From: Actinophytocola xanthii
Lineage (GTDB): Bacteria; Actinomycetota; Actinomycetes; Mycobacteriales; Pseudonocardiaceae
Length of the DNA: 62,509 bases
Assembly: GCF_001921205.1 (NCBI RefSeq)
Contig: NZ_MSIE01000042.1
Location: forward strand, 1-62,509
Direction: 5' to 3'
The translations under genes and the position numbers were made by a program. Shown here piece by piece: positions 1 to 62,509 of this stretch. How positions within the stretch are numbered: position 1 is the stretch's first letter; the number at the start of each line of letters is the position of its first letter. Under the pieces are notes generated by a model. That model was given only the letters and a program-made list of their open reading frames with translations. It made no database searches and was not told the origin of the DNA.

Positions 1-623
1 CCGGCGGGCTTGGTGGTGAACCACTTGTGCACCTTGTTGTCGATCAGCACGTCGGAGGACAGCACGGTCTTGGAGCCGGTCCGGTAGTACACGCAGGTGT
101 AGGCCAGGACACTGGCGGGCAGGGCGCCCCAGCTGGTGACGCTGACGTTGTCGTTGCCGGTGCAGGTGCCCTTCGGGGAGACCTGAGCCGCCTTCGTGCT
201 GGTGCCGGCGTACACCCCGGTGGTCACCGTGGTGGTCGCCGTACCGCAGCGCGAACGGGCGGAGAACAGCGTGTTGGTCGCGGACTTGATCGCGGGCAGC
301 GCGCTCGCCGCCACCGAGGCCGGCGCAGCCGCGGGGTTGTAGTACCAGGTGAAGGTGGCCGGCATCCGCCACGCGGCCAGGGCGTAGGGCTTGGCCTGGC
401 AGCCCGGCGTGGCGGCCGCGGCGGTCCCCTCCGCGGCGGCGCCGATGGCGGCGGCCTGCTCGAACGGGGTGGAGGCCAGAATCGCCTCGGCAACCACGGT
501 CACCCCGTCCTCGACCGGCGCGACATGGCGGTCGACGGCTCCGGTCGTGGCGACGGCGGAGACCGCCGCGGTCGCGGCGAGGACGAGAGCGGCGGTGAGG
601 GTGGCGAGCCGGGGGCGAGTCAT
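1..623 (-). CDS. Secreted protein, N-terminal part; possible matrixin-like metalloprotease
   Basis: The gene runs off the left edge, and 207 codons are visible. An ATG at 621-623 follows a GGAAC ribosome site. The product begins MTRPRLATLTAALVLAAT, a typical Sec signal peptide of about 30 residues. The mature part has a WRMPATFTWYYN segment and, near the edge, SDVLIDNKVHKWFTT. Both resemble the N-terminal sheet of actinobacterial matrixin-like zinc proteases, but the HExxH motif would lie outside the window, so catalysis cannot be shown. Two Cys pairs would suit an extracellular protein. It is transcribed leftwards, away from the rest of the window. Confidence 0.6.
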   Translation of the reverse strand, partial: MTRPRLATLTAALVLAATAAVSAVATTGAVDRHVAPVEDGVTVVAEAILASTPFEQAAAIGAAAEGTAAAATPGCQAKPYALAAWRMPATFTWYYNPAAAPASVAASALPAIKSATNTLFSARSRCGTATTTVTTGVYAGTSTKAAQVSPKGTCTGNDNVSVTSWGALPASVLAYTCVYYRTGSKTVLSSDVLIDNKVHKWFTTKPA

Positions 624-806
624 TGTCGGTGGGGTTCCTTCGGTGGTGCGAGCTGGACACCACTGACAATGCGGCCCCTGTGTTGTCAAACAGGCCCAGA
701 AACGAGAGCCAAACGGGAGTAGCCCACGTATTCCCACACGCCAACCAACACGCTCCAACACAGCACCCGGATCGCACCCGTCCGGCGGCCCGGGAGGGAG
801 CAGCCG

Positions 807-1928
807 TCAGCGGGCCGTCGGGCGGCCGAGCCGGGGGTGCAGGCGGGCCGCGTTCTCGGCGCCGACGCCGAAGGCGAGCCGTTCGGCGGTGTCGACGTCG
901 AGAACGTCCTCGGCGAGCCAGGAGTCGAGCAGGCGGCCGAAGTGGTGTCGCCAGAGCACCGCACCCAGGTGGTGCAGCTCGGGCAGGACGTTGCCGTCGC
1001 TGGAGTAGAGCACCGAGTCGAACGGCGCCAGCTCGAGCGCCTCGCCGAGCACGTCGTCGGCGCGGACCCCGACGTACGGCAGAGTCAGTCCAATGTCGAC
1101 CGAGACGTGGTCGAACACGTGGGCCAGGTAGGCGGCGTTGCGGTGGAACGGCCAGCAGTGCAGCAGCACCACGGCGGCGCCGCTGTCCCTGGTGCACCTG
1201 AGGAAGTCGGTCAGCAGCAGGGGGTCGACCTCGCGAAGATCGAGGTCGTCGTCGCCGAAGCCGGTGTGGAACTGCAGCGGCAGGCCGAGCTCGGCGCCGA
1301 CCCTGATGGCCTCGTGGATGGTCCAGGCGTGCAGCACCGGGTCGGTCAGCCGGGTGCCGCCGGAGCGCAGCCAGGCCTGGGCGGCCTGCTCGGCGTCCCG
1401 GTCGGACGGGCACTCCCCCGGCACGTCGAGGCCGGACCGGTAGGCGACGACGGTCTTGAGCGCGACGGCGCCGGCCGCCCGGTCGCGCAGCTCGTCGCGG
1501 AAGGCGTCGAGCACGGCCGCGGGCGAGTCGGGCCGACCAGCGACGCCCTCCATCACCTGCTCGACCCGCACCACCTCGTGCCCGGCCCCGCACACCTCGC
1601 CCGGCTCGAGGCCGGGGCTCGGCGCGTACCCGGTGTCGACGAACCAGCGCTCGACACCGGTGGCCCGTAACAGGCGGTCGGTGACCTCGCGCCAGCCCAG
1701 CTCGGCCCGGCGGTCGAGGTAGTCCTCGGGTGCGGCGTGCGCCGGCAGGTCGAGCACCGGGGCGCACCACCGCCGTACGGCCAGCCCGAGCGACGAGTGC
1801 CAGCGGTCGCGGGTGCCGGCGGCCGCGGCCTCGGTGAGCCCGCCGGCGAACTCGTCACGGTCGGGGTCGCGGGCGAGCACCGCGTGGCAGTGCTGGTCGA
1901 TCAGCGGCACCTCGTCGGTCACGGCCAT
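807..1928 (-). CDS. Metal-dependent amidohydrolase, FluG N-domain-like
   Basis: A 373-residue amidohydrolase-family protein. The ATG at 1928 follows AAGGGGG at good spacing; an upstream in-frame extension lacks a ribosome site. Visible metal-site features are DQHCH near residues 11-15, QFHTGFGDDD in mid-protein, a later LLHCWPF histidine and YSSDG near the C-terminus, the usual order in a TIM-barrel amidohydrolase. It lies 13 nt downstream of a glutamine-synthetase-like gene on the same strand. In FluG-type proteins these two domains are fused, so the two products probably act on the same gamma-glutamyl compound or amide. The substrate is unknown. Confidence 0.8.
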   Translation of the reverse strand: MAVTDEVPLIDQHCHAVLARDPDRDEFAGGLTEAAAAGTRDRWHSSLGLAVRRWCAPVLDLPAHAAPEDYLDRRAELGWREVTDRLLRATGVERWFVDTGYAPSPGLEPGEVCGAGHEVVRVEQVMEGVAGRPDSPAAVLDAFRDELRDRAAGAVALKTVVAYRSGLDVPGECPSDRDAEQAAQAWLRSGGTRLTDPVLHAWTIHEAIRVGAELGLPLQFHTGFGDDDLDLREVDPLLLTDFLRCTRDSGAAVVLLHCWPFHRNAAYLAHVFDHVSVDIGLTLPYVGVRADDVLGEALELAPFDSVLYSSDGNVLPELHHLGAVLWRHHFGRLLDSWLAEDVLDVDTAERLAFGVGAENAARLHPRLGRPTAR

Positions 1929-1941
1929 GCGAGCCCCCTTG

Positions 1942-3246
1942 CTACCAGCGCCAGCGTACGGCCGCCGAAAGCTCCTTCGGGTGCAGTCCGGCGCAGCGGT
2001 CGGCCTCGGCGCGGCGGACGGTGACGATCGCGTCGTGCAGCTCCGGACCGAGGGCGTCGGCCAGCACCGTCGAGGCGGCCAGGGCGTCCGCGGCCTCGGA
2101 CGCCGACGTGGGCAGCCGGCGGATGCCCGCCGCCTGGCGTCCCGCGTCGTCGAGCAGGGCGGGGTCACCGGTGACCGGCGGCGGCAGCCGGAGGTCGTCG
2201 GCCACCCCGGCGAGCCCCGCGGCGATCACGCAGCCGACCACGAGGTACGGGTTCGCGGTGGCGTCAAAGCACTTGAGCTCGACGTTGGCGGTCTGCTGGG
2301 AACCGGCGACCATCCGCAGAGCGGTCTCCCGGGTCTCGTGGCCCCAGCACTGCCAGATACCGGCCCAGCGGGAGGGCAGCAGCCGCAGGAAGCTCGCCGG
2401 GTGGCCGGCGCCGATCGCGAGCAACGCCGGCAGCTCCCGCAGCAGCCCGGCCAGGAACGCCTCGCCGGTCGGCCGCAGGTCGGCGAGGGTGTTGCCGGCG
2501 TCGTCGTGGACCGACAGGTGCAGGTGCCCGCCCGACCCGGCGCCGTCGGGGTCGACGCTGGGGGCGAACGAGGCCCGCCAGCCGTGGGCGAGGCTGCGTG
2601 AACGGACCGTGTGCCGCAACAGCACGGCGTCGTCCGCGGCGCCGACGGGGTCGTTCGGCGCGACCGACAGCTCGAGCTGGGCGAGGGCGTACTCCGGGTG
2701 GAACTGCTGGACGTCCAGCCCTTGCCGGGTCAGGTCCCCGACCAGCGCGGCCGCGTACGCGGCGACCTGCTCGAGCCGGACCTGCCCGTAGGCAGGCCCG
2801 TCGAACGCCGGTCGGAACTCCTCGGCGCCGGTGACACCCAACGCCCACTCGTGTTCGAAGGCCATCAGCAGGCTCAGCCCTCGCTCGGCCGCGGCGGCTG
2901 CCTGCCGCGCCGCGAACCCCCGCTGGCAGGCAAGGAAGGGCTGGCCGTCCTTGGTGAGCTTGTCGGCCGGTGCCCAGGCCCAGCCGGGCATCGCGGAGAG
3001 CGCGACGAGGCGGTCGAGGTCCGGGACCAGTCGGAGGTCCCCGTCCGGGCCACCGAGGTAGCGGCCGGCGACCATGACGTCGTCGGACCCGAACGCCTCG
3101 AAACAGGGCGAAGCGCCAACCCCGTCGAGCGCGGCGAGGCGGGACAACGGCACCGCCTTGACCCGCGTGATCCCCGCATTGTCCACGAACGACAGCTCGA
3201 CCATGGTCACGCCGGCCGCGCGCAGCTCCTCCACCGTCGTCGGCAT
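1942..3246 (-). CDS. Glutamine synthetase-like ATP-dependent ligase (gamma-glutamyl-amine type)
   Basis: 434 residues, starting MPTTVEELRAAGVTMVELSF. The GS-fold hallmarks are present: FVDNAG near the N-terminus, MAFEHEW metal ligands, GSGGHLHLS in place of GSGMH, HPASFLRLLPSRWAG, and VELKCFDATANPYL. The variant motifs (GSGGH, VELK) are those of FluG/PuuA-like ligases rather than nitrogen-assimilating GlnA, and the typical GlnA adenylylation loop is not evident. It probably joins glutamate, or a related acid, to an amine at the expense of ATP. It is the first gene of a two-gene operon with the amidohydrolase, which suggests a glutamylation/deglutamylation pair for amine use or detoxification. 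Confidence 0.85.
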   Translation of the reverse strand: MPTTVEELRAAGVTMVELSFVDNAGITRVKAVPLSRLAALDGVGASPCFEAFGSDDVMVAGRYLGGPDGDLRLVPDLDRLVALSAMPGWAWAPADKLTKDGQPFLACQRGFAARQAAAAAERGLSLLMAFEHEWALGVTGAEEFRPAFDGPAYGQVRLEQVAAYAAALVGDLTRQGLDVQQFHPEYALAQLELSVAPNDPVGAADDAVLLRHTVRSRSLAHGWRASFAPSVDPDGAGSGGHLHLSVHDDAGNTLADLRPTGEAFLAGLLRELPALLAIGAGHPASFLRLLPSRWAGIWQCWGHETRETALRMVAGSQQTANVELKCFDATANPYLVVGCVIAAGLAGVADDLRLPPPVTGDPALLDDAGRQAAGIRRLPTSASEAADALAASTVLADALGPELHDAIVTVRRAEADRCAGLHPKELSAAVRWRW

Positions 3247-3267
3247 CGGCCCATCCTATTTGCGGCG

Positions 3268-3807
3268 TCAGTGCTCCCAGTACCGCCGGTCGCGCCCGGT
3301 CAGCTTGACGACGAGCCGCCCGAAGGGATGGGAAAGACTCGCGGCGAACGCGGTGAAGCGGGGGAAGAAGAAAAAGACACCCAGCCCTGCCACGAACAGC
3401 GGCACGGCGACCAGCGGGCCCCGGGTGATGCCCGCGGTGGTGAGGGCGCCGCCGGTGAGGACCTTGGCCCGGTACTCGCAGGTGATCGACGCCGGCCCGG
3501 TGAAGCGCGGCGAGATCCGCTCCCCCCACATGGCGTCGATCGTGTGCGGGTTCCCGTTCTCCGGGGTGACGGCGCAGGTCACGATGGTGGCCTCACCACC
3601 GGCCTGCTGCCGGCGCCCGAACTCTCGGCTGATCCCAATCTCCGTACCGGCGGGCCAGATCGCCTCCTGATCCGGACCGACGGACTGACCCGTCCCGACG
3701 GCGTAGGCGCCGATGCCCATCATGACCACCGCCACCCCCAGGCCGCCCAGCAGCATGCTCCACGCCGCGCGCCGAGCCGGCTTGCGTTTGCGGCCGGGCC
3801 GGTTCAC
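3268..3807 (-). CDS. Two-TM membrane protein of the ESX-linked operon
   Basis: 179 residues from a GTG at 3807 that overlaps the preceding stop (GTGA), so translation is probably coupled. The basic N-terminus (NRPGRKRKPARR) precedes one hydrophobic helix (about residues 17-38). An extracytoplasmic stretch of about 85 residues follows, with two cysteines (TCAVTPENG, ITCEY) that could form a disulfide. A second helix contains VGVFFFFPRF-like residues, and the tail is cytoplasmic. No family is recognised with confidence. It closes a four-gene operon with an ESX-type substrate and a lipoprotein, so a cell-envelope role is likely. Confidence 0.7.
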   Translation of the reverse strand: MNRPGRKRKPARRAAWSMLLGGLGVAVVMMGIGAYAVGTGQSVGPDQEAIWPAGTEIGISREFGRRQQAGGEATIVTCAVTPENGNPHTIDAMWGERISPRFTGPASITCEYRAKVLTGGALTTAGITRGPLVAVPLFVAGLGVFFFFPRFTAFAASLSHPFGRLVVKLTGRDRRYWEH

Positions 3808-4388
3808 CGGCCTTCCAAGGTGTTGATCACGAAGGCCGCTGTTCGGTCGGCGCGGTCGCAGCGCGGCCCGCCTTCGGTCTCCGTTCTCCCCGCGGTGGCG
3901 ACGTCGCCGTCGGCTATCAAGATCGCCGTGTCGTCGGCTACTCCGAGGAACAGACGGCACAGTCCGTACGTCGACTCGAGGTCGCCGTTGGCACGGATCA
4001 CCGGATACCCCTCGATCGTGTCGACACCCCAGAAGTCGCATTCGGCGCTGTTCGCACACTGCCGAGCGATACCGGCCAGGCCCGTGCTCGATTGGAACCT
4101 GATGGTCACGGTGTCGAGAGGGTCCTGGTCCGCGGGGCGCAGGACGCACGTGGGGCGGCCGGCGGAGCGTTCCTGGGCCGTCACAGGTAGGCCGAGTTCG
4201 CTCGCCTGCCGCGCGGAGAGGAGTTCGCAGGGTGCTTCTCGGAAGCGCTCCGCGTCGAGTGGCTCGGGCACGGGCGGAACGGACAACGAGGGTCCCGCGC
4301 CCGATTCGGGTCCTGGCGCGGGCTCATCCGAACAACCCGTGCTCATGGCCGCGGTCAGAACCATCGCGATGACGAGGAGCGGTCTCAT
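3804..4388 (-). CDS. DUF3558-like lipoprotein
   Basis: 194 residues from the ATG at 4388, which overlaps the previous stop as ATGA. The signal peptide ends in a lipobox (MSTGCS, Cys19), so the protein should be anchored to the outer face of the membrane. After a Pro/Ser-rich linker come APCELLS and later Cys residues (TCVL, QCANSAEC, GLCRLF), the pattern of DUF3558 lipoproteins common in Pseudonocardiales and mycobacteria. Their biochemical function is unknown, but they often sit beside ESX substrates, as here. A more upstream in-frame start (4415) is possible but lacks a better ribosome site. Confidence 0.8.
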   Translation of the reverse strand: MRPLLVIAMVLTAAMSTGCSDEPAPGPESGAGPSLSVPPVPEPLDAERFREAPCELLSARQASELGLPVTAQERSAGRPTCVLRPADQDPLDTVTIRFQSSTGLAGIARQCANSAECDFWGVDTIEGYPVIRANGDLESTYGLCRLFLGVADDTAILIADGDVATAGRTETEGGPRCDRADRTAAFVINTLEGR

Positions 4389-4777
4389 CGCCGCTTGCGG
4401 CGTAGCCCTTGCCACAGATCCTCCCCGTCGTCATCCCGGCGGCTCTTGTTCTCACCCGACGGGCGTACGGGTTCTGGTTTGGTCGCCTCCAGGTCCTCGA
4501 CGAGACCCCCGACGTCGAACTGGCGCACGGCGGCGAGGCTTCGATCGATGAAGTCAGCATAAGCGGAGGTCGTCGCGACGGTGGTCCAGGACATCCTGCC
4601 GCTTGCGAGACCTTCCCCGATCTCCCGGACCAGTGGGTCGTCGCTGTCCTTCATCGTGGCGAACAGCATCTTCCGCAGCGTGGTCTCGTCGCGGAGGGTG
4701 TCCGCGTGCGCGGAGCCCTCGACCAGTCTCAGGAACTCGCTCCGGTCGGCAGGGACCGGACGGGAACTGTGCGTCAT
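4385..4777 (-). CDS. Small soluble protein of the ESX-linked operon
   Basis: 130 residues. The ATG at 4777 follows GAGGACGAG and lies 10 nt after the stop of the ESX-type gene. It is predicted to be mostly helical: an N-terminal segment with alternating acidic and basic residues, a middle WTTVATTSAYADFIDRSL helix, and a charged C-terminal tail (ENKSRRDDDGEDLWQGLRRKRR region). There is no signal peptide or membrane helix. The family is not recognised. Its place between a WXG-like substrate and a lipoprotein suggests an accessory or chaperone-like cytoplasmic partner, but that is inference. Confidence 0.7.
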   Translation of the reverse strand: MTHSSRPVPADRSEFLRLVEGSAHADTLRDETTLRKMLFATMKDSDDPLVREIGEGLASGRMSWTTVATTSAYADFIDRSLAAVRQFDVGGLVEDLEATKPEPVRPSGENKSRRDDDGEDLWQGLRRKRR

Positions 4778-4787
4778 GGTCTCGTCC

Positions 4788-5915
4788 TCACTTGGGCGGG
4801 TCGAGAGGTGCGGTCGGCAACGAAGGCAGACCGGTGCCGGCATGGTGCACGCTGCCGTAGTTCGTCTGCGCCGCCTCGACGACCTTGATAACCGTATCCA
4901 TCTGTCCGATGAGTCCGAACATCTCCTTGATCCCGTCGACCACCCGGTAGACGTTGTACGCGCTGAGCGCCCCGGCGAAGACCGCGATGGGCGCCCCGAC
5001 TCCCGTCGCTGCCGCTCCACCCGCCACCCAGGCGGACCCGGCGGCCTCGATCGCGGCGTCCCCCACCCCCTTGAGGATGTTGACGACGGCGTCGCGCATC
5101 CTGACCATCTCCTCGGACGCGAGCCGGTACTGGTCGACGATCTCGCGCAGCTGCTCGTGAGCTTGCTCGAACGGCGTGACGAGCCGCATCAGGTACACCG
5201 CCGCGCCGTCACCCGCATTGCCGCGCCAGACAGCCTGGCAGCCCTGGGACGCCCACTGGATGTTGATGCCGACGTCGTTGAGAGCCCACCGCACGTCGTT
5301 CAGCACGTCCGCCGCCGCGCGCAGGCCTGCCCAGTCCCCGACCCACGGCTTGACGATCTCGTCCCAGGGGTCGATCGGTCGGTCCAGTGCCTGCAGCCAC
5401 ACAGCCACATGACTGACGGCCTCGAGCGCCGCCCCTATCGCCGTCATCGGGCTGAAGGCATCCCACCAGTCGTAGTCGCCGTTCAGTTCCTCGCGGTAGT
5501 CCTTGATCTTGCTCAGGCGCCCCCGCGGCTCCTGGACGTCCTGGAACTCGGCCGGGGCTCCAGGTCCACTGATGTACCCGGTCTGCTTCCGCTGCTCGGC
5601 CGCGTCCGCCGCGGGGTACGCGGCGTCCAGTCGCTGGGCGGAGGTCTGGTCGGTGCGCTCGTAGTAGGCGGCGGAGTCACGGACCGCCTGCGCCACCGAA
5701 CTCAACGTGGGGTGCGCGAGCTCACCGAGCCAGGAGTCGAGGGCATTGTAGACATCGCGGTGTCCGCCCGTGAGTCGACCGACAACTCCTTCACCACCCT
5801 GGAATTCCTGAATCTTCGCGAGGTGCGTCCTGGCCGCGACCACGTCCTCGCGGGCGCGGTCCACCTGGGCCGCGAGCTGCCGCAAAGCCCCTGGCTGCAC
5901 GGAAAACGACGTCAT
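4788..5915 (-). CDS. WXG100-superfamily (ESX/type VII) secretion substrate
   Basis: 375 residues. I place the start at the ATG at 5915 behind GGGGGTTGTCG, not at the TTG six bases upstream. The first 100 residues form long helices. A canonical W-x-G turn (W230-R-G232, in AVWRGNAGDG) sits between two helices, the hallmark of ESX substrates. A glycine/alanine-rich hydrophobic segment lies near residues 290-320. The protein is far longer than a plain WXG100 partner, so it is a PPE/LXG-like large substrate. No EccC or EccD machinery gene is in the window, so the apparatus must be elsewhere. First gene of a four-gene operon. Confidence 0.78.
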   Translation of the reverse strand: MTSFSVQPGALRQLAAQVDRAREDVVAARTHLAKIQEFQGGEGVVGRLTGGHRDVYNALDSWLGELAHPTLSSVAQAVRDSAAYYERTDQTSAQRLDAAYPAADAAEQRKQTGYISGPGAPAEFQDVQEPRGRLSKIKDYREELNGDYDWWDAFSPMTAIGAALEAVSHVAVWLQALDRPIDPWDEIVKPWVGDWAGLRAAADVLNDVRWALNDVGINIQWASQGCQAVWRGNAGDGAAVYLMRLVTPFEQAHEQLREIVDQYRLASEEMVRMRDAVVNILKGVGDAAIEAAGSAWVAGGAAATGVGAPIAVFAGALSAYNVYRVVDGIKEMFGLIGQMDTVIKVVEAAQTNYGSVHHAGTGLPSLPTAPLDPPK

Positions 5916-6042
5916 CGACAACCCCCGAACCCACGCACCGAGCCTGCTTGCGGCGTAACGATACAGAGCCGACGGGGCGTCTCGGCGGGTTATGAGAAAT
6001 CTCCCCAGCGCCCGGACGGCGCGAATTGTCGGGGAATTTCCC

Positions 6043-6825
6043 TCAGTTCTCGGCGGGGACGACCATCGGGGTGCCGGCCACCGGGTCCGGGACGACGACG
6101 CAGGGGAGGTTGAAGACCTTCTCGACCAGGGCGGGGGTCACGACCTCGGCGGGCGGGCCCTCGGTGACGACTCGGCCGTCGGCCATGGCTATGAGGTGGT
6201 GGACGTAGCGGCAGGCCAGGTTGAGGTCGTGCAGGACGACGACGATGGTCTTTCCGGTGTCGGCGTTGAGGTCGCGCAGCAGCCTGAGCAGGTCCACCTG
6301 GTGGGTGATGTCGAGGAACGTCGTCGGCTCGTCGAGGAGCAACAGCTCCGTGTCCTGCGCCAGCGCCATCGCCACCCAGACCCGTTGGCGTTGGCCGCCG
6401 GACAGCTGGTTGATGGGACGACCGACCAGGTCCTGGGTGCCGGTCGCGGTCAGGGCCTTGGCCACGGCTGCCTCGTCGGCGGCGTTCCAGCGGCGGAACC
6501 AGCCCTGGTGGGGGTGGCGGCCACGGGAGACGAGATCACCGACCGTGATGCCGTCTGGGGCGACGGGGGTCTGCGGGAGCATGCCGAGGACCTGCGCGAC
6601 CTCGCGGGTGCCGACATCCTGCAGCGAGCGGTCGTCCAGCAGGACCCGGCCGGCTCTGGGCTTGAGCAGGCGGGCCAGACCGCGCAGCAAAGTGGACTTG
6701 CCGCAGGCGTTGGCGCCGACGATCGCGGTCAGCCTGCCGTCGAGGACGTCGAGGTCCAGGGCCTCGAGGACGTTCCTGTCGTCGTAGCCGAGGCTGAGCT
6801 GCTCCGCGCGCAGCCGACCGGTCAT
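6043..6825 (-). CDS. Iron-siderophore ABC transporter, ATPase
   Basis: 260 residues from the ATG at 6825, overlapping the preceding permease stop as ATGA. Walker A is GANACGKST (37-45), the signature is LSGGQRQRV, Walker B is LLLLDEPTTFLD, and the H-loop lies in VVLHDLN. The sequence around LGYDDRNVLEALDLDV and the TFLDITHQVDLL segment are typical of FepC/FecE ATPases. It powers uptake of ferric siderophore with the two permeases and the binding lipoprotein upstream in the same operon. Last gene of the iron-box operon. Confidence 0.93.
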   Translation of the reverse strand: MTGRLRAEQLSLGYDDRNVLEALDLDVLDGRLTAIVGANACGKSTLLRGLARLLKPRAGRVLLDDRSLQDVGTREVAQVLGMLPQTPVAPDGITVGDLVSRGRHPHQGWFRRWNAADEAAVAKALTATGTQDLVGRPINQLSGGQRQRVWVAMALAQDTELLLLDEPTTFLDITHQVDLLRLLRDLNADTGKTIVVVLHDLNLACRYVHHLIAMADGRVVTEGPPAEVVTPALVEKVFNLPCVVVPDPVAGTPMVVPAEN

Positions 6826-7907
6826 CCGCCGACTCCTTCCCGGTTGGCCGTGGCCAGCAGCCACAACAGGTAGGGCGCGCCGACCGCGCCGGTCACCACG
6901 CCGGTGGGCAGCTCGGTCGGCAGGACGTGCCGGGCCACCATGTCCGCCATCAGCAGCACGGCCGCACCGGTGAAGCCCGCGGCCAGCACCCCTCCCGGCG
7001 CGGGACGGAGCAGACGGGCGGCGACCGGACCGGCCACCAGCGCGACGAACTGGATCGGGCCGGCGACGGCGGTGGCGAGGCCGATCAGCACGACCGGCAG
7101 GGCGATCAGCGCGAACCGCGCCCACTCGACCCGCGTGCCCAACCCCCGCGCGAGGTCGTCGCCGAGCTCGAGGGCCCGCAGCTGGCGTTGCAGCAGCATG
7201 GCCACCGGGACGAGCGCCACCAGGACGACCATCAGCACCCGCAGCTCGGTCGGCCCCGCCTGGCCGACCGACCCGATCAGCCAGTGCATGGCCTGCCGCG
7301 CGTCGTGCAGATCCGCCCTGGTGAGCAGGTAGCCGACGACGCCGATCATGAACGCCGACACCCCGATGCCGACGAGGATGAACCGGTAGCCGCTCAGCCC
7401 GTCGCGGAAGGCGAGGACGTACATCAGCACGGCGGAGACCAGGGCGCCCACGACGGCCATCGCCGGGACCGCCAACCCACCCGCGCCGTACACCACGATG
7501 CCGGCCACCGCCGCGACGCTCGCCCCGGAGGAGACACCGACGAAGTCCGGCGCGGCAAGGGGGTTGCGCAGCAGCTGCTGGAACAGGGTCCCGGAGACGC
7601 CGAGCGCGAAGCCGACGGTGAGCGCGGAGGTCGCCTGCGGCAGCCGCAGGTCGAGCACGATGAAGTCGGTACCCCGGTCGACGGTCACCCGGAACAGCGA
7701 GCCGAGCACCTCACCGGCGCCGAGCCAGACGCTGCCCACCATCATGCTGAGCACGAACGCCGCGAAGGCCACGACGCCGAGCACCGCCGTGACCACCACC
7801 GACCGCCGAGCAAGTGCCGTCTTCCCGGATCTGACCGCGGTGGTCACCGTGGGCACGGAACGCTCAGCTCGGGCGCGAGTGGCGGTCGTGGAGGGGTCGT
7901 GTTTCAC
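6822..7907 (-). CDS. Iron-siderophore ABC transporter, FecCD-type permease 2
   Basis: 361 residues from a GTG at 7907 (GTGA overlap with the preceding gene). A cytoplasmic N-terminus of about 40 residues precedes roughly nine to ten hydrophobic helices. Family landmarks are LRLPQATSALTVGFALGVSG, QQLLRNPLAAPDFVG with the NPLA motif, and GPIQFVALVAGPVAARLL near the coupling region. It forms the transmembrane channel with the other FecCD permease. The next gene overlaps by 4 nt, so subunits are probably made in step. Confidence 0.92.
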   Translation of the reverse strand: MKHDPSTTATRARAERSVPTVTTAVRSGKTALARRSVVVTAVLGVVAFAAFVLSMMVGSVWLGAGEVLGSLFRVTVDRGTDFIVLDLRLPQATSALTVGFALGVSGTLFQQLLRNPLAAPDFVGVSSGASVAAVAGIVVYGAGGLAVPAMAVVGALVSAVLMYVLAFRDGLSGYRFILVGIGVSAFMIGVVGYLLTRADLHDARQAMHWLIGSVGQAGPTELRVLMVVLVALVPVAMLLQRQLRALELGDDLARGLGTRVEWARFALIALPVVLIGLATAVAGPIQFVALVAGPVAARLLRPAPGGVLAAGFTGAAVLLMADMVARHVLPTELPTGVVTGAVGAPYLLWLLATANREGVGG

Positions 7908-8941
7908 AGTTCTGCCATTCGGCCGTAGCGGACGAGGGCGACGAAACACGGGGCGCCCGCCACGCCCAGGACCACGCCGACCTGGAGTTCGCCGGGGCTG
8001 CCCAGAACGCGGCCGGCGATGTCGGCCAACAACAGTGCGATCGGGCTCAGCAGCAGTGAGTAGGGCAGGATCCAGCGGTAGTCCGGGCCGCACAGGACCC
8101 GGGCGATGTGCGGAACCACCAGGCCGACAAAGACGATCGGTCCACAGGCCGCGGTTGCCGCTCCACAGAGGACAGCCACAACGGCGAACAGCAGGAGCCG
8201 GGTCCGGGCCAGGTTGAGGCCCAGCGCCCGTGCGGTGTCCTCGCCCAGGGCGAGGCCGTTGAGCGAACGACCGCAGGCCAACGCGGCGACGAGGCCGAGC
8301 CCGAGGAACGGCGCCACGCCGAACAGGATCGGGGCGTACCGTCCGGCGAGCGAGCCGACCTGCCAGAACCGCAGCTCGTTGAGCGCGTCGACGTCGGTCA
8401 TCACGATGCCGGTGGTGACCGAGGTCAGGCCCGCGGTCACCGCGACGCCGGCGAGTGCCAGCTTCACCGGCGTCGCTCCCTCCCGGCCCAGCGACGCCAC
8501 GGCGTACACGAGCAGGGTCGCGACCGCCGCCCCCAGGAACGCGAACCAGATGTAGGCCGAGATCCCGCGCAGACCGAGCACGGTGATCGCGAGGACGACG
8601 AAGGCCGCCGCGCCCGCGTTGATGCCCATGATCCCAGGATCCGCCAGGGGGTTGCGGGTCACGCCCTGCAGGACCGCGCCGGACACCCCGAGCGCGGCAC
8701 CGACCAGGATGCCCAACAGGGTCCGGGGAACCCGCATCTCGAGGGTGACGCTGCCGTCGGTGGAGGTCACGGTCATGTCCGACAACGCCCGCAGCACGTC
8801 GGCCAGCGAGATCGACCGGGAACCCAGGGACACGCTGAGGAACGCGACGGCGGCCAGTGCGACCAGCAGAACGGCGAGACCCGTGCCGAGGACCGGGGCT
8901 CGCCGTCGTACCGGGACCGAAACGGTGCCGGTCGTGCTCAT
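7904..8941 (-). CDS. Iron-siderophore ABC transporter, FecCD-type permease 1
   Basis: 345 residues, ATG at 8941, only 6 nt after the binding-protein stop. Hydrophobic helices run throughout. Landmarks are RVPRTLLGILVGAALGVSGA, LQGVTRNPLADPGIMGINAG and CGPIVFVGLVVPHIAR, the classic FecCD signatures including the NPLADP loop. It pairs with the second permease to form the membrane channel of a ferric-siderophore importer. Expression should follow iron limitation through the iron box upstream of the operon. Confidence 0.93.
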   Translation of the reverse strand: MSTTGTVSVPVRRRAPVLGTGLAVLLVALAAVAFLSVSLGSRSISLADVLRALSDMTVTSTDGSVTLEMRVPRTLLGILVGAALGVSGAVLQGVTRNPLADPGIMGINAGAAAFVVLAITVLGLRGISAYIWFAFLGAAVATLLVYAVASLGREGATPVKLALAGVAVTAGLTSVTTGIVMTDVDALNELRFWQVGSLAGRYAPILFGVAPFLGLGLVAALACGRSLNGLALGEDTARALGLNLARTRLLLFAVVAVLCGAATAACGPIVFVGLVVPHIARVLCGPDYRWILPYSLLLSPIALLLADIAGRVLGSPGELQVGVVLGVAGAPCFVALVRYGRMAEL

Positions 8942-8947
8942 CGGGGG

Positions 8948-9934
8948 TCAGTCGCCGATGTTCTCATCGGCCTTCTCGAGGTCGTCGGCGAGGATCTCCA
9001 GTGCTTGGGCGTAGTCGCCGTAGGTGTGCAGCCAGAACGCCGGCCACTGGATGATCGCGTCGGCCTTGGCCGCCCTGATGGTCTGCCAGGTCGGGTGCTT
9101 CTCGGCCTGCGCGAGCGTGCTGTCGAACTGCCGGCTGTCGATCATCAGCAGGTCCGGCTGGTACTTGTCGGCGTTCTCCCAGCTGAGGTTCTCCCAGTAC
9201 GGGAAGCCCTTGTCGGGGCTGTCCGGGTTGATGACCTTCAGGCCCCACTCCTGGAAATCGAGCAGCTCCGGCGCGTACTCCGGGTTCGCGACGTACAGCA
9301 GGTCGTCCGACGGCGAGACCGCCAGCACGGTCAGCTCCGGCTTGCTCGCCACCACCTCCTTGAACCGGGACAGCGCCTCCTCGAAGGCGTTCTTGTCCGC
9401 CGCCAGCTCCGGGTCGTCCACATCGGCGCCGAGGCTCTCGGCCAGCTTCTCGTACCCCTGGGCGAGCGACAGGATCGACTCGCCCTGAGTGGCGCCGACC
9501 ACCGGCGCGAGCTCGGCGAGCTTGAGGCTCTTCTCCTCGACACCCTCCTCGAACCCGCCGTGCGCCTTCTCCGCCGGCCACCAGTCCGCGACGATCAGGT
9601 CGGGGTCGAGCTCGGCCGCCTTCTCGACGTCGATGACGCCCCACTCCTCACCCAGGATCTCGATCCCGTCGAGATCGAGGTCCTTGAGGTTGGGGTCGGT
9701 CTTCACCGACTCGTCGCCGTAGATGCCGACCGGCCGGATCCCGAAGCTCATCAGCGCTGCCGCCTCGCCGGCGTGGGCGATGATGCGTTTCGGGATCTCG
9801 TCCAGCTTGACCGTCTCACCGGAACCGTCGACGAAGCTCCAGGGACCGGAGGAATCGCTACCGCTGTCCTCCGCGGCGGAACCGCAGGCGGACAGCACGA
9901 GCCCAGCACTCAGCATGATCAGTAGGCGACGCAC
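8948..9934 (-). CDS. Iron-siderophore-binding lipoprotein
   Basis: 328 residues. A lipobox (VLSACGS, Cys17) follows a short basic signal sequence, so the protein is tethered outside the membrane. The body is a class III (FepB/FhuD-like) binding fold: IPKRIIAHAGEAAALMSFGI, LDPDLIVADWW, and a C-terminal YGDYAQALEILADDL helix. It delivers ferric siderophore to the two FecCD permeases. I prefer the GTG at 9934 because it keeps the basic n-region (MRRLL); an ATG at 9916 would remove it. The GTG lies only 4 nt from the iron box, so the mRNA is probably leaderless. Confidence 0.92.
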   Translation of the reverse strand: MRRLLIMLSAGLVLSACGSAAEDSGSDSSGPWSFVDGSGETVKLDEIPKRIIAHAGEAAALMSFGIRPVGIYGDESVKTDPNLKDLDLDGIEILGEEWGVIDVEKAAELDPDLIVADWWPAEKAHGGFEEGVEEKSLKLAELAPVVGATQGESILSLAQGYEKLAESLGADVDDPELAADKNAFEEALSRFKEVVASKPELTVLAVSPSDDLLYVANPEYAPELLDFQEWGLKVINPDSPDKGFPYWENLSWENADKYQPDLLMIDSRQFDSTLAQAEKHPTWQTIRAAKADAIIQWPAFWLHTYGDYAQALEILADDLEKADENIGD

Positions 9935-9938
9935 AAAC

Positions 9939-9957
9939 GGAGGTTAGCCTCGCCTAA
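9939..9957 (-). promoter_or_regulatory. Iron box (IdeR/DmdR-type operator) over the -10 region
   Basis: Read on the minus strand the 19-mer is TTAGGCGAGGCTAACCTCC, which matches the actinobacterial consensus TTAGGTTAGGCTAACCTAA at 15 of 19 positions. It contains a -10-like TAACCT (9941-9946) ending 6 nt before the GTG start. Bound iron-loaded repressor would therefore cover the promoter of the siderophore-uptake operon. Confidence 0.85.
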
Positions 9958-10097
9958 GCACAGCGCGAAGGTGATTCACATCACTCGCGGAGGCCGAAGA
10001 TGCTGGTGAGGGCTACAAGCAGATCCGCTTTGTCCTGTTTCGACATCGGCGACGCACGTGCGAACCGCGGATCGTCACGAGGCGCGGCAGTCCGAAG

Positions 10098-10265
10098 TCA
10101 ACGATCGAACCTGCCGGACTTGACGGCACGCAGGAACGACCGCAACGAGCCGGCTGCCAGCGAGCCGCCGTCACGGTCCTTGCTGTCCCGCAGGGCTGCC
10201 AGGTCGTTCCGAACCTCCACGCAGTTTCCGGTGTTGGTTCTGGTCGACTTGCGCCAACTCGTCAT
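10098..10265 (-). CDS. DUF397 protein (Scr2/BldB-like partner)
   Basis: 55 residues, ATG at 10265 overlapping the regulator stop as ATGA. The sequence has the DUF397 signature: MTSWRKST near the start, GNCVEV, ALRDSKD, and a final LRSFLRAVKSGRFDR. These small proteins almost always follow an XRE regulator with a DUF5753 domain, as here. In Streptomyces the Scr1/Scr2 pair has been described as toxin-antitoxin-like and affects antibiotic production. By analogy this product probably binds and modulates the adjacent regulator. It is short but the family match is clear. Confidence 0.9.
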   Translation of the reverse strand: MTSWRKSTRTNTGNCVEVRNDLAALRDSKDRDGGSLAAGSLRSFLRAVKSGRFDR

Positions 10266-11083
10266 GGTGCCTCCATCAGGTCGGAGATGAGTGTACGGCT
10301 TGCAGTCTGTGACAGCGCTATCTTATTCAGACGGTCGAGAGCCGTGGAGTAGGGCCGCACATCCTGGTCGTGCAGGAAGAACCCGCCCGCGGCCAGTTCG
10401 ATATGCAGCACCGGACCTGTGTTGGGGAACCGCATCCACAACCACGAATGAAGCAGCAGGACCTGAGTCTGGTGGTCAGGAATAATCCGGACCGAAATTC
10501 CACGATCTTGTGCACATAGCAGATGTTCTAGTTGAACCTTCCGAGCTCGCTCTCCGCCATAGGGCAGCCGAAGGACATCCTGGGGAATGAAGGCCGTGTA
10601 GGACACCGACCCGAGGATCTGCTGGCGCCGGAGGCGGGCCATCCAGCGGGTCTCGATGTCCCGGCGAGCCGCACCGTCGGCCTGCATCACCCCCACCGCC
10701 GTCTCGTAGGTGTGCAGCAGCCCCGGGATGGCCGTGACCGAGACGTCCACGAGCGCCTCCGCATCCGCCTCGTAGCTGGCCAGGGCTCCCACCTCGGGCG
10801 GAACCCCCGGCAGAGCCCTGTCCCACCAGCCGGAGGAGGAACCGGCCCGCATCTCGGCCAGGATCTCCTCGCGGGCACTGACAGGTAGGCGGTAAGCCGT
10901 GAGCAGTACCGCCACCTCCTCCAGGGTTACCTGCCGTAGTCCGCGCTCGGTTCGGCTCAACCGTGAGGGTGACCACTGCGCCTCGGCAGCCGCCTGTTCG
11001 AGACTCAAAGTCGTTTTTTCATTCCTTATGGCTCGCAGACGTGCACCAATGATTCGATCTCGGGACACCGGCTTTGTGACCAA
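10262..11083 (-). CDS. XRE-family regulator with DUF5753 domain (Scr1-like)
   Basis: 273 residues. The N-terminal helix-turn-helix covers about residues 12-70 (IIGARLRAIRNEK, LEQAAAEAQWSPSRLSRTERG). A DUF5753 ligand/partner domain follows (AIPGLLHTYETA to ISVRIIPDHQT and HIELAAGGFFLHD). The start is a TTG at 11083, chosen because AAGGAG lies 9 nt upstream; a GTG at 11068 would trim five residues and has no ribosome site. It is translationally coupled to the DUF397 gene. A divergent small membrane-protein gene starts 82 bp away and may be its target. Confidence 0.88.
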   Translation of the reverse strand: MVTKPVSRDRIIGARLRAIRNEKTTLSLEQAAAEAQWSPSRLSRTERGLRQVTLEEVAVLLTAYRLPVSAREEILAEMRAGSSSGWWDRALPGVPPEVGALASYEADAEALVDVSVTAIPGLLHTYETAVGVMQADGAARRDIETRWMARLRRQQILGSVSYTAFIPQDVLRLPYGGERARKVQLEHLLCAQDRGISVRIIPDHQTQVLLLHSWLWMRFPNTGPVLHIELAAGGFFLHDQDVRPYSTALDRLNKIALSQTASRTLISDLMEAP

Positions 11084-11165
11084 CCCGAATCACTCCTTGC
11101 AATCGGAACCGCTCTGCCGCAAGAGACATTACTGTTCGACAGAGCCGAAAGCAGGAGGTGACCCC

Positions 11166-11489
11166 GTGAGTGCCGGATGGAACACAACACTGCTGATCAT
11201 CGAGATCGGAATTCTGGGCGGCTGCCTTTTCGGACCGGTTGTCACCTGGCTGTTCGTGTGGACCGAGCACACGGTCAAACGGCACATCGCCCGGTGTCCG
11301 ACCTGCCGTGACCGGCGGCATAACACCACCGAACTCTCAGCGGGCGCGACCTGTTCCCGACCTCCCGACACGGTCGCGCCCGCTGAGTCCCAGGTCAGCC
11401 AGCCGCGGCTGTGTTATCCCGCGGCTCCCATCCCAGCTCCCGCCGCGCCTTCGCCAGGCTCATCGTCCGCTCGTCCCCGTCCCCGCTGA
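11166..11489 (+). CDS. Small single-pass membrane protein
   Basis: 107 residues from a GTG at 11166 preceded by GGAGGTGA, the strongest ribosome site in this part of the window, at 5-nt spacing. After MSAGWNTT comes one hydrophobic helix (LLIIEIGILGGCLFGPVVTWLFVW). A basic stretch (TVKRHIARCPTCRDRRH) follows with a CxxC pair. The Pro/Ala-rich last 30 residues overlap the 3' end of the convergent epimerase gene by 95 nt, so the true C-terminus may be unimportant. No family is recognised. It is divergent from the Scr1-like regulator. Confidence 0.65.
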   Translation: MSAGWNTTLLIIEIGILGGCLFGPVVTWLFVWTEHTVKRHIARCPTCRDRRHNTTELSAGATCSRPPDTVAPAESQVSQPRLCYPAAPIPAPAAPSPGSSSARPRPR

Positions 11490-12171
11490 TCGCGTAGACG
11501 TCGAACCCGTGCCCCCGTCGCCGCAGCGCGGCGTCGATCGCCGCGGCGACGTCGCGGGCGGAGGTGGACATGGCGCGCTGCATCGCCGTGCCCACCCGCG
11601 GCCACTCGTCGTCGGCCGTCGGGAAGCACAGCCGCAGGCACACCGCGTCCATCCCCCACTCGGCCGTCGCGTTGCGACAGACCTCCTCGCCCAACCGCTT
11701 CGCCAGGCCGTAGAAGTCGCCCGCGTTCGGCGGCGTCGACTCGTCGGGGTAGCGACCGAGCTCGTCGCCCGCGTCCGGGTCCAGCTCGCCGGGTGCCGGG
11801 AAGTCGCCACCGAGCGGGTGGGGGTAGACCGACATGCTGCTGGTATAGACCATGTGCCGCACGCCGGCCAGGTGCACGCCGGTCAGCGCGGCGTACATGC
11901 CGACCACCGCCACCTCCAGGTGGGCCCGGGCGGTCTCGGGGGTGCCCCAGGGAGCGGCAGGTCCCATCGCCATGAACACCAGCGAGTCCACGCCCTCGGC
12001 GAGCCGCGCGACCAGCTCGACGTCGCGCAGGTCGCCCGTGTGGTAGTCCACGCCCGACACCGGCTCCCGCGGCGGGGCGAGGTCCAACACCCGAATCTCG
12101 TGCCCGGCGGCGAGGTGCGGCAGCACCATCGACCCAACCAGGCCACAACCACCCAGCACGAGCAGACGCAT
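11395..12171 (-). CDS. NAD-dependent epimerase/dehydratase (atypical SDR)
   Basis: 258 residues. The Rossmann motif GGCGLVG lies near the N-terminus, a VYTSSMSVY segment gives the catalytic Ser, and FYGLAKRLGEE gives YxxxK. These are hallmarks of extended SDR sugar-nucleotide epimerase/dehydratase-like enzymes, though at this length it is short for the class. I choose the ATG at 12171 over the GTG at 12174 because it sits 5 nt from GGAGG. It lies 10 nt downstream of the MFS gene on the same strand, so the two are probably co-transcribed. The substrate cannot be read from the sequence. Confidence 0.85.
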   Translation of the reverse strand: MRLLVLGGCGLVGSMVLPHLAAGHEIRVLDLAPPREPVSGVDYHTGDLRDVELVARLAEGVDSLVFMAMGPAAPWGTPETARAHLEVAVVGMYAALTGVHLAGVRHMVYTSSMSVYPHPLGGDFPAPGELDPDAGDELGRYPDESTPPNAGDFYGLAKRLGEEVCRNATAEWGMDAVCLRLCFPTADDEWPRVGTAMQRAMSTSARDVAAAIDAALRRRGHGFDVYAISGDGDERTMSLAKARRELGWEPRDNTAAAG

Positions 12172-12181
12172 CACGGCCTCC

Positions 12182-13357
12182 TCAGACCCGCACGTGCGCG
12201 TCCCGGCCGGCGCGCAACCCGATCACAGTGTGCACAGCGGCCACGCCGACCAGCACAGCGAGCGGCACCCGCCAGCCGCCGGTCGCGTCGTGCAGCGCGC
12301 CGATCGCGACCGGCCCGACCGCGGCGAACAGGTACCCCAGCGACTGGCCCATCCCGGACAGCGAGGCCGAGGACCGCGGATCGGCCGCGCGCAGGCTGAA
12401 GAACGCGAGCGCGAGGAAGAACAGCACTCCCGCGCCGACACCGGTCACGACGGCCCACAGCATCGTCGGCCGGGGCGCCACCAGCAGCCCCAGGTAGCCC
12501 GCCAGGGCCAGCAGCGAGCCGGTCGCGGCGACCGCGCGCTGGTCGGGCAGGCGGGCGAGCACCGGCGGGACGGCGATGCTCATCACCACGCCGACGAGCT
12601 GGTACACGAACAGTGCCCAGCCGGCGTACTCCTCGCTCGCACCCGTGCTCTGCACGATCGACGGGAACCAGGCGAGCATCGTGTAGAAGCCGCAGGCCGA
12701 CAGCGCCATGAACGCCGAGACCTCCCAGGCGAGCGGGGACCGCCACGGCGCCCGCGGCCGCAGCGCGGCCGGCTCCGGCTCCGGCCGTCGTCGGCCCAGC
12801 GGCGTCCACAGCGCGAAGGCCACCAGCGCGAACCCAGCCCAGCAGCCGAGCGAGGCCCGCCACCCGCCCGGCAGGACGCCGGCCAGCGGCACCGCGACGC
12901 CCGCCGCGATCGAGGCGACGACACCGATGACCGCGGTGTAGACACCGGTCACGGCGCCGATGTGGTCGGGGAAGTCGCGCTTGATCATGCTCGGCAGCAG
13001 GACGTTGCCGACCGAGATCGCCGCGCCGAGCAGCACGGTGCCCACCCAGAGCAACCCGGCCACCGGCAGCGACCGCAGGACGATCCCGATGACCAGCGTG
13101 AGCATCGCCACCCAGAGCATCGGGTCCACACCGAACCGGCGAGCGAGCCGAGGCACCTGCGGGGAGACCGCGGCGAAGGTCAGCAGCGGCACCGTCCCGA
13201 TAAAACCGGCCTCGCCCGCGCTCAGCCCCACGTCGCGCCGGATCGTCTCCAGCAGCGGCCCGACGGAGGTCAGCGCGGCCCGCAGGTTGGCCGCGATCAG
13301 CAGGAACCCGACGACCAACAGGACGCGCCGGTCTTTAGCAGTCCTCACGGTCGTCAC
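12182..13357 (-). CDS. MFS transporter, CynX/NimT-like
   Basis: About 391 residues with twelve predicted helices in two halves, separated by a charged Arg/Pro/Glu loop (LGRRRPEPEPAALRPR). The first helix reads LLVVGFLLIAANLRAALTSVGPL, characteristic of the CynX/NimT (cyanate or 2-nitroimidazole) exporter branch. Later landmarks include GTVPLLTFAAVSPQVPRLARRFG and SLSGMGQSLGYLFAAVGP. The start is uncertain: the GTG at 13357 is used, but an ATG at 13375 and a GTG at 13348 are also in frame and none has a strong ribosome site. It is divergent from the phosphatase gene. Confidence 0.85.
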   Translation of the reverse strand: MTTVRTAKDRRVLLVVGFLLIAANLRAALTSVGPLLETIRRDVGLSAGEAGFIGTVPLLTFAAVSPQVPRLARRFGVDPMLWVAMLTLVIGIVLRSLPVAGLLWVGTVLLGAAISVGNVLLPSMIKRDFPDHIGAVTGVYTAVIGVVASIAAGVAVPLAGVLPGGWRASLGCWAGFALVAFALWTPLGRRRPEPEPAALRPRAPWRSPLAWEVSAFMALSACGFYTMLAWFPSIVQSTGASEEYAGWALFVYQLVGVVMSIAVPPVLARLPDQRAVAATGSLLALAGYLGLLVAPRPTMLWAVVTGVGAGVLFFLALAFFSLRAADPRSSASLSGMGQSLGYLFAAVGPVAIGALHDATGGWRVPLAVLVGVAAVHTVIGLRAGRDAHVRV

Positions 13358-13469
13358 CCAGCCAAGGTGACACATGCGGGGCCCGCCCAGCAATTCGTAC
13401 GAACAGGACGGCTGTGACGAAGCCCGGGGAGGCGTACCAGCCGCGGGCCCGATCTGGTGAGATGACCTC

Positions 13470-14243
13470 GTGGTGTGGATCGATCTCGAGAAGGCGGTAA
13501 ACGTACGCGACGTCGGCGGCATGCCGACCGACAGCGGGGTACCGACCCGACCGGGACGACTCGTCCGCTCCGACAACCTCCAGGACCTCTCCCCCGCCGA
13601 CGTCACGCGGCTGACCGAGGAGATCGGCGTCACCACGGTGATCGACCTGCGCAGCACGAGCGAGGTCCGGTCCGAGGGCCCCGGACCGCTCAGCCGGGTC
13701 CCCGCCGTGCGCCACGTCAACCTGTCGGTGCTCCCGGAGAGCCACGGCATGACCGACGTCGCCGCCGACGCCCTCGCGCTCAACCGGGAACGTGCCGCCG
13801 GACGTGGCCCCTCCGACCTGGCGCTCTCGTTCTACCTCGGCTACCTCGAGGACCGGCCGGACAACGTGGTGGCCGCGCTGCGCACGATCGCGGAGGCGCC
13901 GGGGGCCGCGCTCGTGCACTGCGCGGCCGGCAAGGACCGGACCGGGGTGGTCGTCGCGATGGCGCTGACCGTCGCCGGGGTTCCGCGCGAGGCGGTGGTC
14001 GCCGACTACACGGCCACCGCCGAGCGGATCGAGCGGGTCCTCGACCGGCTGCGGGCCTCGCCCACCTACGCCGAGGACATCGACAACCTGCCCGCCGAGG
14101 AGCACCGCCCCCGCGCGGCCTCGATGGAGCGCTTCCTCGCCCGGCTCGACGAGGACCACGGCGGCGTGCTCGGCTGGCTGGGCACGCACGGTTTCGACAC
14201 GCAGGACGCGCGACGGCTGCGCGCCAAGCTCCTGGAGGTCTGA
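13470..14243 (+). CDS. Tyrosine/lipid phosphatase, PtpB-like (DSP superfamily)
   Basis: 257 residues. The active-site loop HCAAGKDRTG (150-159) matches HCxxGxDRT with nucleophile Cys151 and Arg157. The N-terminal NVRDVGG (11-17) and VIDLRSTSEV are the other family landmarks. It should remove phosphate from tyrosine, serine/threonine or phosphoinositide substrates; Mycobacterium PtpB is the best-known relative. No signal peptide is visible, so it is probably cytoplasmic or leaves by another route. The start is one of two adjacent GTG codons (13470/13473). It directly abuts the SDR gene (TGAATG). Confidence 0.88.
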   Translation: MVWIDLEKAVNVRDVGGMPTDSGVPTRPGRLVRSDNLQDLSPADVTRLTEEIGVTTVIDLRSTSEVRSEGPGPLSRVPAVRHVNLSVLPESHGMTDVAADALALNRERAAGRGPSDLALSFYLGYLEDRPDNVVAALRTIAEAPGAALVHCAAGKDRTGVVVAMALTVAGVPREAVVADYTATAERIERVLDRLRASPTYAEDIDNLPAEEHRPRAASMERFLARLDEDHGGVLGWLGTHGFDTQDARRLRAKLLEV

Positions 14244-14933
14244 ATGGCACGAACGGTGTTGGTCACCGGCGGCACCGGCGGGCTGGGTACCGCGGTGACC
14301 TCAGCGTTCCTCGACGCCGGCTGGCGGGTCGTCGTGCCGTGGGTGGTCGAGCGGGAGCTCGCGCGGATGCCCAAGCACCCCCGGCTCAAGCTGTTCCGCG
14401 CCGACCTGTTCGACGAGAAGTCCGCACTCGAGTGTGCCGGCACCGCGGCGTCTACTGTGGACGCTCCACTGCGGGCGGTGGTGAACCTGGTCGGCGGTTT
14501 CGCCTCCGGCGGGCTCGTGCACGAGACCCCGATCGACGAGTTCGAGAACCAGCTCCTGCTCAACCTGCGGGCCACCTACCTGACCTGCCACGCGACGCTG
14601 CCCTACCTGCTCAAGAGCGGCGGCGGCTCGATCGTGTGCATGTCCAGCCGGGCGGCCCGCCAGCCCTTCGCCGGCGCCGCCGGCTACGTCACGGCGAAGG
14701 CGGCCGTGCTCGCCCTGGTCGACGCGCTGCACGTCGAGTACGCCGACCAGGGGGTACGGGTGAACGCGGTGCTCCCGGGGGTGATCGACACGCCGGCCAA
14801 CCGGAGCGCCATGCCGGACTCCGACCGCAAGGACTGGGTCGCCCCCGCCGACATCGCCCGGACGATCCTGTTCCTCTCCGGCTCCGACGCCTCCCCGATC
14901 AGCGGCGCGCACATCCCGGTCGACCGGGCTTAG
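14244..14933 (+). CDS. Short-chain dehydrogenase/reductase
   Basis: 229 residues. The cofactor motif is TGGTGGLG (8-15), the catalytic Ser lies in CMSSRAA (about 134), and the Tyr/Lys pair is Y148-x-x-x-K152 (GYVTAKAA). VNAVLPGVIDTPANR is the usual C-terminal nucleotide-binding segment. The ATG begins right after the phosphatase stop, so the two are one transcription unit. The stop TAG is completed by the first G of a short repeat-like remnant. The substrate is unknown. Confidence 0.9.
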   Translation: MARTVLVTGGTGGLGTAVTSAFLDAGWRVVVPWVVERELARMPKHPRLKLFRADLFDEKSALECAGTAASTVDAPLRAVVNLVGGFASGGLVHETPIDEFENQLLLNLRATYLTCHATLPYLLKSGGGSIVCMSSRAARQPFAGAAGYVTAKAAVLALVDALHVEYADQGVRVNAVLPGVIDTPANRSAMPDSDRKDWVAPADIARTILFLSGSDASPISGAHIPVDRA

Positions 14934-14964
14934 GGCACGTCCGCGGGCGCGTCCGCGCCGCCTA
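14931..14964. repeat. Possible remnant of the TA-flanked MITE-like element
   Basis: Between two convergent genes, TA is followed by GGGCACGTCCGC (identical to one end of the 162-bp repeats), then GGGCGCGTCCGC (identical to the other end but in direct orientation), then GCCGCC and a second TA. Only 30 nt lie between the two TAs. The flanking TAs form part of the stop codons of both neighbours, as at the full copy near 43350. It may be an internal-deletion derivative or a chance GC-rich match. Confidence 0.45.
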
Positions 14965-15828
14965 ACCGAGCTCGGCGAGGCGGGCCGCGACGGGCGTCCC
15001 GACGCGTTCGATCCACTCGGCCGGGGCGTCGCCGGGCGGGGCGACCATGACCGTGTCGAAGCCGAGCCGGGCGTAGTCCGCCATCTCCGTGGCGAAGGCG
15101 TCCACGTCGGTCGGGACCTCGGCCGCGGCGAGGGTCTTCTGGATGGTCGAGTAGTCCCGGCCGACGTCGTCGCAGTGCGCGCGCAGCACGTCGAGCTTGC
15201 GGCCGAGCTCGGCGGGTGTGGACGGGAACAGGTTGCACGCGTCGGCGTACTGGGCCACCAGCCGCAGCGTCCTGCGCTCCCCACCACCACCGATCAGCAC
15301 CGGCGGTCCGCTGAGCGGCAGCGGCCGGCAGATCGTCTCGGCCAACTGGTAGTACCTGCCCTCGAACGGGCCCTCGTTGTCGGGGTCCCACATCTGCCGG
15401 CAGATCCGGAGGGTCTCCTCCAGCCGCTCGAAGCGCTCGACCACCGGCGGGAACGGCACGCCAAGGCCCCGGTGCTCGCGCTCGTACCAGGCAGCGCCGA
15501 TACCGAGCTCCCCCCGGCCCTCGGACAGCACGTCCAGAGTGGACACGATCTTGGCGAGCAGGCCGGGGTGGCGGTAGCTGACACCGGTGACCAGCACGCC
15601 CAACCGGATCGTCGAGGTGTGTGCGGCGAGGAAGCCGAGGGTCGTGTAGGCCTCCAGCATGGGATCGGTCGCCGGATGCCACTGGTCCATCTGGAAGTAG
15701 TGGTCCATGACCGACAGGTGGGTCACCCCCGCGGCCTCGGCCGCCCGACCGATCTTGGCCAGCTCGGGAGCGATGGCGGGGGTGCCGCCGGGGACGGTGA
15801 AGGCCATGACGTGGATTCCCAGGCGCAT
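14962..15828 (-). CDS. F420-dependent LLM-class oxidoreductase
   Basis: 288 residues with a luciferase-like TIM-barrel pattern: MRLGIHVMAF start, HLSVMDHYFQM, YTTLGFLAAHTSTIRLGVLVTGVSYRHP, and LGIGAAWYEREH. The C-terminal LIGGGGERRTLRLVAQYADACN binds the cofactor phosphate. This branch typically uses reduced F420 rather than FMN. It converges on the SDR and is divergent from the TetR gene across a perfect palindrome, so it is probably under TetR control. A paralogue lies at 18141-19013. The substrate is unknown. Confidence 0.88.
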   Translation of the reverse strand: MRLGIHVMAFTVPGGTPAIAPELAKIGRAAEAAGVTHLSVMDHYFQMDQWHPATDPMLEAYTTLGFLAAHTSTIRLGVLVTGVSYRHPGLLAKIVSTLDVLSEGRGELGIGAAWYEREHRGLGVPFPPVVERFERLEETLRICRQMWDPDNEGPFEGRYYQLAETICRPLPLSGPPVLIGGGGERRTLRLVAQYADACNLFPSTPAELGRKLDVLRAHCDDVGRDYSTIQKTLAAAEVPTDVDAFATEMADYARLGFDTVMVAPPGDAPAEWIERVGTPVAARLAELG

Positions 15829-15840
15829 TCTCGCAGCGTA

Positions 15841-15864
15841 TGAGCTGGAGCGCGCTCCAGCTCA
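15841..15864. promoter_or_regulatory. Perfect 24-bp palindrome, predicted TetR operator
   Basis: The two 12-nt arms are exact reverse complements, centred on GGAGCGCGCTCC. The site is 12 nt upstream of the LLM start and 79 nt upstream of the TetR start, in the divergent promoter. The core GGAGCGCGCTCC is a common TetR-family operator type in actinomycetes. Confidence 0.8.
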
Positions 15865-15907
15865 AGCCCTCACCGGATCGAGGCCAAAATTTGCGGGACG
15901 CGAATCT

Positions 15908-15936
15908 TTGCGTGATCCGCAACATTCGTCTACCGT
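15908..15936 (+). promoter_or_regulatory. Candidate promoter of the TetR gene, leaderless
   Basis: TTGCGT (15908-15913) and TACCGT (15931-15936) are separated by 17 nt. The -10 ends 6 nt before the ATG at 15943, so transcription would start at or next to the start codon. No clear ribosome site precedes the ATG, which fits a leaderless message. Confidence 0.5.
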
Positions 15937-15942
15937 GGTGTC

Positions 15943-16566
15943 ATGGACGGCGAGGAGCGGCTCGGGCTGCGGGAGCGCAAGAAGCGGGAAACCCGCATCG
16001 CGTTGAGCTGGGCGGCGATCCGGCTCACCGTGGAGCGCGGTTTCCACAACGTCCGCGTCGAGGACATCGCGGCCGAGGCGGGGGTCTCACCCCGCACGTT
16101 CAACAACTACTTCTCCAGCAAAGGCGAGGCCATCGCCGCGCGGCACCTCGAGCGGGCCCGCGCCATCGCCGACGAGCTTCGGGCGCGGCCCGCGGACGAG
16201 CCGCTGTGGGAGGCCATCGAGAACGCCGCGATGGCGCGGTTCGCCCTGGGCGAGGACATCTCGGCCGGAGGTGAACGCGACCAGGAGTGGGCCGAGGGAC
16301 TGAAGCTGATGATCGAGGAACCGGCGCTGCAGGCCGAGTTCATCCGCGCCAGGGCGATTGCCGAGGCCGAGCTCGCCGCCGCGGTCGCCGAGCGCACCGG
16401 TACCGACGCCACCCGCGACCTGTACCCGAAGCTGGTCGCCGGGGCCGTCGGCACCGCGATCAACGTCGCCACCGAACACTGGCTGCGGGGCGAGGAACCA
16501 CGACCGATGGAGCGACTGCTGCGCGAGGCGCTGCACCAGCTCGCGGCGGGCCTGCCCACACCGTAA
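15943..16566 (+). CDS. TetR-family regulator
   Basis: 207 residues. The helix-turn-helix lies in the first 65 residues (TVERGFHNVRVEDIAAEAGVSPRTFNNYFSSKGEAI), followed by an all-helical ligand domain. The NNYF form of the recognition helix is typical of MftR-like/acyl TetR regulators. It is followed, 67 nt later on the same strand, by the FAD monooxygenase and faces the LLM gene across a perfect palindrome. The simplest reading is a repressor that senses a small hydrophobic molecule and derepresses both enzymes. Confidence 0.92.
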   Translation: MDGEERLGLRERKKRETRIALSWAAIRLTVERGFHNVRVEDIAAEAGVSPRTFNNYFSSKGEAIAARHLERARAIADELRARPADEPLWEAIENAAMARFALGEDISAGGERDQEWAEGLKLMIEEPALQAEFIRARAIAEAELAAAVAERTGTDATRDLYPKLVAGAVGTAINVATEHWLRGEEPRPMERLLREALHQLAAGLPTP

Positions 16567-16584
16567 CCCCGTCCTTTTCCGACA

Positions 16585-16603
16585 ACCCGGCGCGTCGCCG
16601 GGT
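16585..16603 (+). terminator. Hairpin between TetR and monooxygenase genes
   Basis: ACCCGGCG, loop CGT, CGCCGGGT gives a perfect 8-bp GC-rich stem. No T-run follows, and the ribosome site of the monooxygenase begins 18 nt downstream. It could lower read-through from the regulator into the enzyme gene or act as a processing site. Confidence 0.4.
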
Positions 16604-16633
16604 CGGTTCGTCATGCCTACGAGGAGGTTCCTC

Positions 16634-18154
16634 ATGATCGACGTCGTGATAGCTGGCGCCGGCCCCAACGGGCTCATGCTGGCCTGCGAGCTCCGCCTGG
16701 CCGGGGTGACACCGGTGGTGCTCGAGCGCATGCCAGAGCGCGGTACCACGCAGCGGGCCAACGGCCTGGTCGGCCAGGTGGTGCGGATGCTCGACCGGCG
16801 CGGCCTGTACGAGACGCTGAGCGGCAGCGCCGATCCGCCGCAGCCGGCGCCGGGGTTCATGTTCGGCGCGCTGCCGCTCGAGCTGGGCGTCCTCGCCGAT
16901 AACCCGCTGTACACGCTGGCGGTGCCGCAGCAGCGGATCGAGCAGGTGCTCGAGGAGCGCGCCGTCGAGCTCGGCGTCGAGATCCGTCGGGGTCACGCGC
17001 TGACCGGCCTGTCCCAGGACGCCGACGCGGTCACCGTCGAGGTCGACGGCCCGGACGGCCCCTACCGGCTGGCCGGCCGCTACCTCGTCGGTGCCGACGG
17101 CGGGCACAGCCCCACCCGCAAGCTGACCGGCATCGGCTTCCCCGGCGTCACGACGGACGACTCGGTCTCGCGAGTGGCCCATGTCAGCGTGCCGGCCGAA
17201 CTCGTCGACCCGACGACCGGCGGGTTGAACGTGCCCGGCTACGGGGTCGTGCCGCCGTTCACGCACCACCGGACCGAGCACGGGTTGTTCGTGTGGGCGC
17301 CGTTCCCGTCCCGCCCGGCGCTGGTGTCCACCACCGAACGAGCGTCGGTCGACGACACCGCACCGATGACGCTCGAGGAGCTGGCGGCCAGCATCCGCCG
17401 AGTGCTCGGCGGCGACCTGCCGTTGGCCGCGCCCGAGGGCGCCGGACCGCACCTGCTGCGCCGGCTGGTCGGCGGCAACACCCGGATCGCCGAGCGGTTC
17501 CGTTCCGGACGGGTGCTGCTGGTCGGCGACGCGGCGCACGTGCACTCGGCGATGGGTGGGGCCGGGCTCAACCTCGGGCTACAGGACGCGGTCAACCTGG
17601 GGTGGAAGCTCGCCGCGACGGTGCGCGGCACGGCACCGGAAGGGCTGCTGGACACCTACGAGAGCGAGCGGCGGCCGGTCAGTCAGCGGGTCGTGATGCA
17701 CACCCAGGCGCAGTCCGCGCTGGTCGCGCCGGGCGAAGAGGTCACCCAGCTGCGCGCGTTGTTCAGCGAACTGCTCCGCGACGAGGCGACCGTCCAGCGG
17801 ATCGCCGACCTGCTCTCTGGCGCGGACATCCGCTACGACGTGGGGTTCCCGTCGGGCGGCCACTGGGCTCCCGACCTGGTACTCGACACCGGTCGGGGGC
17901 CGGTCCGGCTGGCCGAGCTGACCAGGGACGCGCACCCCCTGCTCATCGACCTCACCCCGAACGGCGCGCTCGCGGACCGCTTCGGCTCGCGCGTTCCCGT
18001 CGTGACCGGCCGCGCGGACTTCCCCACCACGGCGATGCTGCTGCGCCCCGACTGTTACGTGGCCTGGTCCTCGACCGATCCCAGCCCGGACACCGAAGGC
18101 CTCGACGCCGCCATCGGACGCTGGTTCGGCTCCCCGCGGCTCACCCCCGCCTGA
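16634..18154 (+). CDS. FAD-dependent aromatic monooxygenase, Rox/PgaE-like
   Basis: 506 residues. The ATG at 16634 follows GAGGAGG at 6 nt. The FAD-binding motif is GAGPNG (8-13), DG appears as LVGADGGHSPTRKL, and the second FAD motif is VLLVGDAAHVHSAMGGAGLN. A C-terminal thioredoxin-like domain of about 120 residues follows, as in rifampicin monooxygenase Rox and the PgaE/tetracycline-modifying group. The N-terminus (MIDVVIAGAGPNGLMLACEL, then RANGLVGQVVRMLDRRGLYE) is particularly Rox-like. It should hydroxylate an aromatic substrate using NAD(P)H and O2. It could be resistance or catabolism; the target is not readable. Its 3' end overlaps a convergent gene by 14 nt. Confidence 0.87.
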   Translation: MIDVVIAGAGPNGLMLACELRLAGVTPVVLERMPERGTTQRANGLVGQVVRMLDRRGLYETLSGSADPPQPAPGFMFGALPLELGVLADNPLYTLAVPQQRIEQVLEERAVELGVEIRRGHALTGLSQDADAVTVEVDGPDGPYRLAGRYLVGADGGHSPTRKLTGIGFPGVTTDDSVSRVAHVSVPAELVDPTTGGLNVPGYGVVPPFTHHRTEHGLFVWAPFPSRPALVSTTERASVDDTAPMTLEELAASIRRVLGGDLPLAAPEGAGPHLLRRLVGGNTRIAERFRSGRVLLVGDAAHVHSAMGGAGLNLGLQDAVNLGWKLAATVRGTAPEGLLDTYESERRPVSQRVVMHTQAQSALVAPGEEVTQLRALFSELLRDEATVQRIADLLSGADIRYDVGFPSGGHWAPDLVLDTGRGPVRLAELTRDAHPLLIDLTPNGALADRFGSRVPVVTGRADFPTTAMLLRPDCYVAWSSTDPSPDTEGLDAAIGRWFGSPRLTPA

Positions 18155-19013
18155 GTCGCACCGCCTCGACAGCCGGACGGAGTGCCGACACCGACGCGGC
18201 GGTCCACGGACCGGTCGTGATCAGCACGACGTGGCCGATCCCCCAGTCCGCGTACGTCGCGCAGCGCGCGGTGAAGTCCTCGGTGCTCTCCTCGGGGACC
18301 CACCGCGTGCTCAACGTCTTCTCGATCTCCTCGTACGGCCGCCCGCGCTCGGCGCAGTGCCCCGCGAGCACCTCCAGCTTGCGGCGCACGGTCGCACCCC
18401 CGTCCGGGATGTCCGGCAGGTTGCAGGCATCCGCGAGCTCAGCGACCAGACGCAGCGTCCGCTTCTCCCCCATCCCGCCGACCAGCACCGGCGGATGCGG
18501 ACGGGTCACCGGGGCCGGGTTGTTCACCGGGTGGCCCGCCCTGGTGTGCCGTCCCGCGAACGGGCTGTCGTCGCCAGCCCACATCCGTGACGCCAGGCGC
18601 AGGGTGTCCTCCAGCCGCTCGAACCGCTCGCGCCTCGCCACCGGCAGGTCCAGGCCGAAGTCCTCGGCCTCCTGCTCGTGGTACCCCGCGCCGATCCCGA
18701 GCCACGCGCGTCCGGCCGAGAGCACGTCGAGCGTGGTGACCGCCTTGACCAGCAACGCCGGCGCGCGGTAGGTCGCCGCGGTGACCATCGTGCCCAACCG
18801 CACGCGCGAGGTGCACGAGGCGAGGAAACCCAGAGTCGTGTACCCCTCGAGCATCTCCTGCTCCGGCGAGGCGGTCGGGTCGGCCTGCAGCAGGTGGTCG
18901 CCCACCCAGACGGTGTCGATTCCCGCCTCGTCCGCCGCCCGCGCGACCTCGGTGAGGTTCGCGCCGATCTCGCCCGGCCAGGAAAAGTTCGTGACGTTCA
19001 GGCTGATGCGCAC
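18141..19013 (-). CDS. F420-dependent LLM-class oxidoreductase, paralogue
   Basis: 290 residues from a GTG at 19013. It shares the architecture of the enzyme at 14962-15828: WVGDHLLQADP, YTTLGFLASCTSRVRLGTMVTAATYRAP, TLDVLSAGRAWLGIGAGYHEQEAEDFG and LVGGMGEKRTLRLVAELADACN. It probably transfers hydride from reduced F420 to an unknown acceptor. The two paralogues bracket the TetR/monooxygenase pair and point the same way, which suggests a local duplication around a redox-detoxification locus. The last residues overlap the monooxygenase end. Confidence 0.88.
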   Translation of the reverse strand: MRISLNVTNFSWPGEIGANLTEVARAADEAGIDTVWVGDHLLQADPTASPEQEMLEGYTTLGFLASCTSRVRLGTMVTAATYRAPALLVKAVTTLDVLSAGRAWLGIGAGYHEQEAEDFGLDLPVARRERFERLEDTLRLASRMWAGDDSPFAGRHTRAGHPVNNPAPVTRPHPPVLVGGMGEKRTLRLVAELADACNLPDIPDGGATVRRKLEVLAGHCAERGRPYEEIEKTLSTRWVPEESTEDFTARCATYADWGIGHVVLITTGPWTAASVSALRPAVEAVRLRRG

Positions 19014-19097
19014 CCCTCCACCCTGCCACCCCTAGGGGACGTTGTTCAGGGACCAGGCCGGATGCCGCTGTCGGGCCGTTCCCATAGTGTCTGCCGC

Positions 19098-20027
19098 GTG
19101 GCACTCATCGAGACGGACTCGCTCGAGAAGCGGTACGACACCGTCACCGCGCTCGCCGACCTCACCGTGACCATCGAACCCGGCGTCGTCGGTCTCGTCG
19201 GCGTGAACGGCGCCGGCAAAAGCACGCTGATCAAGCTGGCTCTCGGCCTGCTCGAACCCACCGGCGGGCGGATCACCGTGCTCGGCCTCGACCCGATCGC
19301 CGACGGGGAGACCGTCCGCGCCAGGGTCGGCTACATGCCCGAGCACGACTGCCTCCCACCGGACCAGATCGCGGCCGAGTTCGTCACCCACATGGCTCGA
19401 GTCAGCGGTCTGCCCGCGGCACGGGCCCGGGAGCGCGCCTCGGAGACGCTGCGCCACGTCGGGCTCTACGAGGAGCGGTACCGACGCATCGGCGGCTACT
19501 CGACCGGCATGAAGCAGCGGGTCAAGCTCGCCCAGGCGCTGGTGCACGACCCGGAGCTGCTGCTGCTGGACGAGCCGACGAACGGGCTGGACCCGGAGGG
19601 CCGGCGCGCCATGCTCGACCTGGTGCACCGGATCGGCTCCGAGTTCGGCATCTCGGTGGTGGTCTGCTCCCACCTGCTCGGCGAGATCGAGCGCATCTGC
19701 ACCTCGCTGGTCGCGATCGACGCCGGCCGACTGCTGCGCTCGGCGACGCTGTCGGCCATGACCCAGCACAGCGACCTGCTGATGGTGGAGACCGACGAGG
19801 ACCCGGCGGGCCTCGCCGAGCTGTTGACCGGCCAGGGGTTGCAGGTCCGCACCGAGAAGCGCGCGCTGATGGTGCGGATGGGCGAGAACCCCGACGAGAC
19901 CTACGACCTGATCCGCGACGGCGTCGCCGACCTTGACCTGTCGCTGCACCGGCTGGAACGCCACCGCCACCAGGTCGCCGACCTGTTCCGGGACCTGCCG
20001 ACGGAGGCCAGCCATGTCAACGCCTGA
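19098..20027 (+). CDS. ABC-2 exporter ATPase 1
   Basis: 309 residues from a GTG at 19098. Walker A is GVNGAGKST (35-43), the signature is YSTGMKQRVKLA, Walker B is LLLLDEPTNGLDPEGR, and VVCSHLL holds the H-loop. A C-terminal ACT-like regulatory extension of about 80 residues (DLLMVETDEDPAGLAELL onward) is usual for NatA/DrrA-type exporters. First of four overlapping genes that alternate ATPase and permease. The cargo is unknown; drug, lipid or ion export are all possible. Confidence 0.92.
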   Translation: MALIETDSLEKRYDTVTALADLTVTIEPGVVGLVGVNGAGKSTLIKLALGLLEPTGGRITVLGLDPIADGETVRARVGYMPEHDCLPPDQIAAEFVTHMARVSGLPAARARERASETLRHVGLYEERYRRIGGYSTGMKQRVKLAQALVHDPELLLLDEPTNGLDPEGRRAMLDLVHRIGSEFGISVVVCSHLLGEIERICTSLVAIDAGRLLRSATLSAMTQHSDLLMVETDEDPAGLAELLTGQGLQVRTEKRALMVRMGENPDETYDLIRDGVADLDLSLHRLERHRHQVADLFRDLPTEASHVNA

Positions 20028-20880
20028 GCGGCCGACCGGTGTCATCCACGACATCGGCTACCAGCGCTACGAGGGACCCCGGCTGGGTCGCGGCTACGCG
20101 GCCCGCTCGCTGTTCGTGCACGGCGTCCGCAGCGCCTACGGCCTGGGCCGCAGCCCCTGGGCGAAGGTCCTGCCGATCGGGCTGCTCGGGGCGACCTCGA
20201 TCGCCGCGCTGATCCTGGTCGTGCTGAACACCCAGCTCCCGGTGGAGGTGATCGACTACGTCGGCATCGCGACCACGTTCACCTACGCGGCGACGGTGTT
20301 CGTCGCGGTTGTCGCCCCGGAGCTGGTGTCGGTCGACCTGCGCAGCAACCTGCTCGCGCTCTACCTGGCCCGGCCGCTGCGTCGCGCCGACTACGCGCTG
20401 GCCAAGCTCGCCGCGCTGGCGTCGGCGACGTTCGTACTGCTCGGTGGGCCGATGCTGGTGCTCTTCCTCGGAATGGCGTTCAGCACCGACAACGGCGTCG
20501 CCGGGGTGTTCTCCGAGCTCGGCGGTCTGCTCCAGGGCCTGGCCGCCGCCGCGATCCACGCCGCCGTGCTGGCGGCGATCGCGCTGCCGTTCGCGTCGCT
20601 GACCGGCCGGCGGGTGTTCGCGACCGGCATGATCATCGGCGTGACGCTGCTGACCGCGCCGGTCAGCGGCGTGGTGCAGGCACTCGGCGACGGCGCGAGT
20701 CAACAGCTCGCCGGCCTGCTCGACCCGGTCAGCCTGCTCGGCGGCGTCGACCGCTGGCTGTTCGACGGCGGGCTCTTCGACATCGGTCCCTACGGCCCGG
20801 TCTACGGCCTGGCCGCGCTCCTGATCGTGGCCGCCGGCACGGCGTGCACGGTCTGGCGGTATCGGAAGGTGAACTCATGA
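20014..20880 (+). CDS. ABC-2 exporter permease 1
   Basis: 288 residues. The ATG at 20014 follows ACGGAGG and overlaps the ATPase gene by 14 nt. A cytoplasmic lead (VIHDIGYQRYEGPRLGRGYAARSLF region) precedes about six hydrophobic helices. The segment SVDLRSNLLALYLARPLRRADYALAKL is the typical ABC-2 coupling region with the RPL/R-x-D pattern. It pairs with the preceding ATPase. The conserved start YQRYEG is seen in a common actinobacterial permease family of unknown substrate. Confidence 0.88.
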   Translation: MSTPERPTGVIHDIGYQRYEGPRLGRGYAARSLFVHGVRSAYGLGRSPWAKVLPIGLLGATSIAALILVVLNTQLPVEVIDYVGIATTFTYAATVFVAVVAPELVSVDLRSNLLALYLARPLRRADYALAKLAALASATFVLLGGPMLVLFLGMAFSTDNGVAGVFSELGGLLQGLAAAAIHAAVLAAIALPFASLTGRRVFATGMIIGVTLLTAPVSGVVQALGDGASQQLAGLLDPVSLLGGVDRWLFDGGLFDIGPYGPVYGLAALLIVAAGTACTVWRYRKVNS

Positions 20881-21788
20881 CGGCGGTCGAGCTGACCGAG
20901 GCGTCGCGTTGGTACGGCAACGTGGTCGCGGTCAACGACGTGACGCTGACGGTGGGTCCGGGCCTGACCGGCCTGCTCGGGCCCAACGGAGCGGGCAAGA
21001 CGACAGTGCTGCACCTGATGGCCGGCCTGCTCTCGCCCTCGCAGGGCACGGTGACCATCGGCGGCAAGCCGGCCTGGCGCAACCCGGACGTGTACCGGAC
21101 CCTCGGGCTGGTCACCGAGCGGGAGAGCGTGCCGGGCTTCCTGACCGCCTGGGAGTTCGTGCTCGCGTCGGCGAAGCTGCACAAGCTGCCCGACCCGGCG
21201 GCCGCGGCCCGCACGGCGCTGGGCATCGTCGAGATGGAGAGCGCGCAGGACCGGGCGATCTCCACGTACTCCAAGGGGATGCGCCAACGCACCCGGGTCG
21301 CCGCGGCGCTCGTGCACGACCCCGGGGTGCTGCTGCTGGACGAGCCTTTCAACGGCATGGACCCTCGGCAGCGGCTGCACATGATGGAGCTGCTGCACCG
21401 GATGGCCGAGGAGGGCAGGACGATCCTGTTCAGCTCGCACATCCTGGAGGAGGTCGAGCAGCTCTCCGGCACCGTGCAGGTGATCGTGGCCGGCCGCCTC
21501 GCCGCCTCCGGCGACTACCGCCACATCCGCCGCCTGATGACGAACCGCCCGCACGTGTTCACCATCGAGTCCTCCGACAACCGCCGGCTGGCGACTGTCC
21601 TGATCGGACAGGAGTCGGTGTCGGCGGTGACCCTGACCGACGGCACGCTGCAGGTGCACGCGAGCGACTACGGCACGTTCGCCAGGGCGCTGGCGAAGCT
21701 GGCCAAGGCGTCCGGCATCCGCCTGACCGGAATCCTCCCGGCCGACGAATCCCTCGAGAAGGTCTTCTCCTACCTGGTGGCGACATGA
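20877..21788 (+). CDS. ABC-2 exporter ATPase 2
   Basis: 303 residues, ATG at 20877 overlapping the permease stop as ATGA. Walker A is GPNGAGKTT (35-43), the signature is YSKGMRQRTRVA, Walker B is VLLLDEPFNGMDP, and the H-loop is FSSHIL. A C-terminal domain of about 90 residues follows. It resembles ATPase 1 but has diverged (FNGMDP rather than TNGLDP), so the operon likely encodes a heteromeric exporter or two cooperating exporters. Confidence 0.92.
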   Translation: MTAVELTEASRWYGNVVAVNDVTLTVGPGLTGLLGPNGAGKTTVLHLMAGLLSPSQGTVTIGGKPAWRNPDVYRTLGLVTERESVPGFLTAWEFVLASAKLHKLPDPAAAARTALGIVEMESAQDRAISTYSKGMRQRTRVAAALVHDPGVLLLDEPFNGMDPRQRLHMMELLHRMAEEGRTILFSSHILEEVEQLSGTVQVIVAGRLAASGDYRHIRRLMTNRPHVFTIESSDNRRLATVLIGQESVSAVTLTDGTLQVHASDYGTFARALAKLAKASGIRLTGILPADESLEKVFSYLVAT

Positions 21789-22498
21789 ACACGACCGTGA
21801 TGAGCCTGACCGCCCGCGCCCTGCTCGGCCGCCGCCGGGTGCTGATGCTGATTCCGATGCCCCTGGTGCTGATCGGCCTGACCCTGATCGGCATCATGAC
21901 CGGCGAGGAGCCCGCGCACTGGGGCCCGGTGGTCTTCGGCAACCTGGGCCTGGGCGTGATCCTGCCCCTGACCGCCCTGATCGTCGGCAGCAGCGTCCTG
22001 GGCCTGGAGATCGACGACGGAACGATCACCCACCTGTTGACCAAGCCGTTGCCCCGCAGCGAGATAGTGCTGTCCAAGCTGTGCGTGGCCTGGCTGGTGA
22101 CAACGGTGGCAACCGGCGTCCCGCTGGCAGTCGCGGGCCTGATCGCCGGCTCGGCAGCCCTGGCCGGCGGCCTCGTCTGCGGCGCACTGCTCGGTTCACT
22201 GGCCTACTGCTCCCTGTTCCTGGCCTTGAGCCTGCTGACCAAGCGCCCCGTCGCCGTGGGCCTCGTCTACATCATGTTGTGGGAGAACCTCCTGGTCAAC
22301 TTTGTCGACGGCGTCCGCGTCTTCAGCGTCAAACAACATGCGACGACCTTCGCCAACGCCATAGCGCAGTCCGACATGCTCGACGACACCCTCTCGGTCA
22401 CCACCGCCATGATCGTCGCCGCCATCTTCGTAGCTGTCGGCATCTACGGCGCCACGACCAAGCTCCGCTCCTTCGCCCTCACCGGCGAGGCCAACTGA
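21785..22498 (+). CDS. ABC-2 exporter permease 2
   Basis: 237 residues, ATG at 21785 with an ATGA overlap. About six hydrophobic helices. The coupling segment is GLEIDDGTITHLLTKPLPRSEIVLSKL, the same type as permease 1. VYIMLWENLLVNFVDGVRVFSVKQHA is typical of this family. The gene ends at the left border of a MITE-like repeat; its own TGA lies just outside the element. Confidence 0.88.
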   Translation: MNTTVMSLTARALLGRRRVLMLIPMPLVLIGLTLIGIMTGEEPAHWGPVVFGNLGLGVILPLTALIVGSSVLGLEIDDGTITHLLTKPLPRSEIVLSKLCVAWLVTTVATGVPLAVAGLIAGSAALAGGLVCGALLGSLAYCSLFLALSLLTKRPVAVGLVYIMLWENLLVNFVDGVRVFSVKQHATTFANAIAQSDMLDDTLSVTTAMIVAAIFVAVGIYGATTKLRSFALTGEAN

Positions 22499-22501
22499 CT
22501 A

Positions 22502-22663
22502 GGGCGCGTCCTCACAGTCCCGGTCGATGGGCTTCGTGATCCAGGTCGTCGCTGGCAAGGCGGAGGGCAGGCCTCGTACCGGTCGTTCTCGGCCTGTCCC
22601 GACAACGCCGCCAGCGGCGGGCTGGGCGCGAAGACCGCGACCGCGGGCTGTGCGGACGTGCCC
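22502..22663. mobile_element. MITE-like repeat, copy A
   Basis: A 162-bp sequence about 90 percent identical to the reverse complement of 43350-43511. The ends form an imperfect 19-bp terminal inverted repeat (GGGCGCGTCC..CAGTCC against GGGCACGTCCGCACAGCCC). TA precedes the left end; the right flank is TC, so the target duplication is no longer intact. There is no transposase. It fills the gap between two convergent genes. The length, inverted ends and TA flank fit a non-autonomous element. Confidence 0.8.
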
Positions 22664-22673
22664 TCGGCCGTCC

Positions 22674-23459
22674 TCAGGTCCCGGAGACGGCAACGTCCGC
22701 GTCACACGTCATTTCCCGCATGTCCAGGTCACGCCAGTTGAGCGACCACACCTTCACGACACCGTTGACCCGGTGGCCCATCATGCAGTCCCTGCTCTCG
22801 ACGCCGGTGCGGGCGAACAGCGCCACGCCGACGTCAGCACCCCTGACCCGGACGAAGACCTGCGGCGGGACGCCGGCAAGGCCGGTCTCAGGGTCCACGG
22901 GCGGGGCGGGCAGGCCAGCGGTGAGCGCGGCCCGCACGTCCGCCTCGCTGGGTGTGGCGGGCAGTGCGCCGAGGACGGCCGTCAGGGCCGGGGCGAACTC
23001 CTGCGGGATGTCCCGCCTCGGCACCGGTGGTGGCGTGATCGCGGTGGCGTTCTCCGGACACGGGATCCGGGTCGGACCGGAAGAGGCCCCGTAGTAGTTG
23101 AACTCGACCTCGTAACAGGCGTTGATCTCCGGGGTTTGCCCCCACTTGGAGTCGGACGCCGGGCGGTGGATTCGCCAGACCAGGCGCGCCATCGGGTCCT
23201 CGACGTCCCGGCGGTCCAGGTCCGTGGCCTCCAGCACGCTGAAACCACCGCTCCTGCCCAGCGTGGTACCCAGCGCGGCACGCGCGAACCCGAGCGCGTC
23301 CTCCTGCCGCGGGTAGCCGATCGCCACGGCCAGGGTCTCGGACTGCCGGTCGGTTTCCTCGTTACCGGCGCTGACGCCGCCACTGAGAAAACCGCACGAG
23401 ACCAGCACCAAAGCGGCACAGCCCAGCGCGAAGAACCGGGATAAAGTGACCACGCCCAC
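22674..23459 (-). CDS. Secreted lipoprotein of unknown function
   Basis: About 261 residues. The lipobox LVSCG (Cys22 if translation starts at the GTG at 23459) follows a hydrophobic signal. The mature part has several Cys (INACYEV, IPCPEN, SRDCMMG, MTCDAD) and no recognised domain. A GTG at 23453 is an equally good start. The sixth codon (from 23459) is TTA, rare in such genomes and a possible bldA-type translational brake. The gene converges on the ABC exporter operon across the MITE. Confidence 0.75.
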   Translation of the reverse strand: MGVVTLSRFFALGCAALVLVSCGFLSGGVSAGNEETDRQSETLAVAIGYPRQEDALGFARAALGTTLGRSGGFSVLEATDLDRRDVEDPMARLVWRIHRPASDSKWGQTPEINACYEVEFNYYGASSGPTRIPCPENATAITPPPVPRRDIPQEFAPALTAVLGALPATPSEADVRAALTAGLPAPPVDPETGLAGVPPQVFVRVRGADVGVALFARTGVESRDCMMGHRVNGVVKVWSLNWRDLDMREMTCDADVAVSGT

Positions 23460-23767
23460 ACGCTACCCACGCCTACGCCACCGCCGAATGAGTAGTTCCA
23501 CCCGAACGCGTATGCGCAGAGCTGCCGGTGAATGACCGAGTGGCGTTGGCGGGATCGTGTTCCGTGCTCAAGACCGGGATCTCATGCTGTGAACTGCTGA
23601 TCTCGCCATGACGTTGAGCGGCGGGAACCGGCACGACAGGACCCAGCTCATCCCACTGGTGGACGCAACACGGACATCATCAGTTGTAACGAACTAGGTG
23701 GCGACCGACACTGCAATGTGGAATATCTACCCTCCACCAGGCGGGAGGGAACCCGCGCGTCCCCGGC
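23460..23767. other. Non-coding stretch with no recognised content
   Basis: About 308 bp, with less G/C than its neighbours, and open frames are short and without ribosome sites. I see no RNA gene or operator here. It probably holds the promoter of the leftward lipoprotein gene and the 3' end of the broken DUF3626 gene. Confidence 0.5.
23730..23749 (-). terminator. Weak hairpin after the DUF3626 remnant
   Basis: CCCTCC and GGAGGG form a 6-bp stem with an 8-nt loop, followed on the minus strand by the A/T-rich TAGATATT. Placed 18 nt past the stop of the broken gene. Confidence 0.3.
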
Positions 23768-24345
23768 TCACGCCAACTCGGTCGTCCCGAACCGCGCCAC
23801 GTAGTGCCAAACCCGTTTCAGAGCCTGCTCGTCGTACCGCCCCGTCCGAGAAGCGTCCCCGATCACCCCAGGATCAAGCCTTCCGGACCGCGCCAGCGAG
23901 ACACCGAGCGCGACGAACTCCGCCCCGCGATACGACGGATGGCGCCTGAGCTCCGCCGTGGTCAGCGCGAAACCGCCATGCCACTCGATCGGGCACGCCA
24001 GTTCGCGAGCGGCACTCTCGATCGGGGTCGCCCGGTAACAGGGATCGAGCACCAGGGCCTCGACGTCGCGCGAGAAGTCGACCACGCCGTGCACGTGCGC
24101 CTCCACATAATCGTCGAGGGCGTCCTTGTCATCCGCGTCCGCGAGGGCGACCAGTGTCGACAGCCGCGACACCACCCCGAAGGCCTCGGGCGCCGAAGGA
24201 TCGGCACTCCGGCCACCAGCCGATCGGGATGAAAGTGCAGCGTCACCCGCCAGGACGGATCCCCTGGCTCTCCGGTCGCCAATGTTCTGACATGGTCAAC
24301 GGCCAGCCGCTGGGAACGGCGCACGGCGACAGTATCCACGATCAT
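23768..24345 (-). pseudogene. Broken DUF3626 gene (internal deletion and frameshift)
   Basis: Reading from the ATG at 24345, the first frame gives a DUF3626-like N-terminus ending in VTLHFHPDRLVAGVPIL. At about 24195-24210 the family continues only in another frame: DALDDYVEAHVHG, VEALVLDPCYRATP, EWHGGFALT, ALKRVWHYVARFG. The roughly 90 middle residues expected in the family, including the QFETG..SNGG region, are absent. I infer a deletion with frameshift. The C-terminal 135-residue frame is open, but it begins mid-domain and has no ribosome site. Confidence 0.7.
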
Positions 24346-24415
24346 TCGAATCCGCGAACACCGTCGGCCTGACGTGCGATGATGGCCCGGTTCAGCCACG
24401 CACGGGGAGATGACC

Positions 24416-24898
24416 ATGTCCAGCCACATGGACCAGATGATCGCCGAGTTCGAGAAGTTCGGCGCCAGGATCAGGCAGGCCGAGGCCCGCTTCGCGGGCG
24501 TGTCGGACATGGGAGAGCGCGTCGCGCAGGTCGAGAGCGTCGCGACGTCTCCCGACCGCAACGTGACAGTGGTCGCCGGTGCCGGCGGGATGGTCACCGA
24601 CATCCGCCTCGCCCCCGGGGCGATGCGCCTCGGCCCGGCCGAGCTGTCGGCGACGATCATGACCGCGCTGCGCGAGGCGGTCGCCGGAGCCGCGCGGCAG
24701 CAGGCCGGGATCGTGGACGAGGTGTTCGGTGGCGCCTTTGGCGTCAACACCTCCGAGCAGGTCCGGCAGGCCCAGGCCGAGGCGTTCGGAACCCCGGAGG
24801 ACCGCGCCGCGTCGCAGGACGAGACGTCCTCGTCCCGGCGGCGCCCGACGCCCTCCGATGACGACGACTTCGACCAGGACACCATCTACGGACGCTGA
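24416..24898 (+). CDS. YbaB/EbfC-like protein of the second ESX locus
   Basis: 160 residues. The ATG at 24416 follows GGGGAG at 6 nt; the ATG at 24410 overlaps that site. The YbaB-type core is NVTVVAGAGGMVTDIRLAPGAMRLGPAELSATIMTALREA, and the C-terminal 35 residues are charged and disordered (SSSRRRPTPSDDDDFDQD). Such YbaB-like proteins precede WXG100-type genes in many actinomycetes. They may bind DNA or act as a partner of the secreted protein; neither is shown here. It is 13 nt upstream of the next gene. Confidence 0.8.
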   Translation: MSSHMDQMIAEFEKFGARIRQAEARFAGVSDMGERVAQVESVATSPDRNVTVVAGAGGMVTDIRLAPGAMRLGPAELSATIMTALREAVAGAARQQAGIVDEVFGGAFGVNTSEQVRQAQAEAFGTPEDRAASQDETSSSRRRPTPSDDDDFDQDTIYGR

Positions 24899-24911
24899 CG
24901 GGAGGGGAGCC

Positions 24912-25244
24912 ATGTCAGAGGGGACCCAGGTCGACATCGCCGCGCTCACGGCCTACGCCCGCCAGCTCGGCTACTACGAGGGCGAGGCCGACAAGTTCGG
25001 CAACCTGATCGACGCCGCCGACGTGACCAACGAGGCGTGGGGCATCATCGGCTCCTTCGCCAAGCAGGGCTACACCGACCGGTTGGCCGAGCTGCGCTCG
25101 CTGCTCGAGGACATGAAGAGCGGCGTCGACGCGCTCACCACCAAGATCGACCAGTCGGCGCAGATGTACCAGGGCATCGAGGACGCCGGCACTGTCCGGT
25201 TCGGCCAGTACGAGGCACAGATCGAAGCGTTGGAGGGCCCGTGA
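24912..25244 (+). CDS. WXG100-like ESX secretion target
   Basis: 110 residues, ATG after GGAGGGGAG. Two helices are separated by the turn NEAWGIIGSF (W43-G44), close to the W-x-G hairpin, with an aromatic/amphipathic pattern either side (YYEGEADKFG, MYQGIEDAG). The length matches the WXG100 group. It probably dimerises with, or chaperones, the large protein that follows. The stop overlaps the next start as GTGA. Confidence 0.82.
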   Translation: MSEGTQVDIAALTAYARQLGYYEGEADKFGNLIDAADVTNEAWGIIGSFAKQGYTDRLAELRSLLEDMKSGVDALTTKIDQSAQMYQGIEDAGTVRFGQYEAQIEALEGP

Positions 25245-26377
25245 CGGAGCCGAGGCCGAGCATCGCCGACGCGCTCGAGGTCGAGGCGTACGACGAGAGC
25301 ACGGGTGCGAACATCGACCGGGCGGTCGGACACGTCCCGGTCGTCGGCACCGTGTACAAGTCCGGGAAGTCGATCGCCGAGCACGCGCAGCAGGCGGCTG
25401 AGGCGGACAACCCGCAGGAGCTCGCCTCCGCCGGCGCCGCGCTGGTCGGTGACGGGGCCGCGTTCGCGAGCGCAGCCGCCGCCGACGTCGTCACGTTCGC
25501 GATGGACCCGATCGGGTGGCTGGTCAGCCACGGGCTGAACATGCTGCTCGAGCTGGTGCAGCCGCTGCAGGACGCGCTGCACCAGGTCAGCGGGGACGGC
25601 CCGGCCATCGGACACGCGTCGGACAACTTCGTCACGATCGCCCAGGGCTTCGTCGCACTGGCGGACGACTTCGAGAAGACCGGCGACACCGCGCTCAAGG
25701 ACTGGATCGACGACGCCGGCACCGCGGCGCGGGAGGCGCTGGGCGACTTCTCGGCCGGCATCCGCGGCGTCGGCTCGGCCGCCGGCTCGGTGGCCGAGGT
25801 GCTGCAGATGTGGTCGATGGTCATGGTGGTCATCGAGGAGGTGATCAAGGCCATCATCACCGAGCTGGTGTCCTGGCTGATCACCATCTGGCTGCCGGCG
25901 CTGGCCTCGTCGGTGATCAGCTTCGGCAGCTCGGTCGCGGCGGCCATGACCGCGTCGATCGCCAAGGCCGCCGCCATGTTCAAGAAGGTCACCGGGTACC
26001 TCGGCCGGTTCGGCAAGCTGCTCGACACGTTCATCGACTACCTCGCGAAGTACTCGACGAAGGTCATGCAGGCCACGAGGAAGTTCCGGATCGGCACCTA
26101 CGCCGGCGAGTCGAAGTTCAGCCTGGACGTGCTGGAGAACACCGCGGGGGTCGCGCTCACGCCGAGCAACCGCGTGCTGACGACCATGTTCGGCACCTCG
26201 GTCGGCGTTCGGCCGTTCCTGAGCGGTGCGGGTGTCAAGGCCGGGATCGGGGCCGGCAAGGCCATCGAGAGCGAAGCCACCGAAGACGTCGGCCTCGGAG
26301 GAGAGCCGTGGTTCAACAAGAGCGCGATCGGCGGGGACCAGAGCGCGGAGGAGACCCGGAGGAACCTGGACATCTAG
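25241..26377 (+). CDS. Large ESX-type substrate with membrane-active helices
   Basis: 378 residues from the GTG at 25241 (GTGA overlap). The first 120 residues hold repeated glycine/alanine-rich helices (VPVVGTVYKSGKSIAEHAQQ, ELASAGAALVGDGAAFASAA). Residues around 190-250 are strongly hydrophobic (MWSMVMVVIEEVIKAIITELVSWLITIWLPALA), like the membrane-inserting segment of PPE/LXG toxins or channels. The C-terminus is Gly-rich. No catalytic motif is seen. It is probably exported with the 110-residue partner. Confidence 0.75.
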   Translation: MTEPRPSIADALEVEAYDESTGANIDRAVGHVPVVGTVYKSGKSIAEHAQQAAEADNPQELASAGAALVGDGAAFASAAAADVVTFAMDPIGWLVSHGLNMLLELVQPLQDALHQVSGDGPAIGHASDNFVTIAQGFVALADDFEKTGDTALKDWIDDAGTAAREALGDFSAGIRGVGSAAGSVAEVLQMWSMVMVVIEEVIKAIITELVSWLITIWLPALASSVISFGSSVAAAMTASIAKAAAMFKKVTGYLGRFGKLLDTFIDYLAKYSTKVMQATRKFRIGTYAGESKFSLDVLENTAGVALTPSNRVLTTMFGTSVGVRPFLSGAGVKAGIGAGKAIESEATEDVGLGGEPWFNKSAIGGDQSAEETRRNLDI

Positions 26378-26463
26378 GATCCCTCGGCGACCAGGCCCGG
26401 GGCGAGGCCAGGCAGCGGGCCATCCGCGACCTGGCCGCGCGTGAGGAGCGCACGCAGGCCAGA

Positions 26464-27069
26464 GTGGACAAGGCCCTCGTGCGCCCCGGCCACCGCGAGC
26501 GCGTCGAGCAGCTCGTGCGGAGCCAGTGGCGCGAACCGGTGATCGTCCTGCGCCTCGACGAGAAGGTCGACCTCGGCTTCGCCGTACCCGGCCGGCGCCT
26601 TGACGGCACGGTGAAGGGGAAACGCCTGATTCGCCGGTTTTTCTGGAACGCCGCGCGCGGTGTGGGCGGCGCCGCCGTCACGGTCTTCTCGCTGTTCAAC
26701 GCCGGCGGGGCGGGAAACCCGTTCACGCGGGACATCCACGTCACCGGACCGGCCGGTGCGCTGGCGCTCGGTCTGCTCGACAGCATGCGGTCGGCGTCGG
26801 GCCCGTGGCTGGCCTGCTCGCCGTCCCACCTGGCCGTGATCGACACGGGACCGACCTACGTGGAGGTGGCCGACGCCCCGGCACCGCGGATCCTGTGGCA
26901 CGCCCAGCAGCCCGAGCGACCGGAGATCAGCTTCCGCACCCGGACGATCACCTGGCCGGACGGCTCGACGTTCACGTTCCCGCTGCACGGGCGCGGCGAG
27001 GTCCACCATCTCCGGAAATACCACGAGTTCCCGGACATCATCCACTGGAACGGCCGCCCGGCAACCTGA
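26464..27069 (+). CDS. Unknown protein after the ESX substrate; start uncertain
   Basis: 201 residues if the GTG at 26464 is used. The body is soluble, with VIVLRLDEKVDLGF, a short hydrophobic patch (GGAAVTVFSLFNAGG), WLACSPSHLAVIDTG and a C-terminal ITWPDGSTFTFPL. No domain is recognised. Codon use (nearly all G or C third bases) suggests coding from about 26380, right after the previous stop, but no ATG, GTG or TTG exists there in frame. A GTG at 26308 has a good GGAGGAG site but its first 23 codons look non-coding. Possible causes are a frameshift joining it to the ESX gene, or a non-standard start. Confidence 0.6.
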   Translation: MDKALVRPGHRERVEQLVRSQWREPVIVLRLDEKVDLGFAVPGRRLDGTVKGKRLIRRFFWNAARGVGGAAVTVFSLFNAGGAGNPFTRDIHVTGPAGALALGLLDSMRSASGPWLACSPSHLAVIDTGPTYVEVADAPAPRILWHAQQPERPEISFRTRTITWPDGSTFTFPLHGRGEVHHLRKYHEFPDIIHWNGRPAT

Positions 27070-27181
27070 CCGTGGGATCTAGCCGCCGAGAAGATCACTT
27101 ATCTGACCGGGAGACGAAAACTCCCCGCCGCGACTCCTCGAATAGTCAATAGTGGTCCAAAAGAGTGAGGCCAGTGGACGC

Positions 27182-27199
27182 TACCAGCACATACTGGTA
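27182..27199. promoter_or_regulatory. Inverted repeat before the STAND module
   Basis: TACCAG, six bases, CTGGTA: a perfect 6-bp inverted repeat in an A/T-rich stretch 41 nt upstream of the first gene of the module. A TTGCAA at 27203 may be the -35. It looks like a repressor site; the regulator is not in the module. Confidence 0.45.
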
Positions 27200-27239
27200 A
27201 ATTTGCAAGAACACGTGACCTCATAAGACCCGAGGAATC

Positions 27240-27509
27240 ATGACCAAAAAGTGGCGCGCGGATTTTTCGGCCTCCTTCTACCGCCGACTGGGAAAATCCG
27301 CACACGAACTCGGTGACACCTCCGGCGAAGCCAGCTGCCCCGACATCTGGGAGCTCGACAACGGCGACGTCGCAATCATCGGGCAAGACGGCACTTCCTC
27401 CTACTCCACACGACTTCCGGCAGGGGTGAGCATCGATCCGGACGAACGACTGGTAATAATTCCTCGCAACATGATGCTCGCCGCGAAGCCGGACATCCCC
27501 GATGCATGA
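27240..27509 (+). CDS. Small unknown protein, first gene of the STAND module
   Basis: 89 residues, ATG after CGAGGAATC. Soluble, with MTKKWRADFSASFYRRLG at the start, an EASCPDIWELDNGDVAIIG strand-rich middle, and LVIIPRNMMLAAKPD near the end. Codons are clearly less G/C-biased than in neighbouring operons (AAA, AAG, TTT, ATA and AAT are used), which suggests horizontal origin. It overlaps the next start by 8 nt. Similar small proteins are found before DUF6879 genes; no function is known. Confidence 0.75.
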   Translation: MTKKWRADFSASFYRRLGKSAHELGDTSGEASCPDIWELDNGDVAIIGQDGTSSYSTRLPAGVSIDPDERLVIIPRNMMLAAKPDIPDA

Positions 27510-28122
27510 ACTGCTCCGCGGGGCCGATTTCGAGTGGTTGCCCCTGGACTCCTACCGGGAGGACTTCGAGCGCCACTTCTGGCACACCGGCAGTCCCGGG
27601 TTCTGGAAACTGGAGCGAGGACAGTACTTCCAGGAACCTGAGAACGACAGCTGGCAGGCGTTCGCCCGTGGCGACTGGGCCAAGTCGCTCGAGCTGATCG
27701 AGGCCCAGCTCCCGACGATGCGCGACTACTACGGCAGGATCGCCGACAGCGGTTTTGCCGCCAAACGGGTCCGAGTAGTAGAAGAGCCGGTCACCGATTA
27801 TCTGCAGTGGGAGCTGCACGTACTGCGCGCACGGGACGCCAACGGCGGACTGGTCCGAGTCATAGGCGCGGAAATGGTCGGCGAATGGGAGACCAGCGGC
27901 CCTCTTCCTGAGATCTACACCCTGGGGACCGAACTGATGTACGAAGCAATCTACGACGAGACGGGGATACTCGACTCAGCACGAAAGTTCACCGCGCGCG
28001 AAGTGATCGAGCGTTGCCGACGCTTCATAGTAGATCTGTACACAAAAGGAGAACCATTGCAGTCCTACTTTGACCGCCGCGTCGTTACCCTGCCCGCACC
28101 TGGACGCGTGCCGGAGGCGTAG
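27502..28122 (+). CDS. DUF6879-like protein
   Basis: 206 residues, ATG at 27502 inside the end of the previous gene. The family pattern is visible: FEWLPLDSYREDFERHFW, GFWKLERGQYFQEP, SWQAFARGDW, then RRVRVVEEPVTDYLQWEL-like and GEWETSGPLPEIYTLG. No membrane segment or known catalytic triad is seen. DUF6879 genes are widespread in actinomycetes next to regulators and STAND proteins, and their role is undescribed. Base composition is intermediate, like the preceding gene. It is 15 nt upstream of the STAND NTPase, so all three are probably one operon. Confidence 0.8.
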   Translation: MHELLRGADFEWLPLDSYREDFERHFWHTGSPGFWKLERGQYFQEPENDSWQAFARGDWAKSLELIEAQLPTMRDYYGRIADSGFAAKRVRVVEEPVTDYLQWELHVLRARDANGGLVRVIGAEMVGEWETSGPLPEIYTLGTELMYEAIYDETGILDSARKFTAREVIERCRRFIVDLYTKGEPLQSYFDRRVVTLPAPGRVPEA

Positions 28123-28137
28123 CCTTCGGCGCAGCAG

Positions 28138-30537
28138 ATGCGCGACGAGAAACCGTCAGGCGCGGACGCACCGGAGCCCGTGGACAACCAGGTCGACGCC
28201 GCGGGCGATATCGGCGATTTCGTGCAGGCTCGGGACGTTCGCGGCGGCATCCACTTCCACTCTCGCCAGGAACCGTCCTTCACCGTAGTGCCGCAACAAC
28301 TTCCGGCTCCCGACCGGGGCTTCGTCAACCGGCAGACCGAGCTCGCCCGGCTAGGCAAGATCGTCGAGGTGGGGGACGGCGGGCCGTTGGTTGTGGTGAT
28401 TACCGGGACCGCCGGCGTTGGGAAGACGTCACTGGCGCTACGTTGGGCGCACAACCTCCGAGACCAGTACCCCCACGGTCAGCTCTACATGAACCTGCGC
28501 GGATACGATCCGAGCCTGCCCGTGGTCCCGGACAACGCCCTTGGTCGGTTCCTGCGGGATCTCGGCGTTCCACCCGGGGCGGTACCGCACGCTCTGGAGG
28601 ATCGATCGGCATTGTTCCGCTCGGTCCTGGCCGACCGGCAAATGCTGATCGTTCTCGACAACGCGGCCACCGTCGCGCAGGTACGGCCGTTGCTTCCCGG
28701 TTCACGCGAGTGCCTGGTCATCGTCACCAGTCGAAGTCGACTCTCGGGCCTGGTCATCCGGGAGGGCGCTGCCAGGGTCGAGCTGGGCCTGCTGAGCGAG
28801 GAAGACGCCGTAGCCCTGCTGCGCACGGTGACTCAGGGATACCGAGGCCACGACGACCACAGCGAGATTCTGGAACTGGTTCGCTTGTGCGCGCGGTTGC
28901 CACTCGCGCTGAGGATCGCGGCCGAACGAGCGGCAGGACGCCCGCGCATGCAGCTGTCGGAACTGGTCGCCGATCTCCGCCACCAGTCGGGCAACCTCTG
29001 GGCCGCGCTGACCCCGGACGGAGACGAGGACGCCGAAGCGGTGCGAACCGTCTTCGCCTGGTCGTACCGGGCACTGCCACCGCACGCCGCCGAGACGTTC
29101 GGCCTGCTCGGACTGCATCCCGGCGAGGACTTCAGCCTTCCGGCCGCTGCCGCGCTGGCCGGGTTGGCCACTGGCGCGGCTCGCAGGAACCTCGACGCGT
29201 TGGTCGGTGCCCAGCTCATCGAGCACACTGGCCCAGGTCGGTACCAGTTCCATGATCTTCTGCGCGCCTACGCCGTCGACCAGTTGGCCCACTGGGACCG
29301 GGCCGAGATCAGCGCGGCGGTGGACCGCGTGTTGTCGTGGTACCTGCACACCGCCGACGCCGCGCAACGCCTCATAGCGCCGTTCGACAGCTACACGGTG
29401 GTGGGCGAGCCGGCCCCGGGGGTCGTCCCCCTCACGTTCGAGAGCTATGCCGACGCCCTCACCTGGTACCGAACGGAGTCGCGGAACATCGTGGCCGCCG
29501 TGCACGGCGCGCGTGAAAACCGGCGCAACAGCACCGCGTGGACGTTTGCCGCGGTCCTACGCGCGATCTACATGCACCAGAACCACTTCGACGACTGGAT
29601 CGCCGTGGGCAGGATCGGTCTGGATGCGGCCGTCGAGCTCGACGACGACACCGCGCAGAGCGAGACACTGGACACTCTGGCGAAGGCGTTCTTCCAGGCT
29701 CGCATGTTCGATGAGGCGACAGTGCACCACTCCCGCCTGCTGGCCTTGCGGCAGCGCCGCGGCGACCGGTTCGGCGAAGCCAAGTCCATCAACGCGCTCG
29801 GCCTGTTGGCGCTGCGGCGCAGACAGCTCGATGTCGCGCGGGAGAACTTCACTGCCGGTTCCGACATGTTCGCCTCGCTCGGAGACCGCCGCATGTGGGC
29901 CCTGCTGCGGGCCAACCTCGCCGAGACGTTGACCGACTACGGCTCGCCCGTGCCCGCGATCGACATGGCACGTCGTGCGCTGGCGACGCTGCGTGATCTT
30001 GGGGACGGGTCCGGTGTGGGCAACGGACTGTTCATCCTCGCGAAGGCACTGCGGACGGCCGGTCGCCTTGCCGACGCCGAAACCGCCATCGCCGAAGCGC
30101 TCGACATCGCCGAGGAGCACGACAACGACGTGTGGCGTGGGCACTGGCTGACCGAACTGGCGAACATCCAACTCGCCGGCGGACGCGCGCCCGAAGCGTT
30201 GGCCAACTTCCACGACGCGGCCGTCCTGCACCGGCGGCTCGGAGATCGCAGCCGAGAGGCAACGGCCATCGACGGTTCCGGCCAGGCGTTCCAAGCGCTG
30301 GGCAACGACGAGGAGGCCGCCAAGTTTCACCGGCGCGCGGCACAGGTCCACGAGGAGCTCGGGGACACCTGGCAGTGGGCGGTCGCACTCAACCACCTGG
30401 CCACCGCGCTTCACCAGGACGGCGATGTCGATCAGGCACGCCAACACTGGCGACAGGCACTCGCGCTGCTGGCGGAGTTCGGCGACGACGTGGCGACGGC
30501 CACCCGGAACGGGATACTGACGCGGACCGACCGCTGA
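28138..30537 (+). CDS. STAND NTPase (NB-ARC) with TPRs and an amyloid-signalling-like N-terminus
   Basis: 799 residues. Residues 17-41 (NQVDAAGDIGDFVQARDVR then GGIHFH) match the actinobacterial VQA..V.GGIH motif found at the ends of NLR-like proteins and proposed to nucleate amyloid signalling. Next come P-loop GTAGVGKTS (90-98), Walker B MLIVLDNA, RGYDP, the LPLALRIAA GxP-like motif and a winged-helix segment (HDLLRAYA). About 400 residues of TPRs follow (FFQARMFDEATVHHSRLL onward). This is a sensor-switch architecture as in AfsR-like and immune NLR proteins, but without a DNA-binding or enzymatic effector domain. The effector must act in trans. No ribosome site is obvious at the ATG. Confidence 0.85.
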   Translation: MRDEKPSGADAPEPVDNQVDAAGDIGDFVQARDVRGGIHFHSRQEPSFTVVPQQLPAPDRGFVNRQTELARLGKIVEVGDGGPLVVVITGTAGVGKTSLALRWAHNLRDQYPHGQLYMNLRGYDPSLPVVPDNALGRFLRDLGVPPGAVPHALEDRSALFRSVLADRQMLIVLDNAATVAQVRPLLPGSRECLVIVTSRSRLSGLVIREGAARVELGLLSEEDAVALLRTVTQGYRGHDDHSEILELVRLCARLPLALRIAAERAAGRPRMQLSELVADLRHQSGNLWAALTPDGDEDAEAVRTVFAWSYRALPPHAAETFGLLGLHPGEDFSLPAAAALAGLATGAARRNLDALVGAQLIEHTGPGRYQFHDLLRAYAVDQLAHWDRAEISAAVDRVLSWYLHTADAAQRLIAPFDSYTVVGEPAPGVVPLTFESYADALTWYRTESRNIVAAVHGARENRRNSTAWTFAAVLRAIYMHQNHFDDWIAVGRIGLDAAVELDDDTAQSETLDTLAKAFFQARMFDEATVHHSRLLALRQRRGDRFGEAKSINALGLLALRRRQLDVARENFTAGSDMFASLGDRRMWALLRANLAETLTDYGSPVPAIDMARRALATLRDLGDGSGVGNGLFILAKALRTAGRLADAETAIAEALDIAEEHDNDVWRGHWLTELANIQLAGGRAPEALANFHDAAVLHRRLGDRSREATAIDGSGQAFQALGNDEEAAKFHRRAAQVHEELGDTWQWAVALNHLATALHQDGDVDQARQHWRQALALLAEFGDDVATATRNGILTRTDR

Positions 30538-30556
30538 CCGACGCGACCGCGGCTTC

Positions 30557-32107
30557 TCACCCGTAGCGGGCGGTCTCGAGGATCGCGGTGATCAGGGCGT
30601 TTCGGCTGGTGAGGGTCTCGGGGTGGGTGGGGCCGAGGACCTGGCGGCGGGCGTGGAGGACCTCGCGCAGCTCGGTGGCCGCCTCGCGGAAGCGGCCCAT
30701 GTCCATCAGGACCGTGGCCAGGTTGTGGCGGCTGATCAGCGTGTCGGGGTGGTCGGCGCCCAGCACCCGGACGCAGGCCGTCAGCTCCGTGCGGTGCGCT
30801 TCGAGCGCCTCGTCCTGGCGGCCGAGGTTGTTCAGGACGGTGGCCACGTTGTCGCGGCTCGTCAGCGTCTCCGGGTGGTCCGCGCCGAACAGGCGGGCGC
30901 GCACCGACAGCACGTGCCGGTGCTCGGCCAGCGCGGCTTCGTGGCGGCCGAGGGCGTTGAGCGCGTTGGCCACGTTCGTGCTGCTCACGAGGGTGTCGGG
31001 GTGGTCGGGGCCCAGCAGGTGCGCACGCGCCTCCCGCACCGCCCGGTGTTCGGACAGGGCCTGCTCGTGGCGCCCCAGGTGCGCCAGCATCACCGCCACG
31101 CTGTTGCGGCGGGCCAGGTTCTGCACCGCGTCGGTCGAGCCGTTGAGGGTCGTCTGGTGCAGTTCCAGGGCCAGCTCGTAGCGGCCGGCCTGGCCGGCCA
31201 CGTAACCCATCGATCGGGCGTCGGCGGGGCTCGCGTGGCGCAACGCCGTGCGCAGCACCTCGTCGGGTACGTGGTCGAACGGGTGCGTCCGCTGGGCGTG
31301 GTCCACGAGGTAGTCGAAGACCACCACGGTGTCGCCGTCGCGTTCCAGGAGGGCGTTGGGGCATCGCTCGGTCGCCCAGCGCCAGGCCCGCGGTGCGGAC
31401 TCCCCGGCGTCGGCAGGGAGGTAGTGCGCGACCACCTCGTCCAGCAGTGCCACCGGGAGTGGGCTGAGGAACCCCGCTCGGCGGCAGTCGACCGCGGCCG
31501 AGACCAGGGCGCGGCCCCGGGGGTGCGCCTCGTCCTCGCGCCACCGCGCCAGCAGGGCCGGGGCACCGGCCAGCTGGGCCGGGGAGGCCGCCGCGCCCTG
31601 CTCGGTCGGCGAGAACTCGCTCGGGACGCGGACGTGTTCGGCCGCGGCCAGGACCCGGTGGCGGCCCTCGGCCAGGGTTCGGTCGGACTCGGCGGCCAGC
31701 AGGCCCAGCTCCTGCAGGCGCAGGGTCGCGACGATCACCCGGTGTCCCCGCGACAGGAGGGTGTCGACAGCGGCCGGGGTGAGCACGTCCAGGTAGCGCT
31801 CGAGGTCGTCCAGCCAGAGCACCGCCCGGCGGACCGTCGACATCTCCTCGAGCGTGCGGGCGAGCGTGGCGGGGGCGGGCGTGAACAGGGCGTGGCGGGG
31901 CAGGCGATCCCGGACCGCCTCCCAGGCCAGCCGCGTCTTGCCGGCGACGGAGTCGCCGACAACCAGGGCGAACCGGCCGGGGCGCAGCAGGGCCAGCAGC
32001 GTGTCGTGCTGGTCACGCCGGACGTAGGGCGGCATGCCGCCTTCCGCCCGGTGCACGCCGACCTCGACCGGGTCCCGCACCGACCGGACCTTCCGGTGCC
32101 GCCTCAT
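30557..32107 (-). CDS. P-loop NTPase with kinesin-light-chain-type TPR repeats
   Basis: 516 residues, ATG at 32107 behind GGAGGTGA. The P-loop is GDSVAGKTR (51-59), and Walker B lies in RAVLWLDDLERYL. An NTPase and helical region covers residues 30-330. At least four 42-residue TPRs then carry LGPDHPDTL or LGADHPETL at each boundary. It resembles STAND/NLR-like proteins but lacks a recognised effector domain. It faces the other STAND gene tail to tail with only 19 nt between stops. The tandem repeats are near-identical, which suggests recent repeat expansion. Confidence 0.82.
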   Translation of the reverse strand: MRRHRKVRSVRDPVEVGVHRAEGGMPPYVRRDQHDTLLALLRPGRFALVVGDSVAGKTRLAWEAVRDRLPRHALFTPAPATLARTLEEMSTVRRAVLWLDDLERYLDVLTPAAVDTLLSRGHRVIVATLRLQELGLLAAESDRTLAEGRHRVLAAAEHVRVPSEFSPTEQGAAASPAQLAGAPALLARWREDEAHPRGRALVSAAVDCRRAGFLSPLPVALLDEVVAHYLPADAGESAPRAWRWATERCPNALLERDGDTVVVFDYLVDHAQRTHPFDHVPDEVLRTALRHASPADARSMGYVAGQAGRYELALELHQTTLNGSTDAVQNLARRNSVAVMLAHLGRHEQALSEHRAVREARAHLLGPDHPDTLVSSTNVANALNALGRHEAALAEHRHVLSVRARLFGADHPETLTSRDNVATVLNNLGRQDEALEAHRTELTACVRVLGADHPDTLISRHNLATVLMDMGRFREAATELREVLHARRQVLGPTHPETLTSRNALITAILETARYG

Positions 32108-32127
32108 CCCTCACCTCCCACCGCTGA

Positions 32128-32186
32128 GTCGCGAGTGGCGCGACCAGCGTGACATGGTCGGACACGAGAGGATGGAAGCGCCATCC
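32128..32186. promoter_or_regulatory. Two inverted repeats in a divergent promoter
   Basis: GTCGCG, AGTGG, CGCGAC (32128-32144) and GGATGG, AAGCG, CCATCC (32170-32186) are both perfect 6-bp arms with 5-nt spacers. The first suits an operator between the TPR NTPase and the aldolase; the second would form a small hairpin in the aldolase leader, just before its ribosome site. Confidence 0.4.
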
Positions 32187-32209
32187 CGAAATCAGGAGGT
32201 ACCGCCGCC

Positions 32210-32974
32210 ATGACCGCTGCCGAGTTCGCCGCCAGGCTTCGCGCCAGGGAGCCGGTGATCGGGTACTGGTCGGTGCTCGACGCGCCGCCGGCCGCCGAAC
32301 GGCTCGGGCGGCTGGGCTATGACTACGTGTGCCTCGACGGGCAACACGGCATGATCGGCTACTCCGGGCTGCTGGCGTCGCTGATCGCGCTCGACGCGGC
32401 CGGGGGCGACACCGTCGGGCTGGTCCGGGTGGAGGCCAACGACATCACGCCGATCGGGCGGGCGCTGGACGCCGGTGCGGTCGGGGTGATCGTGCCGCTG
32501 GTCGACACGGCTGCCGACGCCGCCGACGCGGTGGCCTCGGTGCGGTACCCGCCGCTGGGGCGGCGCTCGTTCGCGCCGGGCCGGGCCGGGCAGAAGGTGG
32601 GCACCACGCCGGGCGAGGCAAACGCTGTCACCGTGGTGATCGCGATGATCGAGACCGCGGGCGCGCTGTCCCAGTTGGACGCGATCTGCGCGACACCGGG
32701 CCTGGACGGGGTGTATGTGGGCCCGTCCGACCTGAGCCTCGCGGTGGGCGGCGCGTTCCCGATGGACCCGGCGGTCGCCGACGAGTTCGAGGAGGCCGTC
32801 ACCCGGGTGCGCGAGTCGGCCCGGCGGGCCGGGATCGCGGCCGGCATCCACACGCCCAACGGCGAGACGGCCGCCCGGCGCCTGGCCGAGGGCTTCACGT
32901 TCGCCTCGATCTCCTCGGACCTGTCCCACCTCGAGGCCGCGGCCCGGGCACACCTCGAGGCGGCCCGGTCGTGA
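32210..32974 (+). CDS. HpcH/HpaI-family class II aldolase
   Basis: 254 residues, ATG after AGGAGGTACCGCCGCC. Family landmarks are YDYVCLDGQHG near residues 36-46, a GLVRVEANDI strand, AGAVGVIVPLVDTA, AMIETAGAL carrying a metal-ligand Glu, and GVYVGPSDLSLAVG. It should cleave or form 2-keto-3-deoxy acids (pyruvate plus an aldehyde) with a divalent metal. It is not beside the fucose genes, and its substrate is open. A membrane-protein gene overlaps its stop as GTGA. Confidence 0.9.
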   Translation: MTAAEFAARLRAREPVIGYWSVLDAPPAAERLGRLGYDYVCLDGQHGMIGYSGLLASLIALDAAGGDTVGLVRVEANDITPIGRALDAGAVGVIVPLVDTAADAADAVASVRYPPLGRRSFAPGRAGQKVGTTPGEANAVTVVIAMIETAGALSQLDAICATPGLDGVYVGPSDLSLAVGGAFPMDPAVADEFEEAVTRVRESARRAGIAAGIHTPNGETAARRLAEGFTFASISSDLSHLEAAARAHLEAARS

Positions 32975-33570
32975 GCCCCGCGGTGGAGAGCCCGACCAAC
33001 GGAGCGGACATCAGCCCGCGGGGCTGGCTCACGGTCCTGTCGGGCACGGCCTGCCTGGTGGCCTTCGCGGTGTGGCTGTTCAGCACGGGCACCGCCGAGC
33101 TGGTGGCCGGGCTGCTCGGCGCGCTGGCCGGCCTGGTGCTGGTCGTGTTGTCGGTGATCGGCGCGGTCGTCGAGCACCGGCCGGACGTCGTGCTGGTGTC
33201 GCTGGCCTTCTTCGGGGTGGGCGCGGTGCTGACCGCGACCGTGTTCGGCTTGGCCTACTTCGGCGAGTCGCTCACCTACCTGCGGGGCGAACCGGCCACC
33301 GCCAAGGTCGTCCGGTGCGAGGACGGCGGCGAGCTCGACGACGACTGCGAGGCCAGCTGGCGGCTCGGCGGACGCGAGTACACCGGGGAGATCGAGCTGT
33401 CCTTCGCCCAGCAGCAGGGCGACACCCTGCCCATCCACGCCGAGGGCGACGAGGCCGTCCGGGCCGGCGGGCTCACCGTGCTGGTCGTCGCGTCCAGCGG
33501 GGTCGCGGTGCTCTCGCCGCTGCTGTTGCTCGCCGGCTACGTGTCGGTCCGCCGCTCACGCTCGGCGTGA
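32971..33570 (+). CDS. DUF3592-like membrane protein
   Basis: 199 residues from a GTG. Three hydrophobic helices in the first 100 residues (TVLSGTACLVAFAVWLF, LVAGLLGALAGLVLVVLSVIG, VVLVSLAFFGVGAVLTATVFG) precede a soluble region with CEDGGELDDDCEASWRLGG and EYTGEIEL. A last helix (LTVLVVASSGVAVLSPLLLL) follows. The order helix, small beta domain, helix resembles DUF3592 proteins. Function unknown. Its end overlaps a convergent gene by 34 nt. Confidence 0.65.
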   Translation: MSPAVESPTNGADISPRGWLTVLSGTACLVAFAVWLFSTGTAELVAGLLGALAGLVLVVLSVIGAVVEHRPDVVLVSLAFFGVGAVLTATVFGLAYFGESLTYLRGEPATAKVVRCEDGGELDDDCEASWRLGGREYTGEIELSFAQQQGDTLPIHAEGDEAVRAGGLTVLVVASSGVAVLSPLLLLAGYVSVRRSRSA

Positions 33571-34253
33571 CCGTTGGCCTGGCGCAGCGAACGCCGCAGT
33601 ACGAAGGCGTGGCGCAGCTGCCGCCAGGCGTAGAGGATCTGGCGCTTGCGCGAGGGGCGCAGGTCGTACAGCTCCGCGCGGAACTCCGTGCCGAAGCGCT
33701 CGCGGTGCTCGGCCGGCAGGACCGCCACCGACATCGACACCAGCATGCGGGACAGCGGGTTCAGGCGGATGACGAGCACGCGCATCGAGAAGTCCGCGCC
33801 GGACAGCGCGATCGCCCGCGCGATGTCGTGTGCGTCGGCCAGGGTGCGGACCAGGGCACCCGCCCCGGGGATCCCGCTGGCGATGTCCCGTACCCGCGCG
33901 ATCGCGAAGGTCAGCTCCCAGGCGTCGTCCACGTCGGCTAGGCCCACCAGGCGGTCGCTGATCAGGTCGGCGTCGGCGATGTGGCGCAGCCGGTACCGAC
34001 CCGTGCCCATGTGCCGTTCCATCGAGGCGGTCAGCTGGTGGGCGCGGATGTAGGAGTGGGCGAGGACCAGCGCCAGCGTGCGTGCCCGGCCGCGGATCTT
34101 CGGGTCCTCGACCGACTCGAACGAGCCGAGGCGGCCGATCGACCGGAAGGCGTCGGCATGCCGGTCGCCGTGGGGGAAGGCGCTGTACCGGACCAGCCCA
34201 CTCAGGCGTAGCCCGAACCCGGACAGCGTGTAGCGGAGCCGAACACCGATCAC
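33537..34253 (-). CDS. Helical protein partnered with a PadR regulator
   Basis: 238 residues from a GTG that overlaps the PadR stop (GTGA). Almost wholly helical and soluble: ARTLALVLAHSYIRAHQLTASMERHMGTG, LGLADVDDAWELTFAIARV-like, and a C-terminal SVAVLPAEHRERFGTEFRAELYDL. This last pattern is common to actinobacterial proteins encoded after PadR genes. No enzymatic motif. It may be the effector or co-regulator of the PadR gene; function unknown. Confidence 0.7.
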   Translation of the reverse strand: MIGVRLRYTLSGFGLRLSGLVRYSAFPHGDRHADAFRSIGRLGSFESVEDPKIRGRARTLALVLAHSYIRAHQLTASMERHMGTGRYRLRHIADADLISDRLVGLADVDDAWELTFAIARVRDIASGIPGAGALVRTLADAHDIARAIALSGADFSMRVLVIRLNPLSRMLVSMSVAVLPAEHRERFGTEFRAELYDLRPSRKRQILYAWRQLRHAFVLRRSLRQANGHAERERRTDT

Positions 34254-34591
34254 TGGCCCTCCCCCGCGAGTCCCGGCCGGAGCCGCAGCCGGGCCACCGC
34301 CGCGTCCGCCCGCGCGAGCGCGGCCTGGACCGTGGCGATGCTGTTGGGGTCGAGCCGGTAGTAGCGCCGCCGCGGGCGCCCCTCGACGCGGGGGTCGATG
34401 CTCTCCCAGTGGCTGCGCACCCATCCGACGCCCTCGAGCCGGGCGAGGATCGGGTGGATCGTCCCGCTGGGGAGGCCGGCGGCGGCGCAGATCTCCAGCC
34501 CGTACATCTCCCGGGCCGGGTCGTCCAGCAGCGTACGCAGAACCCGCTGCGTCGGCAGCGTCATCCGCGGCGTCGAACTGGCCCCAGGCAT
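34250..34591 (-). CDS. PadR-family regulator
   Basis: 113 residues. The winged helix is readable: LRTLLDDPAREMYGLEICAAAGLPSGTIHPILARLEGVGWV, then the wing GRPRRRYYRLD. PadR proteins usually repress their own operon and sense small molecules. I use the ATG at 34591; an ATG at 34564 would also retain the full domain. A palindrome sits immediately before the start. It is the first gene of a two-gene operon. Confidence 0.88.
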   Translation of the reverse strand: MPGASSTPRMTLPTQRVLRTLLDDPAREMYGLEICAAAGLPSGTIHPILARLEGVGWVRSHWESIDPRVEGRPRRRYYRLDPNSIATVQAALARADAAVARLRLRPGLAGEGQ

Positions 34592-34594
34592 CGT

Positions 34595-34608
34595 CTAACT
34601 CTACTTAG
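34595..34608 (-). promoter_or_regulatory. CTAA/TTAG inverted repeat over the PadR promoter
   Basis: On the minus strand CTAAGTAGAGTTAG. It includes a -10-like TAGAGT ending 6 nt before the ATG at 34591, so the mRNA is probably leaderless and the repeat well placed for autorepression. Confidence 0.5.
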
Positions 34609-34638
34609 GGCCTCTACCGGCCGTGACCGGGGGCCTGA

Positions 34639-35754
34639 TCAGGCGATCGAGCGCCACCACCCGTCCGGGTCGGGAGCGTCGGAAACCGTGAGCAACTCCC
34701 CCGGGCGCGGCACCGCCACCTGGACGTCCTCCCGTGCGGCGTCGGCCAGCACCCGTTCGACGGGCTCGGACCAGGAGTGCATGGCCAGGTTGAACGTGCC
34801 CCAGTGGACCGGGACGAGCAGTCCACCCCGGACGGCCTGGTGGGTCGCCACGCCCTCCTCGGGAGTCATGTGGATGTCCGGCCAGTGCGGCGAGTAGGCC
34901 CCGACCTGCACGAACGTCGCGTCGAACGGCCCGTACCGCTCGCCGATCTCCCGGTAGCCGTCGAAGTAGCCCGAGTCGCCGGTGTAGAACACGCGCTGGG
35001 TGGCGCCGGCGACGACCCAGGACGCCCAGAGCGTGTCGTTGCCGCCCGGCTTCAACCGGCCGGAGAAGTGCCGCGCCGCGGTCGCGGTGAGCTCGACATC
35101 GCCCACGGTGGCGGACTCGGCCCAGTCCAGCTCGTCGATGCGCGAGACCGGGATCCGCCAGCGCTCCAGGTGGGCGCCAACCCCCAGCGGCACGACGAAC
35201 CGGGTCTCCGGCCAGAGCCGCGCGATCCGCCGGACCGTCACCATGTCCAGGTGGTCGTAGTGGTCGTGGGAGATCACCACGGCGTCGATCGGCGGCAGGT
35301 CGGCCAGCGGCACCGGCACCGGGTGCAGCCGCTTCGGGCCGACCAGCGGGGAGGGCGACACCCGGTCGCTCCACACCGGATCGAACAGGATCCGCCGGCC
35401 GTCGATCTCGACCAGCACGGTGGCGTGGCCGAGCCAGCTCACCCGCAGCCCGTCGGCCGCGGCGCCGAAGTCGGGGACGGCCAGCGGCACCGGACCGGTG
35501 GGCTTGCGGCGCTCCCGGCCCAGGACGAAGTCCCGCAGCACGCTGCCCGACGGTCCGGCGATGCTCGCGGGGACGGTGTTGTGGAACATGCCGTCCCGGT
35601 AGTTCGGGGACGCCTGCATCCGGGCCAGCCGCTCGCCCGAGGCCCGTCCGCCGAGGGCGGCGGGCACCTGCCAGCCGGCGCGCACCAGCGCCGCGCCCGC
35701 GCCAACCGGCACCAGCAGTGCCGAACGTCGTACCAGGTCGCTGATCAACGACAC
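34639..35754 (-). CDS. MBL-fold metallohydrolase, NAPE-PLD/UlaG-like
   Basis: 371 residues. The GTG at 35754 is chosen because GGGAGG lies 6 nt upstream; longer in-frame extensions have no site. A hydrophobic N-terminal segment (LLVPVGAGAALVRAG) may act as a membrane anchor. Then SWLGHATVLVEIDGRRILFDPVW, SHDHYDHLD (the HxHxDH zinc motif), ARHFSGR, YTGDSGYFDG and VPVHWGTFNL. These are typical of the branch that includes NAPE-hydrolysing phospholipase D and related lactonases. Substrate unknown. Confidence 0.88.
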   Translation of the reverse strand: MSLISDLVRRSALLVPVGAGAALVRAGWQVPAALGGRASGERLARMQASPNYRDGMFHNTVPASIAGPSGSVLRDFVLGRERRKPTGPVPLAVPDFGAAADGLRVSWLGHATVLVEIDGRRILFDPVWSDRVSPSPLVGPKRLHPVPVPLADLPPIDAVVISHDHYDHLDMVTVRRIARLWPETRFVVPLGVGAHLERWRIPVSRIDELDWAESATVGDVELTATAARHFSGRLKPGGNDTLWASWVVAGATQRVFYTGDSGYFDGYREIGERYGPFDATFVQVGAYSPHWPDIHMTPEEGVATHQAVRGGLLVPVHWGTFNLAMHSWSEPVERVLADAAREDVQVAVPRPGELLTVSDAPDPDGWWRSIA

Positions 35755-35864
35755 GTTGTCCTCCCGCAGTCGGTCCACTTCCGATGGTGCACCGGTTTCG
35801 CTGAGGACGGACTGAGAGAAACGCCGCACACCCGCGAGCGGGTGTGCGGCGTCCGGCGTCGGGG

Positions 35865-36341
35865 TCAGCGGCGGGCGCGGGCTCCGTAGAGCACGAGGAC
35901 CGCGCTGAGCAGGATCAGGTTCTTGATCACGAACTCCCCCTCGGTCGTGAGCATCAGCACGTTGCCGCCCTGGAAGGTGACCTCGGGCTGGGTGACCAGC
36001 GCGAGGAAGGTGCCGCCCAGGTGGGCGAACAGCAGCGGGAGCACGATCCGCAGGCCGCGGCCGAGCAGCAACGCCGCGCCGAGCAGGACCTCGACCACGC
36101 CGAGGAACGGGACGAACCAGCCGCCGTCGAGCAGCGGGACCCAGCTGACCGTGTCCCGCACGAAGTCGGCGACCGGGGTGTCGTTGGTTATCTTCAGGGC
36201 GCCGAACCAGAGAAACGTGAGGGCGAGGGTCAACCGCAGGGCGGGTAAACCGATACGGCCGGCGAGGGCGGTCAGTGCGGCTTCGGGCCGGCTGGTGGCC
36301 TGGGGCGTGGGGGGCGCGGGGCGCTCCTGGGTGGTGGTCAT
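35865..36341 (-). CDS. DoxX/YkgB-like four-helix membrane protein
   Basis: 158 residues, ATG at 36341 after GAGAGGAG. A hydrophilic lead of about 28 residues (TTTQERPAPPTPQATSRPEA) precedes four helices: LTLALTFLWFGALKITN, FVPFLGVVEVLLGAALLLG, IVLPLLFAHLGGTFLALV, FVIKNLILLSAVLVLYGA. FWFGALK with a following polar residue is typical of DoxX/DUF417 proteins. Members take part in membrane redox or stress responses; no specific role can be given. Confidence 0.82.
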   Translation of the reverse strand: MTTTQERPAPPTPQATSRPEAALTALAGRIGLPALRLTLALTFLWFGALKITNDTPVADFVRDTVSWVPLLDGGWFVPFLGVVEVLLGAALLLGRGLRIVLPLLFAHLGGTFLALVTQPEVTFQGGNVLMLTTEGEFVIKNLILLSAVLVLYGARARR

Positions 36342-36704
36342 CTGTGGCTCCTCTCTCCGCAGACAAGCCTGACGGTGGGAAGGCAGCCGCCGCGTCCGAT
36401 CAACGGCGGCATTGCCGCTGCTCGGTGGGGGTGCGTGGAGTACGGCGAGGTACGGCCGGGGGCGGCGCGGTGACGGGTCCGGCAGGCGTAGGCCGGGGCC
36501 TCGGCGTACGCCGGGAGGGGCAGGGGCCGTCCCAGTCCTGCCGGGACACGCGCTGGCCGGGCAGCGCCGACGGCGTGTCGGTGGCGCGGCCGGGCGGCTA
36601 CCCCGGATGGCGGCCGAGAGAGGGGCGGGTCGGTCCATCGGCGTAGGTGTGGGGGGCGTCGGGCCGGCGTAGGCTGCCCTCAGCCAGGTCGTTGTGGGGG
36701 CACC
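36342..36704. other. GC-rich intergenic region without a gene
   Basis: About 360 bp. Open frames on both strands here are Arg/Pro/Ala-rich artefacts of very high GC with no ribosome site. A perfect 12-bp palindrome CGGCGTACGCCG lies at 36502-36513. Probably the divergent promoter region of the DoxX and lipoprotein genes. Confidence 0.6.
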
Positions 36705-38093
36705 ATGGTCAAGCGCGCGGCACGGGCGGTGCTGGTCGGTGTGCTGGTCCTGGCCGGGTGCACGGTCGAGCAAGCCGGACTGCCCCTGGCCGGGCGCCCC
36801 GCCGCGGCCGAACGGGACGAACGGGCGGTGCTGGCCGCACTGCGGCGGACCGACGCGTGCGCACTGCTCACCCCCGCCGACGGACCTGTGCGACCGCTCG
36901 GGCCGCACCGGTGCGAGGTGACCACGGCGGGCGGTGTCCGCGTGTCCGTCCGTCTCGGCATGGCGCTGACCGACCGGGACCGGCTGGACGACTACTACCC
37001 GCGCGCGTTGGGTGAGGCGAAGGCATACGTCGAGCGCTGGGCCAACGAGCCGCGGACGATGTGCTTCCTGCACCTGCCGGTGAGCCACGAGCTGTCGATC
37101 CGCTTCGCGGCGTTCGGCGGTGCGGAGAACCTGTGCGCGGTGGCGGCGTCGTTCGCCGAGGGCGCGGCGGAGCGGCTGACCAAGCCCGAGACGCCGCGGG
37201 CCGGCGCGCCGATGGCGAGCTGGGACCCGTGCGCGATGTTGTCGGCGGTACTCGACCGCCGCGTCGCCCACGACGCCACCGGCGACCACGGCATCGACGC
37301 CTGCGCCGACGAACGGGTGCGCCTCAGCCTCGCCTACGGCCGCCTGACCGGCGGCGAGCCAAGCCAGGTCGCGGGACGACGGGCGGTGGTGAGCCGCGGA
37401 CGGGGCCGCTGCACGGTGCGGTGGAGCAACGGACCGGCCGGCGACGCGGGAGAGCAGCTCAGCGAGCTGTCCGCACCGGACTGTGCCCTCGCCCGACGAC
37501 TGGCCGCGGCGGTGGCGACGGCCCCGACCGCCGGCGAGGCGGTGCGTCCGGCACGCCAGCTCCTCTACCGGCCGGAGGAGCCGGACCTGCCGGTGGCCGG
37601 GGTGTGCGGCTACTACACGGCGGATCCGGTGCGCTGCCGGCCGCACGTGCCGGTGCCGGCTCCGCGGGGCGCCGCCGCCGTGTTCCGCGCCGCGTCGGCC
37701 GACGCGAACGTCACGTGCGCCATCGCGGGCGACATCGTGCGTGCGCATGCCGGCACGGACGTGCACGCGGTGATCGACGACGTCGCCGGTTGCATGTTCG
37801 TCGAGGCCACCCGAACGGTCCGGGTGGCCGTACGGATCACCGACGGGCCGGTGATCGTCGACGAGAGCGCGCACCGCACGAGCCTGGGTGGGACGTCGGC
37901 GTGGGTCAGCGAGCGCACGAGACCGCCGACGGCCGAGCGCGGGATCGACGTCGTCCTGGCCGAGGGCACGCTGTCGGTCAGCGTGCACGCGCTCGCCGAG
38001 GTCGGCTCCACCCGGGACCAGCCGCCCGACCAGGCCCACCTCGACATCGCCAACACTGTCGCGCGGGACATTCTGGCCAAGCACCTGACCTGA
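36705..38093 (+). CDS. Large lipoprotein with DUF3558-like repeats
   Basis: 462 residues, ATG after GGGGGCACC. The lipobox is VLAGCT (Cys19). Three segments begin with a Cys-containing helix similar to DUF3558: DACALLTPADG, DPCAMLSAVLDRR and VTCAIAGDIV, each followed by a second Cys (HRCEV, GRCTV, AGCMF). So it looks like a three-unit tandem version of the family. It should be exposed on the outer membrane face. Function unknown. Confidence 0.75.
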   Translation: MVKRAARAVLVGVLVLAGCTVEQAGLPLAGRPAAAERDERAVLAALRRTDACALLTPADGPVRPLGPHRCEVTTAGGVRVSVRLGMALTDRDRLDDYYPRALGEAKAYVERWANEPRTMCFLHLPVSHELSIRFAAFGGAENLCAVAASFAEGAAERLTKPETPRAGAPMASWDPCAMLSAVLDRRVAHDATGDHGIDACADERVRLSLAYGRLTGGEPSQVAGRRAVVSRGRGRCTVRWSNGPAGDAGEQLSELSAPDCALARRLAAAVATAPTAGEAVRPARQLLYRPEEPDLPVAGVCGYYTADPVRCRPHVPVPAPRGAAAVFRAASADANVTCAIAGDIVRAHAGTDVHAVIDDVAGCMFVEATRTVRVAVRITDGPVIVDESAHRTSLGGTSAWVSERTRPPTAERGIDVVLAEGTLSVSVHALAEVGSTRDQPPDQAHLDIANTVARDILAKHLT

Positions 38094-38107
38094 CCCGTGG
38101 GTCGGCC

Positions 38108-39436
38108 TCACCCCGTCGCGATGCCGTGGACCACGCCCAGCTCCAGCAGGTCCTCGGGGCGTAGGCGGAGCCGGCCGGCGAGCTCGGGGACCTCGGACGG
38201 GTCGAGTTTGAGGATCTGGGCGGCCAGTTCCGGGGCTATCACCGAGAAGTAGGCGTCCGGTGTGATCCAGAGGCGGTCCTGGGAGCACAGCGCCAGCGCA
38301 CCGCCGGAGCCGCCTTCGCCGACTACCAGCGTGGTCACCGGGACGCGGGCCTCGGCGATCGTGGCGAAGAGGGTGGCTATGGCCGGGCCGGTGCCGCCTC
38401 GTTCGGCTTCGGGGTCGGCGGCGGCGCCGGGGGTGTCGACGAGGGTCAGGACCGGGAGGCCGAGGCGGTCGGCCAGGCGGATCAGGCGGGCCGCCGTGCG
38501 GAAGCCGGCGGGGGTGGTCGCGGTGCCGGTCTGGGCGGCGTAGGCGATGGAGTGCCCGCGGCGGCGGCCCATGCCGCAGAGCATGCCCTCGTCGACGCCG
38601 CCGGTGCGGTCGCCGCGGATGAGGACGCGGCTGTCGAAGTAGTCGTCGAGATAGGCGGCGGCGCGGGGGCGGTGAGGGGATCTCGCCTGCTGGACCGCGT
38701 GCCAGGCGTCGCGGGCCCGGGGTGTCTGGTCGCCGAGGGGGCGGGGAATGTCGATGGAGCCCGGCGCGGGCTGTCCGAGGTGGACGAGCCAGTCGGCCAG
38801 GCGGGTGGGGAGCTGGTCCGGGGCGACCAGCTCGTCGACGTGGCCGGCGGCGTACTGGTGCTCGGCGGTGAACGCGGGGTCGTCGGCGTAGCGGGGTGGG
38901 CGGACCCGGCGGCCGGCGAAGGCGACCTGGGCGCCGGGGAGAGCGAGGATCACGTCCGCGCCGGCTCCCAGCGACGCCCAGACGCCACCGGTGGTCGGGT
39001 CCTGGAGAACGGCGACGTGCGGCAGGCCGGACTCGCGCAGGCGGGCAGCCGCTCGGGCGACGAGCTGCAGCTGGCGCAGGGAGAGCATCCCCTCCTGCAT
39101 GCGGGTGCCGCCGGTCGCGATCAGGGACACCAGGGGCAGGCCCGACACCCGGGCGCGGTCGAAGGCGTGGACTATGCGCGCGCCCGTCCCGGTACCCACC
39201 GAGCCACCCAGGTAGCGGAAGTCGAACGACACCAGCACGACCTCGGCCGCGCCAACCCTCGCCCGGCCGCACACGACGGACTCCGCCGTGTCGGTGAGCC
39301 GCGCGGCGCTCTCGCGTTGCGTGGCGTAGCCCGGCCAGTCGAGCGGACCGTCGGGACCGTACCGGCCGTCGTCCACATCGAACTCGGTGAAGTCGGTCGA
39401 GACCGCCCTGATCGCGTCGCGCGCACCGGGCTTCAC
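38108..39436 (-). CDS. Acyl-CoA carboxyltransferase, fused beta and alpha halves
   Basis: 442 residues from a GTG (GTGA overlap with the ligase gene). The N-half is AccD-like: VVLVSFDFRYLGGSVGTGTG, GGTRMQEGMLSL, PTTGGVWASLGAGADV. The C-half is AccA-like: GHSIAYAAQTGTATTPAGFR, LTLVDTPGAAADPEAERGG and GEGGSGGALALC. The Zn-finger of bacterial AccD is absent. No biotin carboxylase or biotin carrier is nearby. Together with the malonate-type ligase, it could be a carboxylase subunit or act as a malonyl-CoA decarboxylase in the manner of MdcD/MdcE. The direction is not decided by the sequence. Confidence 0.8.
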   Translation of the reverse strand: MKPGARDAIRAVSTDFTEFDVDDGRYGPDGPLDWPGYATQRESAARLTDTAESVVCGRARVGAAEVVLVSFDFRYLGGSVGTGTGARIVHAFDRARVSGLPLVSLIATGGTRMQEGMLSLRQLQLVARAAARLRESGLPHVAVLQDPTTGGVWASLGAGADVILALPGAQVAFAGRRVRPPRYADDPAFTAEHQYAAGHVDELVAPDQLPTRLADWLVHLGQPAPGSIDIPRPLGDQTPRARDAWHAVQQARSPHRPRAAAYLDDYFDSRVLIRGDRTGGVDEGMLCGMGRRRGHSIAYAAQTGTATTPAGFRTAARLIRLADRLGLPVLTLVDTPGAAADPEAERGGTGPAIATLFATIAEARVPVTTLVVGEGGSGGALALCSQDRLWITPDAYFSVIAPELAAQILKLDPSEVPELAGRLRLRPEDLLELGVVHGIATG

Positions 39437-40860
39437 CGCAGGGACCGCTTCATGACCTTGCCCATCTCGTTGCGGGGCAGCGACTCCAGAAAGCGGACCA
39501 CCCGCGGGCGCTTGTGCGGGGCGAGCAGGCGGGCGACGTGGTCGGCCAGCTCCTGCTCGATGGGCGGCTCGCCCGCCGGCACCACCCAGGCGACGATCCG
39601 CTCCCCCAGGTCCTCGTCCGGCTCGCCGGTGACGGCGACCTCGGCGACGCCGGGGTGCTCGAGCAGCGCGTTCTCGATCTCGCCCGCGCCGATCTTGTAG
39701 CCGCCGCTCTTGATGAGGTCGGTCGCCCGGCGGCCCACGATGCGCACGTAGCCGTCCGGCTCGCGGACCGCCATGTCGCCGGTGCGGAACCAGCCCTCCC
39801 GGACCGCCTCCGCCGTGGCATCCGGCCGGTTGAGGTAGCCCAGGAACAGGTTCGGGCCACGGACCTCGATCTCGCCGACGGTCTCGGGGTCCGGGTCCGA
39901 AAGCTCGGCGCCGTCGTCGTCGACCAGGCGGAGCGAGACGCCGGACAGCGGGAGACCGACGGTGCCGGGGCGGCGGTCGCCGTCCGCGCGGACGGAGGTG
40001 TTCATCAGCGTCTCGGTCATCCCGTAGCGCTCCACCACGCGCTGGCCGGTCGCGGCGGCGATCCGCTCGTGGTCGGTCGCGGGCAGCGCGGCGGAGCCGG
40101 AGACCAGCAGCCGGGCCCGGGACACGGAGGCGGCCAGGCCGGCGTCGGCAGCGCAGTCCGCGGCCAGGCGGTGGTACATCGTGGGTACGCCGAACATCAT
40201 CGTGCCGCCGCCGTCGAGTGCCGCCGCGACGGCGGCGGTGGAGAAGCGGCCGACGTGGTGGAGGGTGCCGCCGCGGCGGAGCGGACCGACCACGCCAAGG
40301 ATCAGCCCGTGCACGTGGAACAGCGGCAGGCCGTGCACCAGCACGTCGTCGGCGGTCCAGGACCAGGCGTCGGCCAGGGCGTCGAGGTTGGCCGCCACGG
40401 CGCGCCTGGGGAGCACGACCCCCTTGGGGGGACCGGTCGTGCCCGAGGTGTAGACGACGAACGCCGGTCGCTCGTCGTCCGGCTCGGGGTGGGCGGGCGG
40501 CGACGGCAGGTCCGCCGCGTCGAGCGTGACCGGCGCCGCGGGCAGGGCGGCGAGCGCGGCCGGCAGCTCCGTGCCGGGCGCGGCGAGCACCAGGTCCGGC
40601 TCGCTGTCCCCGACGATGTGGGTCAGCTCCCGTTCGCCGATCTTCGGGTTCAGCGGCACCACCGGCACCCCGGCGGCCAGCGCGCCGACCACCGCGACAC
40701 AGGTCTCGATCGTCGGGGTCGCCCAGACGGCGATCCGCCGCCGCCCGGCCAGCTCACCGGCGAGCCGCCCGGTGAGGCGGGCGAGGTCGCGGTAGCTCAG
40801 CTCGGCCTCGGGGAAGCGCAGCGCCGTGCGGTCACCGGCCGGCGGATCGGGGAACAGCAT
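39433..40860 (-). CDS. matB: Malonyl-CoA synthetase-like acyl-CoA ligase (MatB type)
   Basis: 475 residues. The ATG at 40860 follows GAGGAG; the long upstream frame extension is discarded. AMP-binding motif VYTSGTTGPPKGV, then VHGLPLFHVHGLILG, RYGMTETLMNTSV, the acceptor DLIKSGGYKIGAGEIE hinge and final PRNEMGKVMKRSL with the catalytic Lys. The RYGMTET and SGGYKIG motifs and the length match MatB, which makes malonyl-CoA or methylmalonyl-CoA from the free diacid, CoA and ATP. It is operonic with a carboxyltransferase. Confidence 0.83.
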   Translation of the reverse strand: MLFPDPPAGDRTALRFPEAELSYRDLARLTGRLAGELAGRRRIAVWATPTIETCVAVVGALAAGVPVVPLNPKIGERELTHIVGDSEPDLVLAAPGTELPAALAALPAAPVTLDAADLPSPPAHPEPDDERPAFVVYTSGTTGPPKGVVLPRRAVAANLDALADAWSWTADDVLVHGLPLFHVHGLILGVVGPLRRGGTLHHVGRFSTAAVAAALDGGGTMMFGVPTMYHRLAADCAADAGLAASVSRARLLVSGSAALPATDHERIAAATGQRVVERYGMTETLMNTSVRADGDRRPGTVGLPLSGVSLRLVDDDGAELSDPDPETVGEIEVRGPNLFLGYLNRPDATAEAVREGWFRTGDMAVREPDGYVRIVGRRATDLIKSGGYKIGAGEIENALLEHPGVAEVAVTGEPDEDLGERIVAWVVPAGEPPIEQELADHVARLLAPHKRPRVVRFLESLPRNEMGKVMKRSLR

Positions 40861-40934
40861 CGGACTCCTCACCCAGTAGGGAACGACGTCCACATTCTTC
40901 GGGTTGGCGGGCACCGGCGCACCCACCGGACTGA

Positions 40935-40949
40935 CCGCTCCTCGAGCGG
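40935..40949. promoter_or_regulatory. Inverted repeat CCGCTC-CTC-GAGCGG
   Basis: Perfect 6-bp arms with a 3-nt spacer in the divergent promoter between the ligase operon and the SnoaL-like gene, 30 nt before the latter's ATG. Possible operator; no regulator gene is adjacent. Confidence 0.4.
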
Positions 40950-40979
40950 CCGTTGCTCACGACCGCCCAGGCTGTCCCC

Positions 40980-41462
40980 ATGACGCTGGACGACCGCGCG
41001 ACCATCACCGACACCGTTGTCCGGATGGGCTGGTACCTGGACCGGCGCGACTGGGACGGCCTGCGGGGCCTGTTCACCGAGCACGTGTTCACCGACTACA
41101 CGGACCTCTGGGGCGGGCAGCCGCGCGAGGGCACGGTCGACCAGCTGCTGAGCACCACCGCGCAGGGCTCGTGGCGCCGCACGATGGACGGTCTGGAAGC
41201 GACCCAGCACCTGATCACCAACGTGCTGGTCGACGTGGACGGCGACCAGGCGCGGGCCACCGCCAACGTGCTCGGCGTGCACCGGCTGACCAATCCCCAC
41301 GGCTCTCCACTGTGGACTGTCGGCGGCACCTACGACTTCGGACTGAACCGCACCGGGGCCGGCTGGCGCATCCAGGCGATCACCTACCGGATCAGCTGGG
41401 TCGACGGCAACCAGCAGGTGCTGTTCCGCGCCGCCATGGCCGCCGCGGCCGAGGCCGCCTGA
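40980..41462 (+). CDS. SnoaL-like (NTF2-fold) protein
   Basis: 160 residues, ATG at 40980; a TTG nine codons upstream is also in frame. ITDTVVRMGWYLDRRDWDGLRGLFTEHV is the standard first helix pair of SnoaL-like polyketide-cyclase/dehydratase folds, followed by TQHLITNVLVDVDGDQARATANV and a C-terminal WRIQAITYRISWVDGN strand pair. It may be an isomerase, dehydratase or binding protein. It is followed by a DUF1772 gene after a hairpin. Confidence 0.82.
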   Translation: MTLDDRATITDTVVRMGWYLDRRDWDGLRGLFTEHVFTDYTDLWGGQPREGTVDQLLSTTAQGSWRRTMDGLEATQHLITNVLVDVDGDQARATANVLGVHRLTNPHGSPLWTVGGTYDFGLNRTGAGWRIQAITYRISWVDGNQQVLFRAAMAAAAEAA

Positions 41463-41474
41463 CCTGGATACTGT

Positions 41475-41490
41475 CCCCACCGAGGTGGGG
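41475..41490 (+). promoter_or_regulatory. Hairpin sequestering the next ribosome site
   Basis: CCCCACC, GA, GGTGGGG is a 7-bp stem whose 3' arm runs into GGGGAGG, the ribosome site of the DUF1772 gene. Folding would hide the site unless ribosomes finishing the SnoaL gene, or a ligand, open it. Confidence 0.55.
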
Positions 41491-41499
41491 AGGCCAGGC

Positions 41500-42000
41500 A
41501 TGGACGTACTGACGGCGGTCGCGGCGACGGTCGCGCTCGTGCTGACCGGCGCGGTGGCCGGGGTGTTCTTCGCGTTCTCCACCTCGGTTTTGCCGGGCCT
41601 TGACGCGATCCGCCCCGGTCCCGCCGTCGCCGCGATGACCAGCATGAACCGGGCGATCCTCAACCCGCTGTTCCTGACCTCGTTCGTCGGGCCGCCGCTG
41701 GTCGCGGCGCTGACCGGGGTGCTGCTGTTCACCAGGGACGCCACGGCGGCGGCGCTGCTGTTCCTCGCCGCGGCCGCGGTGTACGTCCTCGGCGCGATCG
41801 CCCCCACCGCCGCGGTCAACGTGCCGCTCAACAACGCGCTGTTGGCCGCCCCGGAGCCGACCGACGACGCCCAGGCCGCCAGGGTCTGGTCGGCCTACTC
41901 CCCGCGCTGGACCAGATGGAACCACTGGCGTGCGGTGGCGAGCCTGGCCGCGTTGGCGCTGGAGGGCGTCGGCCTGATGATCTGGAATCCGGCCACCTGA
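41500..42000 (+). CDS. DUF1772 (anthrone-oxygenase-like) membrane protein
   Basis: 166 residues, ATG after GGGGAGG. Four hydrophobic helices: VAATVALVLTGAVAGVFFAFSTSVLPGL, LTSFVGPPLVAALTGVLLF, AALLFLAAAAVYVLGAI and AVASLAALALEGVGLMIW. FFAFSTSVLPGL, NVPLNNAL and WTRWNHWRA are typical of DUF1772, a family that includes anthrone oxygenases. With the SnoaL gene this could be a small oxidative pair, but most DUF1772 proteins are uncharacterised. Confidence 0.82.
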   Translation: MDVLTAVAATVALVLTGAVAGVFFAFSTSVLPGLDAIRPGPAVAAMTSMNRAILNPLFLTSFVGPPLVAALTGVLLFTRDATAAALLFLAAAAVYVLGAIAPTAAVNVPLNNALLAAPEPTDDAQAARVWSAYSPRWTRWNHWRAVASLAALALEGVGLMIWNPAT

Positions 42001-42027
42001 CGCGGGCTCGGCGGCTACGCTGCCGGC

Positions 42028-43350
42028 GTGCGAGGACAGCGACGACGGACGGTGGCCATCCTCACCCTGGTCTGGGTGGTCGGTATGGCGACGGCATGCA
42101 GCAAGGTCACCGCGGGTGTCCCGGTCGCCGACCCCGACGCGAGCGTGCGCCCCGAGGTGTCGAACGAGCCGGTCGAGCTGACCGTCTCCAGCTTCGGGGA
42201 GTTCGGGTTCGACGCGCTGCTGGAGGAGTACCAGCGCCAGCACGAGAACGTGACCATCAGGCACGACAGGACCACCGACAGCGCGAGCTACCTCCCCAAG
42301 CTGCAGGCCAGCCTGGCCGCGGGCACGGCCTCCGACGTCGTCGCCATCGACGACTTCGGCATGGCGGCGTTGCTCGACCAGCCCGACCTCTTCGCCGACC
42401 TCGCCGAGGTCGGGCCCGACGACGTCAGCGCGGAGCGCTGGCTGGACTGGGTCCACAAGGGCGGTATCGCGCCGGAGGGCACCTGGGTGGGCTATGGCGT
42501 CGACATCGGACCGACGGCCATGGCCTACCGCACCGACCTGTTCGCCGCGGCCGGCCTGCCCACCGAGCCGAGCGAGGTCGCCGCGCTGTTCGAGAGCTGG
42601 GACTCCTACTTCTCCGCCGGCGACCGATACGTCCAGGCAACCGGAAAGCCCTGGTTCGACTCGAGTGCGCAGGTCTTCACGGTGATGCACAACCAACTCG
42701 AGACCGGCTACTTCGACGAGGACGGCGCGCTGGTCATCGAGAGCAACCAGCGGATCAAGGCGAACTGGGACCAGGTCACCGCCGCGGCCGGGCGCGGCCA
42801 GTCGGCCAAGCTGCCCGCGTTCATGCCGGAGTGGATCAGCGGCCTGGGGAAGCCGTCCTTCGCGACGATGCCGGCGCCGTACTGGATGCTCGGCCTGATC
42901 GAGGCGCACGGAGGTCCGTCGAACGCCGGGAAGTGGGCCGTGGCGCCCGCGTTCCCCGGCGGCAGCGCCAACTGGGGCGGCTCCTACCTGGCCGTGCCGG
43001 CGCAGGGCGAGCACCCCGAGGAGGCGGCGGCCCTGGCCGCCTGGCTCACCGCGCCCGAACAGCAGCTCACCGCGTTCGAGACGGCCAGCGTGTTCCCGGG
43101 CCAGGTCGAGGCGCTGGAGTCGTCGACGCTGCGGGGGGCCACAAAGGACTACTTCACCGGCGAGAAGACCGCGGGGGTGTACGCCGAGCTGGCGACGAAG
43201 GTTCCGGTGCCGCGCCAGCCCGGCGCGAGGAGCGGCGAGGTCCAGCAGCAGGCGGTCGTGCCCGCACTCCAGGCCGTGGACACCGGCCTGCCGCCGGACC
43301 AGGGTTGGCAGCAGGCGGTGACCCAGGCCAAGCAGGTCGCCGGGCGTTAG
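42028..43350 (+). CDS. Orphan sugar ABC-transporter binding lipoprotein
   Basis: 440 residues from a GTG. The lipobox is MATACS (Cys24). The mature part is a solute-binding protein of the CUT1 sugar class: VELTVSSFGEFGFDALLEEYQRQHENVTI, LQASLAAGTASDVVAIDDF, a GYGVDIGPTAMAYRTDLF hinge and C-terminal AAWLTAPEQQ. No permease or ATPase gene follows; instead a MITE-like repeat begins at its stop codon, whose final G is the first base of the element. It may serve a transporter encoded elsewhere. Confidence 0.88.
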   Translation: MRGQRRRTVAILTLVWVVGMATACSKVTAGVPVADPDASVRPEVSNEPVELTVSSFGEFGFDALLEEYQRQHENVTIRHDRTTDSASYLPKLQASLAAGTASDVVAIDDFGMAALLDQPDLFADLAEVGPDDVSAERWLDWVHKGGIAPEGTWVGYGVDIGPTAMAYRTDLFAAAGLPTEPSEVAALFESWDSYFSAGDRYVQATGKPWFDSSAQVFTVMHNQLETGYFDEDGALVIESNQRIKANWDQVTAAAGRGQSAKLPAFMPEWISGLGKPSFATMPAPYWMLGLIEAHGGPSNAGKWAVAPAFPGGSANWGGSYLAVPAQGEHPEEAAALAAWLTAPEQQLTAFETASVFPGQVEALESSTLRGATKDYFTGEKTAGVYAELATKVPVPRQPGARSGEVQQQAVVPALQAVDTGLPPDQGWQQAVTQAKQVAGR

Positions 43351-43511
43351 GGCACGTCCGCACAGCCCTCGATCGCGGTCTCCGCGCCCAGCCCGCCGCT
43401 GGCCGCGTTGTCGGACAGACCGAGTACAACCCGGTACGAGGCCCGCCCTCCGCCTTGCCAGCGACGACCTGGATCACCAAGCCCATCGACCGGGACTGTG
43501 CGGACGCGCCC
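43350..43511. mobile_element. MITE-like repeat, copy B, flanked by TA
   Basis: 162 bp, reverse complement about 90 percent identical to copy A. The ends form a 19-bp terminal inverted repeat with two mismatches (GGGCACGTCCGCACAGCCC against GGGCGCGTCCGCACAGTCC). TA precedes and follows the element, a 2-bp target duplication. The left TA plus G is the stop codon of the binding-protein gene; the right C plus TA is the stop codon of the TetR gene on the other strand. No transposase is present. Confidence 0.85.
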
Positions 43512-44134
43512 TAGCGGAAGGTCCTGGCGAACGTCTCCACGTGCCGGAGGATGTCCGCGCGGGCCGTGGCGCGCTCCTCGCCGGTGGCGCCCGCGTGCAG
43601 GTACAGGATGCGGGTCAGGCCGATGGGGGCGGTGAACGCCAGGGCGAGGTCGCGGGCCGAGCCGCGGTCGGGCGGTAGCCGACCGGTGGCGATCCAGCGT
43701 TCCAGCAATCCGGCGACCGAGGTCCGCATGGCCTCGACGGCCTCGCGCAGGGCTGGGGTGTGCAGCAGGCCGTCGCGGGCCAGCAGGCTGATCAGCAGCC
43801 GGGCGTCGGGGGTGTCCCACTCGTCCAGGAACGCGTGCACAAGCTCGCGGAGGTAACGCGGCGGGTCGGCGTCGGCCTCGGTGGGGTTCGCCGGCGCGGG
43901 TGGACCCGAGGGCCCGAACTCGGCCAGGACGGCGTCGAAGATCGCCTGCTTGCTGGCGAAGTGGGCGTACAGCACGCTCTCGCTGAGGCCGACCTCGCGG
44001 GCGATCGCCCGGATCGAGGTTCCGGCGTAGCCGTTGCGCGCGAACAGGCGCAGCGCGGCGCGCCGCAGGACAGCCTTCGTGTCGCCCGCGTCCGCCTTGC
44101 GTGGACGGCCTGGGCGTCTCCTGGTCTCCGCCAT
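43511..44134 (-). CDS. TetR-family regulator
   Basis: 207 residues. The N-terminus is basic (TRRRPGRPRKADAG), then the HTH: AALRLFARNGYAGTSIRAIAREVGLSESVLYAHFASKQAIF. The rest is the helical ligand domain. Its last codon is followed by a TAG made by the end of the MITE. It is divergent from a 221-residue unknown gene, with a perfect 18-bp palindrome 12 nt upstream of its own start, so both genes are probably under its control. Confidence 0.92.
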   Translation of the reverse strand: MAETRRRPGRPRKADAGDTKAVLRRAALRLFARNGYAGTSIRAIAREVGLSESVLYAHFASKQAIFDAVLAEFGPSGPPAPANPTEADADPPRYLRELVHAFLDEWDTPDARLLISLLARDGLLHTPALREAVEAMRTSVAGLLERWIATGRLPPDRGSARDLALAFTAPIGLTRILYLHAGATGEERATARADILRHVETFARTFR

Positions 44135-44145
44135 GCGGTAGAAAC

Positions 44146-44163
44146 TAATCGATCGATCGATTA
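44146..44163. promoter_or_regulatory. Perfect 18-bp palindrome, predicted TetR operator
   Basis: TAATCGATCGATCGATTA lies between the divergent TetR and 44201 genes. It is exactly self-complementary and built from repeated ATCG, and the spacing suits repression of both promoters. Confidence 0.82.
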
Positions 44164-44200
44164 TTTGCTACCGTCGGTCCCACACACCGAAGGAGCCGCG

Positions 44201-44866
44201 ATGTCCCCGTTCACAACCCCCGCACCGCACGGCTATCTCTACGTCGGGATCCGAGTGGATCCGCCGCGACGGGTGCCGCTCGTGCCCAGCAGCACGAGGC
44301 GGGCCGAGCGGCTCCGGGCCTGCGCGGACACCGCGCGCCGGCTGACCGAACTGGCCGAGGTCGTCGACGTCGCGGTCTACGAGGCCGTGCTGATCCCTCC
44401 GGCGGCGGAGCACCCGCGGTTCGACGTGATGGTGCTGGTGCGGACGACGTCGCCCGAGACGATCGCGGCTGTCGAGGACACCGCCGTCTTCCGCGAGCTG
44501 GCCGCCGACTTCGTGATGCCGGCGCGCAACGGACGGCGGATCGGCGACATCGATCGTTCGAAGGCCGGGGCGTTCCTGTTCAACCACTTCACGGCGGCGG
44601 AGCCGGAGCGTGCGTTGCGGACGTGGGAGGAGATCGCCGGGTGGTTCACAGACAGGGCGGGCGTGCGGGACTCGGCGCTCCTGCAGCCGGTGAGGAACGG
44701 TCCGTACGTGTTCGTGAACCACGTCCGCCTGCCGGGCAGCGCGTTCGGGTTCTTCCCGCGCCTGCTCCGGCCGAGCTTCCGCAGGTCGGTGTCGCGCAGG
44801 CTCCGGGAGAACGGGATCGGCTTCGCCGCCGTGGCCTGCCGACCGGTTCCGGTCGGTTCTAGGTGA
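44201..44866 (+). CDS. Unknown protein controlled by the adjacent TetR
   Basis: 221 residues, ATG after GAAGGAG. Soluble alpha/beta protein: YLYVGIRVDPPRRVPLVPSS, VAVYEAVLIPP, RFDVMVLVRTTSPETI (a ferredoxin-like strand-helix pattern, repeated twice), then HFTAAEPERALRTWEEIAGWF and a C-terminal FGFFPRLLRPSFRR. It may be a dimeric alpha/beta-barrel protein. No family is named. It overlaps the Ca-binding repeat gene tail to tail by 8 nt. Confidence 0.75.
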   Translation: MSPFTTPAPHGYLYVGIRVDPPRRVPLVPSSTRRAERLRACADTARRLTELAEVVDVAVYEAVLIPPAAEHPRFDVMVLVRTTSPETIAAVEDTAVFRELAADFVMPARNGRRIGDIDRSKAGAFLFNHFTAAEPERALRTWEEIAGWFTDRAGVRDSALLQPVRNGPYVFVNHVRLPGSAFGFFPRLLRPSFRRSVSRRLRENGIGFAAVACRPVPVGSR

Positions 44867-45773
44867 CCTGGACCGTGTGGATGGTCTCGCAGTAGTACAC
44901 GACGTCACGGTAGGCCGGGTTGTAGGCGTAGACGTCGATGCGGCAGGTGTCTGTGCCGTCACCGCCGTTGGCCAGGTCGTTGTTGGTGAAGCCGTCGTGG
45001 GTGTCGAGGTAGTCAGCGCCACCGTTCCCGAAGAGGTTGTCGCTTCCCGGTCCTCCCCAGAGAGCGTCTCCACCGCCGAGACCGTAGATGGTGTCGTTCC
45101 CGGCTTCACCGTTCGCACTCAACCGGCCGTAGTCGGCGGACCAGATGGTGTCGCTTCCGGCACCGCCGTAGGCGGTGTCCGACCCGGTGTCCTGAACCGG
45201 ATCACAGCATCCGCCGAGCCCACCGTCCAACAGATCGTTCCCCTGGCCGCCACTGACCAGGTCGTTGCCCCCACCGCCACCGATCACGTCGTTGCCCGGC
45301 AGCCCGTAGATCTGGTCGTCCCCAGTACCCCCGTTCGCGATCAACCGCCCGTAGTCGGAGGACCAGATCACGTCGTGACCGTCGTCGCCGTTGATCGTGT
45401 CCGTACCGGTGTCCAGAACGGGGTCGCAGCAGCCACCGCGGCCGCCGTCGAGGTGATCGGAGCCCGCACCACCAGAGATGGCGTCGTCGCCGCTGTACCC
45501 CTCGATGATGTCGGCCCCGTCTCCGCCGCACAGCCTGTCGTTCCCGCCGTTACCGATGATGAGGTCGTTGCCTCCGCCACCGTCGATGACGTCGGCACCG
45601 CTGCCGCCCAGAAGCGTGTCGTTGCCCGGCGTTCCGTTGATGGTCGAACTCACGCCGAAGCAACTGGCCGCAGCGGCAGGAGCCGCGGCTACGGCGCTGA
45701 TCCCGGCACTCCCCAAGATGACGATCGTCAGCCTTACCAGCACACCGAGGTAGCGATTCCCGGCGAGTTTCAT
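44859..45773 (-). CDS. Secreted calcium-binding repeat (RTX-like) protein
   Basis: 304 residues. A Sec signal of about 36 residues ends AAPAAAAS. About fifteen GGxGxDxL/I-type nonapeptides follow (GTPGNDTLLGG, GGNDLIIGNGGNDR), which coil around Ca2+ in RTX proteins. A 74-residue unit carrying GGCCDPV and IWS.DYGRL is present twice (Cys pairs at 115-116 and 189-190). There is no catalytic domain and no type I exporter; export should be by Sec. It is probably an extracellular structural or adhesive protein. Confidence 0.88.
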   Translation of the reverse strand: MKLAGNRYLGVLVRLTIVILGSAGISAVAAAPAAAASCFGVSSTINGTPGNDTLLGGSGADVIDGGGGNDLIIGNGGNDRLCGGDGADIIEGYSGDDAISGGAGSDHLDGGRGGCCDPVLDTGTDTINGDDGHDVIWSSDYGRLIANGGTGDDQIYGLPGNDVIGGGGGNDLVSGGQGNDLLDGGLGGCCDPVQDTGSDTAYGGAGSDTIWSADYGRLSANGEAGNDTIYGLGGGDALWGGPGSDNLFGNGGADYLDTHDGFTNNDLANGGDGTDTCRIDVYAYNPAYRDVVYYCETIHTVQVT

Positions 45774-45908
45774 GTTGGACGCCCTTCGCGCTCGTTGATC
45801 GGAACAATGGGATTCCGATGGGGACGCTGTCGCGGCGACGCTGTCGGTGACATCGATTTCGAGCGTGAAACGTGAACACCGTTATCCCAGGTTCACCCGC
45901 TCAGGCGG

Positions 45909-46508
45909 CTACCTGCCCGCGCGGAGCTCGATCTCCAGCTGAGGACCGAAGGTGGCGGGGATGGCGGCGGGCTCGACGCGAGCCAGCGCCGGGTCCGGGA
46001 GGAAGTGGACGGTGGTCCCGGTGCGCGTCGGCGGGGACGGGATCGGTACCAGGTCGGTGACGGGGATGCCGCGTTCGTAGCGCTGGGTCCAGGAGCCGTT
46101 GCCGCGGTGGTTGGTGTGGACGAGCCACTCGCTCAGGGCGGCGACGACCGACAGACCGCGGCGGAGGTGGCCGTCGGGGAGGTGCGGCGGGGCGGGGTGG
46201 TCGAAGAAGCGCAGATCCGTGGTGGCCATCACCGGTTTCCTGACCGTGCGGCCTTCGGCGTCAACGCGGGTGTCGGTGCCTCGGCCGTCGTCGGCTATGG
46301 AGAGGGAGCCGTCGGGGTGCAGCGTCACGACGGCGCGGCCATGACCGGGGATGGCGGCCTCGTCGGCGGCCTGGGCCAGCACCTCGAGCACCAGGTGCAG
46401 GGCACCGCTGGGGGCGAACTCCGTTGGCATGCGGCGGATCCGCTCGAGGTGGTCCACGTCCACTTCGCGTAACCAGTCGTGCGTGGTGTTGTGCCACGGG
46501 GAGGTCAC
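45909..46508 (-). CDS. GyrB-like GHKL ATPase domain protein, degenerate
   Basis: 199 residues from a GTG (GTGA overlap with the P450 gene). The whole length aligns with the ATPase domain of GyrB: WLREVDVDHLERIRRMPTEF, LHLVLEVLAQAADEA, IADDGRGTDT, RGLSVVAALSEWLVHTNHR and TGTTVHFLPDP. Glu42 and Asp73 are kept, but the Mg-ligand Asn46 is Gln and the GLHGVG lid reads GHLRRG. There is no toprim or DNA-binding part. So it may bind but not turn over ATP. It is the last gene of the sugar-catabolic operon; its role there is unknown. Confidence 0.8.
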   Translation of the reverse strand: MTSPWHNTTHDWLREVDVDHLERIRRMPTEFAPSGALHLVLEVLAQAADEAAIPGHGRAVVTLHPDGSLSIADDGRGTDTRVDAEGRTVRKPVMATTDLRFFDHPAPPHLPDGHLRRGLSVVAALSEWLVHTNHRGNGSWTQRYERGIPVTDLVPIPSPPTRTGTTVHFLPDPALARVEPAAIPATFGPQLEIELRAGR

Positions 46509-47587
46509 GTGGGCATTGTAGTGCGGACGTGGAGGGCCGTGGGTTTGCGGAAGACCAGGCCGTGGGGGGTGTGGGGGTGATCGGGGGCCAGCCGGAGGTT
46601 CGGGAAGGTCTCGAACAGGGTGCGGGCGGCGATCTCGGTCTCGACCCGGGCGAGGCGGGCACCGATGCAGAAGTGGGGGCCCCGCGCGAAGGACAGGTTC
46701 ATCGAGGCGTTGGGGCGGTGGGGGTCGAAGGTGTCCGGGTCGGGAAACACGGCGGGGTCGCGGTTGGCGCCGGCCAGGGAGACGACCACCAGGTCGCCGG
46801 CGGGGACGGGCACGCCGGCCAGGGCGGTGTCGCGGGTGGCGTAGCGGTCGACCACGGCGGCGGCCGGTTCCAGGCGGACGGACTCCTCCACGGCGGCGGA
46901 GGTGACCGGGGCGGGATGGAGGAGCAGGTGGCGAACCAGGTTGGTGATCATGCCTTCGGTCGTGTCGATGCCGCCGAACATGAGCACGGCGGCGTTCGCC
47001 ACCACCTCGGCCTCGGTGAGCGTGTGGGTCTGGAAGTGGAGTCCGCGCGAGACCGCTTCGTGGAGGTCGCGGTAGGCGGTCGCGCCCTCGGGGGTGGGGT
47101 CGGCGCCGGCGGTGACGGCGGAGACCGAGTCGACCATGGCGGCGTACCAGGAACGGACCGTCGCCGCGTCGACGCCGGGGAGGCCGAGTGCGTCGACCAC
47201 CACCGCGACCGCGAGAGGGCCGGCGAACGCGGAACGCAGCTCGACCTCGTCGGGTGGGAAGGCCGCGATGAGGTCGGCGGCCGTCGCGGCGATGAACGGG
47301 GCGAAGTGGTCGCGCACCGCCGCCGGGCGGAACGGGGCCAGAAACGGAGTGCGGTGCCGGGCGTGTTCCGCGCCGTCGCGGGAGAGCATGCTGGGGCCGA
47401 TCACCCGCGCCGTGGAGAAGCGGGGGTCGTCGACGGTGAACGTGTCCGCGTCCCGCAGGACGGCCAGGGCCAGGTCGTACCTGGTCACGAGCCAACCCTG
47501 CAACGCCGGCACCCACGCGACCGGCTCGCTCTCGCGCAGCCGGGCCAGCAGGGGGTGCGGGTCGTCGGCCAGCTCCTCGAGTGTCAC
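46505..47587 (-). CDS. Cytochrome P450
   Basis: 360 residues from a GTG, overlapping both neighbours by 4 nt. Heme-binding FARGPHFCIGARLAR (Cys307), K-helix ExxR at 235-238, and I-helix FGGIDTTEG (204-212) with the Thr pair but Ile in place of the usual small/acidic residue before Asp. It is short for a bacterial P450 (400 is usual), and the N-terminus starts close to the first helix. Soluble class I type, needing an external ferredoxin that is not encoded nearby. Its place inside the 6-deoxysugar operon is unusual. Confidence 0.92.
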   Translation of the reverse strand: MTLEELADDPHPLLARLRESEPVAWVPALQGWLVTRYDLALAVLRDADTFTVDDPRFSTARVIGPSMLSRDGAEHARHRTPFLAPFRPAAVRDHFAPFIAATAADLIAAFPPDEVELRSAFAGPLAVAVVVDALGLPGVDAATVRSWYAAMVDSVSAVTAGADPTPEGATAYRDLHEAVSRGLHFQTHTLTEAEVVANAAVLMFGGIDTTEGMITNLVRHLLLHPAPVTSAAVEESVRLEPAAAVVDRYATRDTALAGVPVPAGDLVVVSLAGANRDPAVFPDPDTFDPHRPNASMNLSFARGPHFCIGARLARVETEIAARTLFETFPNLRLAPDHPHTPHGLVFRKPTALHVRTTMPT

Positions 47588-48429
47588 CGGAGCCGCAGGC
47601 CGTAGCAGCGGACGGCGGTGCCGGCGAACACCTCGGCCCGCTGTGCCTCCGACAGGGACGCGAGGAGGGCCCCGGCGGACTCGGTGACCTGCTGGTAGCT
47701 CGCGGCCAGCTCGCAGACCGGCCAGTCCGAACCGAACATGACCCGCTCGGGACCGAACGCGGCAAGCACGTGCTCGGCGACCGGGCGCAGCTGGTCCACC
47801 CGCCAGGAGTGCCAGTCGGCCTCCGTCACCAGGCCGGAGAGCTTGCAGAACACGTTGGGGTGCTCGGCCAGCCGGGTCACCAGGCCGGCCCAGCCGTCGA
47901 GGGCGCCGGAGGCGACCGGGGGCTTACCGGCGTGGTCGAGCACGAACCGGACCGAGGGCAGCAGGCCGACCAGCTCCACCGCGGCCGGCAGCTGGGGCTC
48001 GCGCACCAGCACGTCGTAGACGAGGCCGGCCTCGGCCAGCGCGGCGATGCCGCGCAGCACGTCCGGCCGAACCAGCCAACGCGGGTCGGGCTCGTCCTCG
48101 GCCTGGTGCCGGACGCCGACCAGCAGGTCACCGCCCGGGAGCGACCGCAGCCGTGCCACGTGGTCGGCCACGTCGGGAGCCAGCAGGTCCACCCAGCCGA
48201 CCACGCCGAGGACCAGACCGTCCGCGGCAGCGGCCGTGGCCAGGAACTCCTCGGTCTCCTCGGTGGACGCCACGGTCTGCACGAGCACGGTCCCGGACAC
48301 CCCCGCCGCCACCGCACGCAGGTCCTCGAGCGTGTACGCGTGCCGGATCGGGTCGAGCGCGGCGGCGGCCATCCACGGGTAGTCCCGGGTCGCCGGATCC
48401 CACAGGTGGTGGTGCGAATCGATGATCAT
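47584..48429 (-). CDS. L-fuconolactonase-like amidohydrolase
   Basis: 281 residues, ATG at 48429 (ATGA overlap). Amidohydrolase-2 fold: MIIDSHHHLWDPATRDYPWM, GVRHQAEDEPDPRWL, VLDHAGKPP and FGSDWPVCEL. HxH, the central His and the C-terminal Asp are the metal/active-site residues. SDWPV and LDHAGKP are typical of L-fucono-1,5-lactonase and L-rhamnono-lactonase. It should open the lactone made by the preceding aldo-keto reductase. Both sit in a fully overlapped operon. Confidence 0.88.
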   Translation of the reverse strand: MIIDSHHHLWDPATRDYPWMAAAALDPIRHAYTLEDLRAVAAGVSGTVLVQTVASTEETEEFLATAAAADGLVLGVVGWVDLLAPDVADHVARLRSLPGGDLLVGVRHQAEDEPDPRWLVRPDVLRGIAALAEAGLVYDVLVREPQLPAAVELVGLLPSVRFVLDHAGKPPVASGALDGWAGLVTRLAEHPNVFCKLSGLVTEADWHSWRVDQLRPVAEHVLAAFGPERVMFGSDWPVCELAASYQQVTESAGALLASLSEAQRAEVFAGTAVRCYGLRLR

Positions 48430-49391
48430 GCCTCGGTCTCCTCCGGTACCGGCGTGTCCGCCCGCAGCAGGCCCTCGGCGACCAGCTCGGCCCACAGCGC
48501 GGGCGGCACCCGGACCGCGGCGCGGTCGGCGTTCGACTCAACCTGCGCCGGCGAGCTCGCCCCGAGCACCACGCTGGCCACCGCGGGATGAGCGCCCGGC
48601 AGGGCGATCGCGGCCTCGGGCAGCGTGACCCCGTGGCGGGCGCACACGTCCGCGATCCGCGCCGCCCGCGCCACCAGCTCGGCCGGCGCCGACTCGTAGT
48701 TGTAGGTGGCGCCGGGTCGCGGCGAGGCGAGGATGCCGGAGTTGAACACCCCGGCGGCGACCACGCGCACGTCCCGCTCCACGCACAGCGGCAGCAGCTC
48801 GTCCTGGGCCGGCTGCTCGAGCAGCGTGTACCGGCCGGCGATCATCACGATGTCGACGTCGGCCCGCCGGACGAACTCGGCCAGCACCGAGTCGAAGTTC
48901 ATGCCGAGGCCGATGCCGCGCAGCACGCCCTGCTCACGCAGCTCGACCAGCGCCGGCAGCGCCCCGGCCAGCGCCTCCTCGACGAAGTCCTCCGGGTCGT
49001 GCACGAAGGCGATGTCGATCCGGTCCACGCCGAGGCGCCCCAGGCTCGACTCGAGCGAGCGCAGCACGCCGTCCCGGCTGTAGTCGCGGCGGCGGGTGAG
49101 GCTCGCCGGCACGTCGAAGCCCTCGGTGTCCCGCTCCCCCGCCCAGTCCGGGTTGTCCACGAGCAGCCGGCCGACCTTGGTCGACAACACGTACTCGGCC
49201 CGCGGCCGCCCGGCCAGCGCCGCGCCCAACCGCTTCTCGGAGAGCCCCAGCCCGTAGTGCGGCGCGGTGTCGAAGTAGCGGATCCCCCTGTCCCACGCCG
49301 TGTCGACGATCGCGGTCGCCGTCTCGTCGGACATCGCGCGGTAGAGGTTGCCCAGCTGCGCGCAGCCGAGGCCGAGCGGGGTCAGGTTCAC
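48426..49391 (-). CDS. Aldo-keto reductase, L-fucose/6-deoxysugar dehydrogenase-like
   Basis: 321 residues from a GTG. Catalytic residues: RYFDTAPHYGLGLSEKRLG supplies Asp and Tyr, STKVGRLL supplies Lys, and DIAFVHDPED supplies His. VVAAGVFNSGIL and VVLGASSPAQVESN are the cofactor segments of the L-fucose-dehydrogenase/pyridoxal branch. It is predicted to oxidise the sugar to its lactone with NAD(P)+. It follows the mutarotase gene (GTGA overlap) and precedes the lactonase. Confidence 0.85.
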   Translation of the reverse strand: MNLTPLGLGCAQLGNLYRAMSDETATAIVDTAWDRGIRYFDTAPHYGLGLSEKRLGAALAGRPRAEYVLSTKVGRLLVDNPDWAGERDTEGFDVPASLTRRRDYSRDGVLRSLESSLGRLGVDRIDIAFVHDPEDFVEEALAGALPALVELREQGVLRGIGLGMNFDSVLAEFVRRADVDIVMIAGRYTLLEQPAQDELLPLCVERDVRVVAAGVFNSGILASPRPGATYNYESAPAELVARAARIADVCARHGVTLPEAAIALPGAHPAVASVVLGASSPAQVESNADRAAVRVPPALWAELVAEGLLRADTPVPEETEA

Positions 49392-49696
49392 GGCAGCTCC
49401 CAGACGAGGTCCAGTCCGGTGTCGGTGCCCGAGTAGTCGTCCGGCACGTCGAGCAGCTCGGCCATCCTGGACTGCCACCGCACGTTCGCGGGGTCCTCGC
49501 GCAGCGCGGCGCGCATAGCCGCGTAGTCCTCGACCTCCACGACGTGGAACAGGTCGAGACCGTCACGCCAGATGCGCCATGAGGAGACACCCGCGCGCCG
49601 CAGCACGACATCCAGCTCGGGCGGGATCACCGCGTGCACCCGCTCGTACTCCGCCTCCTTGCCCGGCTTGAGCCGGGTGTGCAGAGCAACACGCAT
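49388..49696 (-). CDS. L-rhamnose/L-fucose mutarotase (DUF718)
   Basis: 102 residues. The ATG at 49696 follows GGAGGCCCG; a start five codons upstream lacks this. MRVALHTRLKPGKEAEYERVHAVIPPEL, SSWRIWRDGLDLFHVVEVEDY and DPANVRWQSRMAELLD match the L-rhamnose mutarotase fold (RhaU type), a dimeric ferredoxin-like protein with conserved His and Tyr/Trp. It interconverts sugar anomers so that the dehydrogenase sees the right one. First gene of the five-gene operon; a candidate FadR site lies 33 nt upstream. Confidence 0.9.
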   Translation of the reverse strand: MRVALHTRLKPGKEAEYERVHAVIPPELDVVLRRAGVSSWRIWRDGLDLFHVVEVEDYAAMRAALREDPANVRWQSRMAELLDVPDDYSGTDTGLDLVWELP

Positions 49697-49728
49697 CGGG
49701 CCTCCATTCATGGCACTCTGGCGGGAGA

Positions 49729-49741
49729 AACATCCGAGGTC
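49729..49741. promoter_or_regulatory. Candidate FadR operator, divergent promoter
   Basis: AACATCCGAGGTC matches TACATCSGATGTA at 10 of 13 positions. It lies between the mutarotase operon and the FadR-family gene, 19 nt before the FadR start. The weakest-placed copy could serve autoregulation. Confidence 0.5.
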
Positions 49742-49759
49742 TGTGGGGAGGGTCGTGTC

Positions 49760-50470
49760 ATGCCGGTCACGGACGAGGCGATCGACAAGATAAAGGGCAT
49801 GATCATCTCTGGCGAGCTGGCGCCGGGTGACCGGCTGCCCAAGGAGGCCGACCTGGCCGGGCGGCTCGGCCTGTCCCGCAGCTCGCTGCGCGAGGCGGTC
49901 AAGGCGCTGTGCCTGATCCGCGTGCTCGACGTGCGCCAGGGCGACGGCACGTACGTGACGAGCCTGGAGCCGAAGCTGCTGCTGGACGCGATGACGTTCG
50001 TCGTCGACTTCCACCGCGACGACACCGTCCTGGACTTCCTGGCGGTGCGGCGCATTCTGGAGCCCGCGGCCACCGCGATGGCCGCGCTGCGCATGACCGA
50101 GGCGGACATCGCGGAGCTAGCCACCCTCCTCGACGACCTGGACGAGTCGCCGACGGTCGAGGCGCTCGTGGCCAACGACCTCGAGTTCCACCGCCGGATC
50201 GCGCTCGGTTCGGGCAATCCCGTGCTCTGCTCGCTGATCGACAGCCTGTCCGGCCCGACGACGAGGGCACGCATCTGGCGTGCGGTCACCCAGGAGGGCG
50301 CGGTGGCCAAGACCCGCGAGCAACACCGGGCGATCTACGAGGCGATCGCCGCCAAGGAGCCCGAGCTGGCCCGCTCCTGGGCAACGGTGCACGTCGCCGG
50401 GGTGGAGCAGTGGCTGCGCATCGCCCTCGGCGGCGCGAACGGCGAGGCCGACCCGGCGGCCGTCGGCTGA
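49760..50470 (+). CDS. GntR/FadR-family regulator of sugar catabolism
   Basis: 236 residues, ATG after GGGGAGGG. The winged helix is IKGMIISGELAPGDRLPKEADLAGRLGLSRSSLREAVKALCLIRVLDVRQGDGTYV. The FCD ligand domain follows with FLAVRRILEPAATAMAA, NDLEFHRRIALGSGN and TREQHRAIYEAIAAKEPELA, including Asp and His metal ligands. It probably represses the 6-deoxysugar genes and is relieved by a pathway acid such as L-fuconate. The recurrent TACATCSGATGTA motif is its predicted site. Confidence 0.92.
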   Translation: MPVTDEAIDKIKGMIISGELAPGDRLPKEADLAGRLGLSRSSLREAVKALCLIRVLDVRQGDGTYVTSLEPKLLLDAMTFVVDFHRDDTVLDFLAVRRILEPAATAMAALRMTEADIAELATLLDDLDESPTVEALVANDLEFHRRIALGSGNPVLCSLIDSLSGPTTRARIWRAVTQEGAVAKTREQHRAIYEAIAAKEPELARSWATVHVAGVEQWLRIALGGANGEADPAAVG

Positions 50471-50482
50471 CCGGGACACGCC

Positions 50483-51232
50483 TCAGGTCCTGGGCCGGGG
50501 GCGCAGCCCGTACATGCCGCCGTCCACGGCCAGCGCGGTCCCGGTGGTCGAGCTGGACAGCGGGCTCGCCAGGTAGGCGATCGCGTTCGCGACCTCGTCC
50601 GCGGTGACCAGCCGGCCCATCGGCTGGCGGGCGGCCAGCGCTGCGCGCTCGGCGGCCGGGTCGGCGGCTGCGTCGAGCAGCCGCCCCACCCAGGGCGTGT
50701 CGGCCGTGCCCGGGCAGACGCAGTTGACCCGGATGTCGTCGTCGAGGTGGTCGGTGGCCATCGCGAGGGTCATGGCCAGCACCGCGCCCTTGCTCGCCGA
50801 GTAGAGCACCCGGTTGGGCAGGCCCTGCCAGGCCGCGATCGAACAGGTGTTGACCACGGCCGCGGCCGAGGAGCGACGCAGGTGCGGCAGGGCGGCTCTG
50901 GTCACCCGGGCCATGCCGACCACGTTGACGTCCAGCACGCGGTGCCATTCGTCGTCGCCGTTGGCGGTCACGTCGCCCTGGGCGCCGATGCCGGCGTTGT
51001 TCACCAGGACGTCGATGCCGCCCAGGCGCTCGGCTGCGGCGCCGACCGCCTCGTCGACCTCGGCGCCGACCGAGACGTCACAGCGGAAGCCCACCAGCGG
51101 CGCGGCCACCTCGGGGTTGAGGTCGAGCACGGCGACCTGGGCGCCGCGCGCGGCGAGCAGCCCGGCCGTCGCCAGGCCGATGCCGGACGCTCCGCCGGTG
51201 ACCAGGGCGCGCAGGCCCTCGAAGTCGGTCAT
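50483..51232 (-). CDS. SDR, 2-keto-3-deoxy-L-fuconate dehydrogenase-like
   Basis: 249 residues, ATG at 51232 after GGAGAGACGC and overlapping the dehydratase stop (ATGA). Motifs: [34 protein letters not shown] (YxxxK) and [29 protein letters not shown] is typical of the 2-keto-3-deoxy-L-fuconate dehydrogenase group. It would oxidise the C4 hydroxyl of the 2-keto-3-deoxy acid to the diketo acid. Confidence 0.88.
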
Positions 51233-52524
51233 GCGTCTCTCCACTCTGGACCGTTGGGATAGGTGTACCGTGCCAGGCTCTCATCACGGATGCGCGCGGA
51301 GAAGCCCGGCCTGGTCGGTGCGAGGTAGCGCCCGCCGCGCACGACGGCGGGGTCGGTGAAGTGTTCGTGCAGGTGGTCGACCCACTCGATGGCCCGGTCG
51401 GCGTCGGTGCCGGAGACCGCGACGAAGTCGAACATCGACAGGTGCCGGACCAGCTCGCAGAGCCCGACACCGCCGGCATGCGGGCAGACCGGCACGCCGA
51501 ACTTGGCGGCCAGCAACAGGATCGCCACGTTCTCGTTCACCCCGCCGACCCGGGCCGCGTCGAGCTGGAGCACGTCGATCGCGCCGGCCTGCAGGAGCTG
51601 CTTGAACACCACTCGGTTCTGCACGTGCTCGCCGGTGGCCACCCGGATCGGTCGGACGGCGTCGGCCACCGCACGGTGGCCGAGGACGTCGTCTGGCGAG
51701 GTCGGCTCCTCGATCCAGTACGGGTCGTAGGGGGCGAGCGCCCGCATCCAGGTGATCGCCGGCGCGACGTCCCAGCGCTGGTTGGCGTCGACCGCGATCC
51801 GCACGTCCGGACCGACCGCGGCCCTGGCCAGCCGCAGCCGACGGACGTCGTCCTCGACCGAGGCGCCGACCTTGAGCTTGATCATGTCGAAGCCGTCGGC
51901 GACGGCCTGCGTGGCCAGGTGAACCAGCTTGTCGTCGCTGTAGCCGAGCCAGCCCGGGCTGGTGCTGTACGCCCGGTAGCCGCTGGCCCGGATCCGCGCC
52001 GCCCGCTCCGCGCGCCCGGGTTCGGCGTCCCGCAGGATGTCCAGCGCCTCCTGCTCGGTGAGCGCGTCGGACAGGTAGCGGAAGTCCACCAGGCCGACGA
52101 TGTCCTCGGGCGTCATCGCCGCCAGTAAGGTCCAGAGTGGACAATTAGCTCGACGGGACGCCAGGTCCCAGGCCGCGTTCACCACGGCGCCGATGGCCAT
52201 GTGCGCGACACCCTTCTCCGGGCCGAGCCAGCGCAGCTGGGAGTCCCCCACGAGGTCGGCCGACAGCGCGGCCAGCGCTGCCGGAGTGTCCGGAGTGGAC
52301 CGACCGACGACCAGGGGCTCGAGTGCGCGGATGGCCGCGGCCTGCACGTCGTTGCCGCGCCCGATGGTGAACGCGAGCCCGTACCCGTCCGGACCGTCGT
52401 CGGTACGCAGTACGACGTAGGCGGCCGAGTAGTCCGGGTCGGGGTTCATCGCGTCCGAGCCGTCCAGCTCCCGTGAGGTCGGGAAGCGGATGTCGAGCAC
52501 GTCCATGCCGGCAATGCGCGCCAT
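51229..52524 (-). CDS. fucD: L-fuconate dehydratase
   Basis: 431 residues of the enolase superfamily. The N-terminus [20 protein letters not shown] and [15 protein letters not shown] are diagnostic of FucD. Catalytic segments: [13 protein letters not shown] (KxK), [32 protein letters not shown] and [11 protein letters not shown], supplying the three metal acids and the catalytic Lys/His. It dehydrates L-fuconate to 2-keto-3-deoxy-L-fuconate. The ATG at 52524 matches the family start. A FadR-like site lies 33 nt upstream. First gene of a two-gene operon. Confidence 0.93.
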
Positions 52525-52556
52525 AGAGCCGCGTTCCCTTCCGTCACCGTCGAGCA

Positions 52557-52569
52557 GACATCCGATGTA
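52557..52569. promoter_or_regulatory. Candidate FadR operator before fucD
   Basis: GACATCCGATGTA, 12 of 13 positions of TACATCSGATGTA, with a perfect 11-bp palindrome core ACATCCGATGT. Located 33-45 nt upstream of the fucD start. Confidence 0.75.
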
Positions 52570-52630
52570 TACCCCATCGGACACGCGGAATCCAGCGGGC
52601 ACCGACAACGGTGCAAGCATTGGTCGGATC

Positions 52631-53251
52631 TCAGCCGGCGATGAGGACCTCGAGGTGGCGGGGGCCGTGGACACCCTCGACCCGGTCCAGCTCAATGTCG
52701 CTGGTAGCCGAGGGGCCGCTGATGAACGTGAGTGGCCTGGTCGGCTCCAGGCTGGCGAGCGCCTCCGGCACCGTGCCGACGACCTGGTCCTCGCGCACCA
52801 CGCACAGGTGGTAGTCCGGAACCAGGGTCACCACGCGCCGGCCCTGGGCCTCGCCGGCGTCGAGCACGATCGTGCCCGTCTCCGCGATCGCCACGGCACA
52901 GGCGGTCAGCACCCCGTCGGAGCGATCCAGCGTCCGGACCGGAAGCGGGTAGGCCGGTGCGTCCAGCGACCACACCACGCCCGGTACCCGCCAGACCGCG
53001 GGCAGGTCGGCCGGTGCGACGAGCCTGGTCGCCCCCCGTGCCCGCAGGGAGGACTCGATCTCGGCCGGCAGGTCGTCCCAACGCACGCGCCGGACCAGCG
53101 CGCGGTAGTCCGCGGCCCGCTCGGCGAACAGGCCGATCACGTCCCCCAGCGCGCGGGTCTGGTCGTAGTCCCTGGGCACCTCCGGCGCAGTGGGCCGGTC
53201 GGACAGCGCCGCCCGGATCCGCCCGAGCACGACCTCTCGTGAGCTAGCCAC
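52631..53251 (-). CDS. lutC: Lactate utilisation protein C
   Basis: 206 residues from a GTG behind GGAGGAACC. LUD-domain protein: [23 protein letters not shown] and the C-terminal [21 protein letters not shown], the LutC hallmark. It is the third subunit of the LutABC complex that oxidises L-lactate to pyruvate. The last gene of a four-gene operon with lutA, lutB and the diketo-acid hydrolase; it overlaps lutB by 8 nt. Confidence 0.93.
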
Positions 53252-54686
53252 GGTTCCTCCGCCACCACGCCGAGAACGTCTCCCGCGGCGGAGCCGGCAC
53301 GTCCCGCGAGTCGGTCCACAACGACGCGGGCCAGGGCAGCCGGCGCACCCGCCCCCGCCTGGCCAACAGCCGCAACGGACCGAGCAGGCGCTGGGCGAAG
53401 CGGAATCGGCGCGGGGAGACCATCACCCAGGACGCCGCCGCCATCGCCACCGCCTCCGGCGCGTAGGCGGGCTTCTCGGCCACCACCCGCCCCCGCAGGT
53501 GCACGAGCACCTCCGGGATGTCGATCCGCACCGGGCACACCTCGTAGCAGGCTCCGCACAGCGACGAGGCGAAGGGCAGCGAGCGCAGCAGCGAGGCGGT
53601 CCCCGGGTCGTCGGTCCCCGCGCCCAGCTGCGGGGTGAGAATCGCCCCGATGGGCCCGGGGTACACCGAGCCGTAGGCCTGCCCGCCGGTCCGCTCGTAG
53701 ACCGGGCACACGTTCAGGCAGGCCGAGCAGCGGATGCAGCGCAGTGCCTGGCGGCCGACCCGGTCGGCGAGCGTGGCCGTCCGACCGTTGTCCAGCAGCA
53801 CGAGGTGGAACTCGCGCGGACCGTCGCCGGGCGTCACCCCGGACCAGACCGAGGTGTAGGGGTTCATCCGCTCCGCGGTCGAGGAGCGGGGCAGCAACTG
53901 GAGGAACACCTCGAGGTCGCGCCAGGACGGCACGACCTTCTCCAGGCCCATCACCGTGATCAGCGTCCGGGGCAGGGTCAGGCACATGCGCCCGTTGCCC
54001 TCGGACTCGACGACGACGACCGAGCCGGTGTCGGCGACGGCGAAGTTGGCGCCGGAGATCGCGACCTGCGCGGAGAGGAACTTCCGCCGCAGGTGCGCCC
54101 TGGCCGCCTCGGCCAGCTCGGCCGGCCGGTCGGACAGCGACGGCGACGCCCCGGGCATGGTGGCCCGGAAGATGTCGCGGATCTCCGAGCGGTTGCGGTG
54201 GATCGCCGGCACCAGGATGTGCGACGGGCGGTCCTCACCGAGCTGGACGATGAGCTCGGCGAGGTCGGTCTCGATGGCCGAGACCCCGCCGGCCTCCAGC
54301 GCCTCGTTGAGCCCGATCTCCGCGGTGGCCATCGACTTGACCTTGACCACCTCGGTCGCGCCGGCCGCGCGAACCAGGCCGAGCACGATCTCGTTGGCCT
54401 CGGCGGCGTCCCGGGCCCAGTGCACCACGCCGCCGCGGGCGGTGACCGCGGCCTCCAACCGGGTCAGGTAGACGTCCAGGTTGGACAGGACGTCGTCCTT
54501 GATCGCCTCGCCGGCGCGGCGCAGCCGCTCCCAGTCCGGCAGCTCGCCGACCGCCGCCTCGCGCTTGGTGCGGATGGTGCCGGTGGCGTGGGCCAGGTTC
54601 CCCCGCAGCTGGACGTCGGCGAGCGCGGTTCGGGCGGCGGTCGGGAACGTCGGGCTGCCCAGCCAGGTCACGGGGTTGCGACCCAC
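53244..54686 (-). CDS. lutB: Lactate utilisation iron-sulfur protein B
   Basis: 480 residues from a GTG after GAGGAGGAGCC. LUD N-domain with GANFAVADTGSVVVVESEGNGRM, then two ferredoxin-type clusters, CIRCSACLNVCPVYE and CGACYEVCPVRI, which bind 4Fe-4S centres. It passes electrons in the LutABC complex. Overlaps lutA by 19 nt. A much longer frame upstream is a shadow inside lutA. Confidence 0.95.
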   Translation of the reverse strand: MGRNPVTWLGSPTFPTAARTALADVQLRGNLAHATGTIRTKREAAVGELPDWERLRRAGEAIKDDVLSNLDVYLTRLEAAVTARGGVVHWARDAAEANEIVLGLVRAAGATEVVKVKSMATAEIGLNEALEAGGVSAIETDLAELIVQLGEDRPSHILVPAIHRNRSEIRDIFRATMPGASPSLSDRPAELAEAARAHLRRKFLSAQVAISGANFAVADTGSVVVVESEGNGRMCLTLPRTLITVMGLEKVVPSWRDLEVFLQLLPRSSTAERMNPYTSVWSGVTPGDGPREFHLVLLDNGRTATLADRVGRQALRCIRCSACLNVCPVYERTGGQAYGSVYPGPIGAILTPQLGAGTDDPGTASLLRSLPFASSLCGACYEVCPVRIDIPEVLVHLRGRVVAEKPAYAPEAVAMAAASWVMVSPRRFRFAQRLLGPLRLLARRGRVRRLPWPASLWTDSRDVPAPPRETFSAWWRRNRG

Positions 54687-55399
54687 GGCTCCTCCTCGGT
54701 GCTCGCCAGGATCTCCGCCAGGTGCAGCGTCCGCACGCCCGTGTTGAGGCGGGTGAGCCCGCCGCCGATGTGCATGAGGCACGAGTTGTCGCCCGCGGTG
54801 AGCACCCGGGCGCCGGTGTCGAGCACGTTGCGCATCTTGTCCGCGAGCATGGCTGTCGAGGTGTCCGCGTTCTTCAGCGCGAAGGTGCCGCCGAATCCGC
54901 AGCACGACCGCGCCGCCGGCAGCTCGACCAGCTCCAGCCCGCGCACCGCGCGGAGCAGCCGCAGCGGCTTCTCGCCGACGCCGAGCATGCGCAGCGAGTG
55001 GCAGGTCGGGTGGTAGGTCACCCGGTGCGGGAAGTAGGCGCCGACGTCCTCGACGCCCAGCACGTCGACGAGGAACTCGGACAGCTCGTAGGTCCGCCCG
55101 GCCACCCGCACCGTGGAGCGGTGCAGGCCGGGGTAGAGGTCGCGGACCATGCCGGCGCAGGAGCCGGACGGGGCGACGACGGCGTCGTAGTCGGCGAAGG
55201 TCCGCGCGGTGTGCCTGGCGAGCGTGGTGGCCTGGCGGCGGTACCCGGTGTTGTAGTGCATCTGGCCGCAGCAGGTCTGGGCCGGCGGGAACTCCACCGT
55301 GCAGCCGAGCCGCTCCAGGAGCCGGACCACCGCACGCGCGGTGTCCGGGAAGAACGTGTCGGTCAGACACGTGGCCATCAACGCGACCCGCGTGGTCAC
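54668..55399 (-). CDS. lutA: Lactate utilisation protein A
   Basis: 243 residues from a GTG after GGGAGGAG. Two CCG (cysteine-rich) domains: MATCLTDTFFPD then PAQTCCGQMHYNTG, and VTYHPTCHSL then ARSCCGFGGTFALKN. These bind cluster and/or substrate in LutA. Its place after the diketo-acid hydrolase, which would release lactate from the deoxysugar, explains why the lut genes are here. Confidence 0.94.
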   Translation of the reverse strand: MTTRVALMATCLTDTFFPDTARAVVRLLERLGCTVEFPPAQTCCGQMHYNTGYRRQATTLARHTARTFADYDAVVAPSGSCAGMVRDLYPGLHRSTVRVAGRTYELSEFLVDVLGVEDVGAYFPHRVTYHPTCHSLRMLGVGEKPLRLLRAVRGLELVELPAARSCCGFGGTFALKNADTSTAMLADKMRNVLDTGARVLTAGDNSCLMHIGGGLTRLNTGVRTLHLAEILASTEEEPWVATP

Positions 55400-55421
55400 C
55401 GCACTCCTCCCGCCGCCGGGG

Positions 55422-56273
55422 TCAGGCCCCGGCCAACTCCTGGCGCTGCCGGCCGAGGCCGTCGATCTCGATCTCCATGACGTCGCCGACCGAAAGGTAC
55501 GGGAACCGGCCCGAGAGCGCGACGCCCTGCGGTGTTCCGGTGTTGAGCAGGTCGCCCGGCTCGAGCACCATGAACTGGCTGAGCTGGTGAACCAGCTCGG
55601 CGACGCCGAACAGCATGTCCGCGGTCGTGGAGTCCTGCCGCGGCTCGCCGTTGACGAACGAGCGCAGGCCCAGCGCCTGCGGGTCGACCTCGTCGGCGGG
55701 CACGAGCCAGGGGCCGAGCGGGTTGAACGTCTCGGCGCACTTGCCCTTGGCCCACTGGCCGCCCGAGACCGCGGGGTCGAGCTGGAAGTACCGCTCGGAG
55801 ACGTCGTTGGAGACGGTGTAGCCGGCCACGTGGGACAGCGCGTCGGCCCGGTCGACGTAGCGGGCCCGGCGGCCGATCACCACGCCGAGCTCGACCTCCC
55901 AGTCGACCTTCTCCGCGTTCCTGGGCACCAGCACGTCGTCGAACGGACCGACGACCGTGTTGGGGTGCTTGAAGAACACCACTGGCTGCGGCGGCGGCGC
56001 GGCGCCCGACTCGGCCGCGTGCGCGGCGTAGTTCATGCCGACGCAGACGACTGCCGTGGGCCGGGCGATCGGCGGTCCGACCCGCTGCCCGGCAACGTCC
56101 ACCTGCGGCAGCTCACCGGCGGCGAGCGCGGCACGGGCCCGGGCGATGCCGTCGCCGGCGAGGAACGCACCGTCGATGTCGTCGGTCAGCTGGGCCAGGT
56201 CGAAGGCACGGTCCTCGTCGTCCAGCACCACGGGCCGCTCGGCGCCGGGGGCACCCACACGCATCAGCCGCAA
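55422..56273 (-). CDS. FAH-family hydrolase, 2,4-diketo-3-deoxy-L-fuconate hydrolase-like
   Basis: 283 residues. The start is the TTG at 56273, because AAGGAG lies 8 nt upstream and MRLMRVGAPGAERP is the usual start; an ATG at 56264 would cut it. Metal/catalytic features: CVGMNYAAHAAE, VVFFKHPNTVVGPFDD, DWEVELGVVIG, NDVSERYFQLD, QWAKGKCAETFNPLGPWL and LNTGTPQGVALS. This matches fumarylacetoacetate-hydrolase-type enzymes that split diketo acids into pyruvate plus lactate. Leads the operon with lutABC. Confidence 0.9.
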   Translation of the reverse strand: MRLMRVGAPGAERPVVLDDEDRAFDLAQLTDDIDGAFLAGDGIARARAALAAGELPQVDVAGQRVGPPIARPTAVVCVGMNYAAHAAESGAAPPPQPVVFFKHPNTVVGPFDDVLVPRNAEKVDWEVELGVVIGRRARYVDRADALSHVAGYTVSNDVSERYFQLDPAVSGGQWAKGKCAETFNPLGPWLVPADEVDPQALGLRSFVNGEPRQDSTTADMLFGVAELVHQLSQFMVLEPGDLLNTGTPQGVALSGRFPYLSVGDVMEIEIDGLGRQRQELAGA

Positions 56274-56371
56274 GGCAGTCGCTCCTTGTCCGGGGGCACG
56301 GTCTCCCGCACAACCCTACGTCGTCGCAGGTCAGCACAGATCCGCAGACGGCCACGACTCTAGACGCGCGA

Positions 56372-56384
56372 TACATCGGATGTA
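56372..56384. promoter_or_regulatory. Candidate FadR operator before the hydrolase-lut operon
   Basis: TACATCGGATGTA, a perfect 13-bp palindrome, 99 nt upstream of the TTG start of the hydrolase gene. Best copy of the motif in the window. Confidence 0.8.
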
Positions 56385-56434
56385 AACCGACAGATACCCG
56401 ATCGTCATCAGCGAGAGCTGGCCGTCGCCCAAGA

Positions 56435-56447
56435 AAGATCTGATGTA
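56435..56447. promoter_or_regulatory. Second, weaker FadR-like site
   Basis: AAGATCTGATGTA matches TACATCSGATGTA at 10 of 13 positions, 63 nt (six helical turns) from the perfect copy. Paired sites could allow looping or cooperative binding. Confidence 0.45.
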
Positions 56448-56544
56448 TTTGCGATCTCACCGATCGGTTCGTCGTGCCGGACCAACGTGCCCTGCTCCGG
56501 ACGCCGGAGCTGTCGGGTAGTGGTTTCCCGTACTCTCGGCCATC

Positions 56545-57327
56545 GTGTCGAACACCCGCAACTGGACCTCGTACGTGGACACCAAGGCGCGGGCCGAGCA
56601 CGAGCGGTTGGCGCTGCTGGAAGAGGTGTTCGATCCGTTCACCGCGCGGCTGCTGGACCGGCTCGGGGTCCGACCGGGCTGGGACTGCCTCGAGGTGGGC
56701 GCCGGAGCCGGTTCGGTGGCGCGGCTGCTCGCCGAGCGCGCCGGCCCGGAGCACGTGGTCGCCACCGACATGGCGGTGGACCTCCTCACACCACTGGCCG
56801 ACGCCGGGGTGCGGGTGCTGCGCCACGACGTGACCGCCGACGAGGCGCCGGGGGAGTTCGACCTGATCCACGCTCGGATGGTGCTCGAGCACGTCAGCGA
56901 GCGGGAGAAGGCGGTGCGCCGCATGGCTTCCTGGCTCAGGCCGGGGGGTGTGCTGGTGGTCGAGTCGGCGACGCCGGTTCCGGAGCTGGCGGGGCACGTG
57001 GCGGTCGCCCGGTGCCTGACCGCGCTGGGCGAGATCCTGGGAGCGTCGGTGGGAACCGACCCGGGCTGGGCACGGCGGCTACCGCGGCCGTTGGAGGACG
57101 CCGGGCTCGTCGACTGCGGGGCGGAGGGGTACGCGGTCTCGGTGCGCGGCGGTTCGCCGGCGGCGCGGTGGATGGCCGCCACGCACCGGCTCGTCGAGGA
57201 GCCCGCGTTGGCCCGCGGTGTCGTGTCCAGGGCCGACCTCACGGCCGCCTACACCGCCTACGCCGACCCGTCCTATGTCGACTACGCCTGGATGGTCGTC
57301 GGCGCCCACGGCCGCCGTCCGACCTGA
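56545..57327 (+). CDS. SAM-dependent methyltransferase (class I)
   Basis: 260 residues from a GTG without a clear ribosome site. Motif I LEVGAGAGSVARLLAER, motif II VVATDMAVDLL, motif III-like FDLIHARMVLEHV, and ASWLRPGGVLVVES are the class I (UbiE/phosphoethanolamine-like) landmarks. A first helix pair ERLALLEEVFDPFTARLLDRLG precedes them. It probably methylates a small molecule; the substrate is unknown. Not clearly linked to either flanking cluster. Confidence 0.88.
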   Translation: MSNTRNWTSYVDTKARAEHERLALLEEVFDPFTARLLDRLGVRPGWDCLEVGAGAGSVARLLAERAGPEHVVATDMAVDLLTPLADAGVRVLRHDVTADEAPGEFDLIHARMVLEHVSEREKAVRRMASWLRPGGVLVVESATPVPELAGHVAVARCLTALGEILGASVGTDPGWARRLPRPLEDAGLVDCGAEGYAVSVRGGSPAARWMAATHRLVEEPALARGVVSRADLTAAYTAYADPSYVDYAWMVVGAHGRRPT

Positions 57328-57430
57328 CCCGCGCGCGGGCTGGCCACCGACCACAACGGCGTCGGCCCGCGCACCTCGAGCACGGCCCGAGCATCGTGAC
57401 CGCGCCCCCACCGACGGTGTTCCCGCCGGC

Positions 57431-58030
57431 TCACAGCGGTCTGGCGAGGATCAGCGACGTGGTGTGCCGGCGGACCTCGGTGAAGCCCATCCGGTGGTAG
57501 AAGCCGATCGCCCGGTGGTTCACGGCGGACACGCCGAGGTGTATGGCCGGCGCGCCGGCCGCGCGCAGGGCGTCGAACAGGGTCTCCAGGAGGCGGCGGC
57601 CCATGCCCAGGCCCTGCAGGCGGGGCATCAGGTTGATGTGCAGGTGCGCGGGGTAGCGCTCCACGACGTCCGCGTCCGCTTCCGGGGGCTCGTGGATCAG
57701 GCGCAGGACTCGACCGTCGGGGGTGTGCGCCGGGAAGGAGTGCGGGGGGTACCGCCGCCGCAGCCCGGGCCACCAGTCCCGCTCGCACGCCTGCTCGAAC
57801 GCCCTGGTGTCGCTGGCGCCGACGACGTAACCGGCCACGCCCGTGTCGTCGACGCAGACGAACGCGAGGCTCGGCGCCAGGGCGAGATAGGCGCCGACGT
57901 AGACGTGGCCGAGCAGGTCCGGGTCGGTGTGCAGCGCGCTCGCGTCCTCGCCGCTGTCCCCGGTGCGCAGGCAGACCGCGTAGGCCTCCGCGGTGTCCCC
58001 AGCCCTGAACTCCCGAATCCACGCTCCCAC
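57431..58030 (-). CDS. GNAT-family acetyltransferase
   Basis: 199 residues from a GTG. Acetyl-CoA-binding segment LQGLGMGRRLLETLFDAL (R/QxxGxG/A), then LGVSAVNHRAIGFYHRMGF, both typical of GNAT enzymes. The N-half (WIREFRAGDTAEAYAVCLRTGD, and FVCVDDTGVAGYVVG) is like the C-terminal GNAT-like domain found with O-GlcNAcase-type proteins. It acetylates an unknown amine. Convergent with the methyltransferase. Confidence 0.88.
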   Translation of the reverse strand: MGAWIREFRAGDTAEAYAVCLRTGDSGEDASALHTDPDLLGHVYVGAYLALAPSLAFVCVDDTGVAGYVVGASDTRAFEQACERDWWPGLRRRYPPHSFPAHTPDGRVLRLIHEPPEADADVVERYPAHLHINLMPRLQGLGMGRRLLETLFDALRAAGAPAIHLGVSAVNHRAIGFYHRMGFTEVRRHTTSLILARPL

Positions 58031-58060
58031 CCGTCCATTATCGACGACCGGGCGCGACGG

Positions 58061-60154
58061 TCAGCCCTCGGCCTCGAGCTCGACGAGCCATGCCTGCTCG
58101 GGGGTCAGCAAGGGCGGCCGCAGGCCCACCTCGGCCAGCATGCGACCGGTGAGGACGCGCGGCGGTGACGGGGCGCGGCGGCCCAGCGTCATCGGCTCGC
58201 CCACCGGCGCGACCGGGGTCGCGCGGTAGCGGCGGTCGGGGTCCAGGCCCGGAATCCGCATGGCGGCGGGAACCGCGCGCTCGGAGGTGGTGAGCTGGAC
58301 GTAGGCGAACAGGGCCGAGGAGCGGTCGTCGGACACGACGCCGTGGACGTGGGCGGCGGGGTCGGGGTGGTCGGCGCGGACCACCTCGCCGGTGTGCAAC
58401 AGCCCTCGCACCCGGCGGTAGTAGGCGATACCCAAGGCCACCGCCTCGAGGTCGGGCTCGTCGGCGGAGGTCACGTCCCACTCCAGTCCGAAGTGGCCGA
58501 ACAACGCCGTGGCGTACCGGAAGGACAGGCTCTGGGTGCGCCCGCTGGAGTGCACGGTCGGCGGGCCGATGTGCGCACCCATCAGCTCCGGCGGCAGCAG
58601 CAGCCCTGTCCACCGCTGGATCGTCTGGCGCTCCAGGGCGTCGTTCGAGTCGCTGGTCCACACCCGGTCGGTACGGGCCAGGATCTCCAGGTCCACCCGC
58701 GCCCCACCGCTGGAACAGCTCTCGATCTCCACCGACGGGTGGCGTGTCCGCAGCTCGTCGAGCAGGCGGTAGACGGCCAGCGTCTGGCGGTGCGCCGCCG
58801 CGCCGGGCAGGTCGCGGTTGTGGTCCCACTTGACGAACGCGATGTCGTTGTCCCGGAGCAGCGCGTCCAGGCGCTCGAGGACGAACGCGTACGCCTCGGG
58901 CACGTTCAGGTCCAGCACCTGCTGGTGGCGGGCCCGGGGAGGCAGGGTGCCGTCGCCCCGGGCGAGAACCCAGTCGGGATGGGCTCGGTACAGGTCGGAG
59001 TCCTCGTTGACCATCTCGGGTTCGACCCAGATCCCGAAGCGCATGCCGAGCCCGGTCACGTGGGAGACCAGCGGCGCCAGCCCGTCCGGCCACACCGTCT
59101 CGTCGACGAACCAGTCGCCGAGGCCGGCGGTGTCGTCGCGACGGTGGCGGAACCAGCCGTCGTCCAGGACGAACCGCTCGACGCCGATCCGGGCCGCCAC
59201 GTCCGCAAGGCTCCGCAGCCTGGTCAGGTCGTGGTCGAAGTACACGGCCTCCCAGGTGTTCAGCACCACCGGCCGCGGTGTCGCCGGGTGGCCGGGCCGG
59301 TCTCGCAACCAGCGGTGGAACGCCGCGCTGAGGCCGTCGACCCCGCGTCCACTATAGACACCGTAGAGCCAGGGGGACGCGTACTCCTCCCCCGGCGCCA
59401 GGATCACCTCGCCGGGGGCGAGCAGCTCGCCGCCGCCCAGGGTCGCGGTGCCCTCCGGCATCCGCTCCGCGTAGGTGACGTGGTTCCCGCTCCAGGCCAC
59501 GTGCAGGCCCCACACCTCGCCGTGCCGGAACCCGAACCCGGCGGTGCCGGCGAGCAGGGCCAGCGTGGCGTCGTGACCGGTCCGTCCGCGACGGCTCTCC
59601 CGCGCCCAGGTGCCCAGGTCGAACCGCCTGCGCTGCGGGTGCCGCTCGCGCGTCCAGTGCCCGGTCAGGTCCAGCAGCTCAGTGGCCTGGGCGGGCACCG
59701 GCAGCGCCGGTTCCAGGGCGTCCAGCGTGTACGGCTCGTCGCCGTGGTTGGCGACCCCGGCACGCAGCCGCAGGACGCCGGACGGGGTCAGATCCAGCGT
59801 GATGACCAGGTGCAACGCGACGAAGGCGTCCTCGGCGGTGATCTCCACCGAGGAAGCTCCGACACGCAGGTCGGTGAGGCGGAACGAGGGCAGGCCGGCT
59901 CGCCCGGTCCGGTGCCCGCGCAGGCCCGGCCGCCCCCGGTAGCCCGCGGCCGGTTCGGGCAGCACCGCGAGCGGCACCGGCTCGTCCGGCGTGCTCGGCG
60001 AGGTGGGGCCGACTACCGCGTCGGCCAGGGCGGCCAGCTCCGGTTCGGAGGGCCTGCCCAGGGGGGCGCCCCAGTGCACGACTGTCGGCAGCCCGCCGCT
60101 CCTGGCGTCCAGGACGAGGCTGACCGTGTCGGTGGCCAGGTGGACGATCGTCAT
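58061..60154 (-). CDS. Alpha-galactosidase, GH36
   Basis: 697 residues, ATG at 60154 (ATGA overlap with the permease). Three domains: an N-terminal beta-supersandwich to about 290, a TIM barrel, and a C-terminal beta domain. Nucleophile Asp444 lies in VKWDHNRD, the substrate motif is ESCSSGGARVD (478-488), and the acid/base Asp lies in WTSDSND (499-505). VLDDGWF and EPEMVNEDSDL are further family marks. No signal peptide, so it cleaves imported alpha-galactosides (melibiose/raffinose type) in the cytoplasm after uptake by the ABC importer encoded with it. Confidence 0.92.
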   Translation of the reverse strand: MTIVHLATDTVSLVLDARSGGLPTVVHWGAPLGRPSEPELAALADAVVGPTSPSTPDEPVPLAVLPEPAAGYRGRPGLRGHRTGRAGLPSFRLTDLRVGASSVEITAEDAFVALHLVITLDLTPSGVLRLRAGVANHGDEPYTLDALEPALPVPAQATELLDLTGHWTRERHPQRRRFDLGTWARESRRGRTGHDATLALLAGTAGFGFRHGEVWGLHVAWSGNHVTYAERMPEGTATLGGGELLAPGEVILAPGEEYASPWLYGVYSGRGVDGLSAAFHRWLRDRPGHPATPRPVVLNTWEAVYFDHDLTRLRSLADVAARIGVERFVLDDGWFRHRRDDTAGLGDWFVDETVWPDGLAPLVSHVTGLGMRFGIWVEPEMVNEDSDLYRAHPDWVLARGDGTLPPRARHQQVLDLNVPEAYAFVLERLDALLRDNDIAFVKWDHNRDLPGAAAHRQTLAVYRLLDELRTRHPSVEIESCSSGGARVDLEILARTDRVWTSDSNDALERQTIQRWTGLLLPPELMGAHIGPPTVHSSGRTQSLSFRYATALFGHFGLEWDVTSADEPDLEAVALGIAYYRRVRGLLHTGEVVRADHPDPAAHVHGVVSDDRSSALFAYVQLTTSERAVPAAMRIPGLDPDRRYRATPVAPVGEPMTLGRRAPSPPRVLTGRMLAEVGLRPPLLTPEQAWLVELEAEG

Positions 60155-61026
60155 CCCTTGGTCGCCCCCAGCGTCAGGCCAGCGCGGAGGTGCCGCTGGA
60201 GCAGGAAGAAGATCACCAGTGTCGGGATCGCCACGATCACCGAGCCGGCCGAGAGGAGGTTGTAGTCGGTGAAGAACTGCCCCCGCAGGTTCTGCAGCGA
60301 GCTGGTCACCGGCAGCTTGTCCCCGGTCCGCATGAACGCGACGGCCCAGAAGAAGTCGTTGTACACCCAGGTGATCTGCAGCGTGGCGAGCGCGGCCAGG
60401 GCCGGGCGGCAGAGCGGGAGCACGACCTGCCAGTACTGGCGCAGCACCCCTGCACCGTCCACCATGGCCGCCTCGGTCAGCTCGCGGGGCAGGGCCTTCA
60501 TGTAGTTGCTCAGGACGAAGGTGCAGAAACCGGTCTGGAAGGCGACGTTGACCGCGATCACCGCGAAGTAGGTGTCGTAGAGCGAGCCGGAGTCGCTGAT
60601 GTCGTAGGACAGCTCGAAGTTCAGGAACAGCCGGAACAACGGCACCAGCAACGCCTGCTGCGGCAGCAGGTTCGCGGCGGTGAACAGCACGAGCAGGGCG
60701 ATGTTGAACCGGAAGCTGAACCGCGCCAGGACGAACGCGACCGAGGACGCGAGCAGCAGGGTCAGCAGTACCGACGGGACGACGATGATCGCGGTGTTGA
60801 GGAAGGTCTGCTCGAAGTTGCCGCGCGTCCAGGCCTCGATGTAGTTGTCGAAGGTGAACCCGCCGACGGAGAAGTAACCGTTGACCGAGGTGAAGTCGAA
60901 GTCGCGCAGCGAGTTGTAGACCGCCCAGGCGATCGGGAACAGCCATCCGATCGCCAGCACGGTCAGGACCACCACCAGCACGACCCGCGCCGGACGCACC
61001 GGCCCGCGCCTGACCGCCGGGTTCAT
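60151..61026 (-). CDS. Sugar ABC importer permease, MalG/UgpE-type
   Basis: 291 residues, ATG at 61026 with ATGA overlap. Six helices, and the EAA loop is TEAAMVDGAGVLRQYWQVVLPLCRPALAA. QITWVYNDFFWAV and the terminal QRHLRAGLTLGATKG are typical of CUT1 second permeases. It forms the channel with the preceding permease; the ATPase is not encoded here and is probably a shared MsiK-like one. Confidence 0.93.
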   Translation of the reverse strand: MNPAVRRGPVRPARVVLVVVLTVLAIGWLFPIAWAVYNSLRDFDFTSVNGYFSVGGFTFDNYIEAWTRGNFEQTFLNTAIIVVPSVLLTLLLASSVAFVLARFSFRFNIALLVLFTAANLLPQQALLVPLFRLFLNFELSYDISDSGSLYDTYFAVIAVNVAFQTGFCTFVLSNYMKALPRELTEAAMVDGAGVLRQYWQVVLPLCRPALAALATLQITWVYNDFFWAVAFMRTGDKLPVTSSLQNLRGQFFTDYNLLSAGSVIVAIPTLVIFFLLQRHLRAGLTLGATKG

Positions 61027-61967
61027 CGCTGCTCCCGCATGACCTGGACCAGGTAGATCACGATGAACACGGTCGAGATCGCGATCATGATCGTGGCCAG
61101 TGCGGAGCCGAACCCGACCCGGCTCGCCTCGCCGATCACGTTCTGGGTCACCAGGGTCGAGATCAGCTCCAAGCCGTTGCGGCCCTTGTTGATCACCCAG
61201 GCTATGTCGAACGCGCGCAGCGACTCGATCACCGTGATGACCAGGACGACGACGTTCACCGGGCGCATCACCGGCCAGATGACCCGCAGGAACGTGCGGA
61301 CCTCGCCGGCGCCGTCCACGGCGGCCGCCTCGCGCAGCGCCGGGTCCACCGCCTTCAGGCCGGCCAGGTAGAGCAGCATGATGTAGCCGGTGTGCCGCCA
61401 GCCGGCGGCCACCAGCACCGCCCAGAGGTTGACGTCGGGGTCGCCGAACCAGTCGGTCTCGGTGCCGAGAACCGCGTTCAGCAGGCCCTGGTCGCGGGAG
61501 TAGATCAGCTGCCAGATGAAGCCGACCAGCGCCAGCGAGAGCACCACCGGCATGAAGAAGATGCTCTGGTAGATCCGGCTGCCGCGCAGCTCGCGGTCGA
61601 GCACCACCGCGAGCAGGATTCCGAGCAGGGTCGGGCCGAAGAAGAACACGACGAGCCAGATGATGTTGTGCTCGATGGCCGGACCGAACGGCGGGTAGTT
61701 CGTCGTCGCGTTCCGGTAGTTCTCCCAGCCGACCGGATTGATGTCGGCGATGTTCCCGATGCCGTTCCAGTCGGTGAACGAGAGCAGCACGGTCGCCAGC
61801 GCCGGCCCCCACACCAGGCCCACCACGACCAGCGTCGGCACCGCGACCATCAGCACGACGGTCACCCTGTCCCCGGTGGACAGGGTGCGTACGCCGCGGG
61901 GGCGGCGCGGCGGACGCCGCACGGCCCCGAGCCCCGGTGCCGACTCGCGCACCGCCGTGTCAGCCAC
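61023..61967 (-). CDS. Sugar ABC importer permease, MalF/UgpA-type
   Basis: 314 residues from a GTG, overlapping the binding-protein end by 8 nt. Basic cytoplasmic lead ([18 protein letters not shown]), then six helices. EAA loop REAAAVDGAGEVRTFLRVIWPVMRPVNVVV. The periplasmic-loop start VLLSFTDWNGIGN and QSIFFMPVVLSLALVGFIWQ are characteristic of CUT1 first permeases. Confidence 0.93.
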   Translation of the reverse strand: MADTAVRESAPGLGAVRRPPRRPRGVRTLSTGDRVTVVLMVAVPTLVVVGLVWGPALATVLLSFTDWNGIGNIADINPVGWENYRNATTNYPPFGPAIEHNIIWLVVFFFGPTLLGILLAVVLDRELRGSRIYQSIFFMPVVLSLALVGFIWQLIYSRDQGLLNAVLGTETDWFGDPDVNLWAVLVAAGWRHTGYIMLLYLAGLKAVDPALREAAAVDGAGEVRTFLRVIWPVMRPVNVVVLVITVIESLRAFDIAWVINKGRNGLELISTLVTQNVIGEASRVGFGSALATIMIAISTVFIVIYLVQVMREQR

Positions 61968-62509
61968 CGAAGATCGAAGCCTTCTGGTCCTCGATGCTCT
62001 TCGTAATGCCGTCGATGTCGTCCGGGTTGCGGAGGAACTCCTGCAGCGACGGGATCATCACGGTGGAGGCGAAGTCGGGCCGGGTGTCGCGGTCCAGGAA
62101 CTGGGAGATGGACTTGGCGTTGCTCACCAGCTCCTGGGACTTCTTCTGCAGGGCGTTGTAGCCGGCAGTGTCGGCGTCGTTGTGGGCGCCAACGTTGTTG
62201 GGGTCGCTCTCGAGGTAGGTGTCGCCTGCCTCGGCGGTGCCGAGGTAGCGCAGCAGCTCCTTGGCCCCCTCCTCGTTGCGGGGGCGAGCGGCCATCATGA
62301 ACCCGTCGATCGGCGCCTCGACCGCGTCCGCGCCCACCGCCGAGTCGACCTCCGGGAACGGGAAGAAGTCCAGGTCGTCGCGCTCGGCACCCTCGGGGAA
62401 CTGCTGGCCCATGAACAGGCCGAGCGTGTACATCCCGGACTCCTTGCGCAGCAGGCTCTGCGCCGCCTCCTGCCAGGTGCGGCCGAGCGCGTCGGTCTGG
62501 TGGTAGGGC
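61960..62509 (-). CDS. Sugar ABC importer binding protein, C-terminal part
   Basis: The gene runs off the right edge; 183 residues to the stop at 61960 are visible. Segments LGLFMGQQFPEGAERDDLDFFPFPEVDS, EAPIDGFMMAARPRNEEGAKELLRYLGT and AGYNALQKKSQELVSNAKSISQFLDRDTRP match the C-lobe of CUT1 solute-binding lipoproteins. It feeds the two permeases and, in context, should bind an alpha-galactoside. The signal peptide and lipobox lie outside the window. Confidence 0.9.
   Translation of the reverse strand, partial: PYHQTDALGRTWQEAAQSLLRKESGMYTLGLFMGQQFPEGAERDDLDFFPFPEVDSAVGADAVEAPIDGFMMAARPRNEEGAKELLRYLGTAEAGDTYLESDPNNVGAHNDADTAGYNALQKKSQELVSNAKSISQFLDRDTRPDFASTVMIPSLQEFLRNPDDIDGITKSIEDQKASIFGG

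Follow-up and report, generated by a model that had tools for sequence, protein, structure and literature searches.

The window, a 62,509-nt stretch of DNA from Actinophytocola xanthii, carries a mobile element of 162 bp at positions 43350–43511, between two convergent genes. The plus-strand gene to its left (42028–43350) encodes an extracellular solute-binding protein (domain matches SBP_bac_8/SBP_bac_1), and the minus-strand gene to its right (43511–44134) encodes a TetR-family regulator (TetR_N). The element gives a full-length match to our covariance model R1 on the minus strand, the strand on which the hairpin structure is conserved and which we call strand S. A TA lies directly on either side, at 43348–43349 and 43512–43513, as expected for a target-site duplication; the left junction reads CGTTA followed by GGGCACGTCC and the right junction GGACGCGCCC followed by TAGCGG. 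The left TA opens the TAG stop codon of the binding-protein gene, which ends in CGT-TAG with the first G of the element as its last base, and the right TA, read on the minus strand, opens the TAG of the TetR gene (CGC-TAG), again completed by the terminal base of the element. Joining the flanks rebuilds an empty site, CGTTAGCGG, in which the plus-strand gene stops with TAG and the minus-strand gene with TAA; our own gene finder, trained on the source genome, places both stops on the TA of this joined site. The original prediction of a miniature inverted-repeat transposable element (MITE) inserted in the TA common to two convergent stops, both of which are now completed by its terminal bases, is thus borne out by the sequence, with a MITE-like element and a TA on both sides. 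The proposed extent of 43345–43516 includes some flanking bases in addition to the element proper.

It had further been proposed that the insertion left both proteins intact. For the binding protein this agrees with its full-length homologues, which at all 14 loci (12 distinct places; a fifteenth locus, L050, is a partial match and was set aside) end one or two residues earlier than the window protein; the latter was therefore not shortened by the insertion. At locus L224, the TetR homologue extends about 11 codons beyond the window protein, so that for the TetR end the claim stands on the reconstructed site. We searched for orthologues of the TetR gene in six genomes of the genus and 390 of the family, and for the binding protein in relatives and GTDB contigs. 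TetR homologues at E ≤ 1e-35 occurred in three other of the 390 family genomes, and the flanks fetched around these three contained no match to the binding protein; homologues of the latter sit in other gene contexts than the window locus. Among the relatives searched, no locus with both genes and no empty orthologous site of the window locus was found. The binding-protein gene at 42028–43350 is also a paralogue with no co-directional gene behind it; behind every full-length homologue, a gene of about 1 kb runs in the same direction.

The element ends in imperfect terminal inverted repeats, GGGCACGTCCGCACAGCCC on the left (43350–43368) and, on the right (43493–43511), a sequence whose reverse complement is GGGCGCGTCCGCACAGTCC. 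Both mismatches between the two repeats become G·U pairs on strand S. At least 38 essentially full-length copies are present in the source genome (G000), a lower bound as 40 of 262 candidates were scored; we left out the duplicates L001, L073 and L139 as well as copies with fewer than 150 aligned bases, including the cousin at L097. This cousin (G000:C183, 12693–12854) is itself full-length and scores 165 bits with R1. With its length of 162 bp, its copy number and its inverted ends, the window element has the properties of a MITE. A second copy in the window, at 22502–22663, also lies between convergent genes; strand S is the plus strand here, and its right TA has been lost by mutation to TC.

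To judge the position within a shared stop codon, we classed every TA in 800 kb of the source genome, using the gene finder trained on this region; stop codons are therefore those of our own, uncurated gene calls. Only 5 of 7091 TA dinucleotides lay in two convergent stops, and measured against all TA the preference of the copies for stop codons was huge (p = 6e-18). The copies, though, do not sample all TA: among the 27 with TA on both sides, the reconstructed target was CTAG in 21, TTAG in 3, and GTAG, CTAC and CTAA in one each. As the non-CTAG copies retain the GGG/CCC ends of the element, the duplicated sequence is TA. CTAG is rare in this high-GC genome. The 132 CTAG sites of the background fell into two convergent stops in 4 cases, one stop in 28, gene interiors in 29 and intergenic regions in 71, so that 103 of them were stop codons or intergenic; the 38 copies comprised one in two stops (the window copy), 15 in one stop, one inside a gene and 21 in intergenic regions. 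A shared convergent stop was hence hit by 1 of 38 copies vs 4 of 132 CTAG sites (1.2 expected; Fisher p = 1.0). The suggestion that this position is remarkable or favoured by the copies does not survive once the CTAG preference is counted; the placement follows from the choice of CTAG as target together with the loss of harmful insertions. For this element family, the stop-codon coincidence is ordinary.

One could nevertheless argue that insertions in stop codons were selected or kept because the element has a function there, for instance as a bidirectional terminator between convergent genes. Its hairpin is very stable, and 16 of the 38 copies sit in a stop codon compared with 32 of the 132 background CTAG sites (p = 0.04). 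This excess is, however, no longer significant when coding interiors are disregarded (16/37 vs 32/103, p = 0.23), and shared stops are as frequent as expected. Both orientations occur, and relative to tandem neighbour genes the orientation is random (6 co-oriented, 7 opposed), which suggests that the fold serves the element and argues against a fixed role at host loci.

Shortened copies bear on the same question. By an end-pattern search of the source genome we recognised by eye, among the matches listed, at least eight internally deleted copies with both ends. In seven of the eight, TA is present on both sides (L144 has CA at one end), each of the eight has at least one end at a called gene stop, and three (L145, L147 and L148) lie between two called convergent stops. 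Among the matches listed, solo and deleted ends coincided with gene stops in 10 of 20 cases vs 17 of 65 ends of full-length copies (p = 0.057), a comparison of small numbers in which the search pattern itself demands TAG. A function at stops would fit these figures, yet retention of the ends as stops also follows if the middle of the element can be deleted and a stop codon cannot. It is plausible, then, that loss of the middle is tolerated and the TAG-spelling ends stay, and we regard a terminator-like role as rather unlikely. The two 40-bp derivatives L145 and L148 (G000:C153 and C163) have the same deletion between GCGCCC repeats, and both lie between two convergent TAG stops; the identical deletion looks like recurrent slippage. 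Solo remnants of about 15 bp (TAGGGCACGTCCNCA) were seen at L134, L135, L139, L140, L149 and L153, with about 0.3 exact matches expected by chance in a hand estimate.

An empty site could be examined for a relative of the element in Streptomyces plasmids, in which the family is present and to which the window element as query gives partial matches only. In Streptomyces sp. ADI95-16, a family copy follows a gene for an MBL-fold protein. The orthologous site is empty in plasmids of S. goshikiensis and Streptomyces sp. Mg1, reading ...CGCTAG and then GCGC; six other plasmids cover both flanks of the ADI95-16 copy over a shorter span, three of which were aligned. The aligned sites read CCGCGCTAGGCGC when empty and CCGCGCTAG...CACTAGGCGC when occupied. 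An empty CTAG thus corresponds to an occupied CTA-element-TAG, demonstrating the target-site duplication for a family member, and the target TAG is the annotated stop codon of the MBL-fold gene, re-formed by the element. The comparison with an empty orthologous site proposed for the window copy has in this way succeeded for a Streptomyces member of the family, with the same stop-codon event. In two of the four plasmid regions opened, an annotated CDS ends exactly at the edge of the matched element, and the plasmid records opened carry no annotation of it.

The family is widespread among actinomycete families, often with at least ten copies per genome. Counting hits of about 47 bits or more, R1 matched (E ≤ 1e-5) in 32 of 148 Actinomycetes genomes from 12 families as labelled, and in 8 of 149 genomes of a phylum sample, three of which are also in the class sample; copy numbers are lower bounds, with at most 19 candidates scored per genome. 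In a control on 800 kb of the source genome, R1 picked up one more cousin (165 bits), and the best-scoring sequence that was not an element reached 26.8 bits. Hits outside the class were weak, and of three opened only L277 had the exact motif. In the class elements selected for folding (see below), TA flanked both sides in 26 of 40, usually as CTA and TAG.

RNA folding of the window element gives a single rod for the minus strand, at -120.1 kcal/mol (z -9.0), compared with -82.7 kcal/mol (z -4.9) for the plus strand; folded as DNA, the minus strand is favoured less sharply (-56.9 vs -47.3). For the second copy, strand S reaches -120.5 vs -97.2 kcal/mol. The same strand was the more stable one in all 43 non-redundant elements from 12 genomes including the source (155–172 bp, below 93% identity, with the number from G000 limited; mean -124.5 vs -98.7). 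It was again so in all 40 further class elements from 20 other genomes (-116.8 vs -93.6), which were selected from the listed R1 hits with at most three per genome and were not used for the model. The orientation of the fold agreed with that of the sequence motif in 40 of these 40, both motif words being exact in 28 and neither in 9. Within the rod, the two sides of a conserved internal loop, GGCAAGGCGG (43450–43459) and its partner CCGACAACGC (43405–43414), both read on the minus strand, correspond mostly to nearly invariant columns of alignment A1. A k-turn or self-cleaving ribozyme was considered for this loop and dropped, as Rfam gave no support and the bulge polarity, judged by eye, is reversed.

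Compensatory changes affect 54–55 of the 62 consensus pairs of alignment A1. The covariation score of 0.591 exceeds both the shuffled (0.208) and the slid controls (about 0.1), as required of a structured RNA, and compensation is not confined to the terminal repeats, for 38 of 45 core pairs show it as well. Because related sequences inflate such counts, more weight falls on the comparison of the two strands. On strand S, G·U exceeds A·C by 3- to 10-fold depending on the method, in cells that shared ancestry makes non-independent. The counts were 344 G·U vs 33 A·C with pairs from the RNA-based consensus, which is biased towards G·U. With strand-symmetric self-alignment they were 374 vs 81 in the 43-element set (G·U commoner in 42 of 43 elements) and 241 vs 74 in the 40-element class set (37 of 40). 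Ungapped ends gave 144 vs 27, counted over the 67 distinct end pairs that remained from 99 elements examined once a length of 155–172 bp and 14 or more matches in the 20 end bases were required; in this test G021 (3 vs 3) and G004 (1 vs 1) showed no asymmetry.

These counts bear on the possibility that symmetry of the DNA alone is selected and no RNA is involved, the transposase needing inverted ends and template switching or gene conversion correcting quasi-palindromes. Such processes would account for compensatory changes in general, but they predict equal numbers of G·U and A·C per strand, contrary to all four counts, and core pairs away from the ends compensate too. They would, on the other hand, explain why, in some genomes, the two ends of one copy resemble each other more than they resemble the ends of other copies. 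Comparing elements of 155–172 bp with register allowed for, we found fewer differences per 16 bases within than between copies in G013 (2.8 vs 6.2–6.3), G021 (0.6 vs 4.2–4.4), G004 (0.1 vs 1.7–2.0), G009 (1.0 vs 2.4–2.8) and G020 (1.0 vs 4–5), and slightly so in G005 (2.3 vs 3.2–3.6). No such difference was seen in G000, G002, G019 and G036, in keeping with what a single dominant, recent subfamily would produce. Such copy-to-copy differences in part of the genomes are odd for ends recognised by one transposase and count against the reading we prefer, transposition in trans combined with selection on one folded strand. Overall, selection on DNA symmetry alone is already disfavoured by the strand asymmetry and seems improbable. 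It is likewise unlikely that the element carries along a mutational bias specific to one strand, as its two genomic orientations speak against this.

The element is too short to encode a transposase, and we looked for a partner among the insertion sequences (IS) of the source genome. At G000:C165, an IS with split ORFs, both matching NF033580 above cut-off and also PF13340 and PF01609, belongs to the IS5 family, presumably its IS427 subgroup. It abuts a cousin of the window element with which it has 18 of 20 terminal bases and the TA/CTAG target in common, identifying an IS5-family partner for this cousin; the core of the element, compared by eye, is unlike the abutting IS. Of the ten DDE_Tnp_1 loci in the source genome, C165 alone contains an IS whose ends are similar; at a second locus, L160, a window-type end lies alongside at the edge of a contig. 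The 204-contig draft of the source genome yielded no IS carrying the ends of the window subfamily itself (GGGCRCGTCCGCACAG). TA-flanked inverted ends (GGGCNTGTC or variants), mostly as CTA...TAG, were present at 16 of 20 IS loci examined out of 30. IS of this kind (NF033580) and the element are therefore alike in their related ends, CTAG target and TA duplication, and differ in that the element lacks a transposase-sized length.

The TA duplication would also suit a MITE of the Tc1/mariner (IS630) family, for which a CTAG preference has been reported, but this is very improbable, since the source genome has no match to PF13358 (IS630 DDE_3) and the IS with matching ends is of the IS5 family. 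A search of the source genome with PF13359 gave no match either. The idea that the element is a regular part of an IS was rejected, as R1 hits occurred at only three places (L227 on both strands, L235 and L249) in the 30 IS loci. At L154 (G000:C165), the IS5-family IS directly abuts the cousin element and a piece of a window-type end, an arrangement that looks like insertions nested in CTAG sites created anew. In G036 (C1:8412234–8413091), a match to an IS5-family transposase is immediately adjacent to another cousin element.

Taken together, our preferred reading, to which we assign a probability of roughly 70%, is a non-autonomous, MITE-like element of about 162 bp that is moved in trans by an IS5-family transposase into CTAG and in which one folded strand is under selection, most likely as an RNA copy. 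An IS5-family DDE transposase would act in trans, insert the element at the TA of CTAG and duplicate this TA; the same IS family probably transposes the window subfamily. With CTAG rare and intragenic insertions rare among the survivors (1/38), copies lie in intergenic DNA or in TAR stop codons. The first base of the element is G and the last is C, and TAG is therefore restored by TA plus G on either strand, making insertions into stops, even shared ones, harmless. The whole element, ends included, is kept on one strand only as a single rod-like hairpin. This points to selection on a single-stranded form, most likely strand-S RNA rather than single-stranded DNA, that would serve the element rather than each host gene.

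The placement in stop codons thus illustrates how the target of a transposon together with its terminal base can render insertions harmless. MITEs are usually treated as DNA-only parasites. The extensive compensatory change that keeps one strand folded makes an RNA or single-strand stage or product of a bacterial MITE directly testable. A more far-reaching scheme, which we consider doubtful, would take the mobile strand-S structured RNA (or single-stranded DNA) itself as the unit of selection. This rod of 157–165 bases with the conserved loop GCAAGGCG / CGACAACGC might have spread through the Actinomycetes by means of the terminal repeats of successive IS5-family transposons, with both arms re-paired each time and the folded strand needed to propagate.

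Rfam returned no match above gathering score, and only chance-level hits at E ≤ 5, for window positions 43200–43700 and nine loci from class genomes, and a literature search at the level of titles and abstracts found no description of this element family. Mycobacterial MIRU repeats, which insert at overlapping stop/start codons, share the insertion at stop codons, but lie at tandem operon junctions and are not known to carry inverted repeats. Passages on the short interspersed, MITE-like RUP, BOX and SPRITE repeats of Streptococcus pneumoniae describe strong predicted RNA folds and an over-representation between convergent genes (PMC3049150; PMC2229807). BOX encodes the stop codon of a gene in 36 cases (PMC3049150), and RUP, which targets TA, is believed to be mobilised by IS630-Spn1 (PMC2229807). 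As described there, these repeats resemble the window family in being MITE-like, folded and stop-forming, but differ in sequence and host; the class-wide spread, copy-specific matching ends and G·U vs A·C asymmetry seen here are not reported in those passages. Correia/NEMIS and ERIC/IRU elements, described from Neisseria and enterobacteria, are 100–200 bp long, with terminal repeats, TA at the termini and long stem-loop transcripts, and NEMIS RNA has been proposed as an RNase III substrate (PMC2229807). By that description, the window element matches them in size, terminal repeats, terminal TA and stem-loop, and differs in its host.
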